Under the pieces are notes generated by a model that was not told the origin of the DNA, made no database searches, and saw only the letters and a program-made list of their open reading frames with translations. The position numbers and the translations under genes were made by a program. A stretch of DNA of 50,274 nt from Ruminococcus sp. (GTDB lineage Bacteria > Bacillota > Clostridia > Oscillospirales > Ruminococcaceae). Shown one piece after another: positions 1-50,274 of the stretch (its first letter is position 1; the number at the start of each line of letters is the position of its first letter). Location: positions 1 through 50,274 of the forward strand of contig JAFUQX010000041.1 of NCBI GenBank assembly GCA_017472145.1. The letters run 5' to 3'.

Positions 1-39
1 CAACGCCGCAACTTATTTTTCTGTCTGCACGGAAATCCA

Positions 40-987
40 TTAAGGGGTTAAGGAATGGTATTTCTCACGCTGTTCGTCAATCCATTCCAGTCTATTGATA
101 CGAAGTGTAATTCTCGGATGACTGGCAATCATCTTCTGAATGATGGTGCTGTTATCCCCAAGAGAAATTTTTTCAAGTAGATACAAGGCCTCAATCATAT
201 CACTGTCATAACCTATATCATATGCAAACTTATCCGCTCTGTATTCACTGATTCTGCTGTTTGCTGACATGGCAATCTGCATCAGGAATGAAAACAGGTA
301 AATCATCGTTTCAAAGATAAACCTTGTAAAGGTGAGAATCAAGCTGAAAATGTTCCGTCTTCTCGATGCAGAAGAATCTATCAAATCCAGCAAGAACAGG
401 AAAAACCGGTTTATCAGAATATAAACCGTGAAAATACCGTTTCCAACAATCGCATATAAAGAAGCCAGAGTGTCTCCATGCAGAATATGAGCAACCTCAT
501 GCGCCAGGACTGCTTTTAACTCCTCCTCGGAAAAGGTTTCCATTGCCCCTTTTGTGACGGCAATGGTACGCTTTCCAATTGCCATAGCATTGACCGTCAT
601 ATTGTCTATCATGCAGAGTTCAATCTCATCCAGATAAGAATACTTCTCCTTTGCATGGCTGTAAACCTCTTGAAACAGGGGCAGAATGTAGTCGGTTTCC
701 CGTTTGGTTTCAAGCGGTCGCACATGATTCATGAGCCGGAGCAGCTTTTCTCCAAGCTCGGAAAAGGCGATGGTCAGCGCAATCACATAAATCAGAAGTA
801 CGCCCAGAAAATTCCATACAGTACCGCCCAGCAGAACAGAGGACAGCACATAATAAATGATACTGCAAATAAGGTAGCTGGGGTTATATTCCCAGAATTC
901 AAGGATTTTCTGAAAGCTGCGTGCAAACCATGAACCAACCTTTTGAAGAATTCTTTGGCAGAAGGCCAGGAAAAGCTGTCTGTTCAT
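40..987 (-). CDS. M48-family (HtpX-like) membrane zinc metallopeptidase
   Basis: 315 aa. Membrane-anchored zinc protease of the M48/HtpX type. The zinc-binding helix HEVAH is near residue 163, preceded by an acidic stretch and followed by HGDTLAS; a second conserved segment with the expected third zinc ligand (SEYRADKFA) lies near residue 247. Hydrophobic spans are seen near residues 40-75 and 180-240, so the active site should face the cytoplasm as in HtpX. The gene lies 10 bp after the coupling ATPase on the same strand, so it is probably co-transcribed with transfer genes. Its job in the element is not known; HtpX relatives degrade misfolded membrane proteins. Nothing recognisable is seen in the 39 bases downstream of it. 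Confidence 0.85.
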   Translation of the reverse strand: MNRQLFLAFCQRILQKVGSWFARSFQKILEFWEYNPSYLICSIIYYVLSSVLLGGTVWNFLGVLLIYVIALTIAFSELGEKLLRLMNHVRPLETKRETDYILPLFQEVYSHAKEKYSYLDEIELCMIDNMTVNAMAIGKRTIAVTKGAMETFSEEELKAVLAHEVAHILHGDTLASLYAIVGNGIFTVYILINRFFLFLLDLIDSSASRRRNIFSLILTFTRFIFETMIYLFSFLMQIAMSANSRISEYRADKFAYDIGYDSDMIEALYLLEKISLGDNSTIIQKMIASHPRITLRINRLEWIDEQREKYHSLTP

Positions 988-997
988 ACTGCACCTC

Positions 998-2377
998 CTA
1001 AAACGGCTTGTTTACATGCAGCTTACTGTGAAAATTCTCATCTCTGGATAGGAAAATACCATATCCGGTCTGCAATTGCTTGATTTCGTCTGGATGATAC
1101 AAAAATTCTCTGACACGTCTGGCCGAACCAAAGCCGGTTTGTGTCGTATCCAGTCCCTTTTGCTGTAGCTGATACGTCACCTCCATGGTCTGTCTTGTGC
1201 CTAAAATATTCGCCCAGTTTTCAGAATTTACTGCGCTGTTCTGGCGCAGTACCAGATAATTATTGCAGTTTTCAATTACCTGCTGAGTAAAATCTTCATC
1301 CTCTGCGCCAGATAAGTCAGAAAGACTTTGCGCAGCAAGAACACAGGTCACATTTGCACTTCTGGACTTGTTTACAAGGTCAATCAGTGTTCTGGAAGTA
1401 TATACATTGATTTCATCCAGCAGGAAGAATGTGCGGTCAGGATTTTTGAAACGCTGACTGATAGCCTTTTTGCTGTCAATCAGAATCATTCTGCCGAACG
1501 CCGGAGATATTTCGGGATAAATCAGCGGATTCAGGATAAACAGGATAATCGCTTTTTCCTGTAGTGCTGTTGCAATATCAATACCCGAATCGGAGAACAG
1601 CTCTCCCAGCTCGCTTTCTGCTATAGTTGAAAATCGTGCGATAGAATTTTCTGCAACCTTGCCGGACGTCTTTGCGATTTCCAGATTCTCCAGATGCTTT
1701 TCCTTTGAAATTCTCTTTTCCTTTGTCAGCTGCATAGACAACTGTGAAAAACGTTCAAGCTCCATATATTTCACAATCGTTCGGAAACTCAGCGGTATTT
1801 CGGCCCTGTTCAGAAGCAGTATCAGACGCTGTAAATAACGCTCTGCATTCACTTTGTAATGCTCCTCTGACCAGTCTGTCATGTTTATCAGCATATCTTT
1901 TGCAATGGTAGGAGATGTGTTGTGAAATGGATTGTATGTATCAGAACGCTCCGGATTTGTAAGGTCTATGCGATAAATCTTCTTTCGGTATCTTTTGTTC
2001 AGCTGATTCAGAACGTCAAGAATACTCCCTGTTCCGGTATCGCCTTTACCATCAACAATCAGCATCGGCAAGTCTTTTTCCATACAGTTCTGCATGTAAT
2101 TGCTGAGTGCAACGGTTTTACCGCTGCCTGTTGTACCGCAGATAAAGACATGCTTTGCATTGTCCGCACAGTAAACGGGTTTTCTGCCGTTGTAACCTAA
2201 CAAGGCTGCATTTTCGGAATTTAAATTCGATTGTTTCATCTTTCGCTTTGTCCTCCTGAAATCACGTCGGAAATTGAACAGCCTTCGCATAAAAACGGTT
2301 TGTCTGCACTCGTTGATAATGATACAAGCCGGAATCACAAACATCAGGATTTTCAGAATCCACAGATATTGGTTCAA
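998..2377 (-). CDS. VirD4/TraG-like type IV coupling ATPase of a mobile element
   Basis: 459 aa. Probable coupling ATPase that delivers relaxase-bound DNA to a conjugation channel. One N-terminal membrane segment is seen at residues 5-22. The Walker A motif CGTTGSGKT is near residue 80, a Walker B segment FFLLDE near residue 320, and downstream sequence with the Q-rich AAQSLSDL segment is typical of TraG/TraD/VirD4 ATPases. It is shorter than classical VirD4 (about 600 aa) because the membrane domain is minimal. Its start overlaps the stop of the upstream replication-relaxation gene by 4 bp (ATGA), which indicates translational coupling. No relaxase or channel gene lies inside the window; they are expected further left. 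Confidence 0.8.
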   Translation of the reverse strand: MNQYLWILKILMFVIPACIIINECRQTVFMRRLFNFRRDFRRTKRKMKQSNLNSENAALLGYNGRKPVYCADNAKHVFICGTTGSGKTVALSNYMQNCMEKDLPMLIVDGKGDTGTGSILDVLNQLNKRYRKKIYRIDLTNPERSDTYNPFHNTSPTIAKDMLINMTDWSEEHYKVNAERYLQRLILLLNRAEIPLSFRTIVKYMELERFSQLSMQLTKEKRISKEKHLENLEIAKTSGKVAENSIARFSTIAESELGELFSDSGIDIATALQEKAIILFILNPLIYPEISPAFGRMILIDSKKAISQRFKNPDRTFFLLDEINVYTSRTLIDLVNKSRSANVTCVLAAQSLSDLSGAEDEDFTQQVIENCNNYLVLRQNSAVNSENWANILGTRQTMEVTYQLQQKGLDTTQTGFGSARRVREFLYHPDEIKQLQTGYGIFLSRDENFHSKLHVNKPF

Positions 2378-3015
2378 TCCGGCCTGGAAAGCCTGTGAAC
2401 ATAGCCTGTCACGTCCTGCAAAGGAATCATATGGATATTTGTATAATAACGCTGACTATCTTCCAGAATCTGGCGAATGCGAACCTGTGAATCCGGGACA
2501 ATCCAGTTTTGTACATCATATTCCATGAAGTTGTCTTTGATGATATTGAAAAGACGATTTTTTGCTTTTAAGGTCAGTTCGACCTCCACACAGTTTGTTT
2601 CATCGTCCTTCTGAAAAACAAAATCCGGTCTGTGCTTTCTCACGCCGAAGCCGTCCAATTGGTGAAGCTGTTTTTCTGTGGTTATATCATCAAGAGCAAG
2701 ACCTTGTTTGTGCATGAAGTAGATGGCCGTATCCAGTACGGTCATATCATGAACAATCTGTTCCACCTTTACTTTTTCCGGACGTACTGTTCCTTGTATC
2801 AGGGCCTTGCCTTTTGCAGTCAGAAAATATATGCTTGGTACTCCGTATAGATATTTTTTTCGTTCCAAGTATTCTGCATCCATCAGAATCCTGAGTCGCC
2901 TGTCTGCTGCTCTCTGTCCGGAAAAGCCAGCCAGAAAGCGGACATGTCTGCTTCCGCAGGCCCTCCATCTGTCTATCTCTCGAAAAATAAGCTTATCTCT
3001 CTCTGTTAGTCTCAT
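2374..3015 (-). CDS. Replication-relaxation family winged-helix protein
   Basis: 213 aa from ATG at 3015. The N-terminal half looks like a winged helix (LTERDKLIFREIDRW, then a basic recognition-helix region) and the overall pattern matches the replication-relaxation (Replic_Relax) family, found next to coupling ATPases on Gram-positive conjugative elements and plasmids. Members are thought to bind origin or transfer DNA. An upstream in-frame GTG pair (3022-3027) is possible, but AGGTGG at 3024-3029 sits 8 bases before ATG 3015 and makes that the better start. Its leader overlaps the left arm of the long palindrome at 3035-3225, so autoregulation or origin binding there is plausible (inference). 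Confidence 0.7.
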   Translation of the reverse strand: MRLTERDKLIFREIDRWRACGSRHVRFLAGFSGQRAADRRLRILMDAEYLERKKYLYGVPSIYFLTAKGKALIQGTVRPEKVKVEQIVHDMTVLDTAIYFMHKQGLALDDITTEKQLHQLDGFGVRKHRPDFVFQKDDETNCVEVELTLKAKNRLFNIIKDNFMEYDVQNWIVPDSQVRIRQILEDSQRYYTNIHMIPLQDVTGYVHRLSRPD

Positions 3016-3034
3016 CTGTTCCACCACCTATAAA

Positions 3035-3225
3035 AATAGAAATAAAAATATATACCCCTAAGCTCTGCAAGTATGTTGTAAGTCAAATATGATTTATCAT
3101 ATGTATTGCACGTTGTTTGTGTGGGGTCTCGTATGAAATAGGAGACCCCACGGAAATGACTGCGATTGATTTACGGCGTATTTGCAGAGCTTTCCCATTT
3201 TGGGGTATATATTTTTATTTCTATT
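3035..3225. repeat. Large nested palindrome in the mobile element (candidate origin or divergent control region)
   Basis: Perfect 24-bp inverted arms at 3035-3058 and 3202-3225, extended by a 9-bp pair AGCTCTGCA (3061-3069) and TGCAGAGCT (3183-3191). Near the centre is a further hairpin with a 10-bp stem, GTGGGGTCTC (3121-3130) and GAGACCCCAC (3142-3151). The inner flanks are also partly complementary (GTAAGTCAAAT near 3079 against ATTGATTTAC near 3168). The rest of this non-coding stretch (3016-3365) shows no gene. The region lies between the divergent transfer genes and the recombinase block. Confidence 0.8.
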
Positions 3226-3365
3226 CGCTGTCTTTTGTGGTTAGAACATTTTTGTTATGGGTTGGTGGAACAGGGAAATAGAAAAACGGGTACATATTAT
3301 CGTGTTTTTTTGCATATCAGACAAGCGGTGATTCATACCTTAAAAATAGATAAGGGGGTGTTATT

Positions 3366-3506
3366 GTGGCAAGAAAACAAGTAATATCATGCACAAACAA
3401 ATTCCAGAGCAAAGACGAAAAGGAACGTGCCAGAAACTACACAAAAATATGGATTGCTATAATAGAACAGATGCACCAAAATAAAATTAACAAAAAATAT
3501 AAATGA
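3366..3506 (+). CDS. Small 46-aa basic protein upstream of the serine recombinase
   Basis: GTG-start ORF of 46 codons beginning MARKQVISCTNKF and ending in KKYK. A purine-rich AAGGGGG ribosome-binding site lies about 8 bases upstream. It is very rich in Lys, Arg, Asn and Gln with an amphipathic middle, and has no recognised domain. Small basic ORFs next to large serine recombinases are common in clostridial elements, and some act as directionality factors or regulators; that role is inference here. It ends 91 bases before the recombinase start. Confidence 0.5.
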   Translation: MARKQVISCTNKFQSKDEKERARNYTKIWIAIIEQMHQNKINKKYK

Positions 3507-3597
3507 CATCCTTTACAAATCGGGGTTGTTATTGTATGATAAGAGCGATACAAAACCGATTTGTTTTTATCTAATCTGCAAAGAGGAGATGAAAGCA

Positions 3598-5151
3598 ATG
3601 AAGGTTGCAATTTACTGCCGTTTGTCGGAGGAGGACAGAAATAAAGCCTTTAAAGAGGATGACAGCGAAAGTATTCAGAACCAGAAATCCATGCTGATTG
3701 AGTATGCAGTGCAAAAGGAGTGGGAAATATACAACATCTACAGTGATGATGATTACACAGGAGCAGACAGAAACCGTCCGGCATTCAACAAGCTTCTGGA
3801 GGACGCTGCTGCACATAAGTTTGACATTGTGCTCTGCAAGACACAATCCAGATTCACAAGAGAGCTTGAAATTGTGGAGAAGTACATTCATGGTCTGTTT
3901 CCTATCTGGAACATCCGCTTTATCAGTATTGTAGACAATGCGGATACGGAAATCAAGGGAAACAAAAAAGCCCGTCAAATCAACGGACTCATCAATGAAT
4001 GGTATCTGGAGGACATGTCCGACAATATCAAAAGCGTTCTGACAAACAAAAGAAGAAACGGTGTACATATCGGAGCATTTGCACTTTACGGTTACAAGAA
4101 AGACCCGAATCAAAAGGGACATCTGATAATCGATGAAGAAGCGGCACAGGTTGTACGCGAGGTGTTTACACTGTTTTCCCAAGGTATGGGAAAAAGCGCA
4201 ATTGCAAGGCATCTGAATGAAAAAGGAATTCCCAATCCCACAGAGTACAAGCGTTTAAAGGGATTGCGCTATCAGCCGCCGAAAACCAAGACGGCGACTT
4301 TGTGGAAGTACTATTCTATTGCTGATATGCTGGTGAATGAAATCTATATCGGCAATATGGTGCAGGGAAAGTACGGAAGTATTTCCTACAAGACCAAGCA
4401 GAATAAGCCGATTCCAAGGGAACAATGGATTCGAGTAGAGGGTACGCATGAACCGATTATCGATATGCAGCTCTGGAATACCGTTCAGCAGATGATAGGG
4501 CAGAAAGCAAAGCCGTTTTCGAATGGTGAAATCGGAATTTTTGCCAGAAAGGTCAGATGTATGCATTGCGGTTATGTCATGCGTTCCACAAAGTCACATG
4601 ACAAGCGTTATCTGAAATGTGCAACAAAAAATGTCTGCAAGGATGCGTGTATCGGCTCGTTTATTTCTTCTGTGGTTCTGGAGAAGCATGTGTTATCTGA
4701 AATCAAGCGTTTTTCGGAGCAGTATCTCAATATGGACGAACTGGAACAGAATGTGGTTTTCCATGAAAGACTTGACGAAACACGTAAAAGTCTACAGGCG
4801 CAGCTGAAAGAATACAAGGAAAAAATCATTCCCTGTTCAGAGGGTATCAAGACCTTGTATCTGGATAAGGTGAAGGGCATACTTTCTGAGGAGGATTTTA
4901 TTCAGCTGTCTGCTGATTTGCACAAGGACAGGAACACATATGAAAAGCTGATAGCGGAGGTTACGGCCCAGCTTGACGCGCTTGAAAAAAGTGCATCACA
5001 ATCCATTGACCGAAGAGCGCAGCTTGAAGAATATCTGTCTTTAGAGCATCTGACACATGAGGTTGTGAATCAGCTGATTGATTCCATCATCGTTGGAAAA
5101 AGAAATCCGGAAACCAGGGAAATTCCTATAGAAATCAACTGGAAATTTTAA
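3598..5151 (+). CDS. Large serine recombinase (site-specific integrase)
   Basis: 517 aa from ATG at 3598. The resolvase domain (about residues 1-150) begins VAIYCRLS with the nucleophile Ser10 and continues with SIQNQ and DDDYTGADRNRP, the conserved signature of large serine integrases. The recombinase domain follows (GYKKDP, about 175-300), then a zinc ribbon with CMHCG near residue 321 and further Cys pairs, and a C-terminal coiled coil (about 380-470). An in-frame ATG exists at 3526 but AGAGGAG at 3582-3588 places the start at 3598. It catalyses integration and excision of the element through a phosphoserine intermediate. The gene lies at the element end, directly against the interrupted cotJC remnant, the usual arrangement for integrases next to their attachment site. 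Confidence 0.93.
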   Translation: MKVAIYCRLSEEDRNKAFKEDDSESIQNQKSMLIEYAVQKEWEIYNIYSDDDYTGADRNRPAFNKLLEDAAAHKFDIVLCKTQSRFTRELEIVEKYIHGLFPIWNIRFISIVDNADTEIKGNKKARQINGLINEWYLEDMSDNIKSVLTNKRRNGVHIGAFALYGYKKDPNQKGHLIIDEEAAQVVREVFTLFSQGMGKSAIARHLNEKGIPNPTEYKRLKGLRYQPPKTKTATLWKYYSIADMLVNEIYIGNMVQGKYGSISYKTKQNKPIPREQWIRVEGTHEPIIDMQLWNTVQQMIGQKAKPFSNGEIGIFARKVRCMHCGYVMRSTKSHDKRYLKCATKNVCKDACIGSFISSVVLEKHVLSEIKRFSEQYLNMDELEQNVVFHERLDETRKSLQAQLKEYKEKIIPCSEGIKTLYLDKVKGILSEEDFIQLSADLHKDRNTYEKLIAEVTAQLDALEKSASQSIDRRAQLEEYLSLEHLTHEVVNQLIDSIIVGKRNPETREIPIEINWKF

Positions 5152-5153
5152 AC

Positions 5154-5444
5154 TTGAATTGCTTATGGCGGATTGCAGCAGAGCAGAAGGCCCGCACCAC
5201 CTATGACAACATTCTTCGTTTGTGTAATGACCCGGATGTCCGAGATCCCATCAAGTTCCTGCGTCAACGTGAAATCGTCCATTTCCAGCGCTTCGGTGAG
5301 GCACTGCGTGAGGTGCAGGAGGATCTCAACGCAAAGAATTTCTACTGCTGCAATCCGTCTTTTGATAAGAATTGCAGCCGTCCGAATCGTATGACAAAAG
5401 GCGGACGGATGAATCCTCAGGGGTATCCGCGCCCGCGGCGTTAA
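5154..5444 (+). pseudogene. cotJC: 3' remnant of spore-coat manganese catalase gene (cotJC) cut by the element
   Basis: The 96-codon frame opens at TTG 5154, but only the part from about 5169 (IAAEQKARTTY) is recognisable. It matches the C-terminal third of CotJC/manganese catalase: the helix with AAEQKARTTY and the ferritin-like REIVHFQRFGEAL segment with metal-ligand Glu and His, then a short tail ending near NPSFD and a basic end. The first roughly 120 residues of the family, including the first metal ligands, are missing. The homology begins only 15-20 bases after the recombinase stop, so the element most likely integrated inside this gene and the 5' part lies beyond the other element end. 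No ribosome-binding site precedes the fragment. Confidence 0.85.
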
Positions 5445-5551
5445 GGGGACATAAAGAAATTGCCATAGCGTTTATAGAATAAAAACCAAAACACCATACA
5501 GAGTTCATAAAAACAGGGTATGATAAGAAAAAAAGAAAGAGGAGAGTGCCT

Positions 5552-6103
5552 ATGCCAAAAGCTGTATCCTTTCTGCTCGCATTAGATGAGCGGCTGCTCC
5601 TGCAAGTGCAGGATCATATCCGCCGGCCTAAACTGAATATCTGGATGCAGCGTATATCAGCTCTGGGAAACGGCGGATTTCTCTGGCTGGCTTGTGCAGC
5701 GGTCCTTTTGTGTATGCGTGCACATCGGCCAGTGGGTATTGCCATTGTATGCGCCCAGGTGACAGGTGTTCTGCTGACAAACTGCCTTTTAAAATATCTT
5801 GTAGCCCGGAAGCGGCCCTTTGATAAGCTCAAGCAGATCCGGCCGCTGATCAAACCGCCCAAGGATTGGTCTTTTCCCTCGGGGCATACTACAAGCTCTG
5901 TGTCTGCCTCTCTGCTGATGCTCTGCGGATTGCCTGTATATGTGGGAATTCCAGCTGTATTTGTAGGCTGGATGATTGCCTTTTCCCGGATGTATGTAGG
6001 GGTACACTACCCGTCCGATATTCTTGGCGGAGTGGTAATGGGTGTGTTCTCTGCGTGGGCTGGCTCCTCCCTGATGCAGCTGGCGATTTCTCTGTTGAAC
6101 TGA
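5552..6103 (+). CDS. PAP2-family membrane phosphatase
   Basis: 183 aa. Integral membrane phosphatase of the PAP2 type, acting on lipid phosphates such as undecaprenyl pyrophosphate or phosphatidylglycerol phosphate. The three signature motifs are present: KYLVARKRP (K-x6-RP), PSGHT, and SRMYVGVHYPSD (SR-x5-H-x3-D), with about five hydrophobic helices. An in-frame GTG at 5546 is possible, but GAGGAG at 5540-5545 gives the better spacing to ATG 5552. The substrate cannot be decided from sequence. It is monocistronic and ends at a strong bidirectional terminator. Confidence 0.9.
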   Translation: MPKAVSFLLALDERLLLQVQDHIRRPKLNIWMQRISALGNGGFLWLACAAVLLCMRAHRPVGIAIVCAQVTGVLLTNCLLKYLVARKRPFDKLKQIRPLIKPPKDWSFPSGHTTSSVSASLLMLCGLPVYVGIPAVFVGWMIAFSRMYVGVHYPSDILGGVVMGVFSAWAGSSLMQLAISLLN

Positions 6104-6106
6104 AAA

Positions 6107-6141
6107 AATCCCCCGATGTCTGCACATCGGGGGATTTGTGT
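6107..6141. terminator. Bidirectional intrinsic terminator between PAP2 and cohesin-like genes
   Basis: Perfect 12-bp stem AATCCCCCGATG (6107-6118) and CATCGGGGGATT (6125-6136) with a 6-nt loop. T-rich tracts follow on both strands, so it serves the two converging genes. Confidence 0.93.
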
Positions 6142-6159
6142 TTTACTGTATGGATCCGT

Positions 6160-7062
6160 TTAGTCGTTTACAGAATCAATGATGCCTTCGCAGTCAGAAC
6201 CGATGCGTGCATCTACGATTTCCAGTGCGTTCTTGTCGTACTCAAAGTTGAATACATAGCCAACCAGACCCGGGTTGTCGTTTACATTGAAAATAACCTC
6301 AACCTCATCTCCGGCCTTACCAGTAACGCTCTTGGCCTGAATGGTGAACTGACCCGGCTGAGCCTGACCAGCTGCTGTGGGAATTGCATCGCCAACAGTT
6401 ACATAACCATCAACGGTCTTGACATCCAGCTGTTCTTCTTCCCAGTTTACAAAGTCCTGTTCGCCAAAGGTGATCGGATAGTTGCCGTCCGGTGTGCCTT
6501 CCTTGATCTTGAAGGTTACCACCAGGAACTCACCGTTGAATACCTTGTTGTACTCACCGTTCTTCTTTACCATATCCAGCCAGTAGGAACGGAAATTGTC
6601 CATAGCCGGAACGTATGTAACGGCCTCTGTCTGCGTCTGGGTAACGACCTCAGTTACAGTTTCACCAGCAGCATCTGTAGCCTGCTCACCGCCGGCCTCT
6701 GTTACAGCAACATACTCTGTAACCACAACGACCTCCGGTTCAGGCGCTTCGGTGGGATCCTGTGTGTCATCATTTCCAGAGCCTTCATCTGTACCCCAAA
6801 TGAATGTAGCCTCCTGTACCAGTATAGCGGTGGGATCTTCTTCCGTTTCAACCTCTACCTCAGAGTTGTCTCCATTTTCAGCACTATCCTCAGAAGCGCT
6901 GTTGTCGCTATTGCTGTTGTCTGCATCCCCGTTATCAGAAACCTCAGCAGCAGAATTGCTTGCAGATTCTACAGAATCCTTGTCATTGCTGCATCCGCTC
7001 AGTGTAATCCCCATAACTGCAACCAGTAAAATGGCCGCAATGCCAGCACGTAATGATCTCAT
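6160..7062 (-). CDS. Lipoprotein with cohesin-like halves in permuted order
   Basis: 300 aa. Signal peptide with lipobox LSGC (lipid-modified Cys24), so a surface lipoprotein. Residues 25-150 are a low-complexity Ser/Asp/Glu/Thr linker. Residues 150-225 resemble the second half of a cohesin domain (FLVVTFKIKEGTPDGNYPI followed by VDGYVTV), and residues 237-285 resemble the first half (SVTGKAGDEVEVIFNV, NPGLVGYVFNFEYDKNALEI). The order is therefore reversed relative to ordinary cohesins, as if circularly permuted. Cohesins hold dockerin enzymes; three dockerin proteins are encoded in this window, so a cell-surface anchoring role is plausible but unproven. The start is supported by AGGAAGG. A perfect TTGACA-17-TATAAT promoter lies upstream. 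Confidence 0.6.
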   Translation of the reverse strand: MRSLRAGIAAILLVAVMGITLSGCSNDKDSVESASNSAAEVSDNGDADNSNSDNSASEDSAENGDNSEVEVETEEDPTAILVQEATFIWGTDEGSGNDDTQDPTEAPEPEVVVVTEYVAVTEAGGEQATDAAGETVTEVVTQTQTEAVTYVPAMDNFRSYWLDMVKKNGEYNKVFNGEFLVVTFKIKEGTPDGNYPITFGEQDFVNWEEEQLDVKTVDGYVTVGDAIPTAAGQAQPGQFTIQAKSVTGKAGDEVEVIFNVNDNPGLVGYVFNFEYDKNALEIVDARIGSDCEGIIDSVND

Positions 7063-7094
7063 ATACGTCCTTCCTTTCTTCAGATATTTATTCT

Positions 7095-7123
7095 ATTATA
7101 CACGCAATCGGCAAAAATGTCAA
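7095..7123 (-). promoter_or_regulatory. SigA promoter of the cohesin-like lipoprotein
   Basis: On the minus strand, TTGACA (7118-7123), 17-bp spacer, TATAAT (7095-7100), with a short leader to the start at 7062. Confidence 0.85.
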
Positions 7124-7171
7124 GGCCTTTTGTGAATTTACGATAAATAGGGGCAGAAATCCAAAAACTGC

Positions 7172-7200
7172 TTGCATTTTTGGCGTAAATAGAGTATACT
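7172..7200 (+). promoter_or_regulatory. SigA promoter of the VTT/AAA operon
   Basis: TTGCAT (7172-7177), 17-bp spacer, TATACT (7195-7200), about 55 bp upstream of the start at 7255. Confidence 0.75.
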
Positions 7201-7254
7201 ATTATAAAAATAGAGGAAGCGTTTTTGGGGAATCTACGAAAAGGAAAGTGGAAA

Positions 7255-8007
7255 ATGAGCGATACAGAAGAGAAAAAAACACAGAAAGCGGCATCTGCAT
7301 CCGGGCAGAAAAGCAAAGGAAAAATCATTTTTGCAGCCGTAGTTGTGATTGTGCTTTTTGTCGGCGCAAGCATTGCATTTATGCCGCTGGTGGAGGCCCT
7401 GACCACCGAAGAGGGGCAGCAGGCCATTCTGGAGACCGTGGGAGGACTGGGCCTTTTTCAGTATGTGATCTACTTTGCCCTTCAGGTGCTTCAGATCGTG
7501 ATCGCAGTGATCCCGGGCGGTCCGATCCCTCTGATCGGCGGTATGCTTTTCGGGGAGTGGATGACGCTGCTCCTTTCGGCCGCCGGATGCTTTTGCGGCA
7601 CGGTGATCGTTTACTATCTCGTGCAGGCCGTGGGAAAGCCCATCGTGAATCTGTTTGTGTCGGACGAGCAGCTGAGAAGCTATAAATTCATGCAGAACCC
7701 CAAACGGATGGAGATCCTTGTCTTTCTGGTATTTCTCTGTCCGGGACTGCCCAAGGATGCCCTGACCTATATTGCGTCCCTGACGCCCATTCGGCCCATG
7801 CGGCTGTTTCTGCTGACTACCATCGGGCGTCTGCCGTCCCTGATCGCCACCATCTGGCTGGGCGGAAGCATATGGGACAAAAACTATAAGATGGTCATCA
7901 TTCTGGCGGCCGTGATGATCGCCGCCGCTGCCGTCGGATTTTTTATTAAGAAGAAGATCGAAGCCCGCCCGAATCAAAAGGAAAAAGGAGAGAAGAAAAA
8001 TGGCTGA
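7255..8007 (+). CDS. VTT-domain (TVP38/TMEM64, DedA-like) membrane protein
   Basis: 250 aa from ATG 7255, preceded by AAGGAAAG; an in-frame TTG at 7225 has no better site. A hydrophilic N-terminus of about 25 residues is followed by a membrane helix and the VTT core: IPGGPIPLIGGMLFG (re-entrant loop, about residues 85-99) and FLVFLCPGLPKDALTYIASLTPI (two segments, about 155-178), matching the SNARE-associated/VTT family. Bacterial relatives are lipid scramblase or flippase-like transporters, some flipping undecaprenyl phosphate or phosphatidylethanolamine. The tail is basic and cytoplasmic. It overlaps the next gene by 8 bp, so it is the first gene of a coupled set. Confidence 0.85.
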   Translation: MSDTEEKKTQKAASASGQKSKGKIIFAAVVVIVLFVGASIAFMPLVEALTTEEGQQAILETVGGLGLFQYVIYFALQVLQIVIAVIPGGPIPLIGGMLFGEWMTLLLSAAGCFCGTVIVYYLVQAVGKPIVNLFVSDEQLRSYKFMQNPKRMEILVFLVFLCPGLPKDALTYIASLTPIRPMRLFLLTTIGRLPSLIATIWLGGSIWDKNYKMVIILAAVMIAAAAVGFFIKKKIEARPNQKEKGEKKNG

Positions 8008-8308
8008 CAGCATTTTTACCCTTCAGGAGCTGAAGGAGAATTACCACACCGTACAGCGGCTGCTGGAGCAGCTTCAGGCAGATCATGAGTATATGCAGAA
8101 GGCGCTGGATTATCTGGAACGGATGCCGGGTGCGCCTGTGCCCGGCGATATTGCAGGACAGGCCAAGGCTACAGCGGCCATGGAGATCGTAAGAAGCCGT
8201 GAGAACACCAATCAGAAGCTGATCGGTGTCTATGAGAAGATGTATGATGACCTGCGTGCTGTGATCTTCCAGCAGGATATATCCGCTCCGGCAGAAGAAA
8301 CAGAATAA
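8000..8308 (+). CDS. Small helical protein of unknown function between VTT and AAA+ genes
   Basis: 102 aa, no recognised domain. The sequence is almost entirely amphipathic helix with Leu and Glu heptad-like spacing (about residues 8-50 and 55-90), one short Pro/Gly break (MPGAPVPGD) and an acidic end. No signal peptide or membrane segment. It overlaps the VTT gene and is followed 11 bp later by the AAA+ ATPase gene, with AAGGAGAGAAG before its own start, so it is clearly translated with them. A partner or adaptor of the ATPase is an inference from position only. Confidence 0.7.
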   Translation: MADSIFTLQELKENYHTVQRLLEQLQADHEYMQKALDYLERMPGAPVPGDIAGQAKATAAMEIVRSRENTNQKLIGVYEKMYDDLRAVIFQQDISAPAEETE

Positions 8309-8319
8309 GGAGGGGCTGC

Positions 8320-9774
8320 ATGGCAAATTCTGATTTACAGTTGGCGGTTCACTATACTTATGCGCTTTGCCGCCAATATCAGGCCAAGGGACGCTATATT
8401 CCGGGAAGTCGCATGGCGCTGGACGAATATGCACGCTTTGCCTATCTGAAGTACATGCTGTTTCTGGCCAATTCCAACAAGCAGCTGAACGAGCGTGAGG
8501 TGGAGCTGATCCAGGAGTGTATGGGCTATTCCGTTTCGGTGCAGTATCTGAACCGTTTTCTCATGCAGCACCAGATTTCTCTGAGCAGCGTGCAGGATAC
8601 CTTTATTGGGGTGTTACAGCTTTTCCTGGATGCGGACATGCTGGAGGGAGATCCTACCGGCAGCGTATCTCTGTTGTTTCTGGAGACCGTCCATACGGTC
8701 GGTCTGATGCTCAGTGCTGTAGACGGCTCTGCGGACAGGATGCAGACTGCATCCATTGCACAGCTGATGGTGAAGCTGAGGGCCTATCGGGGTGCTTATC
8801 TGCGGATGTGGCACAGCCCTCTGAAGAATCGTGCAGCCCGTGTACCGGATTCCTTTCAGCCGGAGCTGAATCTGTCTGATGCAGGGGAAAATTCCCGGAA
8901 AGAAGAGCCGGAAAATACGGCGCTGGAGATTACAGAAGAACCGGAGGAGACCCTGGAGGAGCTGATGGAGGAGCTGAATGCTCTGACCGGTCTGCATCGT
9001 GTGAAGGAGGAGCTGGGGACGCTCATCAATCTCATCAAGGTACGCAAGCTCCGTGAGGAGCGCGGCCTGCCAGAGCTGACCCTTTCCCTGCATATGGTCT
9101 TCTCTGGCAATCCCGGAACCGGCAAGACTACAGTGGCCCGTCTTCTTGCAAAGATCTATTCCAAGCTGGGGATCCTGGAGAAGGGGCACCTGGTGGAGAC
9201 CGACCGGGCCGGACTGGTCAGCGGCTATGTGGGTCAGACCGCCATCAAAACGAAAAAGGTGATCGATCAGGCGATGGGCGGTGTGCTCTTTATTGATGAG
9301 GCCTACACGCTGACAGCGGCCTCCGGCTCTAACGATTTTGGCATGGAGGCAGTCAATACGCTGCTGAAGGAAATGGAAGATCACAGAGATGATTTTGTTG
9401 TTATCGTAGCCGGCTATCCGGATGAGATGGAGCAGTTTCTGGAGTCGAATCCCGGTCTGCATTCCCGTTTCCGCACGATGATCCTCTTTGAGGACTATAA
9501 GCCGGATGAGCTGCTGGTGATTTTCAAGAGCATGTGCAGAAAATATGCCCTCACGCCTTCTACAGAGGCGGAGGTGCATGTGCTGGAATATTTCCGGAAG
9601 CGGTGCGCTGAGGGCGGTGAGAGCTTTGCCAATGCACGGGATGTGCGCAACTATGTGGACAGTGCTCTGTCTAATCAGGCCAACCGCATTGCCGGGATGA
9701 CAGGAGAAATTTCCAATGAGGAGCTGACACAGCTGACGCTGGCGGATGTAGAATCCGTGCAGCTCAATGGATAA
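8320..9774 (+). CDS. AAA+ ATPase of the CbbX/SpoVK type with N-terminal TerB-like domain
   Basis: 484 aa. N-terminal helical part (about residues 35-165) with ALDEYARFAYLKYMLFLA and regularly spaced acidic helices resembles TerB-type domains. A charged linker follows (185-215). The AAA+ domain shows Walker A GNPGTGKT (263-270), the substrate pore region GYVGQTAIKT, Walker B VLFIDEAY (about 326-333), a sensor segment and FRTMILFEDY, as in SpoVK and the Rubisco activase CbbX. Family members form hexamers that remodel protein targets; no target is evident here. AAGGAGG precedes the ATG. Last gene of the set begun at 7255. Confidence 0.85.
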   Translation: MANSDLQLAVHYTYALCRQYQAKGRYIPGSRMALDEYARFAYLKYMLFLANSNKQLNEREVELIQECMGYSVSVQYLNRFLMQHQISLSSVQDTFIGVLQLFLDADMLEGDPTGSVSLLFLETVHTVGLMLSAVDGSADRMQTASIAQLMVKLRAYRGAYLRMWHSPLKNRAARVPDSFQPELNLSDAGENSRKEEPENTALEITEEPEETLEELMEELNALTGLHRVKEELGTLINLIKVRKLREERGLPELTLSLHMVFSGNPGTGKTTVARLLAKIYSKLGILEKGHLVETDRAGLVSGYVGQTAIKTKKVIDQAMGGVLFIDEAYTLTAASGSNDFGMEAVNTLLKEMEDHRDDFVVIVAGYPDEMEQFLESNPGLHSRFRTMILFEDYKPDELLVIFKSMCRKYALTPSTEAEVHVLEYFRKRCAEGGESFANARDVRNYVDSALSNQANRIAGMTGEISNEELTQLTLADVESVQLNG

Positions 9775-9788
9775 AAATACACAAGAAG

Positions 9789-9816
9789 CCGGAGGGGAGT
9801 GCCTTTCCGGTTTTTT
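9789..9816 (+). terminator. Weak attenuator-like hairpin before the potassium transporter gene
   Basis: CCGGAGG (from 9789) pairs with CCTTTCCGG (to 9810) with a 2-base bulge and is followed by six T. It lies between the AAA+ stop and the chosen trkH start, so it could partly uncouple the two. Confidence 0.5.
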
Positions 9817-9835
9817 GGAGCAAAGGGACAGATAT

Positions 9836-11125
9836 ATGAAGAAAAGACGTTTAACACCCATGCAGGCCATTGCCCTGGGCTTCGTGCTGATCATCCTGCT
9901 GGGAACGGTGCTGCTGATGCTTCCCGCCGCACAGAAGCCGGGGATAGAGCTGTCCTTCTGGGATGCGCTGTTCACATCCACCAGTGCGGTGTGTATCACA
10001 GGCCTTCTGACAGTAGATTCTACAGAAACCTTCACCGCCTTCGGACAGCTGGTACTGGGTGTACTTATACAGATCGGAGGTCTGGGGATCACCACCATCG
10101 GTCTGGGATTTATTTCCATGGCCGGAAAGAAAATACGCATGCGGGATCGTGTGCTGCTCCGTGAGGCTCTGAACTATCCCTCCATGCTGGGACTTCAGGG
10201 GCTGATCCAATGGGTACTGCTGACGACCTTTGTTTTAGAGGCTGTGGGAGCGGTGCTGAGCTTTTTTGTTTTTGTACAGGACTATCCCGTATGGGATGCC
10301 ATTGGGATCAGCGTGTTCCACTCGGTGTCTTCGTTTAATAATGCTGGCTTTGATATACTGGACAAGGGGCAGAGCCTGTCGGCCTATGCAGACCATATAC
10401 CGCTGAATCTGATCACAGCCTTTCTGGCCATAGCCGGAGGTCTGGGCTTTTTTGTGATCAGTGAGGTTCTGCGCAGTCATCACCCCCGGAAATGGAGTCT
10501 TCACACCAAGGTGGTACTGCTCATGACGGCCGTTCTGATCGCAGCGGGAACGATCCTCCTGAAGCTTTCGGATGATATCTCCTGGCTGACGGCTTTTTTC
10601 ACCAGTGTAGCTACCAGAACCGCCGGCTTTTCCACCTACAGCATCGATGGCTTTTCCAGCGCCGGTCTGCTTGTGATCATGCTGCTGATGTTTATCGGAG
10701 CGGCTCCCGGCTCTACCAGCGGCGGTATCAAGGTGACAAGCTTTTTTACATTGATCCGTGCGATCATTGCCTATCCGTCCGGTCGGTCGGTTACGGCCTT
10801 TAAGCGGCGGATCCCCTCTCAGACGGTACACTCCGCTCTGACTCTGTTTGTGATCGCTCTGGGAGCGATTTTCGGCTGCACCCTGGTGCTGTGCCTTCTG
10901 GAGCCGGAGCAGTCGGCCCTGATCCTGCTTTTTGAAGCGCTTTCAGCCTATACGACCGTGGGCTACTCTATGGGCCTTACACCGGAGCTGGGCACAGCGG
11001 CAAAAATCTGCCTGATCGTGACGATGTATATGGGGCGTCTTGGCTCGCTGACCATCATCAGCCTTTTTGCAAAGAAACGGAATCAACTGGCTGAGCTGCC
11101 TGAGGGACAGCTCCCTGTGGGATAA
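9836..11125 (+). CDS. ktrB: TrkH/KtrB-type potassium uptake channel subunit
   Basis: 429 aa from ATG 9836 (MKKRRLTPMQAIALGFVLII). A longer in-frame start at 9767 overlaps the previous stop but lacks a good ribosome-binding site, and would place an unusual hydrophilic extension plus a hairpin inside the gene. Four M1-P-M2 repeats are visible, with pore-loop segments such as FTSTSAVCITGL, SSFNNAGFD, TRTAGFSTYSIDGFSSAG and LSAYTTVGYSMGL, each with the selectivity-filter Gly. Transport of K+ with Na+ is expected. It is followed directly by its RCK partner, so the two form a KtrAB-like system. Confidence 0.9.
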   Translation: MKKRRLTPMQAIALGFVLIILLGTVLLMLPAAQKPGIELSFWDALFTSTSAVCITGLLTVDSTETFTAFGQLVLGVLIQIGGLGITTIGLGFISMAGKKIRMRDRVLLREALNYPSMLGLQGLIQWVLLTTFVLEAVGAVLSFFVFVQDYPVWDAIGISVFHSVSSFNNAGFDILDKGQSLSAYADHIPLNLITAFLAIAGGLGFFVISEVLRSHHPRKWSLHTKVVLLMTAVLIAAGTILLKLSDDISWLTAFFTSVATRTAGFSTYSIDGFSSAGLLVIMLLMFIGAAPGSTSGGIKVTSFFTLIRAIIAYPSGRSVTAFKRRIPSQTVHSALTLFVIALGAIFGCTLVLCLLEPEQSALILLFEALSAYTTVGYSMGLTPELGTAAKICLIVTMYMGRLGSLTIISLFAKKRNQLAELPEGQLPVG

Positions 11126-11142
11126 ATATGGAGGAAAACAGA

Positions 11143-11829
11143 ATGAAGTCGATGAAAACAAAACAGAAAAAGAAGCTGGTTTATGGCGTTATCGGTCTGG
11201 GGCGCTTTGGCTTTGCCCTGGCCAAGGAGCTGGCCGCTCACGACTGTGAGCTGGTCGTCATTGATAAGGATGAGGATACAGTCAATGCGGCCGCCGCCTT
11301 TGCAGACAATGCCCATATCATTCAGGGTCTGACCAAGGAGAGCCTGGAGCAGGCCGGGATTCAGAATTGTGATGTGGTCATTGTCGGTATTGCAGAGAAA
11401 ATTGATGTATGCATTCTCACTACGCTGCATGTAAAGCGCCTGGGTGTCAAGCGGATCATCGTAAAGGCCATGACCGCCGAGCAGGGGGACATTCTGGAGA
11501 TGATGGGTGCTGAGGTCGTGTTTCCTGAACGGGATATGGCCGTGCGTCTGGCCAATCGCCTGACCGCTCCGAATCTGCTGGACTACATTGCGCTGAGCGA
11601 CGATGTGAATATCACTGAGATTGAGATGCCGGCCGGGATCGCCGGACACAGTATCATCTCTCTGGATGTACGAAAAAACTATAACCTGAACGTTATGGCC
11701 ATCAAGCGCGGCCAGCAGGTGGAGATCGATTTTTCGCCCCATTTTGTCCTTCAGGGCGGCGATATTCTGGTTGTCATCGGACGCAAGGAGAATATTCATA
11801 GGTTTGAGGAGAAGCTTCAGGCATACTGA
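11143..11829 (+). CDS. ktrA: TrkA/KtrA-type RCK regulator of potassium uptake
   Basis: 228 aa. N-terminal Rossmann fold (YGVIGLGRFGFALAKEL, GxGxxG nucleotide loop, then VVIDKDED with the acidic ribose-binding residue), the RCK_N domain to about residue 140, and an RCK_C domain (about 150-228, ending in VLQGGDILVVIGRKENIHRFEEKL). It binds ATP/ADP or NAD and gates the membrane subunit. GGAGG at 11130-11134 is 8 bases before ATG 11143, so the earlier in-frame ATG at 11128 is probably not used. Single RCK unit, hence KtrA rather than duplicated TrkA. Ends before a strong bidirectional terminator. Confidence 0.9.
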   Translation: MKSMKTKQKKKLVYGVIGLGRFGFALAKELAAHDCELVVIDKDEDTVNAAAAFADNAHIIQGLTKESLEQAGIQNCDVVIVGIAEKIDVCILTTLHVKRLGVKRIIVKAMTAEQGDILEMMGAEVVFPERDMAVRLANRLTAPNLLDYIALSDDVNITEIEMPAGIAGHSIISLDVRKNYNLNVMAIKRGQQVEIDFSPHFVLQGGDILVVIGRKENIHRFEEKLQAY

Positions 11830-11849
11830 TCGTGCATATAGAAAAGAAA

Positions 11850-11890
11850 ATCCGCAGGAAACATCTTTTTGGATGTGTCCTGCGGATGAT
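11850..11890. terminator. Bidirectional terminator between ktrA and the carboxypeptidase-like gene
   Basis: 16-bp stem, 11850-11865 with 11872-11887, one mismatch, 6-nt loop, T-rich sequence downstream on both strands. Confidence 0.9.
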
Positions 11891-11898
11891 TTGTTTAT

Positions 11899-13386
11899 TT
11901 ATTTTTTATCCTCCGGGTTTTTATGGTAAAATACCGGATCGGAGCGTTTCCATGCTTTTTTCTGCTGGGCTGGCGTATTTGGATTGGAATCAGGGGGCAT
12001 TACGTGGACGGCCTCCATGGCCTCCTGCTTTCTATGCGCTTCATAAGCGGAGTAGATGCAGAGGATAATGTACGCCAGAGAAATAATGCAGGCAAAAAAC
12101 AGGCTCAGATGGAAGGTAGAGCCAAGTCCGTCCTCTGTAAAATAGGTGATGAATGCATTTGCATTATGCTTTACAGCGGAACGGTTTACATCGCTGACGG
12201 CCACAAGATCTACACTGGCGATGACATCGTTTGAAAACTTCAGATCCAGCCGGCCCAGAACATCGCCCTCCTTGATGGGAGCGGTGATATTTTCATTATA
12301 GGTCGGAACACGCTGAATCGCAGTGATATCCACATCTGTGCACCAGAGAATGGAAAGAGATTCCTTCGGCCGCACCAGTACAAAGTCGTTTCCATTGGAA
12401 TCCAGTACCGGAAGCTCTGCGATCTCCTCATCATCTCCGATGAGGGTCGTGTACTGGAAGCTGGAAAAGGCCCAGTCCAGCAGATTTGTAGCATCTACGA
12501 TGTGATAATACTGAAGCTCACCCTCTACATCATCAAAGGGAGCGGCCAGCAGCACGACCAGATAGGTAATGCCGTCTCGTGTGGCCATGGTTACGATATT
12601 CCGGCCGTAGTTATTCAGATTGCCGGTCTTGATTCCCTTTGCACCCTCGTAGTAGAACAGATTCTCAGTGGAGGTCATTGTGTTGGCATGCTCCCAGGTC
12701 CAACCGTTGAGGGCGTATTCAATAGAAGTGCTCTTGGATGAGGTAGAGAATCTGTCTGCGGTTGCGATCTCACGGAATTGAGGAACCTTTTCCAGTGCAT
12801 ACTGTGTGATCAGCATCATATCACGGGCCGTGGTGATCTGATATGTATCGTAGAGTCCTGTGGGATTTGTAAAATGGGTTCCCGTACAGCCGATCTCTGC
12901 GGCCTTCTGGTTCATCATTCCGATAAAGGTATCCAGGCTTCCGCCGCCTGCGTGGATGGCCAGAATATGAGCGGCTTCACAGCTGGAGGTCAGCATCATG
13001 GCATAGAGATATTCTAAAACAGTCAGTCTGTCTCCCGAGCCGATTCCGGCGTAGCGGATGTCATCGGCCTCCTCATAATTCTGGAAAAGGGTATTCGGGT
13101 TGACGGACATGGGAACGGTAGTCTGATCAATATTCTCACAATTTTCCAGCACGATGATGGCCGTCATGATCTGGGCCAGATGAGCCGGCATTTCCTGCCG
13201 GTCTGCATTTTTCTCGTAGATAACGGTGTTGGAATCCATATTGAGCACAATACCGGATTGACTCTCAATGGTAAAGGGCGGTGTAAAGGCATAGCCCTCC
13301 GCTGTCATGCTGCATGGAATCAGGAGACTGAAAACCAGAGAGAGAACCAGAACCGGGCCTAAAAGGCGGTGAACAATTTTCTTCAT
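11899..13386 (-). CDS. D-Ala-D-Ala carboxypeptidase-like protein lacking catalytic Ser and Lys
   Basis: 495 aa. Export signal at residues 1-30, serine-type D,D-carboxypeptidase (DacF/S11) domain at about 35-290, a second domain to about 420 (IKEGDVLGRLDLKFS, as in the PBP5 C-domain), one membrane helix at about 430-450 and a cytoplasmic tail. The family active-site box P-A-S-x-x-K is here PAHLAQIM: His69 replaces the nucleophile Ser and Gln72 the Lys. The SxN-like site is SSC (134-136). KTG is intact (253-255, GIKTGNLNNYG). Such a protein can fold but should not acylate, so a structural or regulatory role in cell-wall synthesis is likely. The frame is otherwise intact. TTTACA-16-TATAAT lies upstream. 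Confidence 0.85.
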   Translation of the reverse strand: MKKIVHRLLGPVLVLSLVFSLLIPCSMTAEGYAFTPPFTIESQSGIVLNMDSNTVIYEKNADRQEMPAHLAQIMTAIIVLENCENIDQTTVPMSVNPNTLFQNYEEADDIRYAGIGSGDRLTVLEYLYAMMLTSSCEAAHILAIHAGGGSLDTFIGMMNQKAAEIGCTGTHFTNPTGLYDTYQITTARDMMLITQYALEKVPQFREIATADRFSTSSKSTSIEYALNGWTWEHANTMTSTENLFYYEGAKGIKTGNLNNYGRNIVTMATRDGITYLVVLLAAPFDDVEGELQYYHIVDATNLLDWAFSSFQYTTLIGDDEEIAELPVLDSNGNDFVLVRPKESLSILWCTDVDITAIQRVPTYNENITAPIKEGDVLGRLDLKFSNDVIASVDLVAVSDVNRSAVKHNANAFITYFTEDGLGSTFHLSLFFACIISLAYIILCIYSAYEAHRKQEAMEAVHVMPPDSNPNTPAQQKKAWKRSDPVFYHKNPEDKK

Positions 13387-13448
13387 GATAGAACGTCCTT
13401 TCTTATAGAATCATATCGCACAAAGCGCAATTCGACCTGTTTCCTTCT

Positions 13449-13476
13449 ATTATACCAAAAAAAAAGCGATTGTAAA
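13449..13476 (-). promoter_or_regulatory. Promoter of the carboxypeptidase-like gene
   Basis: On the minus strand TTTACA (13471-13476), 16-bp spacer, TATAAT (13449-13454), about 60 bp from the start. Confidence 0.75.
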
Positions 13477-13496
13477 AGACTTTTTTGAAAAATATA

Positions 13497-13525
13497 TTTA
13501 CCTTTCTTCTGAAATGTGATAAAAT
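13497..13525 (+). promoter_or_regulatory. Promoter of the metallophosphoesterase gene
   Basis: TTTACC (13497-13502), 17-bp spacer, TAAAAT (13520-13525) with an extended -10 TG at 13517-13518. It predicts a leader of about 120 nt. Confidence 0.65.
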
Positions 13526-13545
13526 AGCCTTAGAGAGAGCAAGCA

Positions 13546-13629
13546 GCACCCATTTCCGGGATGCATGTGAAGAATAAAAAGGAAGTCCGGTGCGGCCGAT
13601 CAAGGGATAAGCGGCTGTGAGGATTCCGC
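13546..13629 (+). ncRNA. Structured 5' leader of the metallophosphoesterase gene
   Basis: Two hairpins in the predicted leader. The first pairs GCACCC (13546-13551) with GGGATGC (13558-13564). The second pairs GGAAGTCC (13581-13588) with GGATTCC (13621-13627), enclosing GCGGCCG (13592-13598) and CGGCTGT (13612-13618). It ends just before the AGGAGG site. It matches no riboswitch class that I recognise. Confidence 0.4.
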
Positions 13630-13653
13630 TTTGCGATTGAGGAGGAACAGACG

Positions 13654-14358
13654 TTGGTTTATGTAACAGGAGACACACACGGAGATTACGAACGCTTTCA
13701 GGATCCGCTGCTCAGGAAGCTCAGCGAGGAGGACACGCTAATCATCTGCGGGGACTTTGGCTTTATCTGGGACGGTACACGGCAGGAGCAGGCGATTCTG
13801 AAGAAGCTGAGCCAGAAGAAATATACCATTGCATTCATTGACGGATGCCATGAGAATTTCGACCTGCTGGAGCGGGACTATCCGCTGGTTCGCTGGAACG
13901 GGGGAATTGCCCGTGAAATTGCACCCAATATCATTCATTTGCAGCGGGGGGAGATCTACACCATCGAGGATGAGACCTATTTCACCTTCGGCGGCGGTCA
14001 CAGTCAGGATATCGAATACCGCCAGGAAACGGGAAACTGGTGGAAGCGGGAGCAGCCGACGCACAATGAGATCCGTCATGCCATTCATAAGATGAATCAG
14101 CATCATTCCAAGGTGGACTATATCATCACCCACGAGCCGCCGGCCTCCCTGAAGGATTGCCTGGGTGTGGATGTGCAGCAGCGCCTGGAGATCCACACCT
14201 TCTTTGAGGATCTCATCAAGGAGTGTGAATATAAGAAGTGGTTCTTTGGCAAGTGTCACATGGATCGGTTTATTCCCATGAAATATTATGCCGTTTTTGA
14301 GGAGATCCTCTCGGTAGAGCAAAGACGCCGGAGAGGCCTTTTCGGCAGAAGAAGGTAA
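13654..14358 (+). CDS. Metallophosphoesterase (calcineurin-like)
   Basis: 234 aa, TTG start preceded by AGGAGG with 8-base spacing. All metal-binding motifs are visible: GDTHGD (residues 6-11), CGDFGFIWD (about 36), the GNHE box as GCHENFD (Cys for Asn at the second position), GGGHSQD (about 111) and ITHEPP (about 158). A late GKCHMDR segment replaces the usual GHxH. The enzyme should hydrolyse phosphomonoesters or diesters with two bound metals; the substrate is unknown. The Cys and GKCH variants are departures from the consensus that are worth modelling. Monocistronic, behind a structured leader. Confidence 0.85.
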   Translation: MVYVTGDTHGDYERFQDPLLRKLSEEDTLIICGDFGFIWDGTRQEQAILKKLSQKKYTIAFIDGCHENFDLLERDYPLVRWNGGIAREIAPNIIHLQRGEIYTIEDETYFTFGGGHSQDIEYRQETGNWWKREQPTHNEIRHAIHKMNQHHSKVDYIITHEPPASLKDCLGVDVQQRLEIHTFFEDLIKECEYKKWFFGKCHMDRFIPMKYYAVFEEILSVEQRRRRGLFGRRR

Positions 14359-14366
14359 AAAGCAAG

Positions 14367-14399
14367 CGTCCGCAGAAGAAAGATCCTGCGGACGTTTTT
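14367..14399 (+). terminator. Terminator after the metallophosphoesterase
   Basis: 9-bp stem CGTCCGCAG (14367-14375) and CTGCGGACG (14386-14394), then five T. Confidence 0.88.
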
Positions 14400-14405
14400 G
14401 TGCTT

Positions 14406-15143
14406 CTATATACTGAGGAATGCACCGTTTACATAGCCGGTGACTCCCTGGAAGAAAATCACATACCAGTCTCCGGTCTGGCCGTAGACGGTGACGTTTG
14501 CGCCGTCGGGAATCGAGCCGATGATCCGGCCATTCATGGAAGGGTAGCTCCGGATGTTGAGGTTGCTTCCTCCGGCGGTGACTGTGCCCATGCGGATCGG
14601 CCCTGCACTGACGAAGGGGATTCCGAAGTAGTCGCAGAGGGACTGAACCAGATTGACAGCAATGGCATTCAGATTGCCTTTGATCCATGCAGCATCCTCC
14701 GGGTTGTCGTGGTAGCCGATTTCACACAGGACGGCTACGGCCTTGGTTTGCGTGACCTCGCCCAGGGAGGTCGTAGGACGCGGGTTGCTCTTATCCGGCA
14801 GAGGATAGATGGATTTGAAATTGTTGGCAATGATGGTAGCCAGCAGCTCGCTGTCCGCACTGGAAGGGGCATAGTAGATGTCGATTCCCCGGAGCTGCCC
14901 GGAGAGGGATTCGGGGGCGGCGTTGCTATGGAGTGCAAGGTGCACATCAAAATGACCAGCGTTGGAATCGGCAATTGCACCCGCTGCACCACGGGCCGGG
15001 TCATTCCGGCGGAAGGCAATGCCGCTGGAGCGCAGGTATGGCTCCATGCGGTCAGCAATTTCATTCATATACTGTTCTTCGTTACCGCCGTTGACATAGG
15101 GATTCCATTCCTGAGTGGATGGACTTAAAAACACACTTGGCAA
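14406..15143 (-). CDS. N-acetylmuramoyl-L-alanine amidase with C-terminal SH3 domain
   Basis: 245 aa, TTG start with GAGGT 8 bases upstream. Amidase_3 domain at about residues 3-175 cleaves the MurNAc to L-Ala bond of peptidoglycan using zinc. The start FLSPSTQEWN and GGNEEQYMNEIADRM belong to the variant in which the first zinc His of LDPGHGG is replaced; the second zinc His (LHSNAAPE) and catalytic Glu (VLCEIGYHDN) are conserved. A bacterial SH3 domain (about 182-245, LNIRSYPSMNGRIIGSIPDGANV) should bind the wall. No signal peptide is seen, so export is by lysis, by another route, or inside the forespore space. It lies 97 bp after tgt on the same strand. Confidence 0.85.
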   Translation of the reverse strand: MPSVFLSPSTQEWNPYVNGGNEEQYMNEIADRMEPYLRSSGIAFRRNDPARGAAGAIADSNAGHFDVHLALHSNAAPESLSGQLRGIDIYYAPSSADSELLATIIANNFKSIYPLPDKSNPRPTTSLGEVTQTKAVAVLCEIGYHDNPEDAAWIKGNLNAIAVNLVQSLCDYFGIPFVSAGPIRMGTVTAGGSNLNIRSYPSMNGRIIGSIPDGANVTVYGQTGDWYVIFFQGVTGYVNGAFLSI

Positions 15144-15240
15144 AGCAAAGACCTCATTTCCTGATGGTACAGGGCAAAGCCTGTTCCTTTCAGTCTATGC
15201 GGAAATGGGGAAAATGGGTACTGCCATAGGGAGAAACGCT

Positions 15241-16374
<1,134 letters not shown>

Positions 16375-16387
16375 TCAGATCCTCCGT

Positions 16388-17416
16388 TTATAAAATACAC
16401 ATGGCATCGCCGAAGCTGAAGAAGCGGTATTTTTCCTCTACAGCCACCTCGTATGCGTGCATGGTTTCGTCATAGCCTAAAAATGCGGATACCAGCATGA
16501 TCAGCGTGCTCTCCGGCAGATGAAAATTGGTCACTAGTCCGTCCAGCACCTTGAATTCGTACCCCGGATAGATGAAAATATCCGTGTAGCCGTCATCCGC
16601 AGTCAGCTTTCCATCATGGGCCGAAGCCACAGCCTCCAGCGTGCGGCAGGTGGTCGTACCGATGGCGATCACACGTCCACCGCGGGCCTTGGTCTCGTTG
16701 ATCTTATCCACGGTCTCCTGGGGCAGCATATAGTGCTCGCTGTGCATCTTGTGTGCCAGTACATCGTCCTCCTTCACCGGACGGAAGGTGCCCAGTCCCA
16801 CGTGGAGGGTAACATAGGCCTGCTCCACGCCCTTGTTCTTCAGCTTCTGGAGCATCTCCTTTGTGAAGTGCAGTCCGGCAGTCGGTGCGGCCGCAGAGCC
16901 TACCTCACGGGAATATACGGTCTGATAGCGCTCCTTATCCTTGAGCTTTTCAGTGATATAGGGCGGCAGGGGCATTTGTCCCACATCCTCCAGAGCCGTG
17001 TAGAAATTTCCCTCGCAGGAAAACTGTACCACCCGGTTGCCGTCCTCCTTGACCTCTACGACCTCGGCCTGAATACGGCCGCCGCCGAAGGAAAAGCGTG
17101 CACCGGGCTTGGCCTTTTTACCTGGACGGCATATGATCTCCCAGAGCTTGTCCCCCTTCTGCTCCAGCAGCAGGAACTCGATGAAAGAGCCGGTGCCCTC
17201 CTTTTCGCCGTAGAGACGGGCGGGAAGCACACGGGAATCGTTCATGACGATCAAGTCACCTTCCTGAAGGATATCGCATAAATTATAGAAATGCTGGTGG
17301 CGGATCTCTCCTGTGGCCCGGTCGATCTGCATCATTCGGGAATGATCACGCGGCTCTATGGGCGTCTGAGCAATGTAGCTCTCCGGCAGGTTATAGTAAA
17401 AATCTGATTTTTTCAT
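16388..17416 (-). CDS. queA: S-adenosylmethionine:tRNA ribosyltransferase-isomerase
   Basis: 342 aa, full length. Transfers the ribosyl moiety of SAM to preQ1 in tRNA, forming epoxyqueuosine. Diagnostic segments: YNLPESYIAQTPIEPRDHSRMM at the N-terminus, HVGLGTFRPVKEDD, GTTTCRTLEA, and NFHLPESTLIMLVSAFLGYD near the C-terminus. AGGAG precedes the ATG. First gene of the queA-tgt pair. Its promoter is not obvious; the space upstream is shared with the divergent lysine promoter. Confidence 0.97.
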   Translation of the reverse strand: MKKSDFYYNLPESYIAQTPIEPRDHSRMMQIDRATGEIRHQHFYNLCDILQEGDLIVMNDSRVLPARLYGEKEGTGSFIEFLLLEQKGDKLWEIICRPGKKAKPGARFSFGGGRIQAEVVEVKEDGNRVVQFSCEGNFYTALEDVGQMPLPPYITEKLKDKERYQTVYSREVGSAAAPTAGLHFTKEMLQKLKNKGVEQAYVTLHVGLGTFRPVKEDDVLAHKMHSEHYMLPQETVDKINETKARGGRVIAIGTTTCRTLEAVASAHDGKLTADDGYTDIFIYPGYEFKVLDGLVTNFHLPESTLIMLVSAFLGYDETMHAYEVAVEEKYRFFSFGDAMCIL

Positions 17417-17446
17417 TTGGAAACTCCTATTTTTTAATGATTTCTA

Positions 17447-17475
17447 TTGACAGGCAGGGTCAAAAATGATATGAT
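17447..17475 (+). promoter_or_regulatory. SigA promoter of the lysine operon
   Basis: TTGACA (17447-17452), 17-bp spacer, TATGAT (17470-17475), directly upstream of the riboswitch. Confidence 0.9.
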
Positions 17476-17482
17476 ATAGGTA

Positions 17483-17733
17483 AGAACCGGATGGTTCTAA
17501 GGCAGAGGCGCACTCCCGATGAGTATTGTCTGACAGGATGACCGATCCGTTTTTATGCAGGCAGGAAAGGCTGGCGTGCCGAAGATGCGGCTGAGGTCGG
17601 GCTGTGTCTGGGCAGATTCCCGAACAGGGTTCTGACTGTCATCGTTATGATGGAGTGCTGTCGCATACACAATAACTGTGATGTGTCAACTTCTATTATA
17701 TCGCATGATCAGCCGGTTTTCAACCGGTTTTTT
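17483..17733 (+). ncRNA. Lysine riboswitch (L box) with terminator platform
   Basis: The aptamer core runs from about 17501 to 17662. The hallmark L-box strings are present in order: AGAGGCGCACT with downstream GAGTA, AGGATGACCGATCC, GGCAGGAAAGGCTGG, TGCCGAAG, GTCGGGCTG and GGAGTGCTGTC. P1 closes by GGCAG (17501-17505) with CTGTC (17658-17662). The expression platform is a terminator: CCGGTT (17713-17718) with AACCGG (17722-17727), then six T. Lysine binding should favour the terminator and shut off asd-dapA-dapB. Confidence 0.95.
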
Positions 17734-17766
17734 CATATTTATAAGATTTTTTGGAGGAATTACAAA

Positions 17767-18852
17767 ATGAAACAGTTTCATGTGGGTATTATTGGTGCAA
17801 CAGGTATGGTCGGACAGCGTTTTGCAACGCTTCTGGCAGAGCATCCGTGGTTCAAGGTGACGGTTCTGGCCGCTTCTCCGAGAAGCGCAGGCAAGACCTA
17901 TGCCGAGGCTGTCGGAAGCCGCTGGGCGATGACTGTTCCCATGCCGGAGTCCATGAAGGATATGATCATCATGGATGCACAGGCTGATATTGAGAAGATC
18001 GCCGGTATGGTCGACTTCGTATTCTGTGCAGTTGACATGAAGAAGGATGAGATCAAGGCGCTGGAGGAGGCCTATGCAAAGGCTGAGTGTCCGGTTGTAT
18101 CCAACAACTCTGCACACCGTTTCACAGCCGATGTGCCCATGGTCGTGCCGGAAGTAAACCCGGAGCATATCGAGATCATCAAGAGCCAGAGAGAGCGTCT
18201 GGGCACAAAGAGAGGCTTTATTGCTGTTAAGTCCAACTGCTCCATCCAGAGCTATGTTCCGGCTCTGTCTCCGCTGCGCAAATTCGGCATCAAGAACATT
18301 CTGGCTTGTACCTATCAGGCGATCTCCGGCGCAGGCAAGACCTTTGAAACATGGCCGGAAATGGTTGACAACGTGATCCCGTTCATCGGCGGCGAGGAAG
18401 AAAAGTCTGAGCAGGAGCCGCTGAAGGTATGGGGTACCATTGAGAATGGTGAGATCGTAAAGGCCCAGAGCCCGCTGATCACCACACAGTGTCTGCGTGT
18501 TCCGGTATCCGACGGTCACACAGCGGCTGTGTTTGTATCCTTTGAGAATAAGCCCTCTAAGGAGGAGATCCTCAAGATCTGGGCAGAGTTTGCAGGCGTT
18601 CCTCAGGAGCTGGAGCTGCCCTCTGCACCGAAGCAGTTCCTGAACTACTTTGAGGAGGATAACCGTCCTCAGGCGAAGCTGGACCGTACTCTGGAAGGCG
18701 GTATGGCGGTTTCCATCGGCCGTCTCCGTGAGGATACACTGTTTGATTATAAGTTCGTATGCCTGTCTCACAACACACTGAGAGGCGCTGCAGGCGGTGC
18801 AGTTCTTCTGGCTGAGCTGCTGGCAGCTAAGGGCTATTTTGATAAGGACTAA
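17767..18852 (+). CDS. asd: Aspartate-semialdehyde dehydrogenase (archaeal/fungal type)
   Basis: 361 aa from ATG 17767 (GGAGG at 17752-17756). An earlier in-frame ATG at 17647 would lie inside the riboswitch and is rejected. Reduces aspartyl phosphate to aspartate semialdehyde with NADPH. Nucleotide loop VGIIGATGMVGQRF at residues 5-18, catalytic Cys in KSNCSIQS (about residue 158), and ISGAGKTFETWPEMVDNV. This form is the archaeal/fungal subclass, different from the classical E. coli Asd. First gene of asd-dapA-dapB. Confidence 0.96.
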   Translation: MKQFHVGIIGATGMVGQRFATLLAEHPWFKVTVLAASPRSAGKTYAEAVGSRWAMTVPMPESMKDMIIMDAQADIEKIAGMVDFVFCAVDMKKDEIKALEEAYAKAECPVVSNNSAHRFTADVPMVVPEVNPEHIEIIKSQRERLGTKRGFIAVKSNCSIQSYVPALSPLRKFGIKNILACTYQAISGAGKTFETWPEMVDNVIPFIGGEEEKSEQEPLKVWGTIENGEIVKAQSPLITTQCLRVPVSDGHTAAVFVSFENKPSKEEILKIWAEFAGVPQELELPSAPKQFLNYFEEDNRPQAKLDRTLEGGMAVSIGRLREDTLFDYKFVCLSHNTLRGAAGGAVLLAELLAAKGYFDKD

Positions 18853-18901
18853 GCTGGATTAAGTGACATAAAGCAACATAATATAACGAGGAGGTAAACT
18901 C

Positions 18902-19792
18902 ATGAAGAACACAATTTTCACCGGCGCAGGCGTTGCCATTGTAACACCGATGCTGGCTGACGGGGCCGTTGATTTTGAAGGCCTGAAGAAGCTGATCGAC
19001 TTCCAGATCGAGGGCGGCACAGATTCCATCATTATCTGCGGTACAACAGGTGAATCCTCTACCCTGAGTGACGAGGAGCACCGTGCAGCGATCCGCTGTG
19101 CAGTAGAGCACACCGCAAACCGTGTGCCGGTCATTGCAGGTACAGGCAGCAACGATACCAAGTATGCAGTTGAGCTGTCCAGAGAGGCGCAGGAACTGGG
19201 CGCAGACGGCCTGCTGATCGTTACGCCGTACTACAACAAGTGCACCCAGAAGGGCCTGTATCAGCACTATATGCAGATCGCAGACAACGTGGATATTCCG
19301 ATCATCCTGTACAATATTCCGGGCCGTACCGGTGTGACCATTGAGATTCCGACCATTGCGTCTTTGGGTCAGCACAAGAATATCGTAGCTGTAAAGGAAG
19401 CCTCCGGCAACATCAGCTACACAGCAAAGCTGGCTGCAAAGTGCGGTGATCTGGTGGATATCTACAGCGGCAATGATGATATGATCGTTCCGATCATGTC
19501 TCTGGGCGGTAAGGGTGTTATTTCCGTACTTTCCAACATTCTGCCGAAGGAAACACACCAGATGTGCCAGTATTGTCTGGACAACAATTTTGCAGAGGCG
19601 ATGAAGCTTCAGCTGGACTATCTGGAGCTGATCAACACCCTGTTCATTGAGGTGAACCCGATTCCGGTAAAGGCCGCCATGAACATGATGGGTCTGCCGT
19701 CTGGCCCGTGCAGAATGCCTCTGTGCGAGATGACAGACGAACACATTGCAGCTATGCGCAGTGCTCTGGAAGCAAAGGGCCTGCTGGGCTGA
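18902..19792 (+). CDS. dapA: 4-hydroxy-tetrahydrodipicolinate synthase
   Basis: 296 aa. Condenses pyruvate and aspartate semialdehyde, the committed step to diaminopimelate and lysine. Class I aldolase fold with GTTGESSTLSDEEH, the Tyr of YYNKCTQKGLYQHY, YNIPGRTG, and the Schiff-base Lys in IVAVKEASGNI (about residue 163). GAGGAGG lies before the ATG, 49 bp after asd. Confidence 0.97.
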   Translation: MKNTIFTGAGVAIVTPMLADGAVDFEGLKKLIDFQIEGGTDSIIICGTTGESSTLSDEEHRAAIRCAVEHTANRVPVIAGTGSNDTKYAVELSREAQELGADGLLIVTPYYNKCTQKGLYQHYMQIADNVDIPIILYNIPGRTGVTIEIPTIASLGQHKNIVAVKEASGNISYTAKLAAKCGDLVDIYSGNDDMIVPIMSLGGKGVISVLSNILPKETHQMCQYCLDNNFAEAMKLQLDYLELINTLFIEVNPIPVKAAMNMMGLPSGPCRMPLCEMTDEHIAAMRSALEAKGLLG

Positions 19793-19844
19793 TTTTAGCA
19801 GAAAGGATACCGCAAGGCGAAGGCAGCGGTAAAAGGATAGGATC

Positions 19845-20609
19845 ATGACAAATATTGTAATTTGCGGTGCAAATGGAAAAATGGGACATACCGTTGCATC
19901 CTGTGTGGAATCCCGTGAGGATTGCAGGGTCATGGCCGGTATCGATTCCTACACAAAGGTTTATGGTGATTTTCCGATCGTGGAGACACCGTCTCAGCTG
20001 ACGGAGCAGCCGGATGTGATCATCGACTTCTCCAATCCGTCCTCACTGGATGGGCTGCTGGAATACGGCCAGACGCATAATGTTGCGCTGGTGCTGGCTA
20101 CGACTGGCTACAGTGATGAGCAGATTGAAAAGATCAAGGCCGCAGCGCAGCAGATCCCGGTATTCTTTACCTTTAATATGTCTCTGGGCATCAATCTGCT
20201 GGTTCAGCTGGCCAAGACGGCTGCGTCTGTATTGGGTGACCAGTTTGATATTGAGGTGGTGGAGAAGCATCACAACCTGAAGATCGATGCTCCCAGCGGA
20301 ACAGCCATTATGATTGCCAATGCGATCAATGAGACCCGTGACAATCAGTATCACTATGTGTATGATCGTCACGCACGCCGCATGAAGCGGGAGAAGTCTG
20401 AGATCGGCATGCATGCCATCCGCGGCGGCACGATCGTAGGGGAGCATGATGTAATTTTTGCTGGCCGGGACGAGGTGATCACCCTGTCTCACAGTGCAGC
20501 CTCCAAGAGTGTATTTGCTGTAGGCGCGGTGAATGCAGCGGTATTCATCAAGGGAAAGCCGGCTGGCCTGTATGATATGGCTCAGTTGGTAGCTGATCAG
20601 GCTGAATAA
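19845..20609 (+). CDS. dapB: 4-hydroxy-tetrahydrodipicolinate reductase
   Basis: 254 aa. NAD(P)H-dependent reductase of the diaminopimelate pathway. N-terminal GANGKMGHTV nucleotide loop, DFSNPSS, ATTGYSDEQ, the catalytic pair in VVEKHHNLKIDAPSGTA, and FIKGKPAGLYDM near the C-terminus. Follows dapA with a 52-bp spacer. The operon ends here at a strong terminator. Confidence 0.97.
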   Translation: MTNIVICGANGKMGHTVASCVESREDCRVMAGIDSYTKVYGDFPIVETPSQLTEQPDVIIDFSNPSSLDGLLEYGQTHNVALVLATTGYSDEQIEKIKAAAQQIPVFFTFNMSLGINLLVQLAKTAASVLGDQFDIEVVEKHHNLKIDAPSGTAIMIANAINETRDNQYHYVYDRHARRMKREKSEIGMHAIRGGTIVGEHDVIFAGRDEVITLSHSAASKSVFAVGAVNAAVFIKGKPAGLYDMAQLVADQAE

Positions 20610-20628
20610 ACAGAAACAAATGAAAAGA

Positions 20629-20665
20629 GAGCTGCTGTAGATGAGGTTTACAGCAGCTCCTTTTT
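20629..20665 (+). terminator. Terminator of the asd-dapA-dapB operon
   Basis: 11-bp stem GAGCTGCTGTA (20629-20639) and TACAGCAGCTC (20649-20659), then five T. Confidence 0.93.
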
Positions 20666-20679
20666 ATCAGAGTAAATGA

Positions 20680-20720
20680 AGCTCCGTCAGCATAGGGCTT
20701 GCACCGCTGACGGAGCTTTT
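20680..20720. terminator. Second hairpin, terminator for the converging zinc-ribbon gene
   Basis: 12-bp stem 20680-20691 with 20706-20717, 14-nt loop, T-run on the plus strand; the minus-strand T-run is weaker. Confidence 0.75.
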
Positions 20721-20737
20721 GTATTATATGATGCAGG

Positions 20738-21610
20738 TTATTTCAGCTTTGCGCCGCAGTGACCGCAGAAGTTCATATCCGGATGATTTCTGGCATTACA
20801 CATATGGCATACACCAGCCAGACTCTCAAGCAGCTCCTCCGGCTGAGCAGCAGGTATGTCTTCTGCCGCTGCGTCAGGATCCGGCATGGGTTCTTCCTGC
20901 GGAAGCGGATGAGCCGGCTGTGTGTGCGTCACATCAATATCGATGCTGGACATTTTAGGAGGCTGTGCAGGCGCAGCTTCCGATGCAGACACAGCCGCAG
21001 CCGGAACAGGCTGAGGTACAGGAGCAGATGCAGGCTCAGCACCCGGAGCTGTAGTCCTTTCCCCCTTCTTCGGCAGCTTTTTCAGCTTGCAGATGAAAAT
21101 ACCGAAGGCGGCAATCATCATGCTGCACAGGGCGAAAATCACATTGTTACCGCAGGTATCTGCAAACAGTCCTGGATAGTCCTCTTTGAAGGGCAGAAGG
21201 ATACTTTCCATGGAGAACACACAGGTCAGCAACATGAAGATCAGCTGGCCGATCAGCTGAACCAGTGCAGCCACAGAGCAGGCCACGCCCAGACCCCGGA
21301 TGGCCGAAGCGATGCGTCTGGTCGATGCGATCCAAAGGCCGAACCAGAGGATTACGGCACTGAGAGAGCACCAGAAGCCAAGTGCACCGGAGATGAAATT
21401 CACAAGGCCCTTTCCGTACGAAACGGAGCAGGCTTCCAGGAGCTCCCGGCCCGAAGAAAGATTGTTCATTGCGCCGGCGCTCATGCATTTTGCGAGAATG
21501 TACGCACAAGCCAGAATCAGTATAAAGAATACAACGGATAAAAAGGTCTTTCCAGCGCCGCCCTTTTTCTTTGGAATCGCTGCGGCCGCCGCTTCAGGAG
21601 TTTTATTCAT
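20738..21610 (-). CDS. Membrane protein with C-terminal zinc ribbon, unknown function
   Basis: 290 aa. Four hydrophobic segments at about residues 22-44, 72-95, 103-130 and 155-172, then a Pro/Ala/Glu-rich cytoplasmic linker (185-262) and a C-terminal zinc ribbon CHMCNARNHPDMNFCGHCG (C-x2-C-x10-C-x2-C). This layout, membrane bundle plus a tethered zinc ribbon, is common among clostridial proteins of unknown role. No enzyme motif. It has its own promoter (TTGACA-17-TATACT at 21645-21673). Function not assigned. Confidence 0.75.
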   Translation of the reverse strand: MNKTPEAAAAAIPKKKGGAGKTFLSVVFFILILACAYILAKCMSAGAMNNLSSGRELLEACSVSYGKGLVNFISGALGFWCSLSAVILWFGLWIASTRRIASAIRGLGVACSVAALVQLIGQLIFMLLTCVFSMESILLPFKEDYPGLFADTCGNNVIFALCSMMIAAFGIFICKLKKLPKKGERTTAPGAEPASAPVPQPVPAAAVSASEAAPAQPPKMSSIDIDVTHTQPAHPLPQEEPMPDPDAAAEDIPAAQPEELLESLAGVCHMCNARNHPDMNFCGHCGAKLK

Positions 21611-21644
21611 ATGATCAGGTCCTTCCCAATAAGTAATCTATTTC

Positions 21645-21673
21645 AGTATACCATTTTCATCCTTCTTTGTCAA
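21645..21673 (-). promoter_or_regulatory. SigA promoter of the zinc-ribbon membrane protein gene
   Basis: Minus strand TTGACA (21668-21673), 17-bp spacer, TATACT (21645-21650). Confidence 0.85.
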
Positions 21674-21698
21674 TCGGCGGAAGGGAGAATTTTACGCA

Positions 21699-21734
21699 AA
21701 TCAGGCGGGCGCTTTTGTATGCGTCCGCCTGATT
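21699..21734 (-). terminator. Terminator of the xylanase gene
   Basis: 14-bp stem 21699-21712 with 21721-21734 (one G-T pair), 8-nt loop; the T-tract after it on the minus strand is short. Confidence 0.75.
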
Positions 21735-21742
21735 GATTTTGC

Positions 21743-24700
21743 TTATTCCGGAGTAACCGGGAGCTGTGTCACGATTTCGATGACAAATTCAAGCAGAGCA
21801 GTAGAGTCTGCGGAATTGATCATACCTTTTTCATCCTTACAGCAGTTTGCGTTGGCCAGCTGCTGATCGGAGAAGTTGACGGTCTGTACAATGTACTTGT
21901 TCAGATAAATCAGATCAATCATGGAAACCTTGCCGTCCAGATTGGTATCGCCGCACAGAGTTACTTCCGGAAGGGGCGTATCTGTACCTGTATCAGAGCC
22001 GGAGGGACTTGTGGTTGTAGTGGTGGTAGTCGTTGTAGTGGTAGTTGTATCGGTTCCGGTTGTGGTAACGGTGGTGGAGGTTTGCTCCGAGCCGTCTCCG
22101 ATGAGCTTCATGACGCCAAAGCCGGAGGGGTCTGTATAGCCCATGCCCGTGAGGTCATTCCAGTTGGCGATGGAGGTACGCTGGCCTGCGCCGTCGCCGT
22201 CATCGTTGATCTGTACATCAAAGCCCACGACCTGTCCAGCGCTGAATGGGGAGATGGTATAGGGCAGAGCGTATTCTACCAGATAGCCGTCTGTTGTAGT
22301 GGCGGCCGCAGAGATGAATGCATCTGTAGACAGGCCGTCTGTTACCGTTTTTTCGCCGGTGTAGGAAACTCTGGCCTGAATGTCATCGGTTTCATAATAA
22401 GCCGTCTTGTGGTTGTTTTCATCGAAGAACACCTCAAAGGTATCCTGCTCATAGGCATTTGCGCTTGCGTTGCTCAGAACCGGATCCTTTACCTCTGCGA
22501 GGACATAGATGTAATTTTCATCCCAGAGCATCTTGGCTGTACCAGTTGCGCCATTGCCGAGGGTGTAGGTATCCAGATTGATTGCCGCTGCATTGTCCCA
22601 TACGGAATCAATTGTACCGTCGATTTCAGGAGTGCCCTTGACCGCTTCGGCCATTCTCGGCTGCTTCTTGAGAGTTACGATACCGCAGGTAGGAAGATTT
22701 CCGTCAGAAGGTCCGTCAATAGCAAACTGAGCATCGTTCCATGTATAACACTCAATCGTTCCATCCTCTGCTTCAAGCGCAATACGGAAATCCAGATAGA
22801 TCGTATCGCCTGTCTGGCCTGACAGTCTCGTGCTGACATCATATTCAGATGTATGCTCATATTCAGGGAGAATCTCCAGAGCGTTCAGAAATTCGCCTGT
22901 CTGATTTTCTGTACTGCCGTAAACCTCAATGCCTCTGATATTTTCGGGAACATTATAGAAGCGTGTGCGCACCCCTTCGTCATTCCAGATAGCCTTAAAG
23001 CTGATATCGGTACCCTTGATGTACTGTGCAGGCTGTGCATCCAGGGCCCGCTCCAGATCTTCCTCTGTACCGTCATAATAGTAAGCATTCATGGTCTGGG
23101 TCTTTGCTACTTCATAATCTGTATCAATGACTGCATAGTATGCTTCCTTTGCTGTATAATTCTTATCAAACAGCAGAGGATAGCCGCCGATCCAGCTGGT
23201 GGAATCGGTGATACCCCAGAGTACAACAGCGGACAGATTCACGCCGGAATCCTTCATTTCCTTGTACATCTTGAATACATCCTGATAACGCTGAGCCAGC
23301 TCCTGCTGATCGGTTACAGCATTGGACTTTTGAGAGATGTCCAGCTCAGTGATCTGAACCTCCAGACCCAGATCAGCATAAGCCTGAATGGAGCTTCTGT
23401 ACAGATCGATAGAGGGGCTACTCATGCCGATATGAGACTGCATACCCATGCCATCGATCAGATCCTTTTCGATCAGCGGAGTCAGAATATCGCTGATGAT
23501 ATAGGCCTGCTTGCTGGGAGAATACTCGTTGTAATCGTTATAGAACAGCTTACAGCCTTCGGGCGCATACTTCTTTGCAAGCTCAAAGGCCTTTACGATA
23601 TAGGACTGGTCGCCGTAAACAGAAACCCATGCAGACTGACCGTTTACAGAATTGTTCGAGCCAGCCGGTCGGATCGTACCGGAGTCAGATGCGGCTTCAT
23701 TCACAACGTCCCATGCGTAGAATTCTACATCCGGGTAATCGGCGGCCAGTGTCTCCATGACCAGCTTGATGTAATTTTCCAGTCTCTGGTTCATAACGTC
23801 CACAGAAACCCAGTCCGCGCTTGCATCATAGTTCTCCTTGAAGAACCAGTCCGGCGTCTGGCTGTGCCATACCAGAACGTGGCCGCGCACCGGAATCTGA
23901 TTTTCTCCTGCAAACTTCAGCATAGCATCTGCTTCATTCAGAGAGATCTGCGGAGAGGTATAGTCACCGGTTTCCTGTGCATAGGCCAGCGTCTTGTTCA
24001 GATCGAGAACGCTGTCCGGCTTCAGCTCATTGCCCAGTGTCAGGCTGTTGTAATGCTTGAGGATCAGATCCTTGGTTGCATTCTGCTTGAACTCAGAATC
24101 CGCACAGGCACAGCCCAGTTTGAAGTAATCGCTGTAGGCGTCCTTCAGGGCCGTGATATCCTCCTCAATGGCCGGATCCGGCAGAAGCGCACCGGAGCAG
24201 TCATCCACATAGAAGTCCATGAGATCCTGTTCAGACGCAGTGGCTACATATCCGGTCTGCACATAAACATAGAAGTTGGTAGCACCCTCCGGAACGGTCA
24301 GCTCACTGCCGACATAGGTCCATTCGCCCTTATTGGCCGTTACTGTTGCGATGGTATAATAATTCTCCTTGCCGTCCATATCATACTGGAGATTGATGGA
24401 GAATTTCTGTGTGTCTGTCCACTGGTCACCGTTGTACATGACATAGCAGCCCAGATTGTAGTATTTTCCGGCAGTCAGAATATCGTCCTTGCCGGAGGTC
24501 AGACCGTTCCAGAGCTGGGTCCGGCCGGAAACATACATGCTATAGTCACCGCTGTAGCTCTGCTCGCTGGTAACAGTCGCCGTGGCCGAGCCTCTTGCAT
24601 TCCAGCCCTGTGCAGTGCCGTCATCGAAATTATTCAGATAGGAGGTATCCTTTTCCACCTCCAGGCGTTCACCGTTTACCGTGATATCGTCAATGTAGTA

Positions 24701-25204
24701 GCAGCCGTCGGTGGAGGCCCCGGGCATTTCCACATACAGGATCAGCCCCGTAACATCGGCCGGAATATTGTATGTACCGGAAAGCTGTGTCCATTCGCCC
24801 TTCTTGGCGGTAGCTCCTGTGATCTGCTGGTAGTGATCCTGGCCGGAGCTGTCGGTGTAGATGAGCTTCAGTGCCATCTGCTCCGTGTCATTGCCCTCTG
24901 CATACATGGCCCATGCATCAAAGGTATAGCTGTTTCCTGCATAGGCTATGCCGGACAGGGAGCAGCGGGGTGCACCCCAGGTTTCTGTACGGTCATATAC
25001 ATACAGGGAGCTTGTACCGCTGTGTGCATAGTCGCTGGTGATGGACAGGGTAGAACCAACACCCTTCCAAGCACCGTAGCCGCTTTCAAAGGTATCGCTC
25101 ATCAGGACTTCTGTTGCAGCAGAGCTGACAAAAGCCGATGAAGCCAGGGCCGTGAAGGACAAAGCAGCTGCTGTCAGCACGGCACCGATTTTTTTCAGTT
25201 TCAT
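21743..25204 (-). CDS. Cellulosomal GH10 endo-xylanase: CBM22-CBM22-GH10-CBM9-dockerin
   Basis: 1153 aa. Signal peptide at residues 1-30. Two CBM22-like modules (about 33-180 and 190-340, both with SGDY/SGTSSL-YV repeats). GH10 catalytic domain at about 350-695: acid/base Glu503 in WDVVNEA and nucleophile Glu620 in QITELDIS, with GHVLVWHSQTP and GMGMQSHIG as substrate-cleft motifs. CBM9-like module at about 850-1036. A threonine-rich linker (1043-1077) leads to a type I dockerin (1083-1150: CGDTNLDGKVSMIDLIYLNKY, then a degenerate second repeat NCCKDEKGMINSADSTALLEF). The enzyme should be secreted and held on a cohesin scaffold to cut xylan. An upstream in-frame ATG at 25270 is rejected because GGGAGG at 25212-25217 precedes 25204. 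Confidence 0.95.
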   Translation of the reverse strand: MKLKKIGAVLTAAALSFTALASSAFVSSAATEVLMSDTFESGYGAWKGVGSTLSITSDYAHSGTSSLYVYDRTETWGAPRCSLSGIAYAGNSYTFDAWAMYAEGNDTEQMALKLIYTDSSGQDHYQQITGATAKKGEWTQLSGTYNIPADVTGLILYVEMPGASTDGCYYIDDITVNGERLEVEKDTSYLNNFDDGTAQGWNARGSATATVTSEQSYSGDYSMYVSGRTQLWNGLTSGKDDILTAGKYYNLGCYVMYNGDQWTDTQKFSINLQYDMDGKENYYTIATVTANKGEWTYVGSELTVPEGATNFYVYVQTGYVATASEQDLMDFYVDDCSGALLPDPAIEEDITALKDAYSDYFKLGCACADSEFKQNATKDLILKHYNSLTLGNELKPDSVLDLNKTLAYAQETGDYTSPQISLNEADAMLKFAGENQIPVRGHVLVWHSQTPDWFFKENYDASADWVSVDVMNQRLENYIKLVMETLAADYPDVEFYAWDVVNEAASDSGTIRPAGSNNSVNGQSAWVSVYGDQSYIVKAFELAKKYAPEGCKLFYNDYNEYSPSKQAYIISDILTPLIEKDLIDGMGMQSHIGMSSPSIDLYRSSIQAYADLGLEVQITELDISQKSNAVTDQQELAQRYQDVFKMYKEMKDSGVNLSAVVLWGITDSTSWIGGYPLLFDKNYTAKEAYYAVIDTDYEVAKTQTMNAYYYDGTEEDLERALDAQPAQYIKGTDISFKAIWNDEGVRTRFYNVPENIRGIEVYGSTENQTGEFLNALEILPEYEHTSEYDVSTRLSGQTGDTIYLDFRIALEAEDGTIECYTWNDAQFAIDGPSDGNLPTCGIVTLKKQPRMAEAVKGTPEIDGTIDSVWDNAAAINLDTYTLGNGATGTAKMLWDENYIYVLAEVKDPVLSNASANAYEQDTFEVFFDENNHKTAYYETDDIQARVSYTGEKTVTDGLSTDAFISAAATTTDGYLVEYALPYTISPFSAGQVVGFDVQINDDGDGAGQRTSIANWNDLTGMGYTDPSGFGVMKLIGDGSEQTSTTVTTTGTDTTTTTTTTTTTTTSPSGSDTGTDTPLPEVTLCGDTNLDGKVSMIDLIYLNKYIVQTVNFSDQQLANANCCKDEKGMINSADSTALLEFVIEIVTQLPVTPE

Positions 25205-25218
25205 GATAAAACCTCCCG

Positions 25219-25240
25219 AATATATCAGATTGGATATATT
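25219..25240 (-). promoter_or_regulatory. Palindromic operator candidate at the xylanase transcription start
   Basis: AATATATC (25219-25226) and GATATATT (25233-25240) form a perfect inverted repeat with a 6-bp spacer. It falls where the predicted transcription start and early leader of the xylanase gene lie, a usual place for a repressor. Confidence 0.55.
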
Positions 25241-25241
25241 T

Positions 25242-25270
25242 AGTGTACCACGTTGAAAGGAATTTGTCAA
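25242..25270 (-). promoter_or_regulatory. SigA promoter of the xylanase gene
   Basis: Minus strand TTGACA (25265-25270), 17-bp spacer, TACACT (25242-25247). Confidence 0.8.
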
Positions 25271-25311
25271 GTAATCGTAACTCTTTTTTCATGTCCGGGC
25301 GGAATTTGTAG

Positions 25312-25361
25312 TTGTAATTCTCTGGAAGGAATGGTATAATAAAAGTACATCAAGTACATCG
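25312..25361 (+). promoter_or_regulatory. Promoter and tandem repeat before the binding-protein gene
   Basis: TTGTAA (25312-25317), 17-bp spacer, TATAAT (25335-25340). Immediately downstream is a perfect tandem 9-mer AAGTACATC (25343-25351 and 25352-25360), followed at 25368 by GATGTAT on the opposite sense. A regulator-binding site is possible. Confidence 0.65.
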
Positions 25362-25394
25362 GACAAGATGTATGATCGGAAAGGATTTTGACTC

Positions 25395-27047
25395 ATGAGC
25401 AAAAAAATTGCAGCGGGAATGCTGGCTCCCGTACTGCTGCTGACGGGCTGTCAGCTGCCGTTTCAGAAGGAGGAGGGAGACGGTTCGGGCTATCTGTTCA
25501 CGTACACGCTGACAGAGAATCCGGACAGCCTGGATCCTCAGATCGCACAGAACGAGGCGGCTTTTATGATTCTGCGGAATATGATGCAGGGCCTTGTGGA
25601 GGAGCAGCCGGACGGTACGATCACCTATGGGGTATCCTCCCACTACAGTGTTACGGAGGATGGTCTGCGGTATACCTTTACCCTCCGGGATGACAGTTAT
25701 TGGTATTACGATGAAAACCGCAACGATGTCATTGACAATGGCGAGACATGGCAGGTTACGGCGGAGGACTTTGTCTTTGCCTTCCGCCGGATGTTTCAGG
25801 AGGAGACCCGTTCTCCCTATCGCAGCCTGTTCGGCTGTTTGATCGGGGCTGAGGAGATCATCGAGGACGGCGCTTCGGTAGATACGCTGGGCGTGCAGGC
25901 TCAGACGGCCAATACGTTGGTGTTTGAGCTGGCCGAGCCTTGTGCAGAATTTCTGTCTCTGCTGTGTCTGCCGGCGGCTATGCCCTGCAATGAGGAATTC
26001 TTTGAGCAGACGGCCGGGCGGTATGGACTGGATGAAGAATCGGTCATCTCCAACAGCAGCTTCTATCTGCGCCGGTGGTTCTATGATCCCTACGGCCATG
26101 ATAATCTCATCTATCTTCAGGAAAATTCGGCGAATAATACTGTACAGAAGGTATATCCGTCCAATCTGACCTTCCTCATCCGGAGCAGTCAGGCCGATGC
26201 AGAGGAGGCCTTTGAAAACGGACAGTCGGACGTGCTGGCCACTCCCTATTACAATGCCAAATACGGTGATACGAAAAGCTATACGCTGTCCTCGTGGAAA
26301 TCGGTTACATTGGGATTGGTTCTGAACCCGGAATGGGCCCCCTTTGCCAACGAAAAGATCCGGCAGGCCTTGTCCATGGCGATTCCGAGAAGCCTTTTTA
26401 CCGCAGAAACCGGCGGTGATATTGAAGGGGCCTATGGGATCGTTCCGCCGGAAACACGGATCGGAGCCGCAGCCTACAGCAGCTATCTTTCTTCTCCGGC
26501 CATTGCAGAGGCCTCCAGCGAAGAGGCGCTGAGCCTGTTCCAGGAGGGACTTCAGGAGCTGGGGGTGACTTCTCTTGGCTCTACTGATATTCTTATCTGC
26601 GAAAATATGGTATCCACCGATGATCTGTACGAGGTCGTTCAGGTGTGGCAGTCGCTTTTCGGATTTTATGCGGGCATTGAGACTGTGCCGGAATCGGAAT
26701 ATTATGATCGGCTGGAAAGCAGGGAATATGACATTGTGCTGTGCAGTGTGACCGGAGAACGCAACAGTGCGGCCTCTGTGCTGCAATCCTTCTGCACAGG
26801 GGAAAATGCATTCCACTATTCCAATAAGGAGCTGGATGCGCTTCTGGAGAATACAGCTGGCGCACGGGATCTCAGTGAGCTTTCGGCACTCTGCATTCAG
26901 GCGGAGCAGGAGATTCTGCAGGACTATCTGTTCCTGCCGGTTTTCTATAAGAACAGCTATCTGGTGCACAGCACAAAGAATCGTGATATTACCTATGATC
27001 CTTATTCGGGAGAAATTTTCTTCCGCACCGCCAAGCACTATGAATAA
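25395..27047 (+). CDS. Peptide/oligopeptide ABC transporter solute-binding lipoprotein (orphan)
   Basis: 550 aa. Lipobox LLTGC puts the lipid anchor at Cys19. Family 5 solute-binding protein: TENPDSLDPQIAQNEAAFMIL near the N-terminus, WQVTAEDFVFAFRRM, and NEKIRQALSMAIPR in the second lobe. Family members bind peptides, nickel or sugars for an ABC importer, but no permease or ATPase gene lies in the window, so it either works with a distant system or acts as a sensor. The start has AAGGA about 12 bases upstream. The next 250 bases carry a structured RNA rather than a gene. Confidence 0.88.
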   Translation: MSKKIAAGMLAPVLLLTGCQLPFQKEEGDGSGYLFTYTLTENPDSLDPQIAQNEAAFMILRNMMQGLVEEQPDGTITYGVSSHYSVTEDGLRYTFTLRDDSYWYYDENRNDVIDNGETWQVTAEDFVFAFRRMFQEETRSPYRSLFGCLIGAEEIIEDGASVDTLGVQAQTANTLVFELAEPCAEFLSLLCLPAAMPCNEEFFEQTAGRYGLDEESVISNSSFYLRRWFYDPYGHDNLIYLQENSANNTVQKVYPSNLTFLIRSSQADAEEAFENGQSDVLATPYYNAKYGDTKSYTLSSWKSVTLGLVLNPEWAPFANEKIRQALSMAIPRSLFTAETGGDIEGAYGIVPPETRIGAAAYSSYLSSPAIAEASSEEALSLFQEGLQELGVTSLGSTDILICENMVSTDDLYEVVQVWQSLFGFYAGIETVPESEYYDRLESREYDIVLCSVTGERNSAASVLQSFCTGENAFHYSNKELDALLENTAGARDLSELSALCIQAEQEILQDYLFLPVFYKNSYLVHSTKNRDITYDPYSGEIFFRTAKHYE

Positions 27048-27093
27048 ATTGGTTCTATCTCATAATTTACCTGGTTGCATTCTCCGGATTTTC

Positions 27094-27237
27094 GCATACA
27101 ATAGGAGTAGCAGCAGGAATCGCAGTTACTGCGAAAGGTGGCGCAGGCTTGCGCTCCCTGCGCCCTTAGAACAGCTTTTCCGCATCCGCACGGCGAGAAA
27201 TGCTGCTTTGAGATAGAGGCCGGAGCATATTGTATGC
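27094..27237 (+). ncRNA. Candidate structured RNA with a four-branch fold
   Basis: In a 197-bp gap that shows no gene between a CDS and a strong terminator. Closing stem GCATACAAT (27094-27102) with ATTGTATGC (27229-27237); second stem AGCAGCA (27109-27115) with TGCTGCT (27201-27207); inside are hairpins TCGCAG/CTGCGA (27120-27125, 27129-27134), GGCGCAGG/CCTGCGCC (27140-27147, 27157-27164) and TTTTCCGC with GGCGAGAAA (27176-27183, 27192-27200, imperfect). A competing 9-bp pair, TCTATCTCA (27054-27062) with TGAGATAGA (27209-27217), would exclude the closing stem or form a pseudoknot. It fits no RNA class that I recognise. Strand is set by the plus-strand terminator at 27245-27287. Confidence 0.5.
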
Positions 27238-27244
27238 ACACGGC

Positions 27245-27287
27245 AGAACCGGCATGGAAAGTCACGCTTTCGATGCCGGTTCTTTTT
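27245..27287 (+). terminator. Terminator after the binding-protein gene and structured RNA
   Basis: 11-bp stem AGAACCGGCAT (27245-27255) and ATGCCGGTTCT (27273-27283), extended inside by GAAAG/CTTTC, followed by TTTT. Confidence 0.93.
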
Positions 27288-27319
27288 AGAGGTATTGAAA
27301 TTTTGGAGCTGTTAAGATG

Positions 27320-27607
27320 TTATTGGCTGGCCGGGAGGATCTGATCCTGCTGCATGGCGGCCAGCCGGGCATATTTCTTTTTGGTGGCCAGCCCTCCCCG
27401 GATGTGTCGTTCCTGTTTATTCAGAGACAGGATCTGTCTGACTTCTTCATAAAGAGACGGGCTCATTTCCGGCAGACGCTGGCTTACATCCTTATGTACG
27501 GTGCTTTTGGATATTCCGAACCAGGCGGCAGCGGCCCGTACAGTTGCCTTATTTTCCAGAATATATTCTCCAAGAATGATCGCCCGGTCATCCGGCTGCT
27601 GTTTCAT
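27320..27607 (-). CDS. spoIIID: Stage III sporulation transcriptional regulator SpoIIID
   Basis: 95 aa from ATG 27607, with GGGAG 8 bases upstream; the longer open frame back to 27691 runs through the promoter and is rejected. Helix-turn-helix AWFGISKSTVHKDV (about residues 29-42) followed by RLPE and RHIRGGLATKKKY, diagnostic of SpoIIID. In the mother cell it switches SigE and SigK genes on or off during sporulation. Length and the basic C-terminus fit the family. A SigE-like promoter lies upstream. Confidence 0.96.
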   Translation of the reverse strand: MKQQPDDRAIILGEYILENKATVRAAAAWFGISKSTVHKDVSQRLPEMSPSLYEEVRQILSLNKQERHIRGGLATKKKYARLAAMQQDQILPASQ

Positions 27608-27640
27608 GTACTTCACTCCCATGTGATTGATGTTGGTACA

Positions 27641-27670
27641 TATATATGCAGCCGGGCGGCGGTACATGAC
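27641..27670 (-). promoter_or_regulatory. spoIIID: SigE-like promoter of spoIIID
   Basis: On the minus strand GTCATGTA (27663-27670), a 14-bp spacer, CATATATA (27641-27648). This resembles the mother-cell SigE consensus and not the SigA promoters seen elsewhere in the window. Confidence 0.65.
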
Positions 27671-27677
27671 TTCCCGC

Positions 27678-27708
27678 AAAAAAATCCCCATATCCTGAGA
27701 TATGGGGA
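27678..27708 (-). terminator. Terminator of the minus-strand coiled-coil membrane protein gene
   Basis: 10-bp stem TCCCCATATC (27685-27694) and GATATGGGGA (27699-27708), 4-nt loop; on the minus strand seven T follow (27678-27684). It insulates spoIIID from the upstream gene. Confidence 0.93.
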
Positions 27709-27725
27709 CTTATTATGGATTCTTG

Positions 27726-29183
27726 TTACTTCGTCTGTGCCTTTTCAGCCTTCTTTTTCTGAAAACGAGGGAAACAAACGATAATGCTGATAAACAGATA
27801 AATCGTCAGCAGAGAAAGCTCTGCAATAATGATCATACGCATGGACTCAGAAACCGCAGACAATACATACTGAATCAGAGAGAAGCTGGCCGGAGTGATC
27901 ACGGAGAACGCATTTGTAAACTTTACATTTTCATAGTAGTCACTGGCTGTGTTCTTTACATCCTCTGTCAGCTTTGCGATTTTTTCCTCCAGAGCACTAA
28001 TGCGCTCAGCTACATATTCACGGTTCTCTTCAGAAGCGTTGCCCTTGGCCTTGTTGATGGCCGCCAGACGCTCCTCAAAGTCGGTGATCTGCTGCTCATA
28101 GCCGGATACTCTGCTTTGCAGCTGAATCTTCTGAGCGATCAGGTTGTCATAGGTTTCGGAGGTTTCTGTAACAGATGAAGTCGTCGTATTGCTCTCATAC
28201 ACCATGATGGTATCCTTCTGATAGGATTCGATGGATTCCTGTACAGAAGTCAGACGCTCAGAAATATTCTTCTTGGAACGAGACAGATTGTCAATGCGGT
28301 ATTCATAGTAGCTGACCATCAGATCCTTGTCGCTGATAACGCCGTTATTCAGAATATAGGAGGTCAGTGTATCGATATCCACAGAACGGATCAGCTGAAG
28401 TGCATCTGCAAGGTCTGTAAAGCTGTATCCAGTCACCTCAGAGCGGAACTGCGATGTGTCATCCTGCGCAATACGGTCAATGTAGTTCTCCAGTGAGCTG
28501 AGAGAGGAGCTGTACATATCCAGCGCAATCAGGTAATCATAGTCGTCATCGCTTACGGAAAGGAGAGACTGGCTGATGGATTCACTGTAGCCATAGGTCT
28601 GGAAGAAGTAGATCTGATACTTTTCCAGGATCTTATTCAGCAGGGCCGCTGCATCATCACCGCTGAGTCCGGTGTTGCTGTAGTTGAAGGAAACCCTGTA
28701 CTGTGTCGGATGGTAGGATGTATCCCGCATGGATTCCATCCAGGTCGTTCCGTTTGTACCGGAAGCGTTATAGACGCTGTCGTACTGGATGATCTTTTCA
28801 ATTGCGGAATCCGCAACAATACCATCGATGAAGATGCTGTTCTGAACGGTCTCCTTCAGATCGGCGGACAGGCTCATCTCGGTCAGTGCTTCGGTAACGA
28901 CCTGATCGCTCTTGATGGCATTTGTGTCAAATTCACAGCCGTTGGGATCCAGCCCTTCCTCAATACCGGTGTAGTTGAAGCTGATGGTAGAATCCAGCGC
29001 CTCTACATCGGAGGAAAAGATGATGTTGAGACCAGTAACAGAAACAGCGGCCAGTACGGATACGATCAGCCACGGAAGGAAATATTTTTTTAAGTTGTGC
29101 AGAACGGAAGAAAGGCTGAAGCCCTCTGCACGGCTGGAAGCAGCAGCTCCTTCAGCTTGAATGGTAGGATTCTTTTTTTTCAT
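27726..29183 (-). CDS. Two-helix coiled-coil membrane protein, Wzz-like layout, paralog A
   Basis: 485 aa. N-terminal membrane helix at about residues 34-56, a C-terminal one at about 445-472, and between them a large extracytoplasmic region with long coiled coils (about 280-320 and 340-430, EEKIAKLTEDVKNTASDYYENVK). This is the layout of polysaccharide co-polymerases (Wzz) and tyrosine-kinase adaptors, but no tyrosine tail or Walker motif is present. The segment ISFNYTGIEEGLDPNG is shared with the divergent gene at 29436, showing a duplication. No polysaccharide gene cluster lies beside it; the role is unknown. Confidence 0.75.
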   Translation of the reverse strand: MKKKNPTIQAEGAAASSRAEGFSLSSVLHNLKKYFLPWLIVSVLAAVSVTGLNIIFSSDVEALDSTISFNYTGIEEGLDPNGCEFDTNAIKSDQVVTEALTEMSLSADLKETVQNSIFIDGIVADSAIEKIIQYDSVYNASGTNGTTWMESMRDTSYHPTQYRVSFNYSNTGLSGDDAAALLNKILEKYQIYFFQTYGYSESISQSLLSVSDDDYDYLIALDMYSSSLSSLENYIDRIAQDDTSQFRSEVTGYSFTDLADALQLIRSVDIDTLTSYILNNGVISDKDLMVSYYEYRIDNLSRSKKNISERLTSVQESIESYQKDTIMVYESNTTTSSVTETSETYDNLIAQKIQLQSRVSGYEQQITDFEERLAAINKAKGNASEENREYVAERISALEEKIAKLTEDVKNTASDYYENVKFTNAFSVITPASFSLIQYVLSAVSESMRMIIIAELSLLTIYLFISIIVCFPRFQKKKAEKAQTK

Positions 29184-29241
29184 ATTTTGATACTCCTATA
29201 TCGGTCAGAGAATTCGTGTAAAAACAATATAACTAATGATA

Positions 29242-29270
29242 AGTATAGCACATTCTCCGACTTTTGTAAA
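29242..29270 (-). promoter_or_regulatory. Promoter of paralog A
   Basis: Minus strand TTTACA (29265-29270), 17-bp spacer ending in TGC, TATACT (29242-29247). Confidence 0.8.
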
Positions 29271-29354
29271 TAGGCGTTTTTCAAAAGAGGGTGAGAAATC
29301 CGGAGGGGAATAAAAAGTGAAATTGTCGAAAATCACTAAATCCAAAAAATATCA

Positions 29355-29383
29355 TTGACTTTGGAAAAGTGATATGCTATACT
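29355..29383 (+). promoter_or_regulatory. Promoter of paralog B
   Basis: TTGACT (29355-29360), 17-bp spacer ending in TGC, TATACT (29378-29383). It carries the same extended -10 string TGCTATACT as the divergent promoter. Confidence 0.85.
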
Positions 29384-29435
29384 CATAATGAGCATTTATA
29401 CCATGCATTACTATTATTATAGGAGACTAGATGTT

Positions 29436-30929
29436 ATGCTAAAAACAGAAGAAAACGAGCTGAAAAACAGTCAATTGAATATTACATTAAAACAGGAGGA
29501 GCCTGAGAAGGAGGGCCTTGTCATTCCGCTGGGTGAGATCATACGCTGCCTGAAGCGGTTTGCCATTGGCTGGCTGGCCATTGCGGTTTTGTCGGCGCTG
29601 CTTGTTTCGGCTGGAACAGCGGCCTTTTCTCATCAGCTGTCGGCAGCTCCTGTGGCAATGATCGGCTTCAACTACAGCGGTGCGGAAAGCGGTCTGACGC
29701 CGGACGGAAAGACCTTTGATGTAAATTCGATCAAGAATCCCACTGTAATTGAAATGGCGCTGACCAAGCTGGGCTATTCACTGGAGCATGTGGAGAGCGT
29801 CAGAAGTGCCATTGATATCGAGGGTGTTGTTCCGCCGGAGGCCATCGATGAGATCTCGGTTTACAAATCTGCTTATGAGAAGAGCGGCAGTCTTCAGGTC
29901 GCTCAGGCCATGCTGGATGTGGACTATAACCCCACTCAGTATCGTGTGACCTTCCATTTCGAGAAAACGCCCTTCGGCGATGATGAGGCTGCACAGGTCA
30001 TCAATACGGTTTTGGAATGCTACCGCACCTATTTCTTTGATACATACGGTTACAACAACTCGATTGGTAATGCAGCACTGGCTGTAGATTATACAGACTA
30101 TGACTATCTGGTTGCTGTAGATACATATAATAATACGCTGAGCACATTGCAGAATACGGTGGATGAGCTGGAGAGTGAGGACAGATCGGACTTCCGTTCT
30201 ACCCAGACCGGTTACAGCTTCTCTGACCTGAGCGATGCCATCAGCATGGCCCGCAGCTATGATTCGGATACACTGATTGCCTATATCCAGTCCAACAGCG
30301 TGGTGCGGGACAAGGAGAGCATGATCAGCTACTATGAATATCGTATTGATGAGCTGGAGCGTGCAAAGAAAAGTGCGCTTGAGAAGTATAATACAGTTGT
30401 AGAGTCCATCGAGACCTATGAGAAGGATGCGGTTGTGATGTTCGCAGGTTCTGAGGAGGATGCTTCTGCTTATACAAAGGCCTCCGAGCAGTATGACCGT
30501 CTGTTCACACAGAAAAATGAAGCGCAGATCGTTGTTTCCAGCTATACACAGCAGATCGCAGAGTGCAAGGCACGTCTGGATTCTGTAAAGAAGCTGGGCA
30601 CGGGTGAGGCCAGCGAAGATAAGGTAGCCTATGTGGAGGAGCGTCTGGCCAGACTCAGCGAAAAGGTAAATACTCTTGTTGAGGATGTAAACACAACGGT
30701 TATGGAATATAATGAGTCTGTTGAGTTTGCCAATGCCTATTCGATTCTTGTTCCGGCCAGCGTGCTGTCTACAAGCTACGTAACCATGCTGATCTCCAAT
30801 GTGATCAAGCCCATGCTTCTGGTTGAAGCGGTCGTACTGCTGGGGTATCTCGGAATTTCTGTGGTGAAAGGCTTTATGATCAGTTATCACAAGAGAAAGG
30901 AAGAAGCAGAAGCCGCTGAGGCTCAGTAA
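29436..30929 (+). CDS. Two-helix coiled-coil membrane protein, Wzz-like layout, paralog B
   Basis: 497 aa from ATG 29436; AGGAG at 29421-29425 sets this start rather than the in-frame ATG 29388, which falls next to the promoter. Membrane helices at about residues 46-68 and 452-480, with a long helical, coiled-coil-rich region between them. Same order of motifs as paralog A: IGFNYSGAESGLTPDGKTFD, YNPTQYRVTFHFEK, CYRTYFFDTYGYNNSI, SMISYYEYRIDELERAKK. The two probably form a hetero-oligomer or serve in alternative conditions. No recognised catalytic motif. Confidence 0.75.
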   Translation: MLKTEENELKNSQLNITLKQEEPEKEGLVIPLGEIIRCLKRFAIGWLAIAVLSALLVSAGTAAFSHQLSAAPVAMIGFNYSGAESGLTPDGKTFDVNSIKNPTVIEMALTKLGYSLEHVESVRSAIDIEGVVPPEAIDEISVYKSAYEKSGSLQVAQAMLDVDYNPTQYRVTFHFEKTPFGDDEAAQVINTVLECYRTYFFDTYGYNNSIGNAALAVDYTDYDYLVAVDTYNNTLSTLQNTVDELESEDRSDFRSTQTGYSFSDLSDAISMARSYDSDTLIAYIQSNSVVRDKESMISYYEYRIDELERAKKSALEKYNTVVESIETYEKDAVVMFAGSEEDASAYTKASEQYDRLFTQKNEAQIVVSSYTQQIAECKARLDSVKKLGTGEASEDKVAYVEERLARLSEKVNTLVEDVNTTVMEYNESVEFANAYSILVPASVLSTSYVTMLISNVIKPMLLVEAVVLLGYLGISVVKGFMISYHKRKEEAEAAEAQ

Positions 30930-30954
30930 GCTTCCTGTCAAGACAACAAAAAGA

Positions 30955-30999
30955 ATCCACAGCAAAGAGTGACTGAAATACTCTTTGCTGCGGATTTTG
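30955..30999. terminator. Terminator between paralog B and the SGNH lipoprotein gene
   Basis: 17-bp stem 30955-30971 with 30981-30997, one mismatch, 9-nt loop, T-rich on the plus strand; it also lies after the converging gene. Confidence 0.9.
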
Positions 31000-31014
31000 T
31001 ATATATATCTGTTT

Positions 31015-32304
31015 TTATTCGGCTGCGCCCGTCAGCATATCGCCGAATTGTTCTGCGATGGCTTCCGCCACAAGCTGGCAGCCTTCATCGTTGGGGTGAT
31101 CGCCGTAAAGAGAGATGCTTGTGTTCTCCGGATCAGCCAGAACCGATGCAAAGTCGAAATAGGTCACCTTATCGTTGGCCTCTGCGATTTCAGGAATATA
31201 GGTATTCAGCTCGGTGCGGATGGCTTCCATCTCCTCATTCAGGTTAAAGGGCGGAGAGCTGAGAAGGATGACATTGCAGCCGGCCTCTGTCAGAACGGTG
31301 CAGATGGATTCCAGTGCATCCCGGATGCGGGCTGCGGAGGTAGAGCCGGCTTCACCGTATTTACCAGTGATGATATCGTTTGTACCGAAGCCCACGATCA
31401 CAGTATCTGCATATCGTGCACGCTCCAGCCATGGGCCGCCGGTGGCTGCGTCTGTGGCTCTTGCGTATCCCAGCCCCTGATTCCACAGGCTCACATCCTC
31501 TCCCAGCATTCTGGAAATTTCTGCTGCCCAGAATTCACAGGCATTCTCAGTGGTCTGACAGCCCTGTGTGACAGAGTCTCCCAGGGTGATGATGGTGCTT
31601 TCTGCCTGGCGATCGCATCCGAACAGCACTGGCAGGGGAATCTCATTGACATAAACAAATCCCTGTCCCTTATCTGCATAGGCCGGTGTCAGTCCGGACA
31701 TACAGATACAGGGGATGTTTGTACCGGTGATCGTCCATTCCCACAGAAGATAGTCTCCTTCCTCCACGGTGAAATTTACCGGATCGCTCCAGAAGGTCTC
31801 ACCAGAGGCTACCTCTCTGGATGTACTGCCGTCAAAGGTGACCGGGGTCATATTCTGCGGTTCTTCCTCAATACCGCTGCCGCCGTTGCCGACATAGGCC
31901 CTGACGATCTGATAGGCACCGCCGGGCATTCCCACATAGCCCTCACGGGTTCCTCTGGCCCAGGTGGAGTCCACCGTGTTGGAGAAGTAGAAGCGGTAGT
32001 CGAAGGTGCCGTATTCCTCCACAGGGATCCAGGCCCGGTAGGTGACATTGTTTGCTTCGGCGATGAATTTGTTGCTTCCGGTGGAAATTACGGTGTTGGA
32101 GACATAGGTCTCGAAGTTTTCGTCATAGTCCCAGCTTTTTGAAAGCTCCACAGCCGGGAATTCGGAGACGGGTGCAGCTTCTGTAGCAGCTTCTGTAGGT
32201 GCAGATGTTTCCGCTGTACTGCCGGATGGGTCTTCTGCGGCGCTGCATGCACACAGCCAGAGCGATGCAGCTGCGGTGAGCAGACAAAGAAATCTTTTCC
32301 TCAT
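31015..32304 (-). CDS. SGNH/GDSL-family hydrolase lipoprotein
   Basis: 429 aa from ATG 32304 (GGAG 9 bases upstream; the longer frame to 32355 is rejected). Lipobox with lipid-modified Cys20, then a Thr/Ala/Glu linker and an unassigned beta-rich domain (about 50-225). The SGNH domain follows: block I LGDSVTQG (about 246-253) with the nucleophile Ser, block III GFGTNDI, and the catalytic Asp-His pair in YGDHPNDEG near the C-terminus. Likely an esterase removing acetyl or acyl groups from a polysaccharide at the cell surface; the substrate is not determined. It has a perfect-consensus promoter upstream. Confidence 0.85.
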   Translation of the reverse strand: MRKRFLCLLTAAASLWLCACSAAEDPSGSTAETSAPTEAATEAAPVSEFPAVELSKSWDYDENFETYVSNTVISTGSNKFIAEANNVTYRAWIPVEEYGTFDYRFYFSNTVDSTWARGTREGYVGMPGGAYQIVRAYVGNGGSGIEEEPQNMTPVTFDGSTSREVASGETFWSDPVNFTVEEGDYLLWEWTITGTNIPCICMSGLTPAYADKGQGFVYVNEIPLPVLFGCDRQAESTIITLGDSVTQGCQTTENACEFWAAEISRMLGEDVSLWNQGLGYARATDAATGGPWLERARYADTVIVGFGTNDIITGKYGEAGSTSAARIRDALESICTVLTEAGCNVILLSSPPFNLNEEMEAIRTELNTYIPEIAEANDKVTYFDFASVLADPENTSISLYGDHPNDEGCQLVAEAIAEQFGDMLTGAAE

Positions 32305-32378
32305 AGATGGTTTCTCCTCATTTGAATATTTCACAGGGCCGTGCAGAAAAAACATATATTCTGTACAGCACTGTCTTA

Positions 32379-32407
32379 ATCATACCAGATTTTCCATAGT
32401 CTGTCAA
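32379..32407 (-). promoter_or_regulatory. SigA promoter of the SGNH lipoprotein gene
   Basis: Minus strand TTGACA (32402-32407), 17-bp spacer, TATGAT (32379-32384). Confidence 0.85.
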
Positions 32408-32535
32408 TGAGAAGCGAACAGAGCGCTGGATCTGTCAGGTGATTTTGGATATTTTTCCGAATTTTAAAAAAACACTTCCCAAAATCAAAAAAATATGGTA
32501 TGATAGAAGGGATATCATGGCCTTGTTTATACCTC

Positions 32536-32564
32536 TTGCATTTTCGGATGAGTTGTTGTATAAT
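32536..32564 (+). promoter_or_regulatory. SigA promoter of the phosphatidyltransferase operon
   Basis: TTGCAT (32536-32541), 17-bp spacer, TATAAT (32559-32564), 42 bp before the start. Confidence 0.85.
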
Positions 32565-32606
32565 GTATAGGATCGAATGGAAAAATGAAGCGGACGGAGG
32601 GATGTT

Positions 32607-33155
32607 ATGCGCTTTCAGAAGAAGGAACTGCTGTATGTTCCGAATATACTCAGCTATATACGGATCCTGCTGATTCCTGTGTTTGTATATCTGTATATGC
32701 GTGCGGAGACTTTGACAGACTGCATTATTGCAGCTTCTGTGCTGGCTGCATCTGCGCTCAGCGATATGTTTGACGGGAAAATCGCACGGAAATGGAATCA
32801 GATCAGCGAGCTTGGCATTGCCCTGGATCCCATTGCGGACAAGCTGACCCATTTTGCGGTGGCCGTCTGCTTGTGTACGAAATACAGAATTTTCCTCATC
32901 CCTGTGTGCATCCTCTTTTTTAAGGAGATCTACATGGGCGTGATGAATCTGTATAAGATGAAAACAGAAAACAAGAAGCTGGGCGGCGCAGAGATGTTCG
33001 GCAAGGTCAGCACAGCCATTCTGTTCTGTGCAATGATTCTGATGGTTCTTGTTCCGGAAATGCCTGAAATTCTGGTCTATCTGCTGACAGCACTCTGCTC
33101 CGGCTGTCTGATCGTGGCCTGGGTGGGATACTTCTTTGTATTCCGTCGGCTGTAG
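32607..33155 (+). CDS. CDP-alcohol phosphatidyltransferase (PgsA-like)
   Basis: 182 aa integral membrane enzyme. The signature D-G-x2-A-R-x8-G-x3-D-x3-D is complete: FDGKIARKWNQISELGIALDPIADK at about residues 54-78. It joins an alcohol (glycerol phosphate or similar) to a CDP-activated lipid, as in phosphatidylglycerol phosphate synthase; the exact alcohol is not determinable. GGAGG precedes ATG 32607. The next gene starts 8 bp after its stop, so the two are co-transcribed although functionally unrelated. Confidence 0.9.
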   Translation: MRFQKKELLYVPNILSYIRILLIPVFVYLYMRAETLTDCIIAASVLAASALSDMFDGKIARKWNQISELGIALDPIADKLTHFAVAVCLCTKYRIFLIPVCILFFKEIYMGVMNLYKMKTENKKLGGAEMFGKVSTAILFCAMILMVLVPEMPEILVYLLTALCSGCLIVAWVGYFFVFRRL

Positions 33156-33163
33156 GAGCTGCT

Positions 33164-33997
33164 ATGCGTATTGAATGCAATTGGTTTCACGCCGGAAGGA
33201 TCGAGCAGAGCGGCCAGTGCTTCCGCTGGGAACGGCAGGAGGACGGCCGCTTTCTGATACCGGCCTTTGATACGATGCTGACACTTCGGCAGATATCGGC
33301 TTCGGAACTGGAGCTGGACTGCTCTGAAAGTGATTTTTCCGCCCTGTGGAGGGCCTATTTTGACCTGGATTTTGACTATGCAGCCGTTACAGAAGGAGCG
33401 GTGCAGCAAAGCGGCTCGGAATATCTGGCAGCTGCGGCCCGGTCGGCCAGGGGAATCCGGATCCTCAGGCAGGATCTGTGGGAAACGGTGGTCAGCTTTA
33501 TTATCAGTGCAAACAACAACATCCCCCGTATTAAGAAAATACTCAGTGCTTTGTGCGGAGTCTGCGGAGGATTTCCCGGAGCGCAGCAGCTGTATGAGCT
33601 GGACATGGAAGCTCTGAGGAAATGCGGTACGGGCTACCGTGACCGATATCTTCATGGGGCGGCAGAATTTTTTTTGGAACACGATCCGCTGACCGAACTC
33701 AGCGGTTTCTCTTATGCAGAGGCAATGAACTATCTCCAGCAGATTCCCGGTGCAGGGCCGAAGGTGGCCAGCTGCATCTGTCTGTTCGGATTAGGATATA
33801 AGGATGCGTTTCCCAGAGATGTCTGGATCAGGCGCATTGAAAAGGAGCATTTCGGCGGACGTTTCCCTGTGGAGCTTGCACCGGAGGCCGCCGGCGTATT
33901 GCAGCAGTATCTGTTTTATCACGAGCGCAGCCTTCAGGGGCTTTGCAGGGATGAATTTGATGAGGTGAATTATGGCAAAAAAAACACCAGTATATGA
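33164..33997 (+). CDS. 8-oxoguanine DNA glycosylase (OGG1-type, HhH-GPD)
   Basis: 277 aa. Bifunctional glycosylase/AP lyase of base excision repair. A helix-hairpin-helix with PGAGPKVASCICLFGLG near residue 193 contains the Schiff-base Lys (as OGG1 KVADC), and FPRDVW supplies the catalytic Asp. The N-terminal OGG_N-like region includes FRWERQEDG. Starts just after the phosphatidyltransferase stop. Its last 26 bp overlap the start of the next gene in another frame, tight coupling that is unusual for unrelated repair and topoisomerase genes. Confidence 0.88.
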   Translation: MRIECNWFHAGRIEQSGQCFRWERQEDGRFLIPAFDTMLTLRQISASELELDCSESDFSALWRAYFDLDFDYAAVTEGAVQQSGSEYLAAAARSARGIRILRQDLWETVVSFIISANNNIPRIKKILSALCGVCGGFPGAQQLYELDMEALRKCGTGYRDRYLHGAAEFFLEHDPLTELSGFSYAEAMNYLQQIPGAGPKVASCICLFGLGYKDAFPRDVWIRRIEKEHFGGRFPVELAPEAAGVLQQYLFYHERSLQGLCRDEFDEVNYGKKNTSI

Positions 33998-35954
33998 CAA
34001 TGAAAGCATTACCATGCTGAAGGGTCCGGACAAGGTTCGCAAGCGTCCGGGCGTTATTTTTGGCTCGGACGGCCTTGACGGCTGTGCCCATTCTATATTT
34101 GAGATTATCTCCAATTCCATTGACGAGGCTCGTTCCGGATTCGGCAGTCAGATCATTGTTACCCGCTATGAGGACGGCTCGATTGAGGTAGAGGACTTCG
34201 GACGAGGCTGCCCTGTAGATTTCAACAAGAATGAGAACCGCTACAACTGGGAGCTGGTTTATTGTGAGCTGTATGCCGGCGGCAAATATGATGCTGGTGC
34301 AGATCATTATGAATATTCCCTGGGTCTGAACGGTCTGGGTCTGTGTGCGACGCAGTTTGCATCGGAGTATATGGATGTGGAGATCCACCGTGACGGCTAT
34401 CGGTATAATCTTCACTTTGAAAAAGGCGAGATCGTGGGAGAAATGCAGAAGAAAGCGGTACGCTCCCATCCTACCGGTACAAAGACAAGGTGGCGTCCTG
34501 ACCTGGAGGTATTTACCGAGATCCATGTTCCGGATGCATATTTCCGGGATGTGCTGAAGCGTCAGGCGGTGGTCAATCCGAATCTGCTCTTTGTATACAG
34601 AAGTCAGCAGGAGGACGGCACCTTCTCCGAGGAGCGCTATCTGTACGAAAATGGTATTTCTGACTATGTAAAGGAGATCGCCGGAGAAAATGCCATGACA
34701 AGTATCCAGACCTGGAGCTGCGAGCGTGAGGGCCGTGACCGTGAGGACAAGCCGGACTATCGTGTGAAGCTGTCTGTATCCCTGGCTTTTTCCAATAAGG
34801 TGCAGAAAATTGAATATTATCACAACTCCAGCTTCCTGGAGCACGGCGGCTCTCCGGAACGTGCGGTGAAGCAGGCCTTTGTTTCTCAGATCGACAGCTA
34901 TCTTAAGCAGAACGGCAAATATCAGAAGAACGAGGCCAAGATCGCCTTTACGGATGTGGAGGACTGTCTGATTCTGGTATCCTCCAGCTTCTCTACCCAG
35001 ACCTCCTATGAGAACCAGACCAAAAAGGCCATTACCAACAAGTTCATTTACGAGGCCATGACGGAATTCCTCAAGCATCAGATCGAGGTGTATTTTATTG
35101 AGAATCCTGATGAGGCGGCCAGGATCACTGAGCAGGTGATGATCAACAAGCGCAGCCGGGAAAACGCAGAGAAGACACGTCTGAATATGAAAAAGACTCT
35201 TTCCGGCAGCAATGATCTGACCAACCGGATCGAGAAATTCGTGGACTGCCGGAGCAAGGATCTGTCCCGGAGAGAGCTGTATATCGTGGAGGGTGACTCT
35301 GCGCTGGGTTCTGTAAAAATGGCAAGAGACGCAGAATTTCAGGCTGTGATCCCGGTGCGCGGCAAGATCCTCAACTGCCTGAAGGCCGACTATGTGCGCA
35401 TTTTCAAGAATGAGATCATCACGGATATCATAAAGCTGCTGGGCTGCGGCGTGGAGGTAAAGACCAAGGCCAACAAGGATCTGTCCTCCTTCAATCTGGA
35501 GGGACTGCGCTGGAACAAGGTGGTCATCTGCACCGATGCCGATGTGGACGGCTTCCAGATCCGAACCCTGATCCTGACCATGCTCTATCGTCTGACGCCT
35601 ACGCTGATCGATCTGGGGTATGTATATATTGCGGAGTCTCCGCTTTTTGAGATCACGACAAAGAAGAAAACCTACTTTGCCTACACAGAAAAGGAAAAGA
35701 CCAAGATCCTGGCCGAGATCGGTGATGAGAAGTGTACCATCCAGCGTTCAAAGGGTCTGGGTGAGAACGAGGCCGATATGATGGCGCTGACAACGATGAA
35801 TCCGGATACCCGCCGTCTGATTCGTGTGACACCCTCTGATGTGGAGGAAACAGCCCGGATGTTTGATCTGCTGCTGGGGGATGATCTTCAGGGCCGAAAG
35901 GACTATATTGCACAGTATGGCGCAGATTATCTGGATCTGGCTGACATCAGCTGA
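33972..35954 (+). CDS. Type IIA topoisomerase B subunit-like ATPase (GyrB/ParE family), orphan
   Basis: 660 aa. GHKL ATPase domain (about 1-220) with EIISNSIDEA and DFGRGCPVD, and an ATP-lid SLGLNGLGL. The transducer domain follows. The Toprim domain has the conserved EGDSALGS, PVRGKILN and DADVDGFQIRTL motifs with its acidic metal triad. Canonical GyrB reads EGDSAGGS and DADVDGSHIRTL, so it is a divergent branch. No A subunit gene follows it; a glycosyltransferase does. It must pair with an A subunit encoded elsewhere, or act as a second topoisomerase IV. Starts inside the OGG gene (26-bp overlap). Confidence 0.85.
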   Translation: MAKKTPVYDNESITMLKGPDKVRKRPGVIFGSDGLDGCAHSIFEIISNSIDEARSGFGSQIIVTRYEDGSIEVEDFGRGCPVDFNKNENRYNWELVYCELYAGGKYDAGADHYEYSLGLNGLGLCATQFASEYMDVEIHRDGYRYNLHFEKGEIVGEMQKKAVRSHPTGTKTRWRPDLEVFTEIHVPDAYFRDVLKRQAVVNPNLLFVYRSQQEDGTFSEERYLYENGISDYVKEIAGENAMTSIQTWSCEREGRDREDKPDYRVKLSVSLAFSNKVQKIEYYHNSSFLEHGGSPERAVKQAFVSQIDSYLKQNGKYQKNEAKIAFTDVEDCLILVSSSFSTQTSYENQTKKAITNKFIYEAMTEFLKHQIEVYFIENPDEAARITEQVMINKRSRENAEKTRLNMKKTLSGSNDLTNRIEKFVDCRSKDLSRRELYIVEGDSALGSVKMARDAEFQAVIPVRGKILNCLKADYVRIFKNEIITDIIKLLGCGVEVKTKANKDLSSFNLEGLRWNKVVICTDADVDGFQIRTLILTMLYRLTPTLIDLGYVYIAESPLFEITTKKKTYFAYTEKEKTKILAEIGDEKCTIQRSKGLGENEADMMALTTMNPDTRRLIRVTPSDVEETARMFDLLLGDDLQGRKDYIAQYGADYLDLADIS

Positions 35955-35964
35955 GGCGGATCGA

Positions 35965-35993
35965 TTGACAGAGGAAAATATTTCGTGTATAAT
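35965..35993 (+). promoter_or_regulatory. Consensus SigA promoter of the glycosyltransferase gene
   Basis: Exact TTGACA (35965-35970), 17-bp spacer, exact TATAAT (35988-35993). Confidence 0.92.
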
Positions 35994-36074
35994 GGTTGCA
36001 GAAGGAGGGCGTGTGCACCCTCCGGATGCGATCTGTGCAGCTGCGTGCTGCCAAATGCAAAGGAGTGTATGAAA

Positions 36075-37100
36075 ATGAAACTGATTACATTTACAGTACC
36101 TTGCTATAATTCCGAGAGCTATATGGAGCGCTGTATCGAAACGCTTCTGACAGCCGGAAACGAAGCGGAGATCATTATTGTAAATGACGGCTCTTCCGAT
36201 GGTACAAGTGAGGTGGCCCATCGGTATGAGAAGATGTATCCCAGCATGGTGCGTGTTGTGGATAAGGAAAACGGCGGTCACGGCTCTGGCGTGAATACCG
36301 GTCTCCGACTGGCCAGGGGTAAATATTTCAAGGTGGTGGATTCCGACGACTGGCTGGATGTGAAATGCCTGAAGAAGCTCATGTGCAATCTCCGCCGATG
36401 GAATGAAAAGGGAATCACACTGGATCTGATCATCTGCAACTATATTTATGATCATCTCTATGAACCAGAAAAGACGGTTCCTATGAAGTATGATAACGTA
36501 TTTGAGGTGGGGCGGATCTGCACCTGGAATGATATGGGCGTGTTCAACCCGTCCCAGTACCTGATCATGCATGCGCTGTATTTCCGGACGGAAATTCTCC
36601 GGAAGGCCGGTGTGGAGCTGCCGGAGCATATGTTCTACGTGGACAATATCTTTGCCTGTCAGCCTCTGCATCTGGTAAAGAGGATCTGTTACCTGAATCT
36701 GGATCTGTACCACTATTTCATTGGACGTGAGGATCAGTCTGTCAACGAGTCTGTACATATCCGCCGGATCGATCAGCAGCTGTATATCACACGCTATATC
36801 CTTCAGTGTGTGGATATGCGGGCCTGTCGTGCATGCTCCCGCAAGCTGGAGCGCTATCAGCTGCGTTTTCTGTCGATCATGATGACGATTTCCAGTATTT
36901 ACCTTCTGAAGATCGGTACACCGGAGGCTCTTCAGAAGCGCCGCCGTCTGTGGGATGATGTAAAGGCCTATGATCCGGATCTGTACTATCGTCTGCGCTG
37001 CACCACGCTCAGCGGCTTTACCATGCTGCCAGGAACTGTCGGGCAGAGGATTGCTGTGGAGGGCTATGAGCTGGCGCAGAAGCTGTATTCCTTCAACTGA
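36075..37100 (+). CDS. Family 2 glycosyltransferase
   Basis: 341 aa. GT-A fold of family 2: TFTVPCYNSESYMERCIETLL at the start, nucleotide segment NDGSSDGT (about residue 38), the DxD-like site DSDDWLD (about 92), then YFRTEILRKAGVELPEHMFYVDN typical of a bacterial wall or exopolysaccharide GT2. No membrane segments, so probably cytoplasmic. ATG 36069 is in frame and closer to AGGAG (36061-36065), but 36075 has better spacing. It has its own consensus promoter and a terminator. Confidence 0.88.
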   Translation: MKLITFTVPCYNSESYMERCIETLLTAGNEAEIIIVNDGSSDGTSEVAHRYEKMYPSMVRVVDKENGGHGSGVNTGLRLARGKYFKVVDSDDWLDVKCLKKLMCNLRRWNEKGITLDLIICNYIYDHLYEPEKTVPMKYDNVFEVGRICTWNDMGVFNPSQYLIMHALYFRTEILRKAGVELPEHMFYVDNIFACQPLHLVKRICYLNLDLYHYFIGREDQSVNESVHIRRIDQQLYITRYILQCVDMRACRACSRKLERYQLRFLSIMMTISSIYLLKIGTPEALQKRRRLWDDVKAYDPDLYYRLRCTTLSGFTMLPGTVGQRIAVEGYELAQKLYSFN

Positions 37101-37144
37101 CAAGCAGAAAGCATCCGACTGATGCTGCTTTCATCAGAAAATCA

Positions 37145-37180
37145 AAAAACGATACCAGCCAAAGAGCCGGTATCGTTTTT
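37145..37180 (+). terminator. Terminator after the glycosyltransferase gene
   Basis: 12-bp stem AAAAACGATACC (37145-37156) and GGTATCGTTTTT (37169-37180). The A/T arms make it usable on both strands. Confidence 0.93.
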
Positions 37181-37188
37181 GTCTTATA

Positions 37189-39201
37189 TTACGGATCGCC
37201 GTCCATATTTTTCATACAGCTGATATGCACCTCGCCGTTTCGGCCGTTTATGTCGATCAGATCGCCGTTTTGTATGAGTGTACATGCATGCTCTGCGCCC
37301 GTAACGATGGGAAAATTGCATTCAGCGATATCAGAATTCAGATTTGCAAAAACATCGGGTTTTTCAGCCACAAGGCCGCCCAGAGCCTTTCCGGCCATTT
37401 CCGGTGTCAGGCTGCGGACGATATAGATGCATCTGGGGTCGCATTGCTCCGGAAGAATATTATCCTTGCAGACAATGGCCGGGTACACCGCTTGTCCCGG
37501 AACGAGTCCGCTGCCCCGGAGATAACAGCTTTCCATGAGGGTATCCAGGAAGCCAACGACACCGACTGGTGCGCTGACAATTTCATTATGGAATACCAGC
37601 CGTCTGAAGCCGGGCATACTCCGGAACCAGGCCAGCTCCTGCTTTTTTTGCCGGACATATTCCCGCAGATCAGTGCGGTCACCATCCCGGGCCGCATAAA
37701 CCTGCTCGATGGTAAGATATCCGATATCCCCCTGCTTTTCAATGTAGCCCAGAGAAACGAACTCGCTGCCGACACACTGTGCATATTCCGCAATCAGCTC
37801 CATGAACTTTGCATGGTAGGCCCGCAGAACTGAGCGGTATTTTACCGCTACAGCAATGGTATCAGCCGCATGCCTGTATTTCTTGTCGCTGGGCTTGAGC
37901 CGATTCATCAGCTTCTGATTCATATTGATATACAGGGTATTGAACAGATTGGCCCGTACACAGTCGGCCAGAGCCAGGAAGGTTTTTTCAAACAATGCAA
38001 AGAGCTGCTCATAAGACCCGATTTTTTGTCTTTCCCGGGCCAGCTCGCTTAAGGAGTTCTGGAACTGTACACACAGCGTCTCCCGTTCAGTCAGATTCTT
38101 TTCCAGAAGATGCTGGAGGCCGAGCGCTATTTTTCTCTTTTTCCGCCAGTGGAACAGGCCCTGCTTTTTCCAGAAATTCCTGAGGAAAAGACGTCCGGAC
38201 ATGTTGACGAATTCCTCTGTTTTTTCCGTAAAGGAGAGAACCTCCTGAAGCTGATGCAGGCGCTGTGTGTGAAAATAGAGCCGTCCATTGACATAGAAGA
38301 TCAGATCCAGCAATTCGGTCTGATGGACAGGTGCTTCAGCAATTTTTTCAAAGGTCTGCTGTATGATCGTACGGGAGAGTGTCTGAACCAGAGTCGCTGT
38401 CAGCGGTTTGGTTACACCGGGGTAGTAGTTGCAGATCCCTTTTGTGTCCAGCACGATTTCATCGGCTGTCTCATCGGAAAGTGCAACGATTTTCTGCACA
38501 GAGATCACATAGATCCGCTTGATTTCAAAATCAGCGATAAATTTGACCTCCAGCTTGCTGCTTTTGAACATGGATTTCAGCTGATTGGACAGCTGCAGCA
38601 TCGAACGGATAAGGGAACGTTCGCAGCAGACTGCACCATCGGGCTCATTGGCATACAGAATGCCGTCATCATCATTATGGCAATAGATGGAGAAGGGGAC
38701 ACCACGCTGGGTAAAATTGGGGTCGTGTCCTTCACCGATCATAATGATGGTTTCATTTATAACGCCCATATTGCAGGCGGTCTGCAAAAGGCCGAATGCA
38801 TGAGAATGTTGCATTTCCTGTACAATGACATGGACTGCAACATTCCCCCCCTGGGCTTTTTCGGGATAGCTTTTTTGAATATACTCGCCGGCCTCCTTAA
38901 AGAGTCTGTCGGCGTACCGTACCAGAATGGACTTGGGGATATTCACATAATGGGGCGGCTCTTTTTCGGTAAGCATAAGCTCCTGGTTATCCTGATTTTT
39001 AAAGGAGAGGGACAGCCGCACGGTGAAGTGAGTTGTATGCTGATAGTGGTTCTGGAGGTAGTTATTCAGTTCGTCCTCCGTATAGTCCTCCGTAATACAG
39101 AAGAAGGATGGTACACGGATACTATTTTCCATCAGACGAAAAAGAATGGTGGCCTCGGTGCCGGGATTGTACCGGCAGAAATTCAACAGGTCAATAATCA
39201 A
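37189..39201 (-). CDS. PEP-synthase/PPDK-like protein without the phosphohistidine
   Basis: 670 aa, TTG start with AAGGAG 11 bases upstream. The N-terminal 230 residues resemble the ATP-grasp domain of PEP synthase, PPDK and rifampin phosphotransferase (RVPSFFCITEDY, then FTVRLSLS, HVIVQEMQHSHAFGLLQT and VNGRLYFHTQR). A helical linker follows (about 330-500). The C-terminal swivelling domain (about 560-660) ends GDLIDINGRNGEVHI as in these enzymes, but the catalytic T-S-H-x-x-I-V-A-R box is FANLNSDIAECNFPIV, which puts Asn620 in place of the phosphorylated His. A phosphotransfer enzyme that cannot carry phosphate is expected to be a regulator or a pseudoenzyme. The frame is intact and it has a TG-extended promoter. 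Confidence 0.7.
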   Translation of the reverse strand: MIIDLLNFCRYNPGTEATILFRLMENSIRVPSFFCITEDYTEDELNNYLQNHYQHTTHFTVRLSLSFKNQDNQELMLTEKEPPHYVNIPKSILVRYADRLFKEAGEYIQKSYPEKAQGGNVAVHVIVQEMQHSHAFGLLQTACNMGVINETIIMIGEGHDPNFTQRGVPFSIYCHNDDDGILYANEPDGAVCCERSLIRSMLQLSNQLKSMFKSSKLEVKFIADFEIKRIYVISVQKIVALSDETADEIVLDTKGICNYYPGVTKPLTATLVQTLSRTIIQQTFEKIAEAPVHQTELLDLIFYVNGRLYFHTQRLHQLQEVLSFTEKTEEFVNMSGRLFLRNFWKKQGLFHWRKKRKIALGLQHLLEKNLTERETLCVQFQNSLSELARERQKIGSYEQLFALFEKTFLALADCVRANLFNTLYINMNQKLMNRLKPSDKKYRHAADTIAVAVKYRSVLRAYHAKFMELIAEYAQCVGSEFVSLGYIEKQGDIGYLTIEQVYAARDGDRTDLREYVRQKKQELAWFRSMPGFRRLVFHNEIVSAPVGVVGFLDTLMESCYLRGSGLVPGQAVYPAIVCKDNILPEQCDPRCIYIVRSLTPEMAGKALGGLVAEKPDVFANLNSDIAECNFPIVTGAEHACTLIQNGDLIDINGRNGEVHISCMKNMDGDP

Positions 39202-39223
39202 TTACATCAGTGCTCCTTTGTCA

Positions 39224-39350
39224 CCAACGATCCGTTGGATTGTCTGCCTCCGCCTGTATAACACAGAGCGGAAAATGCCTGGTTAGTCGTTTGTTTTGTG
39301 TGATCTGACAAAGCATACATACAAGTACTTCATTGTACACTTCTATTATA
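39224..39350 (-). promoter_or_regulatory. Extended -10 promoter and leader hairpin of the PPDK-like gene
   Basis: On the minus strand TATAAT (39345-39350) with a TG extension, predicting a leader of about 135 nt. Near its 3' end is a short hairpin, CCAACG (39224-39229) with CGTTGG (39233-39238), just before the ribosome-binding site. Confidence 0.5.
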
Positions 39351-39467
39351 TCAGACAGGTATCATGATTTTTGGAATAAAAAAAGAATATTCTGGCGATG
39401 CAGTTTTGAAGTTTTGTAAATTTCACATCCGGGAGAGGAGAAACTGGATTTTTCTGACAGCAAATGG

Positions 39468-39497
39468 TTGACATGTACTGCAAAAGTATGGTATAAT
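39468..39497 (+). promoter_or_regulatory. SigA promoter of the LRR-dockerin gene
   Basis: TTGACA (39468-39473), 18-bp spacer, TATAAT (39492-39497). Confidence 0.88.
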
Positions 39498-39538
39498 ACA
39501 CTCTTACCAAAAATTCGGATAATTTACAGGAGGGTATT

Positions 39539-42271
39539 ATGAGGAAGATGAAACGTTTTTTTGCAGGCATACTTGCAGGTACGATCGGTGCGGCCAGCCT
39601 TACGGTCTGCCCGGTGCAGGCGGTTCAGTCTGTTTCGGAAAGTCAGCCGATTGCAGGAGAATCCTGTACTTACGGCGATCTGACATATGAGATTTCCTAT
39701 CCTTCAGACGAGATCATAATCAGGGATTGTGACAGTGCAGCTGTTTCTGTTGAGATCCCGTCTGAGATCGATGGACTTCCAGTGACAAAGATCGACAGCT
39801 TTTCTTTTGAAGGCTGTACAGCGCTTGCAGAAATTACCATTCCGGATGGTGTGACATGTATCGGCAGCTATGCTTTCTATGGCTGTACAGCGCTTACAGA
39901 AATTACGATCCCGGATGGCGTGGTAAGGATCGAAGAATATGCGTTTCGGAGTTGTACAGCTCTTGCGGAGATCACAATTCCGGACAGTGCTGTCGATTTT
40001 GGCGAGGGTGTATTTTCGGGTACAGCATGGCTGAGTACAAAGCGGGCCCAGGATCCGCTGGTGATCGTAAACAGCATTCTGATCGATGGAACAGCCTGTG
40101 AGGGAGAGGTGCTGATTCCGGATGGTGTCACGAGCATTTCTGTGAGTGCATTTAAAAACAATAGCAATATAACAAGCGTTACAATTCCGGATCGTGTAAC
40201 AAGCATCCAGGACTATGCCTTCAGCGGTTCCGGACTGAACGAAGCGGTGATTCCGGAAAGCGTTACATATATCGGAAATGATGCCTTTGGAGGAACCAAT
40301 TGGATGTACTACAGACAGAAGGAAGATCCGATCGTTGTTGTAAACGGCATTCTTATAGATGCAGAAAAATGTGAAGGGGAGGTCATTGTTCCTGAGGGCG
40401 TTACAAGCATTGCTGGCCATGCTTTTTATCATTCGGACGGTATCACAAAGGTGACCCTTCCGGACACGCTGACACGGATCGGGAGCGGCGCATTTTATAA
40501 CTGTGCGGAGCTTTTGGAGATCACCATCCCGGAAAGCGTGACCAGCATTGGATCGGCAGCATTCTTTGGCTGTAAGGGCCTGACAGAGGCCGCGATCCTA
40601 GGGAAAATCACAAGTATTGAAAGCGGCTTGTTCCGGGAATGTACCGGTCTTGAAAGGATCGTGCTGCCGGACAGTGTGACCTGCATCGGAGACGTTGCTT
40701 TCTATTCGTGCGCTGCACTTTCAGAGATCACGATCCCGGAGGGTGTTACAAGCATTGGTTCAGGCGCCTTCTGTGGATGCACAGGGCTTTCAGCGATTAC
40801 GATTCCGGCCAGTGTAACGGATATTGCTTCCAGTGCTTTCTATAGCTGCGGTGCGATCGAAGTAACGCTGCTGTGTGAAAATGCCAATATAGCCCAAGGG
40901 GCCTTTGACCCGGATGCCGTCATTCTGCCAGGGTCCCTTCCAATTGCTTCTTACTGGGTGAAATATGATGTGAATGCAGGAGAAGCCTACAGCGGTTTTA
41001 CAGAAATGAGCAGTACAAAATATGAGGATGAAGCAGTAGAAATTATCCAGATCATTCCTTCATGGCACGGATATACATTTCTCGGCTGGTCATCAGATCC
41101 TGATGGCGAGGTGGAATATACAGCGGGAGATCTGTACACGGAAAATGCAGATATTACACTTTATGGCGTATGGGAAAAATTGCCTGAGTATACAATTACA
41201 TTCGATCCCAACGGCGGCACCTTCAGCGAGTATGCTGTGACAAACAAAGTGAAGCTTCAGGATGAGGATATCACCCTTTATGTGGAAGCTCCGACCCGGG
41301 AGGGATATACGCTTCTTGGCTGGGCCAGTGCGCCGGAGGGAGAGGTTCTGTATGAATCAGGTGACGTTTACACAGAAAATGCGGATATAACACTGTATGC
41401 CGTGTGGGAGGAGATTCCGTCCTATATCATTACCTACGACCTGAGAAGCGGCTATAGCAGAACGGAGAAGGTTGTAAATGATCTGAAGTATCAGGATGAG
41501 GATTATCAGATCTTAAACGAGACTCCTGTATGGGACGGCTATCATTTTGTAGGCTGGGCTCTTGAGCCGGGCGGACAGGTTTTATACGAACCGGGTGATT
41601 CCTATACAAAAAATGAAGCGTTGACGCTTTATGCAATCTGGAGACTGGTCTGCACACATTGCGAAGGAGATGGAATCAGAGATATTTATTCGTCATGCCT
41701 TGAGTGCGGCGGTTCAGGAACCCGCTCTGGTACAAGTGAATGCACGAGCTGCGGCGGCTCAGGTACACGCAAGCAGATAAACGGAATGAGCTGTCCCAGC
41801 TGCGGCGGCGATGGTGTGCTTCAGGATACAGGAAAAACGTGCACCAAATGCAGCGGCGGCTGGTATACTTATACTTATATGTGTATCTGTCCCAACTGCG
41901 GCGGCGCTGGCTCTGTATCGTATACAAACGTTTGCAGGGGCTGTAATGGTCAGGGGAGTTTCAAGGTCGGTACAGAGTCATGCCCATTTTGTAATGGAGT
42001 CGGAGATCTGAAAGCGCCGGTATTGGAAGAGGTACAGGGTGATGCGGACGGGGATGGACTGGTTGAGGTCACTGACGCATCCCTGGTACTGACCTTATAT
42101 GCCAAAACGGCCGCAGGCCTGTCTGTTGATGAATTCACAGAAAGAAAGAGAAAGGCAGCCGATGTAGATGGAAACGGCGTTATCAATATCCGAGATGCTA
42201 CCGCTGTTTTGACCTACTATGCCCAATATGCAGCCGGACTCGATCCCGATTGGGAGGAGATCCTTACATAA
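39539..42271 (+). CDS. Secreted LRR (BspA-like) protein with CxxCxG knuckles and dockerin
   Basis: 910 aa. Signal peptide at residues 1-28. About 15 BspA/TpLRR repeats follow (45-450; unit ITIPDGVTxIGxxAFxGCTAL). Three InlB/Listeria-Bacteroides-type repeats lie at 470-700 (EGYTLLGWASAPEGE, then ENADITLYAVWE). Residues 705-823 hold eight CxxC[EGSN]G knuckles like the DnaJ zinc-finger motif, and residues 834-905 a type I dockerin (GDADGDGLVEVTDASLVL, VDGNGVINIRDATAVL). The dockerin means it is carried on the cellulosome, where an LRR protein would provide binding and not catalysis. The metal-type knuckles in a secreted protein are odd. GGAGG precedes the ATG. Confidence 0.88.
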   Translation: MRKMKRFFAGILAGTIGAASLTVCPVQAVQSVSESQPIAGESCTYGDLTYEISYPSDEIIIRDCDSAAVSVEIPSEIDGLPVTKIDSFSFEGCTALAEITIPDGVTCIGSYAFYGCTALTEITIPDGVVRIEEYAFRSCTALAEITIPDSAVDFGEGVFSGTAWLSTKRAQDPLVIVNSILIDGTACEGEVLIPDGVTSISVSAFKNNSNITSVTIPDRVTSIQDYAFSGSGLNEAVIPESVTYIGNDAFGGTNWMYYRQKEDPIVVVNGILIDAEKCEGEVIVPEGVTSIAGHAFYHSDGITKVTLPDTLTRIGSGAFYNCAELLEITIPESVTSIGSAAFFGCKGLTEAAILGKITSIESGLFRECTGLERIVLPDSVTCIGDVAFYSCAALSEITIPEGVTSIGSGAFCGCTGLSAITIPASVTDIASSAFYSCGAIEVTLLCENANIAQGAFDPDAVILPGSLPIASYWVKYDVNAGEAYSGFTEMSSTKYEDEAVEIIQIIPSWHGYTFLGWSSDPDGEVEYTAGDLYTENADITLYGVWEKLPEYTITFDPNGGTFSEYAVTNKVKLQDEDITLYVEAPTREGYTLLGWASAPEGEVLYESGDVYTENADITLYAVWEEIPSYIITYDLRSGYSRTEKVVNDLKYQDEDYQILNETPVWDGYHFVGWALEPGGQVLYEPGDSYTKNEALTLYAIWRLVCTHCEGDGIRDIYSSCLECGGSGTRSGTSECTSCGGSGTRKQINGMSCPSCGGDGVLQDTGKTCTKCSGGWYTYTYMCICPNCGGAGSVSYTNVCRGCNGQGSFKVGTESCPFCNGVGDLKAPVLEEVQGDADGDGLVEVTDASLVLTLYAKTAAGLSVDEFTERKRKAADVDGNGVINIRDATAVLTYYAQYAAGLDPDWEEILT

Positions 42272-42317
42272 TCTCTGCAAAATAAGTTCTATTTCATAGT
42301 CTGCCTGTGCGTGCTTC

Positions 42318-42392
42318 GCAATGTAGGCCGCCTTAAGCGGCCATTGCAGGCAAAGGGGCCTTTAAAAGCCTGGGACAGATGCTATCTGTTTT
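42318..42392 (+). terminator. Hairpins downstream of the LRR gene
   Basis: The 323-bp gap before the tRNA gene has no gene. It contains GCAAT...GGCCGC (42318-42331) pairing with GCGGCC...ATTGC (42337-42347), and a weaker ACAGAT/ATCTGT hairpin (42375-42389) followed by T4. One of them probably ends the LRR transcript. The remainder is AT-rich and unremarkable. Confidence 0.5.
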
Positions 42393-42529
42393 AACATGTC
42401 CGTTTTGATTCTCAGACTTAATTCTGCCATATTTTCCTTTTCAGAGCAACTTCCACCCCTTATTTCCACCCCGGAATTTAAGACATATTTTTTTTACAAT
42501 TTAAACGAATAAAAAGAGCGCTTCGGGGT

Positions 42530-42557
42530 TGACAAATAAATCTGCTTATGATATAAT
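42530..42557 (+). promoter_or_regulatory. Promoter of the tRNA-Trp gene
   Basis: TTGACA (42530-42535), 16-bp spacer, TATAAT (42552-42557). Confidence 0.85.
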
Positions 42558-42594
42558 ATATATCGTTGCAGGTGAGCAGTGCAAACTGCAAGAT

Positions 42595-42670
42595 AGGGGT
42601 ATAGCTCAGCAGGTAGAGCAGCGGTCTCCAAAACCGCGTGTCCCGAGTTCGATTCTTGGTGCCCCTGCCA
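42595..42670 (+). tRNA. tRNA-Trp (anticodon CCA)
   Basis: 76-nt cloverleaf. Acceptor 5' AGGGGTA pairs with TGCCCCT, with discriminator G and encoded CCA (42668-42670). D arm AGCTCAGCAGGTAGAGC; anticodon stem GCGGT/ACCGC with loop CTCCAAA, giving anticodon CCA; T arm with GTTCGATTC. It stands alone, with its own promoter and terminator. Confidence 0.97.
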
Positions 42671-42675
42671 TAATC

Positions 42676-42720
42676 AAAACGGTTGAATTAGCGGAAATAT
42701 CGCAATTCAGCCGTTTTTTT
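42676..42720 (+). terminator. Terminator of the tRNA-Trp gene
   Basis: AAAACGGTTGAATT (42676-42689) pairs with AATTCAGCCGTTTT (42704-42717) with one wobble, extended inside by GCG/CGC, then a T-run. Confidence 0.95.
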
Positions 42721-42892
42721 GTTTTAGGAAGAAAGTTCAAACTGCAGATTTGCACCTCAAAATCATAAAAAATCACACGAAAAACGAGGGTAACAGGATG
42801 GTTGGTTCCAAGCATAAATGAATTTGTCACACGGATAGGATGAAAGTCATCCAAGGCTGATTATATTTTGGGTGAAGCTTTACAAGATGGGA

Positions 42893-43204
42893 TTATTTAC
42901 GACTCACCCACTCCGACGGCGTCATTCCCGTTTCCTTTTTGAACTGATGCATGAAGTACACATCTGAGCTGTAGCCGCACAGCTCCGCTGTTTCAACGAT
43001 CGTTGTTCCCTCAGATAAAAGCCGCTTTGCCTTTTCAATACGGGCATTGATGATGTCTGCGGAAACAGTAATTCCAAACCGCTGCTTGTACATTCTCTGG
43101 AAATAAGCCTTGCTCAGCATCATAAGCTTCGCCATTTCGTCAATTGTCCACTTGCGTTCAGGCTCATCATAGATCGCCTTGCGCAGCTGATTTATGCTGC
43201 CCAT
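42893..43204 (-). CDS. C-terminal AraC DNA-binding part of the frameshifted pectinase-locus regulator
   Basis: 103 codons: an AraC-type double helix-turn-helix (WTIDEMAKLMMLSKAYFQRMYKQR, then IVETAELCGYSSDVYFMHQFKKETGMTPSEW). The ATG at 43204 has no ribosome-binding site, and the frame stays open upstream to 43381, encoding a plausible linker (SQLDTKLSKKHLNRQKHLYHM). It is therefore the end of the gene at 43294-45096 and not an independent protein. The two pieces join if one A is restored in the A6 run at 43381-43386 (minus strand). See the partner entry. Confidence 0.8.
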   Translation of the reverse strand: MGSINQLRKAIYDEPERKWTIDEMAKLMMLSKAYFQRMYKQRFGITVSADIINARIEKAKRLLSEGTTIVETAELCGYSSDVYFMHQFKKETGMTPSEWVSRK

Positions 43205-43293
43205 ATGATACAGATGCTTCTGCCGGTTCAGATGCTTTTTACTGAGCTTTGTATCAAGCTGGCTGATGAGGTCCGACAGCTTTTCCTCCTCGT

Positions 43294-45096
43294 CTATATG
43301 ATCATAGTAGATCTCCGTGTCAACGCTTGCTCCATACTGCGCTTCCAGCTCAGGAAAACGCTTCCCGAAGAAATCCGATATTTTTTCACATAGGCACTGC
43401 GTTCTCTGCTGCTTGTGTGATGAGAACCGACAATATAGAACATATCGGCCCGTACGTGACAGCAGACCTCATTTCCCTGACAGCCTTCATTCAAGATCTC
43501 CGCAAGCCGTACAAGCAGTTTATCCGCTTCCCTGTAGCCTATGCTGTGATTGACCTCGGACAGGTTATAGATCTTTACCGCAGCGATCATAAAGCATTCG
43601 CCATGTATAGCTGCATTCTCATATATTTCCGCAGAAAGCTCCTCAAAACCGCGCCTGTTATACGTGCCTGTAAGCGGATCACGGATCACCGCAAGATTGA
43701 TGCGTTCACTGAATCTGGTGATGTACTGACGGATCCTCAGCGTTTCCAGAGCGTTGTTGAAGGTCTCAAGATAATCACGGAAAAGCTCATCCGGAGTAAA
43801 TCTGTTTTCCTTGAAGCACAGCGCAGCAAAGCCGAGCACTCTGTCTCCATAGTGCATAGGAAAGAAAAAGTGCGTAGACGGATGCTCTTCCGTTCTTATT
43901 GTCTGAAGAAAATCAGTACGCTTTGTGACGCTGAATGACACATTATCCGGGTCACGGCTGAAGATATAGGTAAAAAGATCATCAGAATAGCCGGTCGTTC
44001 TGTAGGTACTGTCCTTTACATTATGTATGCCATCCCAGTCATCGCAGAGAAAATAGTGAACGATTTTTATTCCTCGGATAACATAATTCAGATTTTTCAG
44101 CTTTCCGAAGAAAGCGTCAGTGCTTTCTGCCTTTGAAATATTTTCCCGAAAGCCGCTGTTGCGGAAAAGCTCCCTGTATTCCAGACGCTCCAGCATAATA
44201 TCCCTGAAATAAGTCATTCGATTCCTCTGTAAGACATTACATCCGCAGCTTGCGCCGATCCGTATATCCTCTTCTCTGAATGGCACAGGCTCTGCCAGCT
44301 TGCCTGTCATCATTTTGTGAATACGGCAGGCCGCTTTGATACCGTTATTGTAATAGGGAAAAGATATGCTGGTAACAGTCGGCTCACACATCTCGCCCTC
44401 AAAAGCAAAATCATATCCGCCGACTGCAAGATCACGGGGCACATGAATTCCATGTTCACGCAGTCTTTCAATAAGCGTGATCGCCGGCGCAGTTGCTGCA
44501 CATATTACCGCCTCCGGCATAGCGATCTCTCCAGACGCAAGCTTGTCCGCAAAGGCTCTTGTGTAATGCTTCCAGAAGTCGCCGTAATATTCCCAGTCCG
44601 GCTCAGGTTCAATACCATGGGCACGCATTGCGTCACGATAACCCAGCAGACGGTTTTCCGACTGGTGAAAGCCTTTATATCCTGTAATGCAGTATATTTT
44701 CCTGTGCTTATGTACAGTTATGAAATGCTCAGTAAGTCTGCGGAATTTCTCCCTGTCATTATGCATCGGGTAATCCGTTTCTGTCGTCTCCTCGTCCTCC
44801 ACATCAAAATACGGCTTGCCGGATAAGCGGCATATTTCATCTATCTGATCACGGATATGCTTCTCCTCGATCAGACCTTTGTATGTGATGAAAGCGTCAT
44901 AGTTTTCAGGAACGATCAGATTCAGTATGTTCGCTTCGCCGTTCATGAAATTGTTGTCGAGAATACGAAGCCCGAAATAGCTGTATACATCCACATCATA
45001 GCCCAGCACATGCGCCTGATCCGACAGGCCGCTGACCAGATAGCCTGTATAATCCGCATGCAGTCCCATCAGGATCACACAAATACGTTTACGCAT
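43294..45096 (-). CDS. N-terminal sugar-sensor and degenerate GGDEF part of the frameshifted regulator
   Basis: ATG 45096 with GGAGG 8 bases upstream; the in-frame ATG 45117 is less likely. Residues 1-290 form a LacI-type periplasmic-binding-protein sensor (KRICVILMGLHADYTGYLVSGLSDQAHVLG, IRIGASCGC), as in XylR-like regulators, without an N-terminal helix-turn-helix. A middle domain and a GGDEF-like domain follow (DPLTGTYNRRGFEEL is the conserved start, but the GGDEF box reads RADMF), so it should not make cyclic di-GMP. After VKK the frame runs off into about 24 foreign residues. The intact protein would be sensor-GGDEF-AraC. It diverges from the pectinase gene and is its most likely regulator. 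Confidence 0.85.
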   Translation of the reverse strand: MRKRICVILMGLHADYTGYLVSGLSDQAHVLGYDVDVYSYFGLRILDNNFMNGEANILNLIVPENYDAFITYKGLIEEKHIRDQIDEICRLSGKPYFDVEDEETTETDYPMHNDREKFRRLTEHFITVHKHRKIYCITGYKGFHQSENRLLGYRDAMRAHGIEPEPDWEYYGDFWKHYTRAFADKLASGEIAMPEAVICAATAPAITLIERLREHGIHVPRDLAVGGYDFAFEGEMCEPTVTSISFPYYNNGIKAACRIHKMMTGKLAEPVPFREEDIRIGASCGCNVLQRNRMTYFRDIMLERLEYRELFRNSGFRENISKAESTDAFFGKLKNLNYVIRGIKIVHYFLCDDWDGIHNVKDSTYRTTGYSDDLFTYIFSRDPDNVSFSVTKRTDFLQTIRTEEHPSTHFFFPMHYGDRVLGFAALCFKENRFTPDELFRDYLETFNNALETLRIRQYITRFSERINLAVIRDPLTGTYNRRGFEELSAEIYENAAIHGECFMIAAVKIYNLSEVNHSIGYREADKLLVRLAEILNEGCQGNEVCCHVRADMFYIVGSHHTSSRERSAYVKKYRISSGSVFLSWKRSMEQALTRRSTMII

Positions 45097-45131
45097 AACC
45101 GCACCTCCCTGTACCATCGTTATATACTACT

Positions 45132-45161
45132 ATTATACTGCAAAATAATATGCTGTGTCAA
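45132..45161 (-). promoter_or_regulatory. Promoter of the regulator gene
   Basis: Minus strand TTGACA (45156-45161), 18-bp spacer, TATAAT (45132-45137), about 35 bp from the start at 45096. Confidence 0.8.
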
Positions 45162-45181
45162 CGTGAAAAGGGCACAATTTT

Positions 45182-45233
45182 GCAGTTGATATCACGATTT
45201 CGCATTGAAACCTTCCCACATGGTTGATATAAT
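45182..45233 (+). promoter_or_regulatory. Distal promoter of the pectinase gene with operator motif
   Basis: TTGAAA (45205-45210), 17-bp spacer, TATAAT (45228-45233) with an extended TG. Overlapping its -35 and upstream are GCAGTTGAT (45182-45190), TCACGATTTCGCA (45192-45204) and GCATTGAA (45202-45209), all of which recur at the proximal promoter. It predicts a leader of about 300 nt containing a TTCCGCAG/CTGCGGAA hairpin (45295-45333). Confidence 0.7.
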
Positions 45234-45391
45234 ATAGTTGTAGTGAACAACACACAAGCTTATTGTTCCGACGCAACCGGCCGATAAGCACTCATTCCGC
45301 AGTCCTTCCCCCTACATTCAAACGTCTGCGGAAGCATTATCGATTTCAGCAAACAGCCACTGCTGAAGTTTTACAGATAAATACACTGCGA

Positions 45392-45479
45392 TTTTCAATG
45401 CAGCCAATGAAAAAAGTCACGATTTCGCAGTTGATGGCAGAATGCTGCATTGAAAAAGACAGGTTTCTTGTGATACAAT
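45392..45479 (+). promoter_or_regulatory. Proximal promoter of the pectinase gene with operator cluster
   Basis: TTGAAA (45450-45455), 18-bp spacer, TACAAT (45474-45479). The motif TCACGATTTCGCA recurs at 45417-45429 (first copy 45192-45204) and GCAGTTGAT at 45427-45435. A 12-bp inverted repeat, TTTTCAATGCAG (45392-45403) and CTGCATTGAAAA (45445-45456), covers the -35 box. These are good sites for the neighbouring AraC-type regulator. Confidence 0.7.
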
Positions 45480-45536
45480 AACAGTAATAAAGCAATATGT
45501 ATAAAATTTTTGTCTCTTTCTACAGGAGGGTTCCCT

Positions 45537-48500
45537 ATGAAAAAATCTGCAAAGACTATGGTATGTCTCTCACTTTCGGCTTGTATGCTGTTTTCCTCAG
45601 CGGCCGCAACGGTCATACCATCCATCCCATCAATCATGTCCGCTTCAAGCAGCATCACAGCCAGTGCAGTAACGGATTATTCACAGTATCTGAAAAATGA
45701 CGATTCCTGGTTCAGCTCCAGCGAAGCGATCTCAGTAGCTGATGATATTGTCAACTATCAGCTTTCTGACGGCGGCTGGCGCAAGGATATGACCAACACC
45801 AGTCTGTCCGGCTCATGGGCAAAGTCAACCATTGACAATGGTGCCACACACAGCCAGATCAGAATCCTTGCCAAGGTCTACAATGCAACCGGTACGGAAA
45901 AATACAAGACGGCCTGTCTCAAGGGCATCGACTGTCTTCTGAAATATCAGTACAGCAACGGCGGCTGGCCGCAGGTATTCAATGACGCAGGTACATATCA
46001 CGCACATATCACCTATAACGATACTGCAATGGTATCCGTTCTGCGTGTTCTTCAGGATGTGGCAAATAAGACGGAGGATTTCAGCTTTGTTGACAGCTCA
46101 CGTCAGAGCAAGGCGAAGACTGCTGTTGACAAGGGTATCGAATGTATTCTGGATACCCAGATCACGATCAATGGTACACTGACCGCATGGTGCCAGCAGC
46201 ACGATGAAAATACGCTGGAGCCGACAAGTGCAAGAGCGTATGAGCTTCCCTCTGTTTGTACCTCTGAAAGCGTTGGCATCGTAGACTTCCTGCGTACAAT
46301 TCCCGATCCGGATGCACGTATCGTGCGCAGCATCAATGCAGCGGTAAAATGGTTCGATTCCGTAAAGATCGAAAATATCAAGTTTGACTGGAATGAAGAT
46401 AAGACAGACAAGGTCGTTACAACCTCAAACGGCAATACACTCTGGGCAAGATTCTATGACCTTGAAGAAAGCAAGCCTCTCTTCTCCGACCGGGACGGAC
46501 AGGCCTACGATGACGTTGCTGATATCAGTCTGGAACGCCGCACCGGCTATGCGTGGTATGGAAACTGGCCGGCTAAGAATGTGGCACTCGGTACGCTGCC
46601 TGAACCTGAGGAAGAAGAACCGTCAACACCTACCACACCCGGCACACATATTTATGTCGGCTACAGCAATCAGTCTTCGAATTATAATACGGTTCAGGAA
46701 GCAGTGAATGCGGCGGCCAAGCTGAATCCCAGCTCAGAGGATACCCGTGTAAGCATTCATATCGCACCGGGCACATACCGTGAGCAGATCATCGTAAATA
46801 CGCCCTATATCAGCTTTATCAATGATAATCCCTCACAGGAGGTAAAGCTGACATGGTATTATGGCATTGGCTATGAATATTACAGCATGGGCAGCGACGG
46901 CTATTACAGCGCAGATGCTGCTGCATCCAAGTCGGCGAAGGGCGAAGCAAACCGCTGGGGCAGCGCAGTTGGTCTCAAGGGCGGAGCAGATTACTTCCGT
47001 GCAGAATACATCACCTTTGAAAACTCCTTCAACCGCTATATAACAGACGAAGAGATCGCAGACGGCGTTGCACCGTCAGGCAGCCAGTCCATCACCTTCG
47101 AGAGAAAGAAGGGCGTGGACGTTACAAGCAAGACCGCTACAGAGCGTGCAGCAGCGATTGCCGTTGAAGGCGATTTCAGCGAATTCTATCAGTGTACTTT
47201 CCTCGGAAGCCAGGATACGCTTTTCACAAAGGTTTCTCAGGGCTATTTCCGTGAATGCCATATCGAAGGCAATACCGACTACATTTTCGGTCAGGGCGAT
47301 GTTATTTTCCAGGACTGCGAGCTTGAATTTGCCGGCTATTCTGATAAGGCTGTGGGCGGCTATATCACAGCAAAAACCAATACCGGAAAATATCTTTTCT
47401 ACAATTGTGATGTTACCGCTGCAAGCGGCATGAAGGTAGGCTCCGGCTATTTCGGTCGGCCGTGGAGTGCGGACGCTGATGTTGCGTTCGTGAATACAAA
47501 GCTTTCGTATGAGGATCTTATCACAGCAGCAGGCTGGTCAAAGATGAGCAATAACTCACCTGAAAATGCGAACTTCAAGGAATATAATACTACTGCAAAC
47601 GGCAAGGCCGTGGACACCTCCGGACGTGTTTCCGGTACCGTTCGATCCTCCGGAAACGGTCTTGATGTTGATACTTATCTGAATGGCTGGGTGCCGTATT
47701 ATTATGATTATACTCCCGCAGCTGAGGTAGTTGAACCTATCAACGGTGAACTCGTTCAGTCGCTCACCCCTAAGTCAAACGCACTCCCCACACTCTGGAA
47801 GATCGACACAGATCTCCAGGTCGGCGATGCTGTTTATACCGACCGTGATATGACCTACACTGCACTTCCTGAAGCACTTGTTGGCGCAGAGGCGATCGTT
47901 CTTCCCTGCGACGCAAAGTCTGTTACATCTGAACTTGCAGCATTTACTGCAAACGGCGATATTACAGTCTACGTTGCATATGACAGCAGAATGACGGCTG
48001 CACCCGCATGGGTTTCCGGCTGGAAGAATACTGGTCTTACAGTGACACACAGTGATAACGTTATCTTTAATCTTTACAGCAAGGATTTCAAATCCGGCGA
48101 AACGGTAACACTTGGATCAAATGGACAGACAACCGGCTGCAAGAATTATACGGTACTTGTTACAGAGGACCGGCCTGATCCGATCAGCGGCAGCATGATC
48201 CAGAATCTTACTCCTAAGAGCGAGGCCCTCCCCACTCTCTGGCAGATCGACACAAGCATTCAGGTCGGTGATCCGGTTTACACAGATCGTGACATGACCT
48301 ACGCTGCACTTCCTGAAGCACTGGTGGGCGCAGAAGCGATCGTTCTGCCCTGCGACGCAAAGGCCATTACATCCGACCTTGCAGTATTTACTGCAAACGG
48401 CGACTTTACTGTTTATGCAGCACTGGACAGCAGAATGACGGCTGCACCCTCATGGATTTCCGGCTGGAATAATACTGGTCTTACAGTGACGCACAGTGAT

Positions 48501-49640
48501 AACGTTGTCTTTAATCTTTACAGCAAGGATATCCAATCCGGCGAAACGGTAACACTTGGTTCAAACGGACAGACAACCGGCTGCAAGAATTATACAGTAT
48601 TCGCTGCAAAGGGAGGTATACAGGTTACAGGTGATAACGCTCCCGGCGATCTCAATAGTGATAATCGTGTCAATGTGTTTGATATGGTGATTATGAAGCG
48701 TCATATCAGCGGCGCAGCCGTTCTTTCAGGAAAAGCATTAGAAAATGCTGATGTGAACGGTGATAAGAATATCACAATTGCAGACGCAGTTCGTCTCCAG
48801 AGCTGGCTGGTAGGAAAGAACGTTACCCTCTTCAGCTATGGCGCTAATGTTCAGGAAACCGTTGAACCGGAAGAACCGGCAGCAATAAATATTTATGAAA
48901 GTGCTGATTTTCAGTTTTCAGGCAAGGTTTTTGTTGTAGGCGATTCCACTGTATGTAATTATGACGAAGTAGCTCAGACAAACCAGAACCGCTGTGGCTG
49001 GGGTATGAAGATAGCTGAGCAGTACAATGGCGTTACAGTTACAAACCTTGCTCGTGCAGGCCGGAGCAGCCGGAGCTTCCTGGTTGAAAACGAATACAAG
49101 ACTATGTGCAATTCCATCGGCAAGGGCGATTACCTTTTCGTGCAGTTCGGTCACAACGATGAGAAAACAAGCGACGCTGACCGCGGAACATATCCAAGAC
49201 TTGACTTTTCAACACTTGACAGCGAGGGAAAGAACTCTGACGGACAGTATTCCTATGAATGGATACTTCTGAATAAATATGTCAAGGTTGCACAGGAAAA
49301 GGGCGCAACGGTGGTTCTCGTATCTCCGGTAACAAGAAGAGGCTCCAACGGAACGGCAAATTATGAGAGCCATGTAGCTTATGCTGAGGGATTGGTCAAG
49401 CTTGGCAAGGAATACAATATTCCTGTTATTGACATGACAACTAAGACAGCTGAGTTGTACACCGAGCTTTACAACAGCGGCGGCGCGGACGCAACAGCAG
49501 AGCTTCACTGCTACACGGATGACACAAGAACTGCAATCGACAATACACATCTGAGTATCAAGGGCTGCACAATTATTGCTGAGATGATCGCAGAAGAAAC
49601 TGGCGTTCTGAAGCTGAAGATCTCTGAAAAAATGAAGTGA
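45537..49640 (+). CDS. Cellulosomal pectin multienzyme: pectate lyase PL10, pectinesterase CE8, dockerin, acetylesterase CE12
   Basis: 1367 aa from ATG 45537 (AGGAGG 9 bases upstream). Signal peptide at residues 1-44. PL10-like pectate lyase at 50-350 (SDGGWRKDMTNT, DNGATHSQIRILA, YNDTAMVSVL). CE8 pectin methylesterase at 370-720, with catalytic Asp in GSQDTLF (about 560) and TDYIFG (about 580) and Arg in YFGRPW; the usual first Gln of QAVAL is Arg. Two tandem 140-residue modules at 740-1025 (YTDRDMTYTALPEALVGAEAIVLPCDAK). Type I dockerin at 1037-1098. SGNH acetylesterase of CE12 type at 1130-1365 (VGDSTV, FGHND, DNTHLS). It is an internal-dockerin enzyme that should demethylate, cleave and deacetylate pectin or rhamnogalacturonan. 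Confidence 0.93.
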   Translation: MKKSAKTMVCLSLSACMLFSSAAATVIPSIPSIMSASSSITASAVTDYSQYLKNDDSWFSSSEAISVADDIVNYQLSDGGWRKDMTNTSLSGSWAKSTIDNGATHSQIRILAKVYNATGTEKYKTACLKGIDCLLKYQYSNGGWPQVFNDAGTYHAHITYNDTAMVSVLRVLQDVANKTEDFSFVDSSRQSKAKTAVDKGIECILDTQITINGTLTAWCQQHDENTLEPTSARAYELPSVCTSESVGIVDFLRTIPDPDARIVRSINAAVKWFDSVKIENIKFDWNEDKTDKVVTTSNGNTLWARFYDLEESKPLFSDRDGQAYDDVADISLERRTGYAWYGNWPAKNVALGTLPEPEEEEPSTPTTPGTHIYVGYSNQSSNYNTVQEAVNAAAKLNPSSEDTRVSIHIAPGTYREQIIVNTPYISFINDNPSQEVKLTWYYGIGYEYYSMGSDGYYSADAAASKSAKGEANRWGSAVGLKGGADYFRAEYITFENSFNRYITDEEIADGVAPSGSQSITFERKKGVDVTSKTATERAAAIAVEGDFSEFYQCTFLGSQDTLFTKVSQGYFRECHIEGNTDYIFGQGDVIFQDCELEFAGYSDKAVGGYITAKTNTGKYLFYNCDVTAASGMKVGSGYFGRPWSADADVAFVNTKLSYEDLITAAGWSKMSNNSPENANFKEYNTTANGKAVDTSGRVSGTVRSSGNGLDVDTYLNGWVPYYYDYTPAAEVVEPINGELVQSLTPKSNALPTLWKIDTDLQVGDAVYTDRDMTYTALPEALVGAEAIVLPCDAKSVTSELAAFTANGDITVYVAYDSRMTAAPAWVSGWKNTGLTVTHSDNVIFNLYSKDFKSGETVTLGSNGQTTGCKNYTVLVTEDRPDPISGSMIQNLTPKSEALPTLWQIDTSIQVGDPVYTDRDMTYAALPEALVGAEAIVLPCDAKAITSDLAVFTANGDFTVYAALDSRMTAAPSWISGWNNTGLTVTHSDNVVFNLYSKDIQSGETVTLGSNGQTTGCKNYTVFAAKGGIQVTGDNAPGDLNSDNRVNVFDMVIMKRHISGAAVLSGKALENADVNGDKNITIADAVRLQSWLVGKNVTLFSYGANVQETVEPEEPAAINIYESADFQFSGKVFVVGDSTVCNYDEVAQTNQNRCGWGMKIAEQYNGVTVTNLARAGRSSRSFLVENEYKTMCNSIGKGDYLFVQFGHNDEKTSDADRGTYPRLDFSTLDSEGKNSDGQYSYEWILLNKYVKVAQEKGATVVLVSPVTRRGSNGTANYESHVAYAEGLVKLGKEYNIPVIDMTTKTAELYTELYNSGGADATAELHCYTDDTRTAIDNTHLSIKGCTIIAEMIAEETGVLKLKISEKMK

Positions 49641-49650
49641 TCCGAAAATC

Positions 49651-49845
49651 ATGGCGGATCCTGAATTGATATTTGGGTTTCATACCACAATCACGCCCTG
49701 TCATCTGAAATGTGCGGATGATGCAGGGCGTGAGGTGATTTGCAGGGGTTACTGGTTTGAACTGGTAGAAGATAACATGGATGAGGCGGAGCAGTTGGCC
49801 ATGGATGTGGTGGATGGGTCGGAGAGGGGTATTGGAAGGTTTTGA
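49651..49845 (+). other. Doubtful 64-codon ORF after the pectinase gene
   Basis: Open frame without a ribosome-binding site, crossed by the long hairpin at 49691-49733. The C-terminal half (YWFELVEDNMDEAEQLAMD) looks protein-like, so it may be a gene fragment. I cannot assign it. Confidence 0.2.
49691..49733 (+). terminator. Long hairpin downstream of the pectinase gene
   Basis: TCACGCCCTG (49691-49700) pairs with CAGGGCGTGA (49724-49733), continued by TCATC/GATGA with a 2-base bulge. There is no clear T-run, so it is a weak terminator, a 3' stabiliser or a mobile-sequence relic. The rest of the 49641-49951 gap shows nothing else. Confidence 0.5.
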
Positions 49846-49951
49846 GGGAAATGGAATAAGCCCTCTATTCATACTTGATTTTTGTACTCGAAGATGGTAT
49901 ACCATTTATATACACATGAAACGACCACAAGTACGAAACGAGGTGACGAGT

Positions 49952-50274
49952 ATGGGCATTTATCTGAATCCGGATAATACGGAATTTTATAATGCAGTCA
50001 ATCATTCAAAAATCTACGTAGATAAAACAGAATTGATCGCTTATGCTAATTCTGTTTTATATGGTGAGCAGAGAAATATCTGTGTAAGCCGTCCGAGACG
50101 CTTTGGTAAGTCGATGGCAGCCAATATGCTGGTCGCATATTACAGTCGTGGATGTGATTCCAGAGAGCTTTTCAAGGATTTGAAAATTGCACAGCATCCG
50201 AGTTTTGAGAAGCATCTGAATAAGTATAACGTGATTCATGTCAATATGCTGGATGAATTAACGGAATCCGAATC
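49952..50274 (+). CDS. AAA-ATPase-like protein (DUF1703/PD-(D/E)XK type), cut by the window end
   Basis: Partial, first 107 codons. Begins MGIYLNPDNTEFYNAVNHSKIYVDKTELI, then a Walker A-like SRPRRFGKSMAANML near residue 47. This is the hallmark of the large family of AAA-ATPase/nuclease-like proteins common in clostridia and Bacteroidetes, whose function is unclear. AGGTG precedes the ATG. The nuclease-like C-terminus would lie beyond the window. Confidence 0.8.
   Translation, partial: MGIYLNPDNTEFYNAVNHSKIYVDKTELIAYANSVLYGEQRNICVSRPRRFGKSMAANMLVAYYSRGCDSRELFKDLKIAQHPSFEKHLNKYNVIHVNMLDELTESE

Follow-up and report, generated by a model that had tools for sequence, protein, structure and literature searches.

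What is a PBP5-type DD-carboxypeptidase kept for once the residues with which it should cut are gone? The question is raised by one gene in a 50,274-nt stretch of Ruminococcus sp. DNA (contig JAFUQX010000041.1, here called the window), whose product a profile search would label an active-type DD-carboxypeptidase. PBP5-type DD-carboxypeptidases are usually treated as enzymes. Pseudoenzymes as a kind are already known; among the matches listed in a search of open-licence literature, we found none describing an S11 pseudoenzyme that spans a whole clade and has evolved repeatedly.

The window protein and its surroundings

The 495-aa open reading frame starts with ATG and has no internal stop, as the first-pass annotation had stated. 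Pfam searches return Peptidase_S11 (PF00768, 9e-37) and PBP5_C (PF07943, 2.2e-9), and the protein belongs to PF00768 by whole-domain profile match and by fold. Active S11 DD-carboxypeptidases carry SxxK, SxN (or SxC) and KTG. The first is missing here: codons 13182-13171 (CAT CTG GCC CAG) encode H69, L70, A71 and Q72 where intact relatives have S-x-x-K, confirming the earlier reading that Ser and Lys are both replaced. The second is present as S134-S135-C136, that is SxC and not SxN, and Cys occupies the same place in 61 of 106 intact rows too. KTG stands at aa 253-255. The PBP5-type architecture, with a PBP5_C stalk domain and a C-terminal membrane anchor, is also preserved (KD peak of 2.5 over aa 427-445, AF2 helix 421-457) and the fold is predicted to be retained, so that the annotated persistence of KTG, S11 fold and anchor stands, with the helix as a prediction. 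The protein further matches PHROG 5304 ('peptidase', 4.1e-48) over aa 18-414, and S11 proteins of a similar kind thus appear to occur in phage records.

No Pfam domain was found after the TM helix of the window protein, and the post-TM tail is short and basic (median of 33 residues in a pseudo set of 105 rows, the clade described below plus L263, vs 19 in 106 intact rows, counting only rows with a clear TM peak). Both features make a sensor with its own cytoplasmic domain somewhat less likely. Scaffolding, muropeptide sensing and non-covalent beta-lactam binding, all put forward in the first-pass annotation, would be candidate roles.

The gene had also been credited with its own promoter. The promoter-like site at 13476-13449 on the minus strand does match 11 of 12 consensus positions and has TG ahead of the -10 element, but the scan finds five promoter-like sites in the 2-kb stretch (shuffles average 2.7, sd 1.9) and only its high score distinguishes this one from the others. 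The terminator-like hairpin 3′ of the gene (Table 1) is absent from the output of a simple terminator scan. For the divergent metallophosphoesterase gene there was no Pfam or NCBIfam match at 0.001. An operon of the pseudo-carboxypeptidase with the amidase is not supported, since the phosphoesterase stands between them on the opposite strand. Near the pseudo form, in the window (14406-15143) and at loci such as L091, L096 and L109, an Amidase_3 gene recurs in two arrangements.

Table 1. Coordinates of the features discussed, in positions of the window.
Feature	Position	Strand	Remark
Pseudo-DD-carboxypeptidase, S11 + PBP5_C + C-terminal TM helix, 495 aa	11899..13386	-	
Former SxxK box, now H69-L-A-Q72	13171..13182	-	Aligns to PBP5 S44 and K47
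SxN-equivalent S134-S135-C136	12979..12987	-	Ser134 in 104/104, Ser135 in 100/104 clade rows
KTG box K253-T254-G255	12622..12630	-	K and T in 104/104 clade rows; third position G in 47, A, S or C in the rest
N-terminal region aa 1-31, signal or anchor, with a helix at aa 2-21	13294..13386	-	AF2 secondary structure only
TM helix near the C-terminus (aa 427-445), carrying the clade-specific Cys443	12052..12108	-	KD peak and AF2
Promoter-like site TTTACA-16-TATAAT	13449..13476	-	Consensus match only; 267-bp divergent intergenic region
Terminator-like hairpin 3′ of the gene, then T-rich sequence	11850..11887	-	-24.1 kcal/mol, z -6.8
Divergent metallophosphoesterase gene, recurring neighbour of intact and pseudo forms	13654..14358	+	PHROG 1649, 1.1e-28
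N-acetylmuramoyl-L-alanine amidase (Amidase_3 + SH3_3)	14406..15143	-	Context only

Extent of the loss and the locus of origin

We aligned 218 distinct relatives with the window protein, reading the active-site boxes for part of the matching genomes. A quick LG+G4 tree of 216 rows (SH-aLRT support only, distant paralogues L001-L003 excluded, and a warning of long branches, e.g. L178 joined to L252, and L222) places the window protein inside one clade of 104 rows with SH-aLRT 99. The catalytic Lys is found in none of these 104 rows, where it is replaced by Q (53), N (49) or D (2); Ser is lost as well in 73 (P 34, H 15, Q 11, A 11, T 1, Y 1) and retained in 31. Of the 112 rows outside the clade, 106 have both residues, five are without Lys and one lacks Ser alone. 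The 106 rows are called intact by definition, for having Ser and Lys, while the clade was not defined by motif. Aligning the family, as the first-pass annotation had proposed, thus finds the loss of Lys recurring in the clade and in three other lineages, and its alternative that homologs all retain SxxK fails on these 104 rows and the five others without Lys. That annotation had remarked neither on the spread of the loss across a clade nor on the SxC form of the second motif.

Counting loci with genome handles, the clade spreads over 51 genomes besides the window's own and 10 coded genera of one family, with Ruminococcus callidus and several R. flavefaciens records among its named members; intact homologues were read from 106 genomes and 66 coded genera. 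Within the window's genus the gene is present in 15 of 16 genomes (own included) at E <= 1e-70, and the box in the 14 others reads HLAQ (9), HLVQ (3), HLTQ (1) or QLIQ (1). Median dN/dS (NG86) is 0.070 over 47 close clade pairs vs 0.098 over 20 intact pairs, all with domain identity >= 0.72 and dS of 0.05-1.5 and not independent of one another. For the window protein itself only the L036 pair was measurable out of four (dN 0.107, dS 1.26), the other three being saturated. Judged by these ratios, the clade is under selection no weaker than that on its intact relatives.

Nothing was found in favour of decay, or of a sequencing error such as the one envisaged at 13170-13200. Both are contradicted by the open frame, the same or a similar box in 14 of 14 congeners read, the low median ratio and the 104-protein clade without Lys, and we give them next to no weight. 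The view that this is a selected pseudoenzyme and not a decaying gene gains from the clade-wide absence of Lys, the low dN/dS, the intact frame, the promoter-like site and the hairpin. What usually marks a pseudoenzyme is found here, i.e. lost catalytic residues, a fold kept (as predicted), purifying selection and occurrence in several species. As read from sequence, then, there is a branch of gut and rumen Ruminococcus-like bacteria in which the cutting residues are gone throughout and the gene is kept under selection.

Cutting could be left to other S11 proteins. Another S11 protein with intact SxxK and KTG was found in all eight genomes examined (the window's own and seven more), with SGN, SGA, SGG or SGC as second motif. 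The comparison with intact copies suggested in the first-pass annotation turned up four other S11 genes in the window's genome, three of them with SxxK and KTG intact; as candidate sisters of the window protein they were rejected, being distant paralogues instead. One same-genome paralogue, L003 (G000:C51:2694-3806), has TxxK, with Thr for Ser and the Lys retained, and reads NAG and KAG in place of SxN and KTG. Its near relatives (L266-L278, L285) show T-, S- or Y-xxK, NAN and mostly KAG, KAS or KAC; these bacteria may thus have a second S11 group with altered boxes. L004 (G000:C48:4567-5238 region) combines an S11 domain with ASMTK, SGC and KTG and a type I dockerin (PF00404, 3.8e-6), which suggests a cellulosome-linked DD-peptidase.

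Because the motif itself must not create the clade, a control tree of 84 thinned rows was built after removal of the motif columns and those of other changed sites. Its 31 clade rows still formed one clade (100/99, the bootstrap not being fully settled) and the Lys state needed four changes. A single clade of all Lys-less proteins was rejected as a constrained tree (p-AU 1.3e-49, a value valid only if the group is named beforehand). The three further Lys-less lineages are L160/L161/L163 (ALVD), L178 (YLAQ), less surely placed because of its long branch, and L238 (SLAM); in L263 (AMVK) Lys is kept and Ser lost. Two order-level relatives carry other lesions, L263 with AMVK and RSG and L260 with STVK, GAN and NYG.

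The metallophosphoesterase is the next gene upstream, on the opposite strand, in 48 of 81 loci (80 fetched plus the window). Adjacent and divergent, it accompanies 62 of the 95 altered rows counted (in the main clade, 58 of 90) and 35 of 100 counted intact rows, five more intact rows having it farther off (40 at any distance); 28 and 60 rows, respectively, have none, and 13 of 108 altered and 6 of 106 intact rows were left uncounted for having <900 bases upstream and no match, or no focal match. Intact and dead forms therefore both stand beside a divergent phosphoesterase, pointing to a common ancestral locus type. The clade profile gives one match per genome at E <= 1e-90 among the listed genomes with a match (two in G084 and G091), with about four candidates scored per genome. 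A decayed duplicate beside an intact sister is not supported: there is mostly one copy per genome, and the intact form sits at a like locus elsewhere. The shared locus type and the single copies are better accounted for by conversion in place than by a spare copy that decayed, and the window gene most likely arose in this way from an S11 DD-carboxypeptidase at the ancestral locus. The loss recurs elsewhere, and four of the five independent-loss rows (all except L238) have the same divergent neighbour, which hints at a noncatalytic job that the parent enzyme may have had already.

Site changes around the former active site

Per-site changes were counted by parsimony on subtrees with total lengths of 27.5 (clade) and 49.2 (intact), lengths that correct only partly for the intact rows coming from more genera (66 vs 10). 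Two sites appear released, Ser69 with 17 changes in the clade and Gly255 with 16 in the clade vs none in the intact subtree; zero changes at Ser69 and Lys72 among intact rows carry no weight, being true by labelling. The former Lys position underwent six or more changes within the clade, all of them between Gln, Asn and Asp, suggesting that a polar side chain is still needed there. At position 136, 56 of 104 clade rows have C and the remainder V, M, I, A or Y; position 176 went mostly from H to T.

Conventional activity could in principle survive if the Ser kept by 31 of the 104 members were acylated with Gln, Asn (or Asp) in place of Lys. The window protein has His there, 73 members have no Ser and the 17 inferred changes fall on this very site; we regard such residual activity as very improbable, and infer that the window protein has no DD-carboxypeptidase activity.

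Other sites behave differently. Ser134, Lys253, Thr254 and Asn235 are unchanged in all 104 clade rows, and several positions, chosen after inspection and without a formal test, seem newly fixed: His295 (104/104; 0 changes in the clade vs 29 in the intact subtree), Trp348 (104/104; 0 vs 24), Asp109 (2 vs 26) and Ser135 (1 vs 13). Asn256 is shared by 97 of 104 clade rows (6 vs 24), and Arg111 by 93 of the 103 with a letter, where 101 of 106 intact rows have Ser. Cys443, in the C-terminal TM helix, occurs in 95 of 101 clade rows with a letter (3 vs 47 changes).

Such a pattern invites the idea that Ser134 and Lys253, assisted by Ser135 and Asn256, form a new reactive centre for another substrate. 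The two main residues are invariant in the clade, and Ser135 and Asn256 are nearly so, unlike in intact rows. However, Ser134 and Lys253 are kept in 105 of 106 intact rows as well, where Ser69 and Lys72 would do the chemistry, and the position of Gly255 drifts. We know of no precedent for a rewired Ser134-Lys253 centre and consider it improbable.

A second idea is that the cleft is a relic and that the protein is purely a protein-protein scaffold, holding a cell-wall enzyme or the divisome through surfaces around His295, PBP5_C with Trp348, and the TM helix with Cys443. The fixation of His295 and Trp348 in the clade, their variability in intact rows and the fewer changes at Cys443 would fit. 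Among loci with enough flank, 14 of 43 in the clade have an Amidase_3 gene at a distance of no more than 2.3 kb, vs none of 49 intact ones, although 13 of the 14 share one arrangement (down_opp) and may reflect few events. E. coli PBP4 needs a noncatalytic domain and not its activity for localization, and it binds the amidase activator EnvC (PMC9166362). Against this, Ser134, Lys253 and Thr254 are unchanged in the clade, and a relic cleft would not obviously need them. We hold a pure scaffold to be rather unlikely.

The contacts seen in E. coli PBP6 with a pentapeptide (3ITB) bear on what the cleft may hold. They are reported to involve S40, G81, R194, T212 and M208 (PMC9320039); by equal spacing from the catalytic Ser, G81, T212 and R194 correspond to PBP5 G85, H216 and R198. 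PBP5 G85 and H216 align to Asp109 and Asn256 of the window protein. Residues specific to the clade thus occupy two of the substrate-contact positions, and the lost nucleophile accounts for a third. PBP5 R198 aligns to His233, and His is also the commonest residue there in intact rows (52/106), so that the R194 contact was already different before the loss. These changed contacts can be read in two ways, either as remodelling of the pocket to suit a new ligand or as loss of pentapeptide binding, and both fit.

Tentatively, one may go further and propose that the ancestral locus turned non-canonical at least four times and that in Ruminococcus the cleft was rebuilt, with Asp109, Arg111, Ser135 and Asn256 around Ser134, Lys253 and Thr254, so as to serve a different cell-wall ligand either as its receptor or through a rewired Ser-Lys centre; we see this as possible, not as our leading account.

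Proposed role and comparison with known systems

The explanation we lean towards, with moderate confidence, is a selected, membrane-anchored pseudo-carboxypeptidase that arose by conversion in place and serves as a non-cleaving binder of the stem peptide, a related ligand or a partner. An S11 DD-carboxypeptidase would have lost its nucleophile Ser and general base Lys at its own locus; the altered cleft would bind the stem peptide or a related carboxylate ligand non-covalently, with the PBP5_C stalk and TM helix holding the protein near the membrane. Pentapeptides might thereby be shielded, or a partner enzyme positioned, while other S11 proteins do the cutting. Some observations sit less well with a non-cleaving binder. 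Gly255 (A/S/C) and positions 136 and 176 drift or change, and the pocket could be a relic. The changes at two contact positions would be just as compatible with a loss of pentapeptide binding. His295 is unaligned to PBP5 and Trp348 is part of the stalk domain, and both may serve a protein interface.

Experiments with dead enzymes point in both directions. In E. coli without PBP4, PBP5, PBP7 and PBP6b, inactive PBP5(S44G) and PBP6b(S63A) worsen cell misshaping, while the dead PBP6a(S66A) has no effect, which counts against the binder; the authors suggest that PBP6a may protect some pentapeptides (PMC4916385). In A. baumannii, Ser-to-Ala PBP5/6a and PBP6b serve as catalytically inactive mutants (PMC13059705). 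MEROPS has a class of non-peptidase homologues, and the term S11 is absent from the text describing it (PMC4702814).

Evolution would here have separated catalysis from another role: Lys is gone in all 104 rows, the Ser site drifts, the rest is constrained and new positions are fixed. Natural 'dead' versions of this kind make the non-cutting roles of PBP5-type proteins directly testable.

Set beside E. coli PBP5 (DacA) and other S11 proteins, the window protein has His and Gln in place of PBP5 Ser44 and Lys47, and the equivalents of PBP5 G85, S87, G111 and H216 have changed, mostly to residues that are fixed in the clade. The Streptomyces K15 DD-transpeptidase is an active SxxK enzyme. The alignment of its 262-residue chain (1skf) to the model is confined to the S11 part (aa 34-309). 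Intact relatives in related genera (e.g. L020-L023, L025-L035) have the same architecture and keep SxxK. EnvC, with a degenerate LytM domain, differs from S11 proteins in fold and family. Like the window protein as we propose it, it is noncatalytic with an enzyme fold, and it acts on peptidoglycan enzymes as an amidase activator (PMC9166362).
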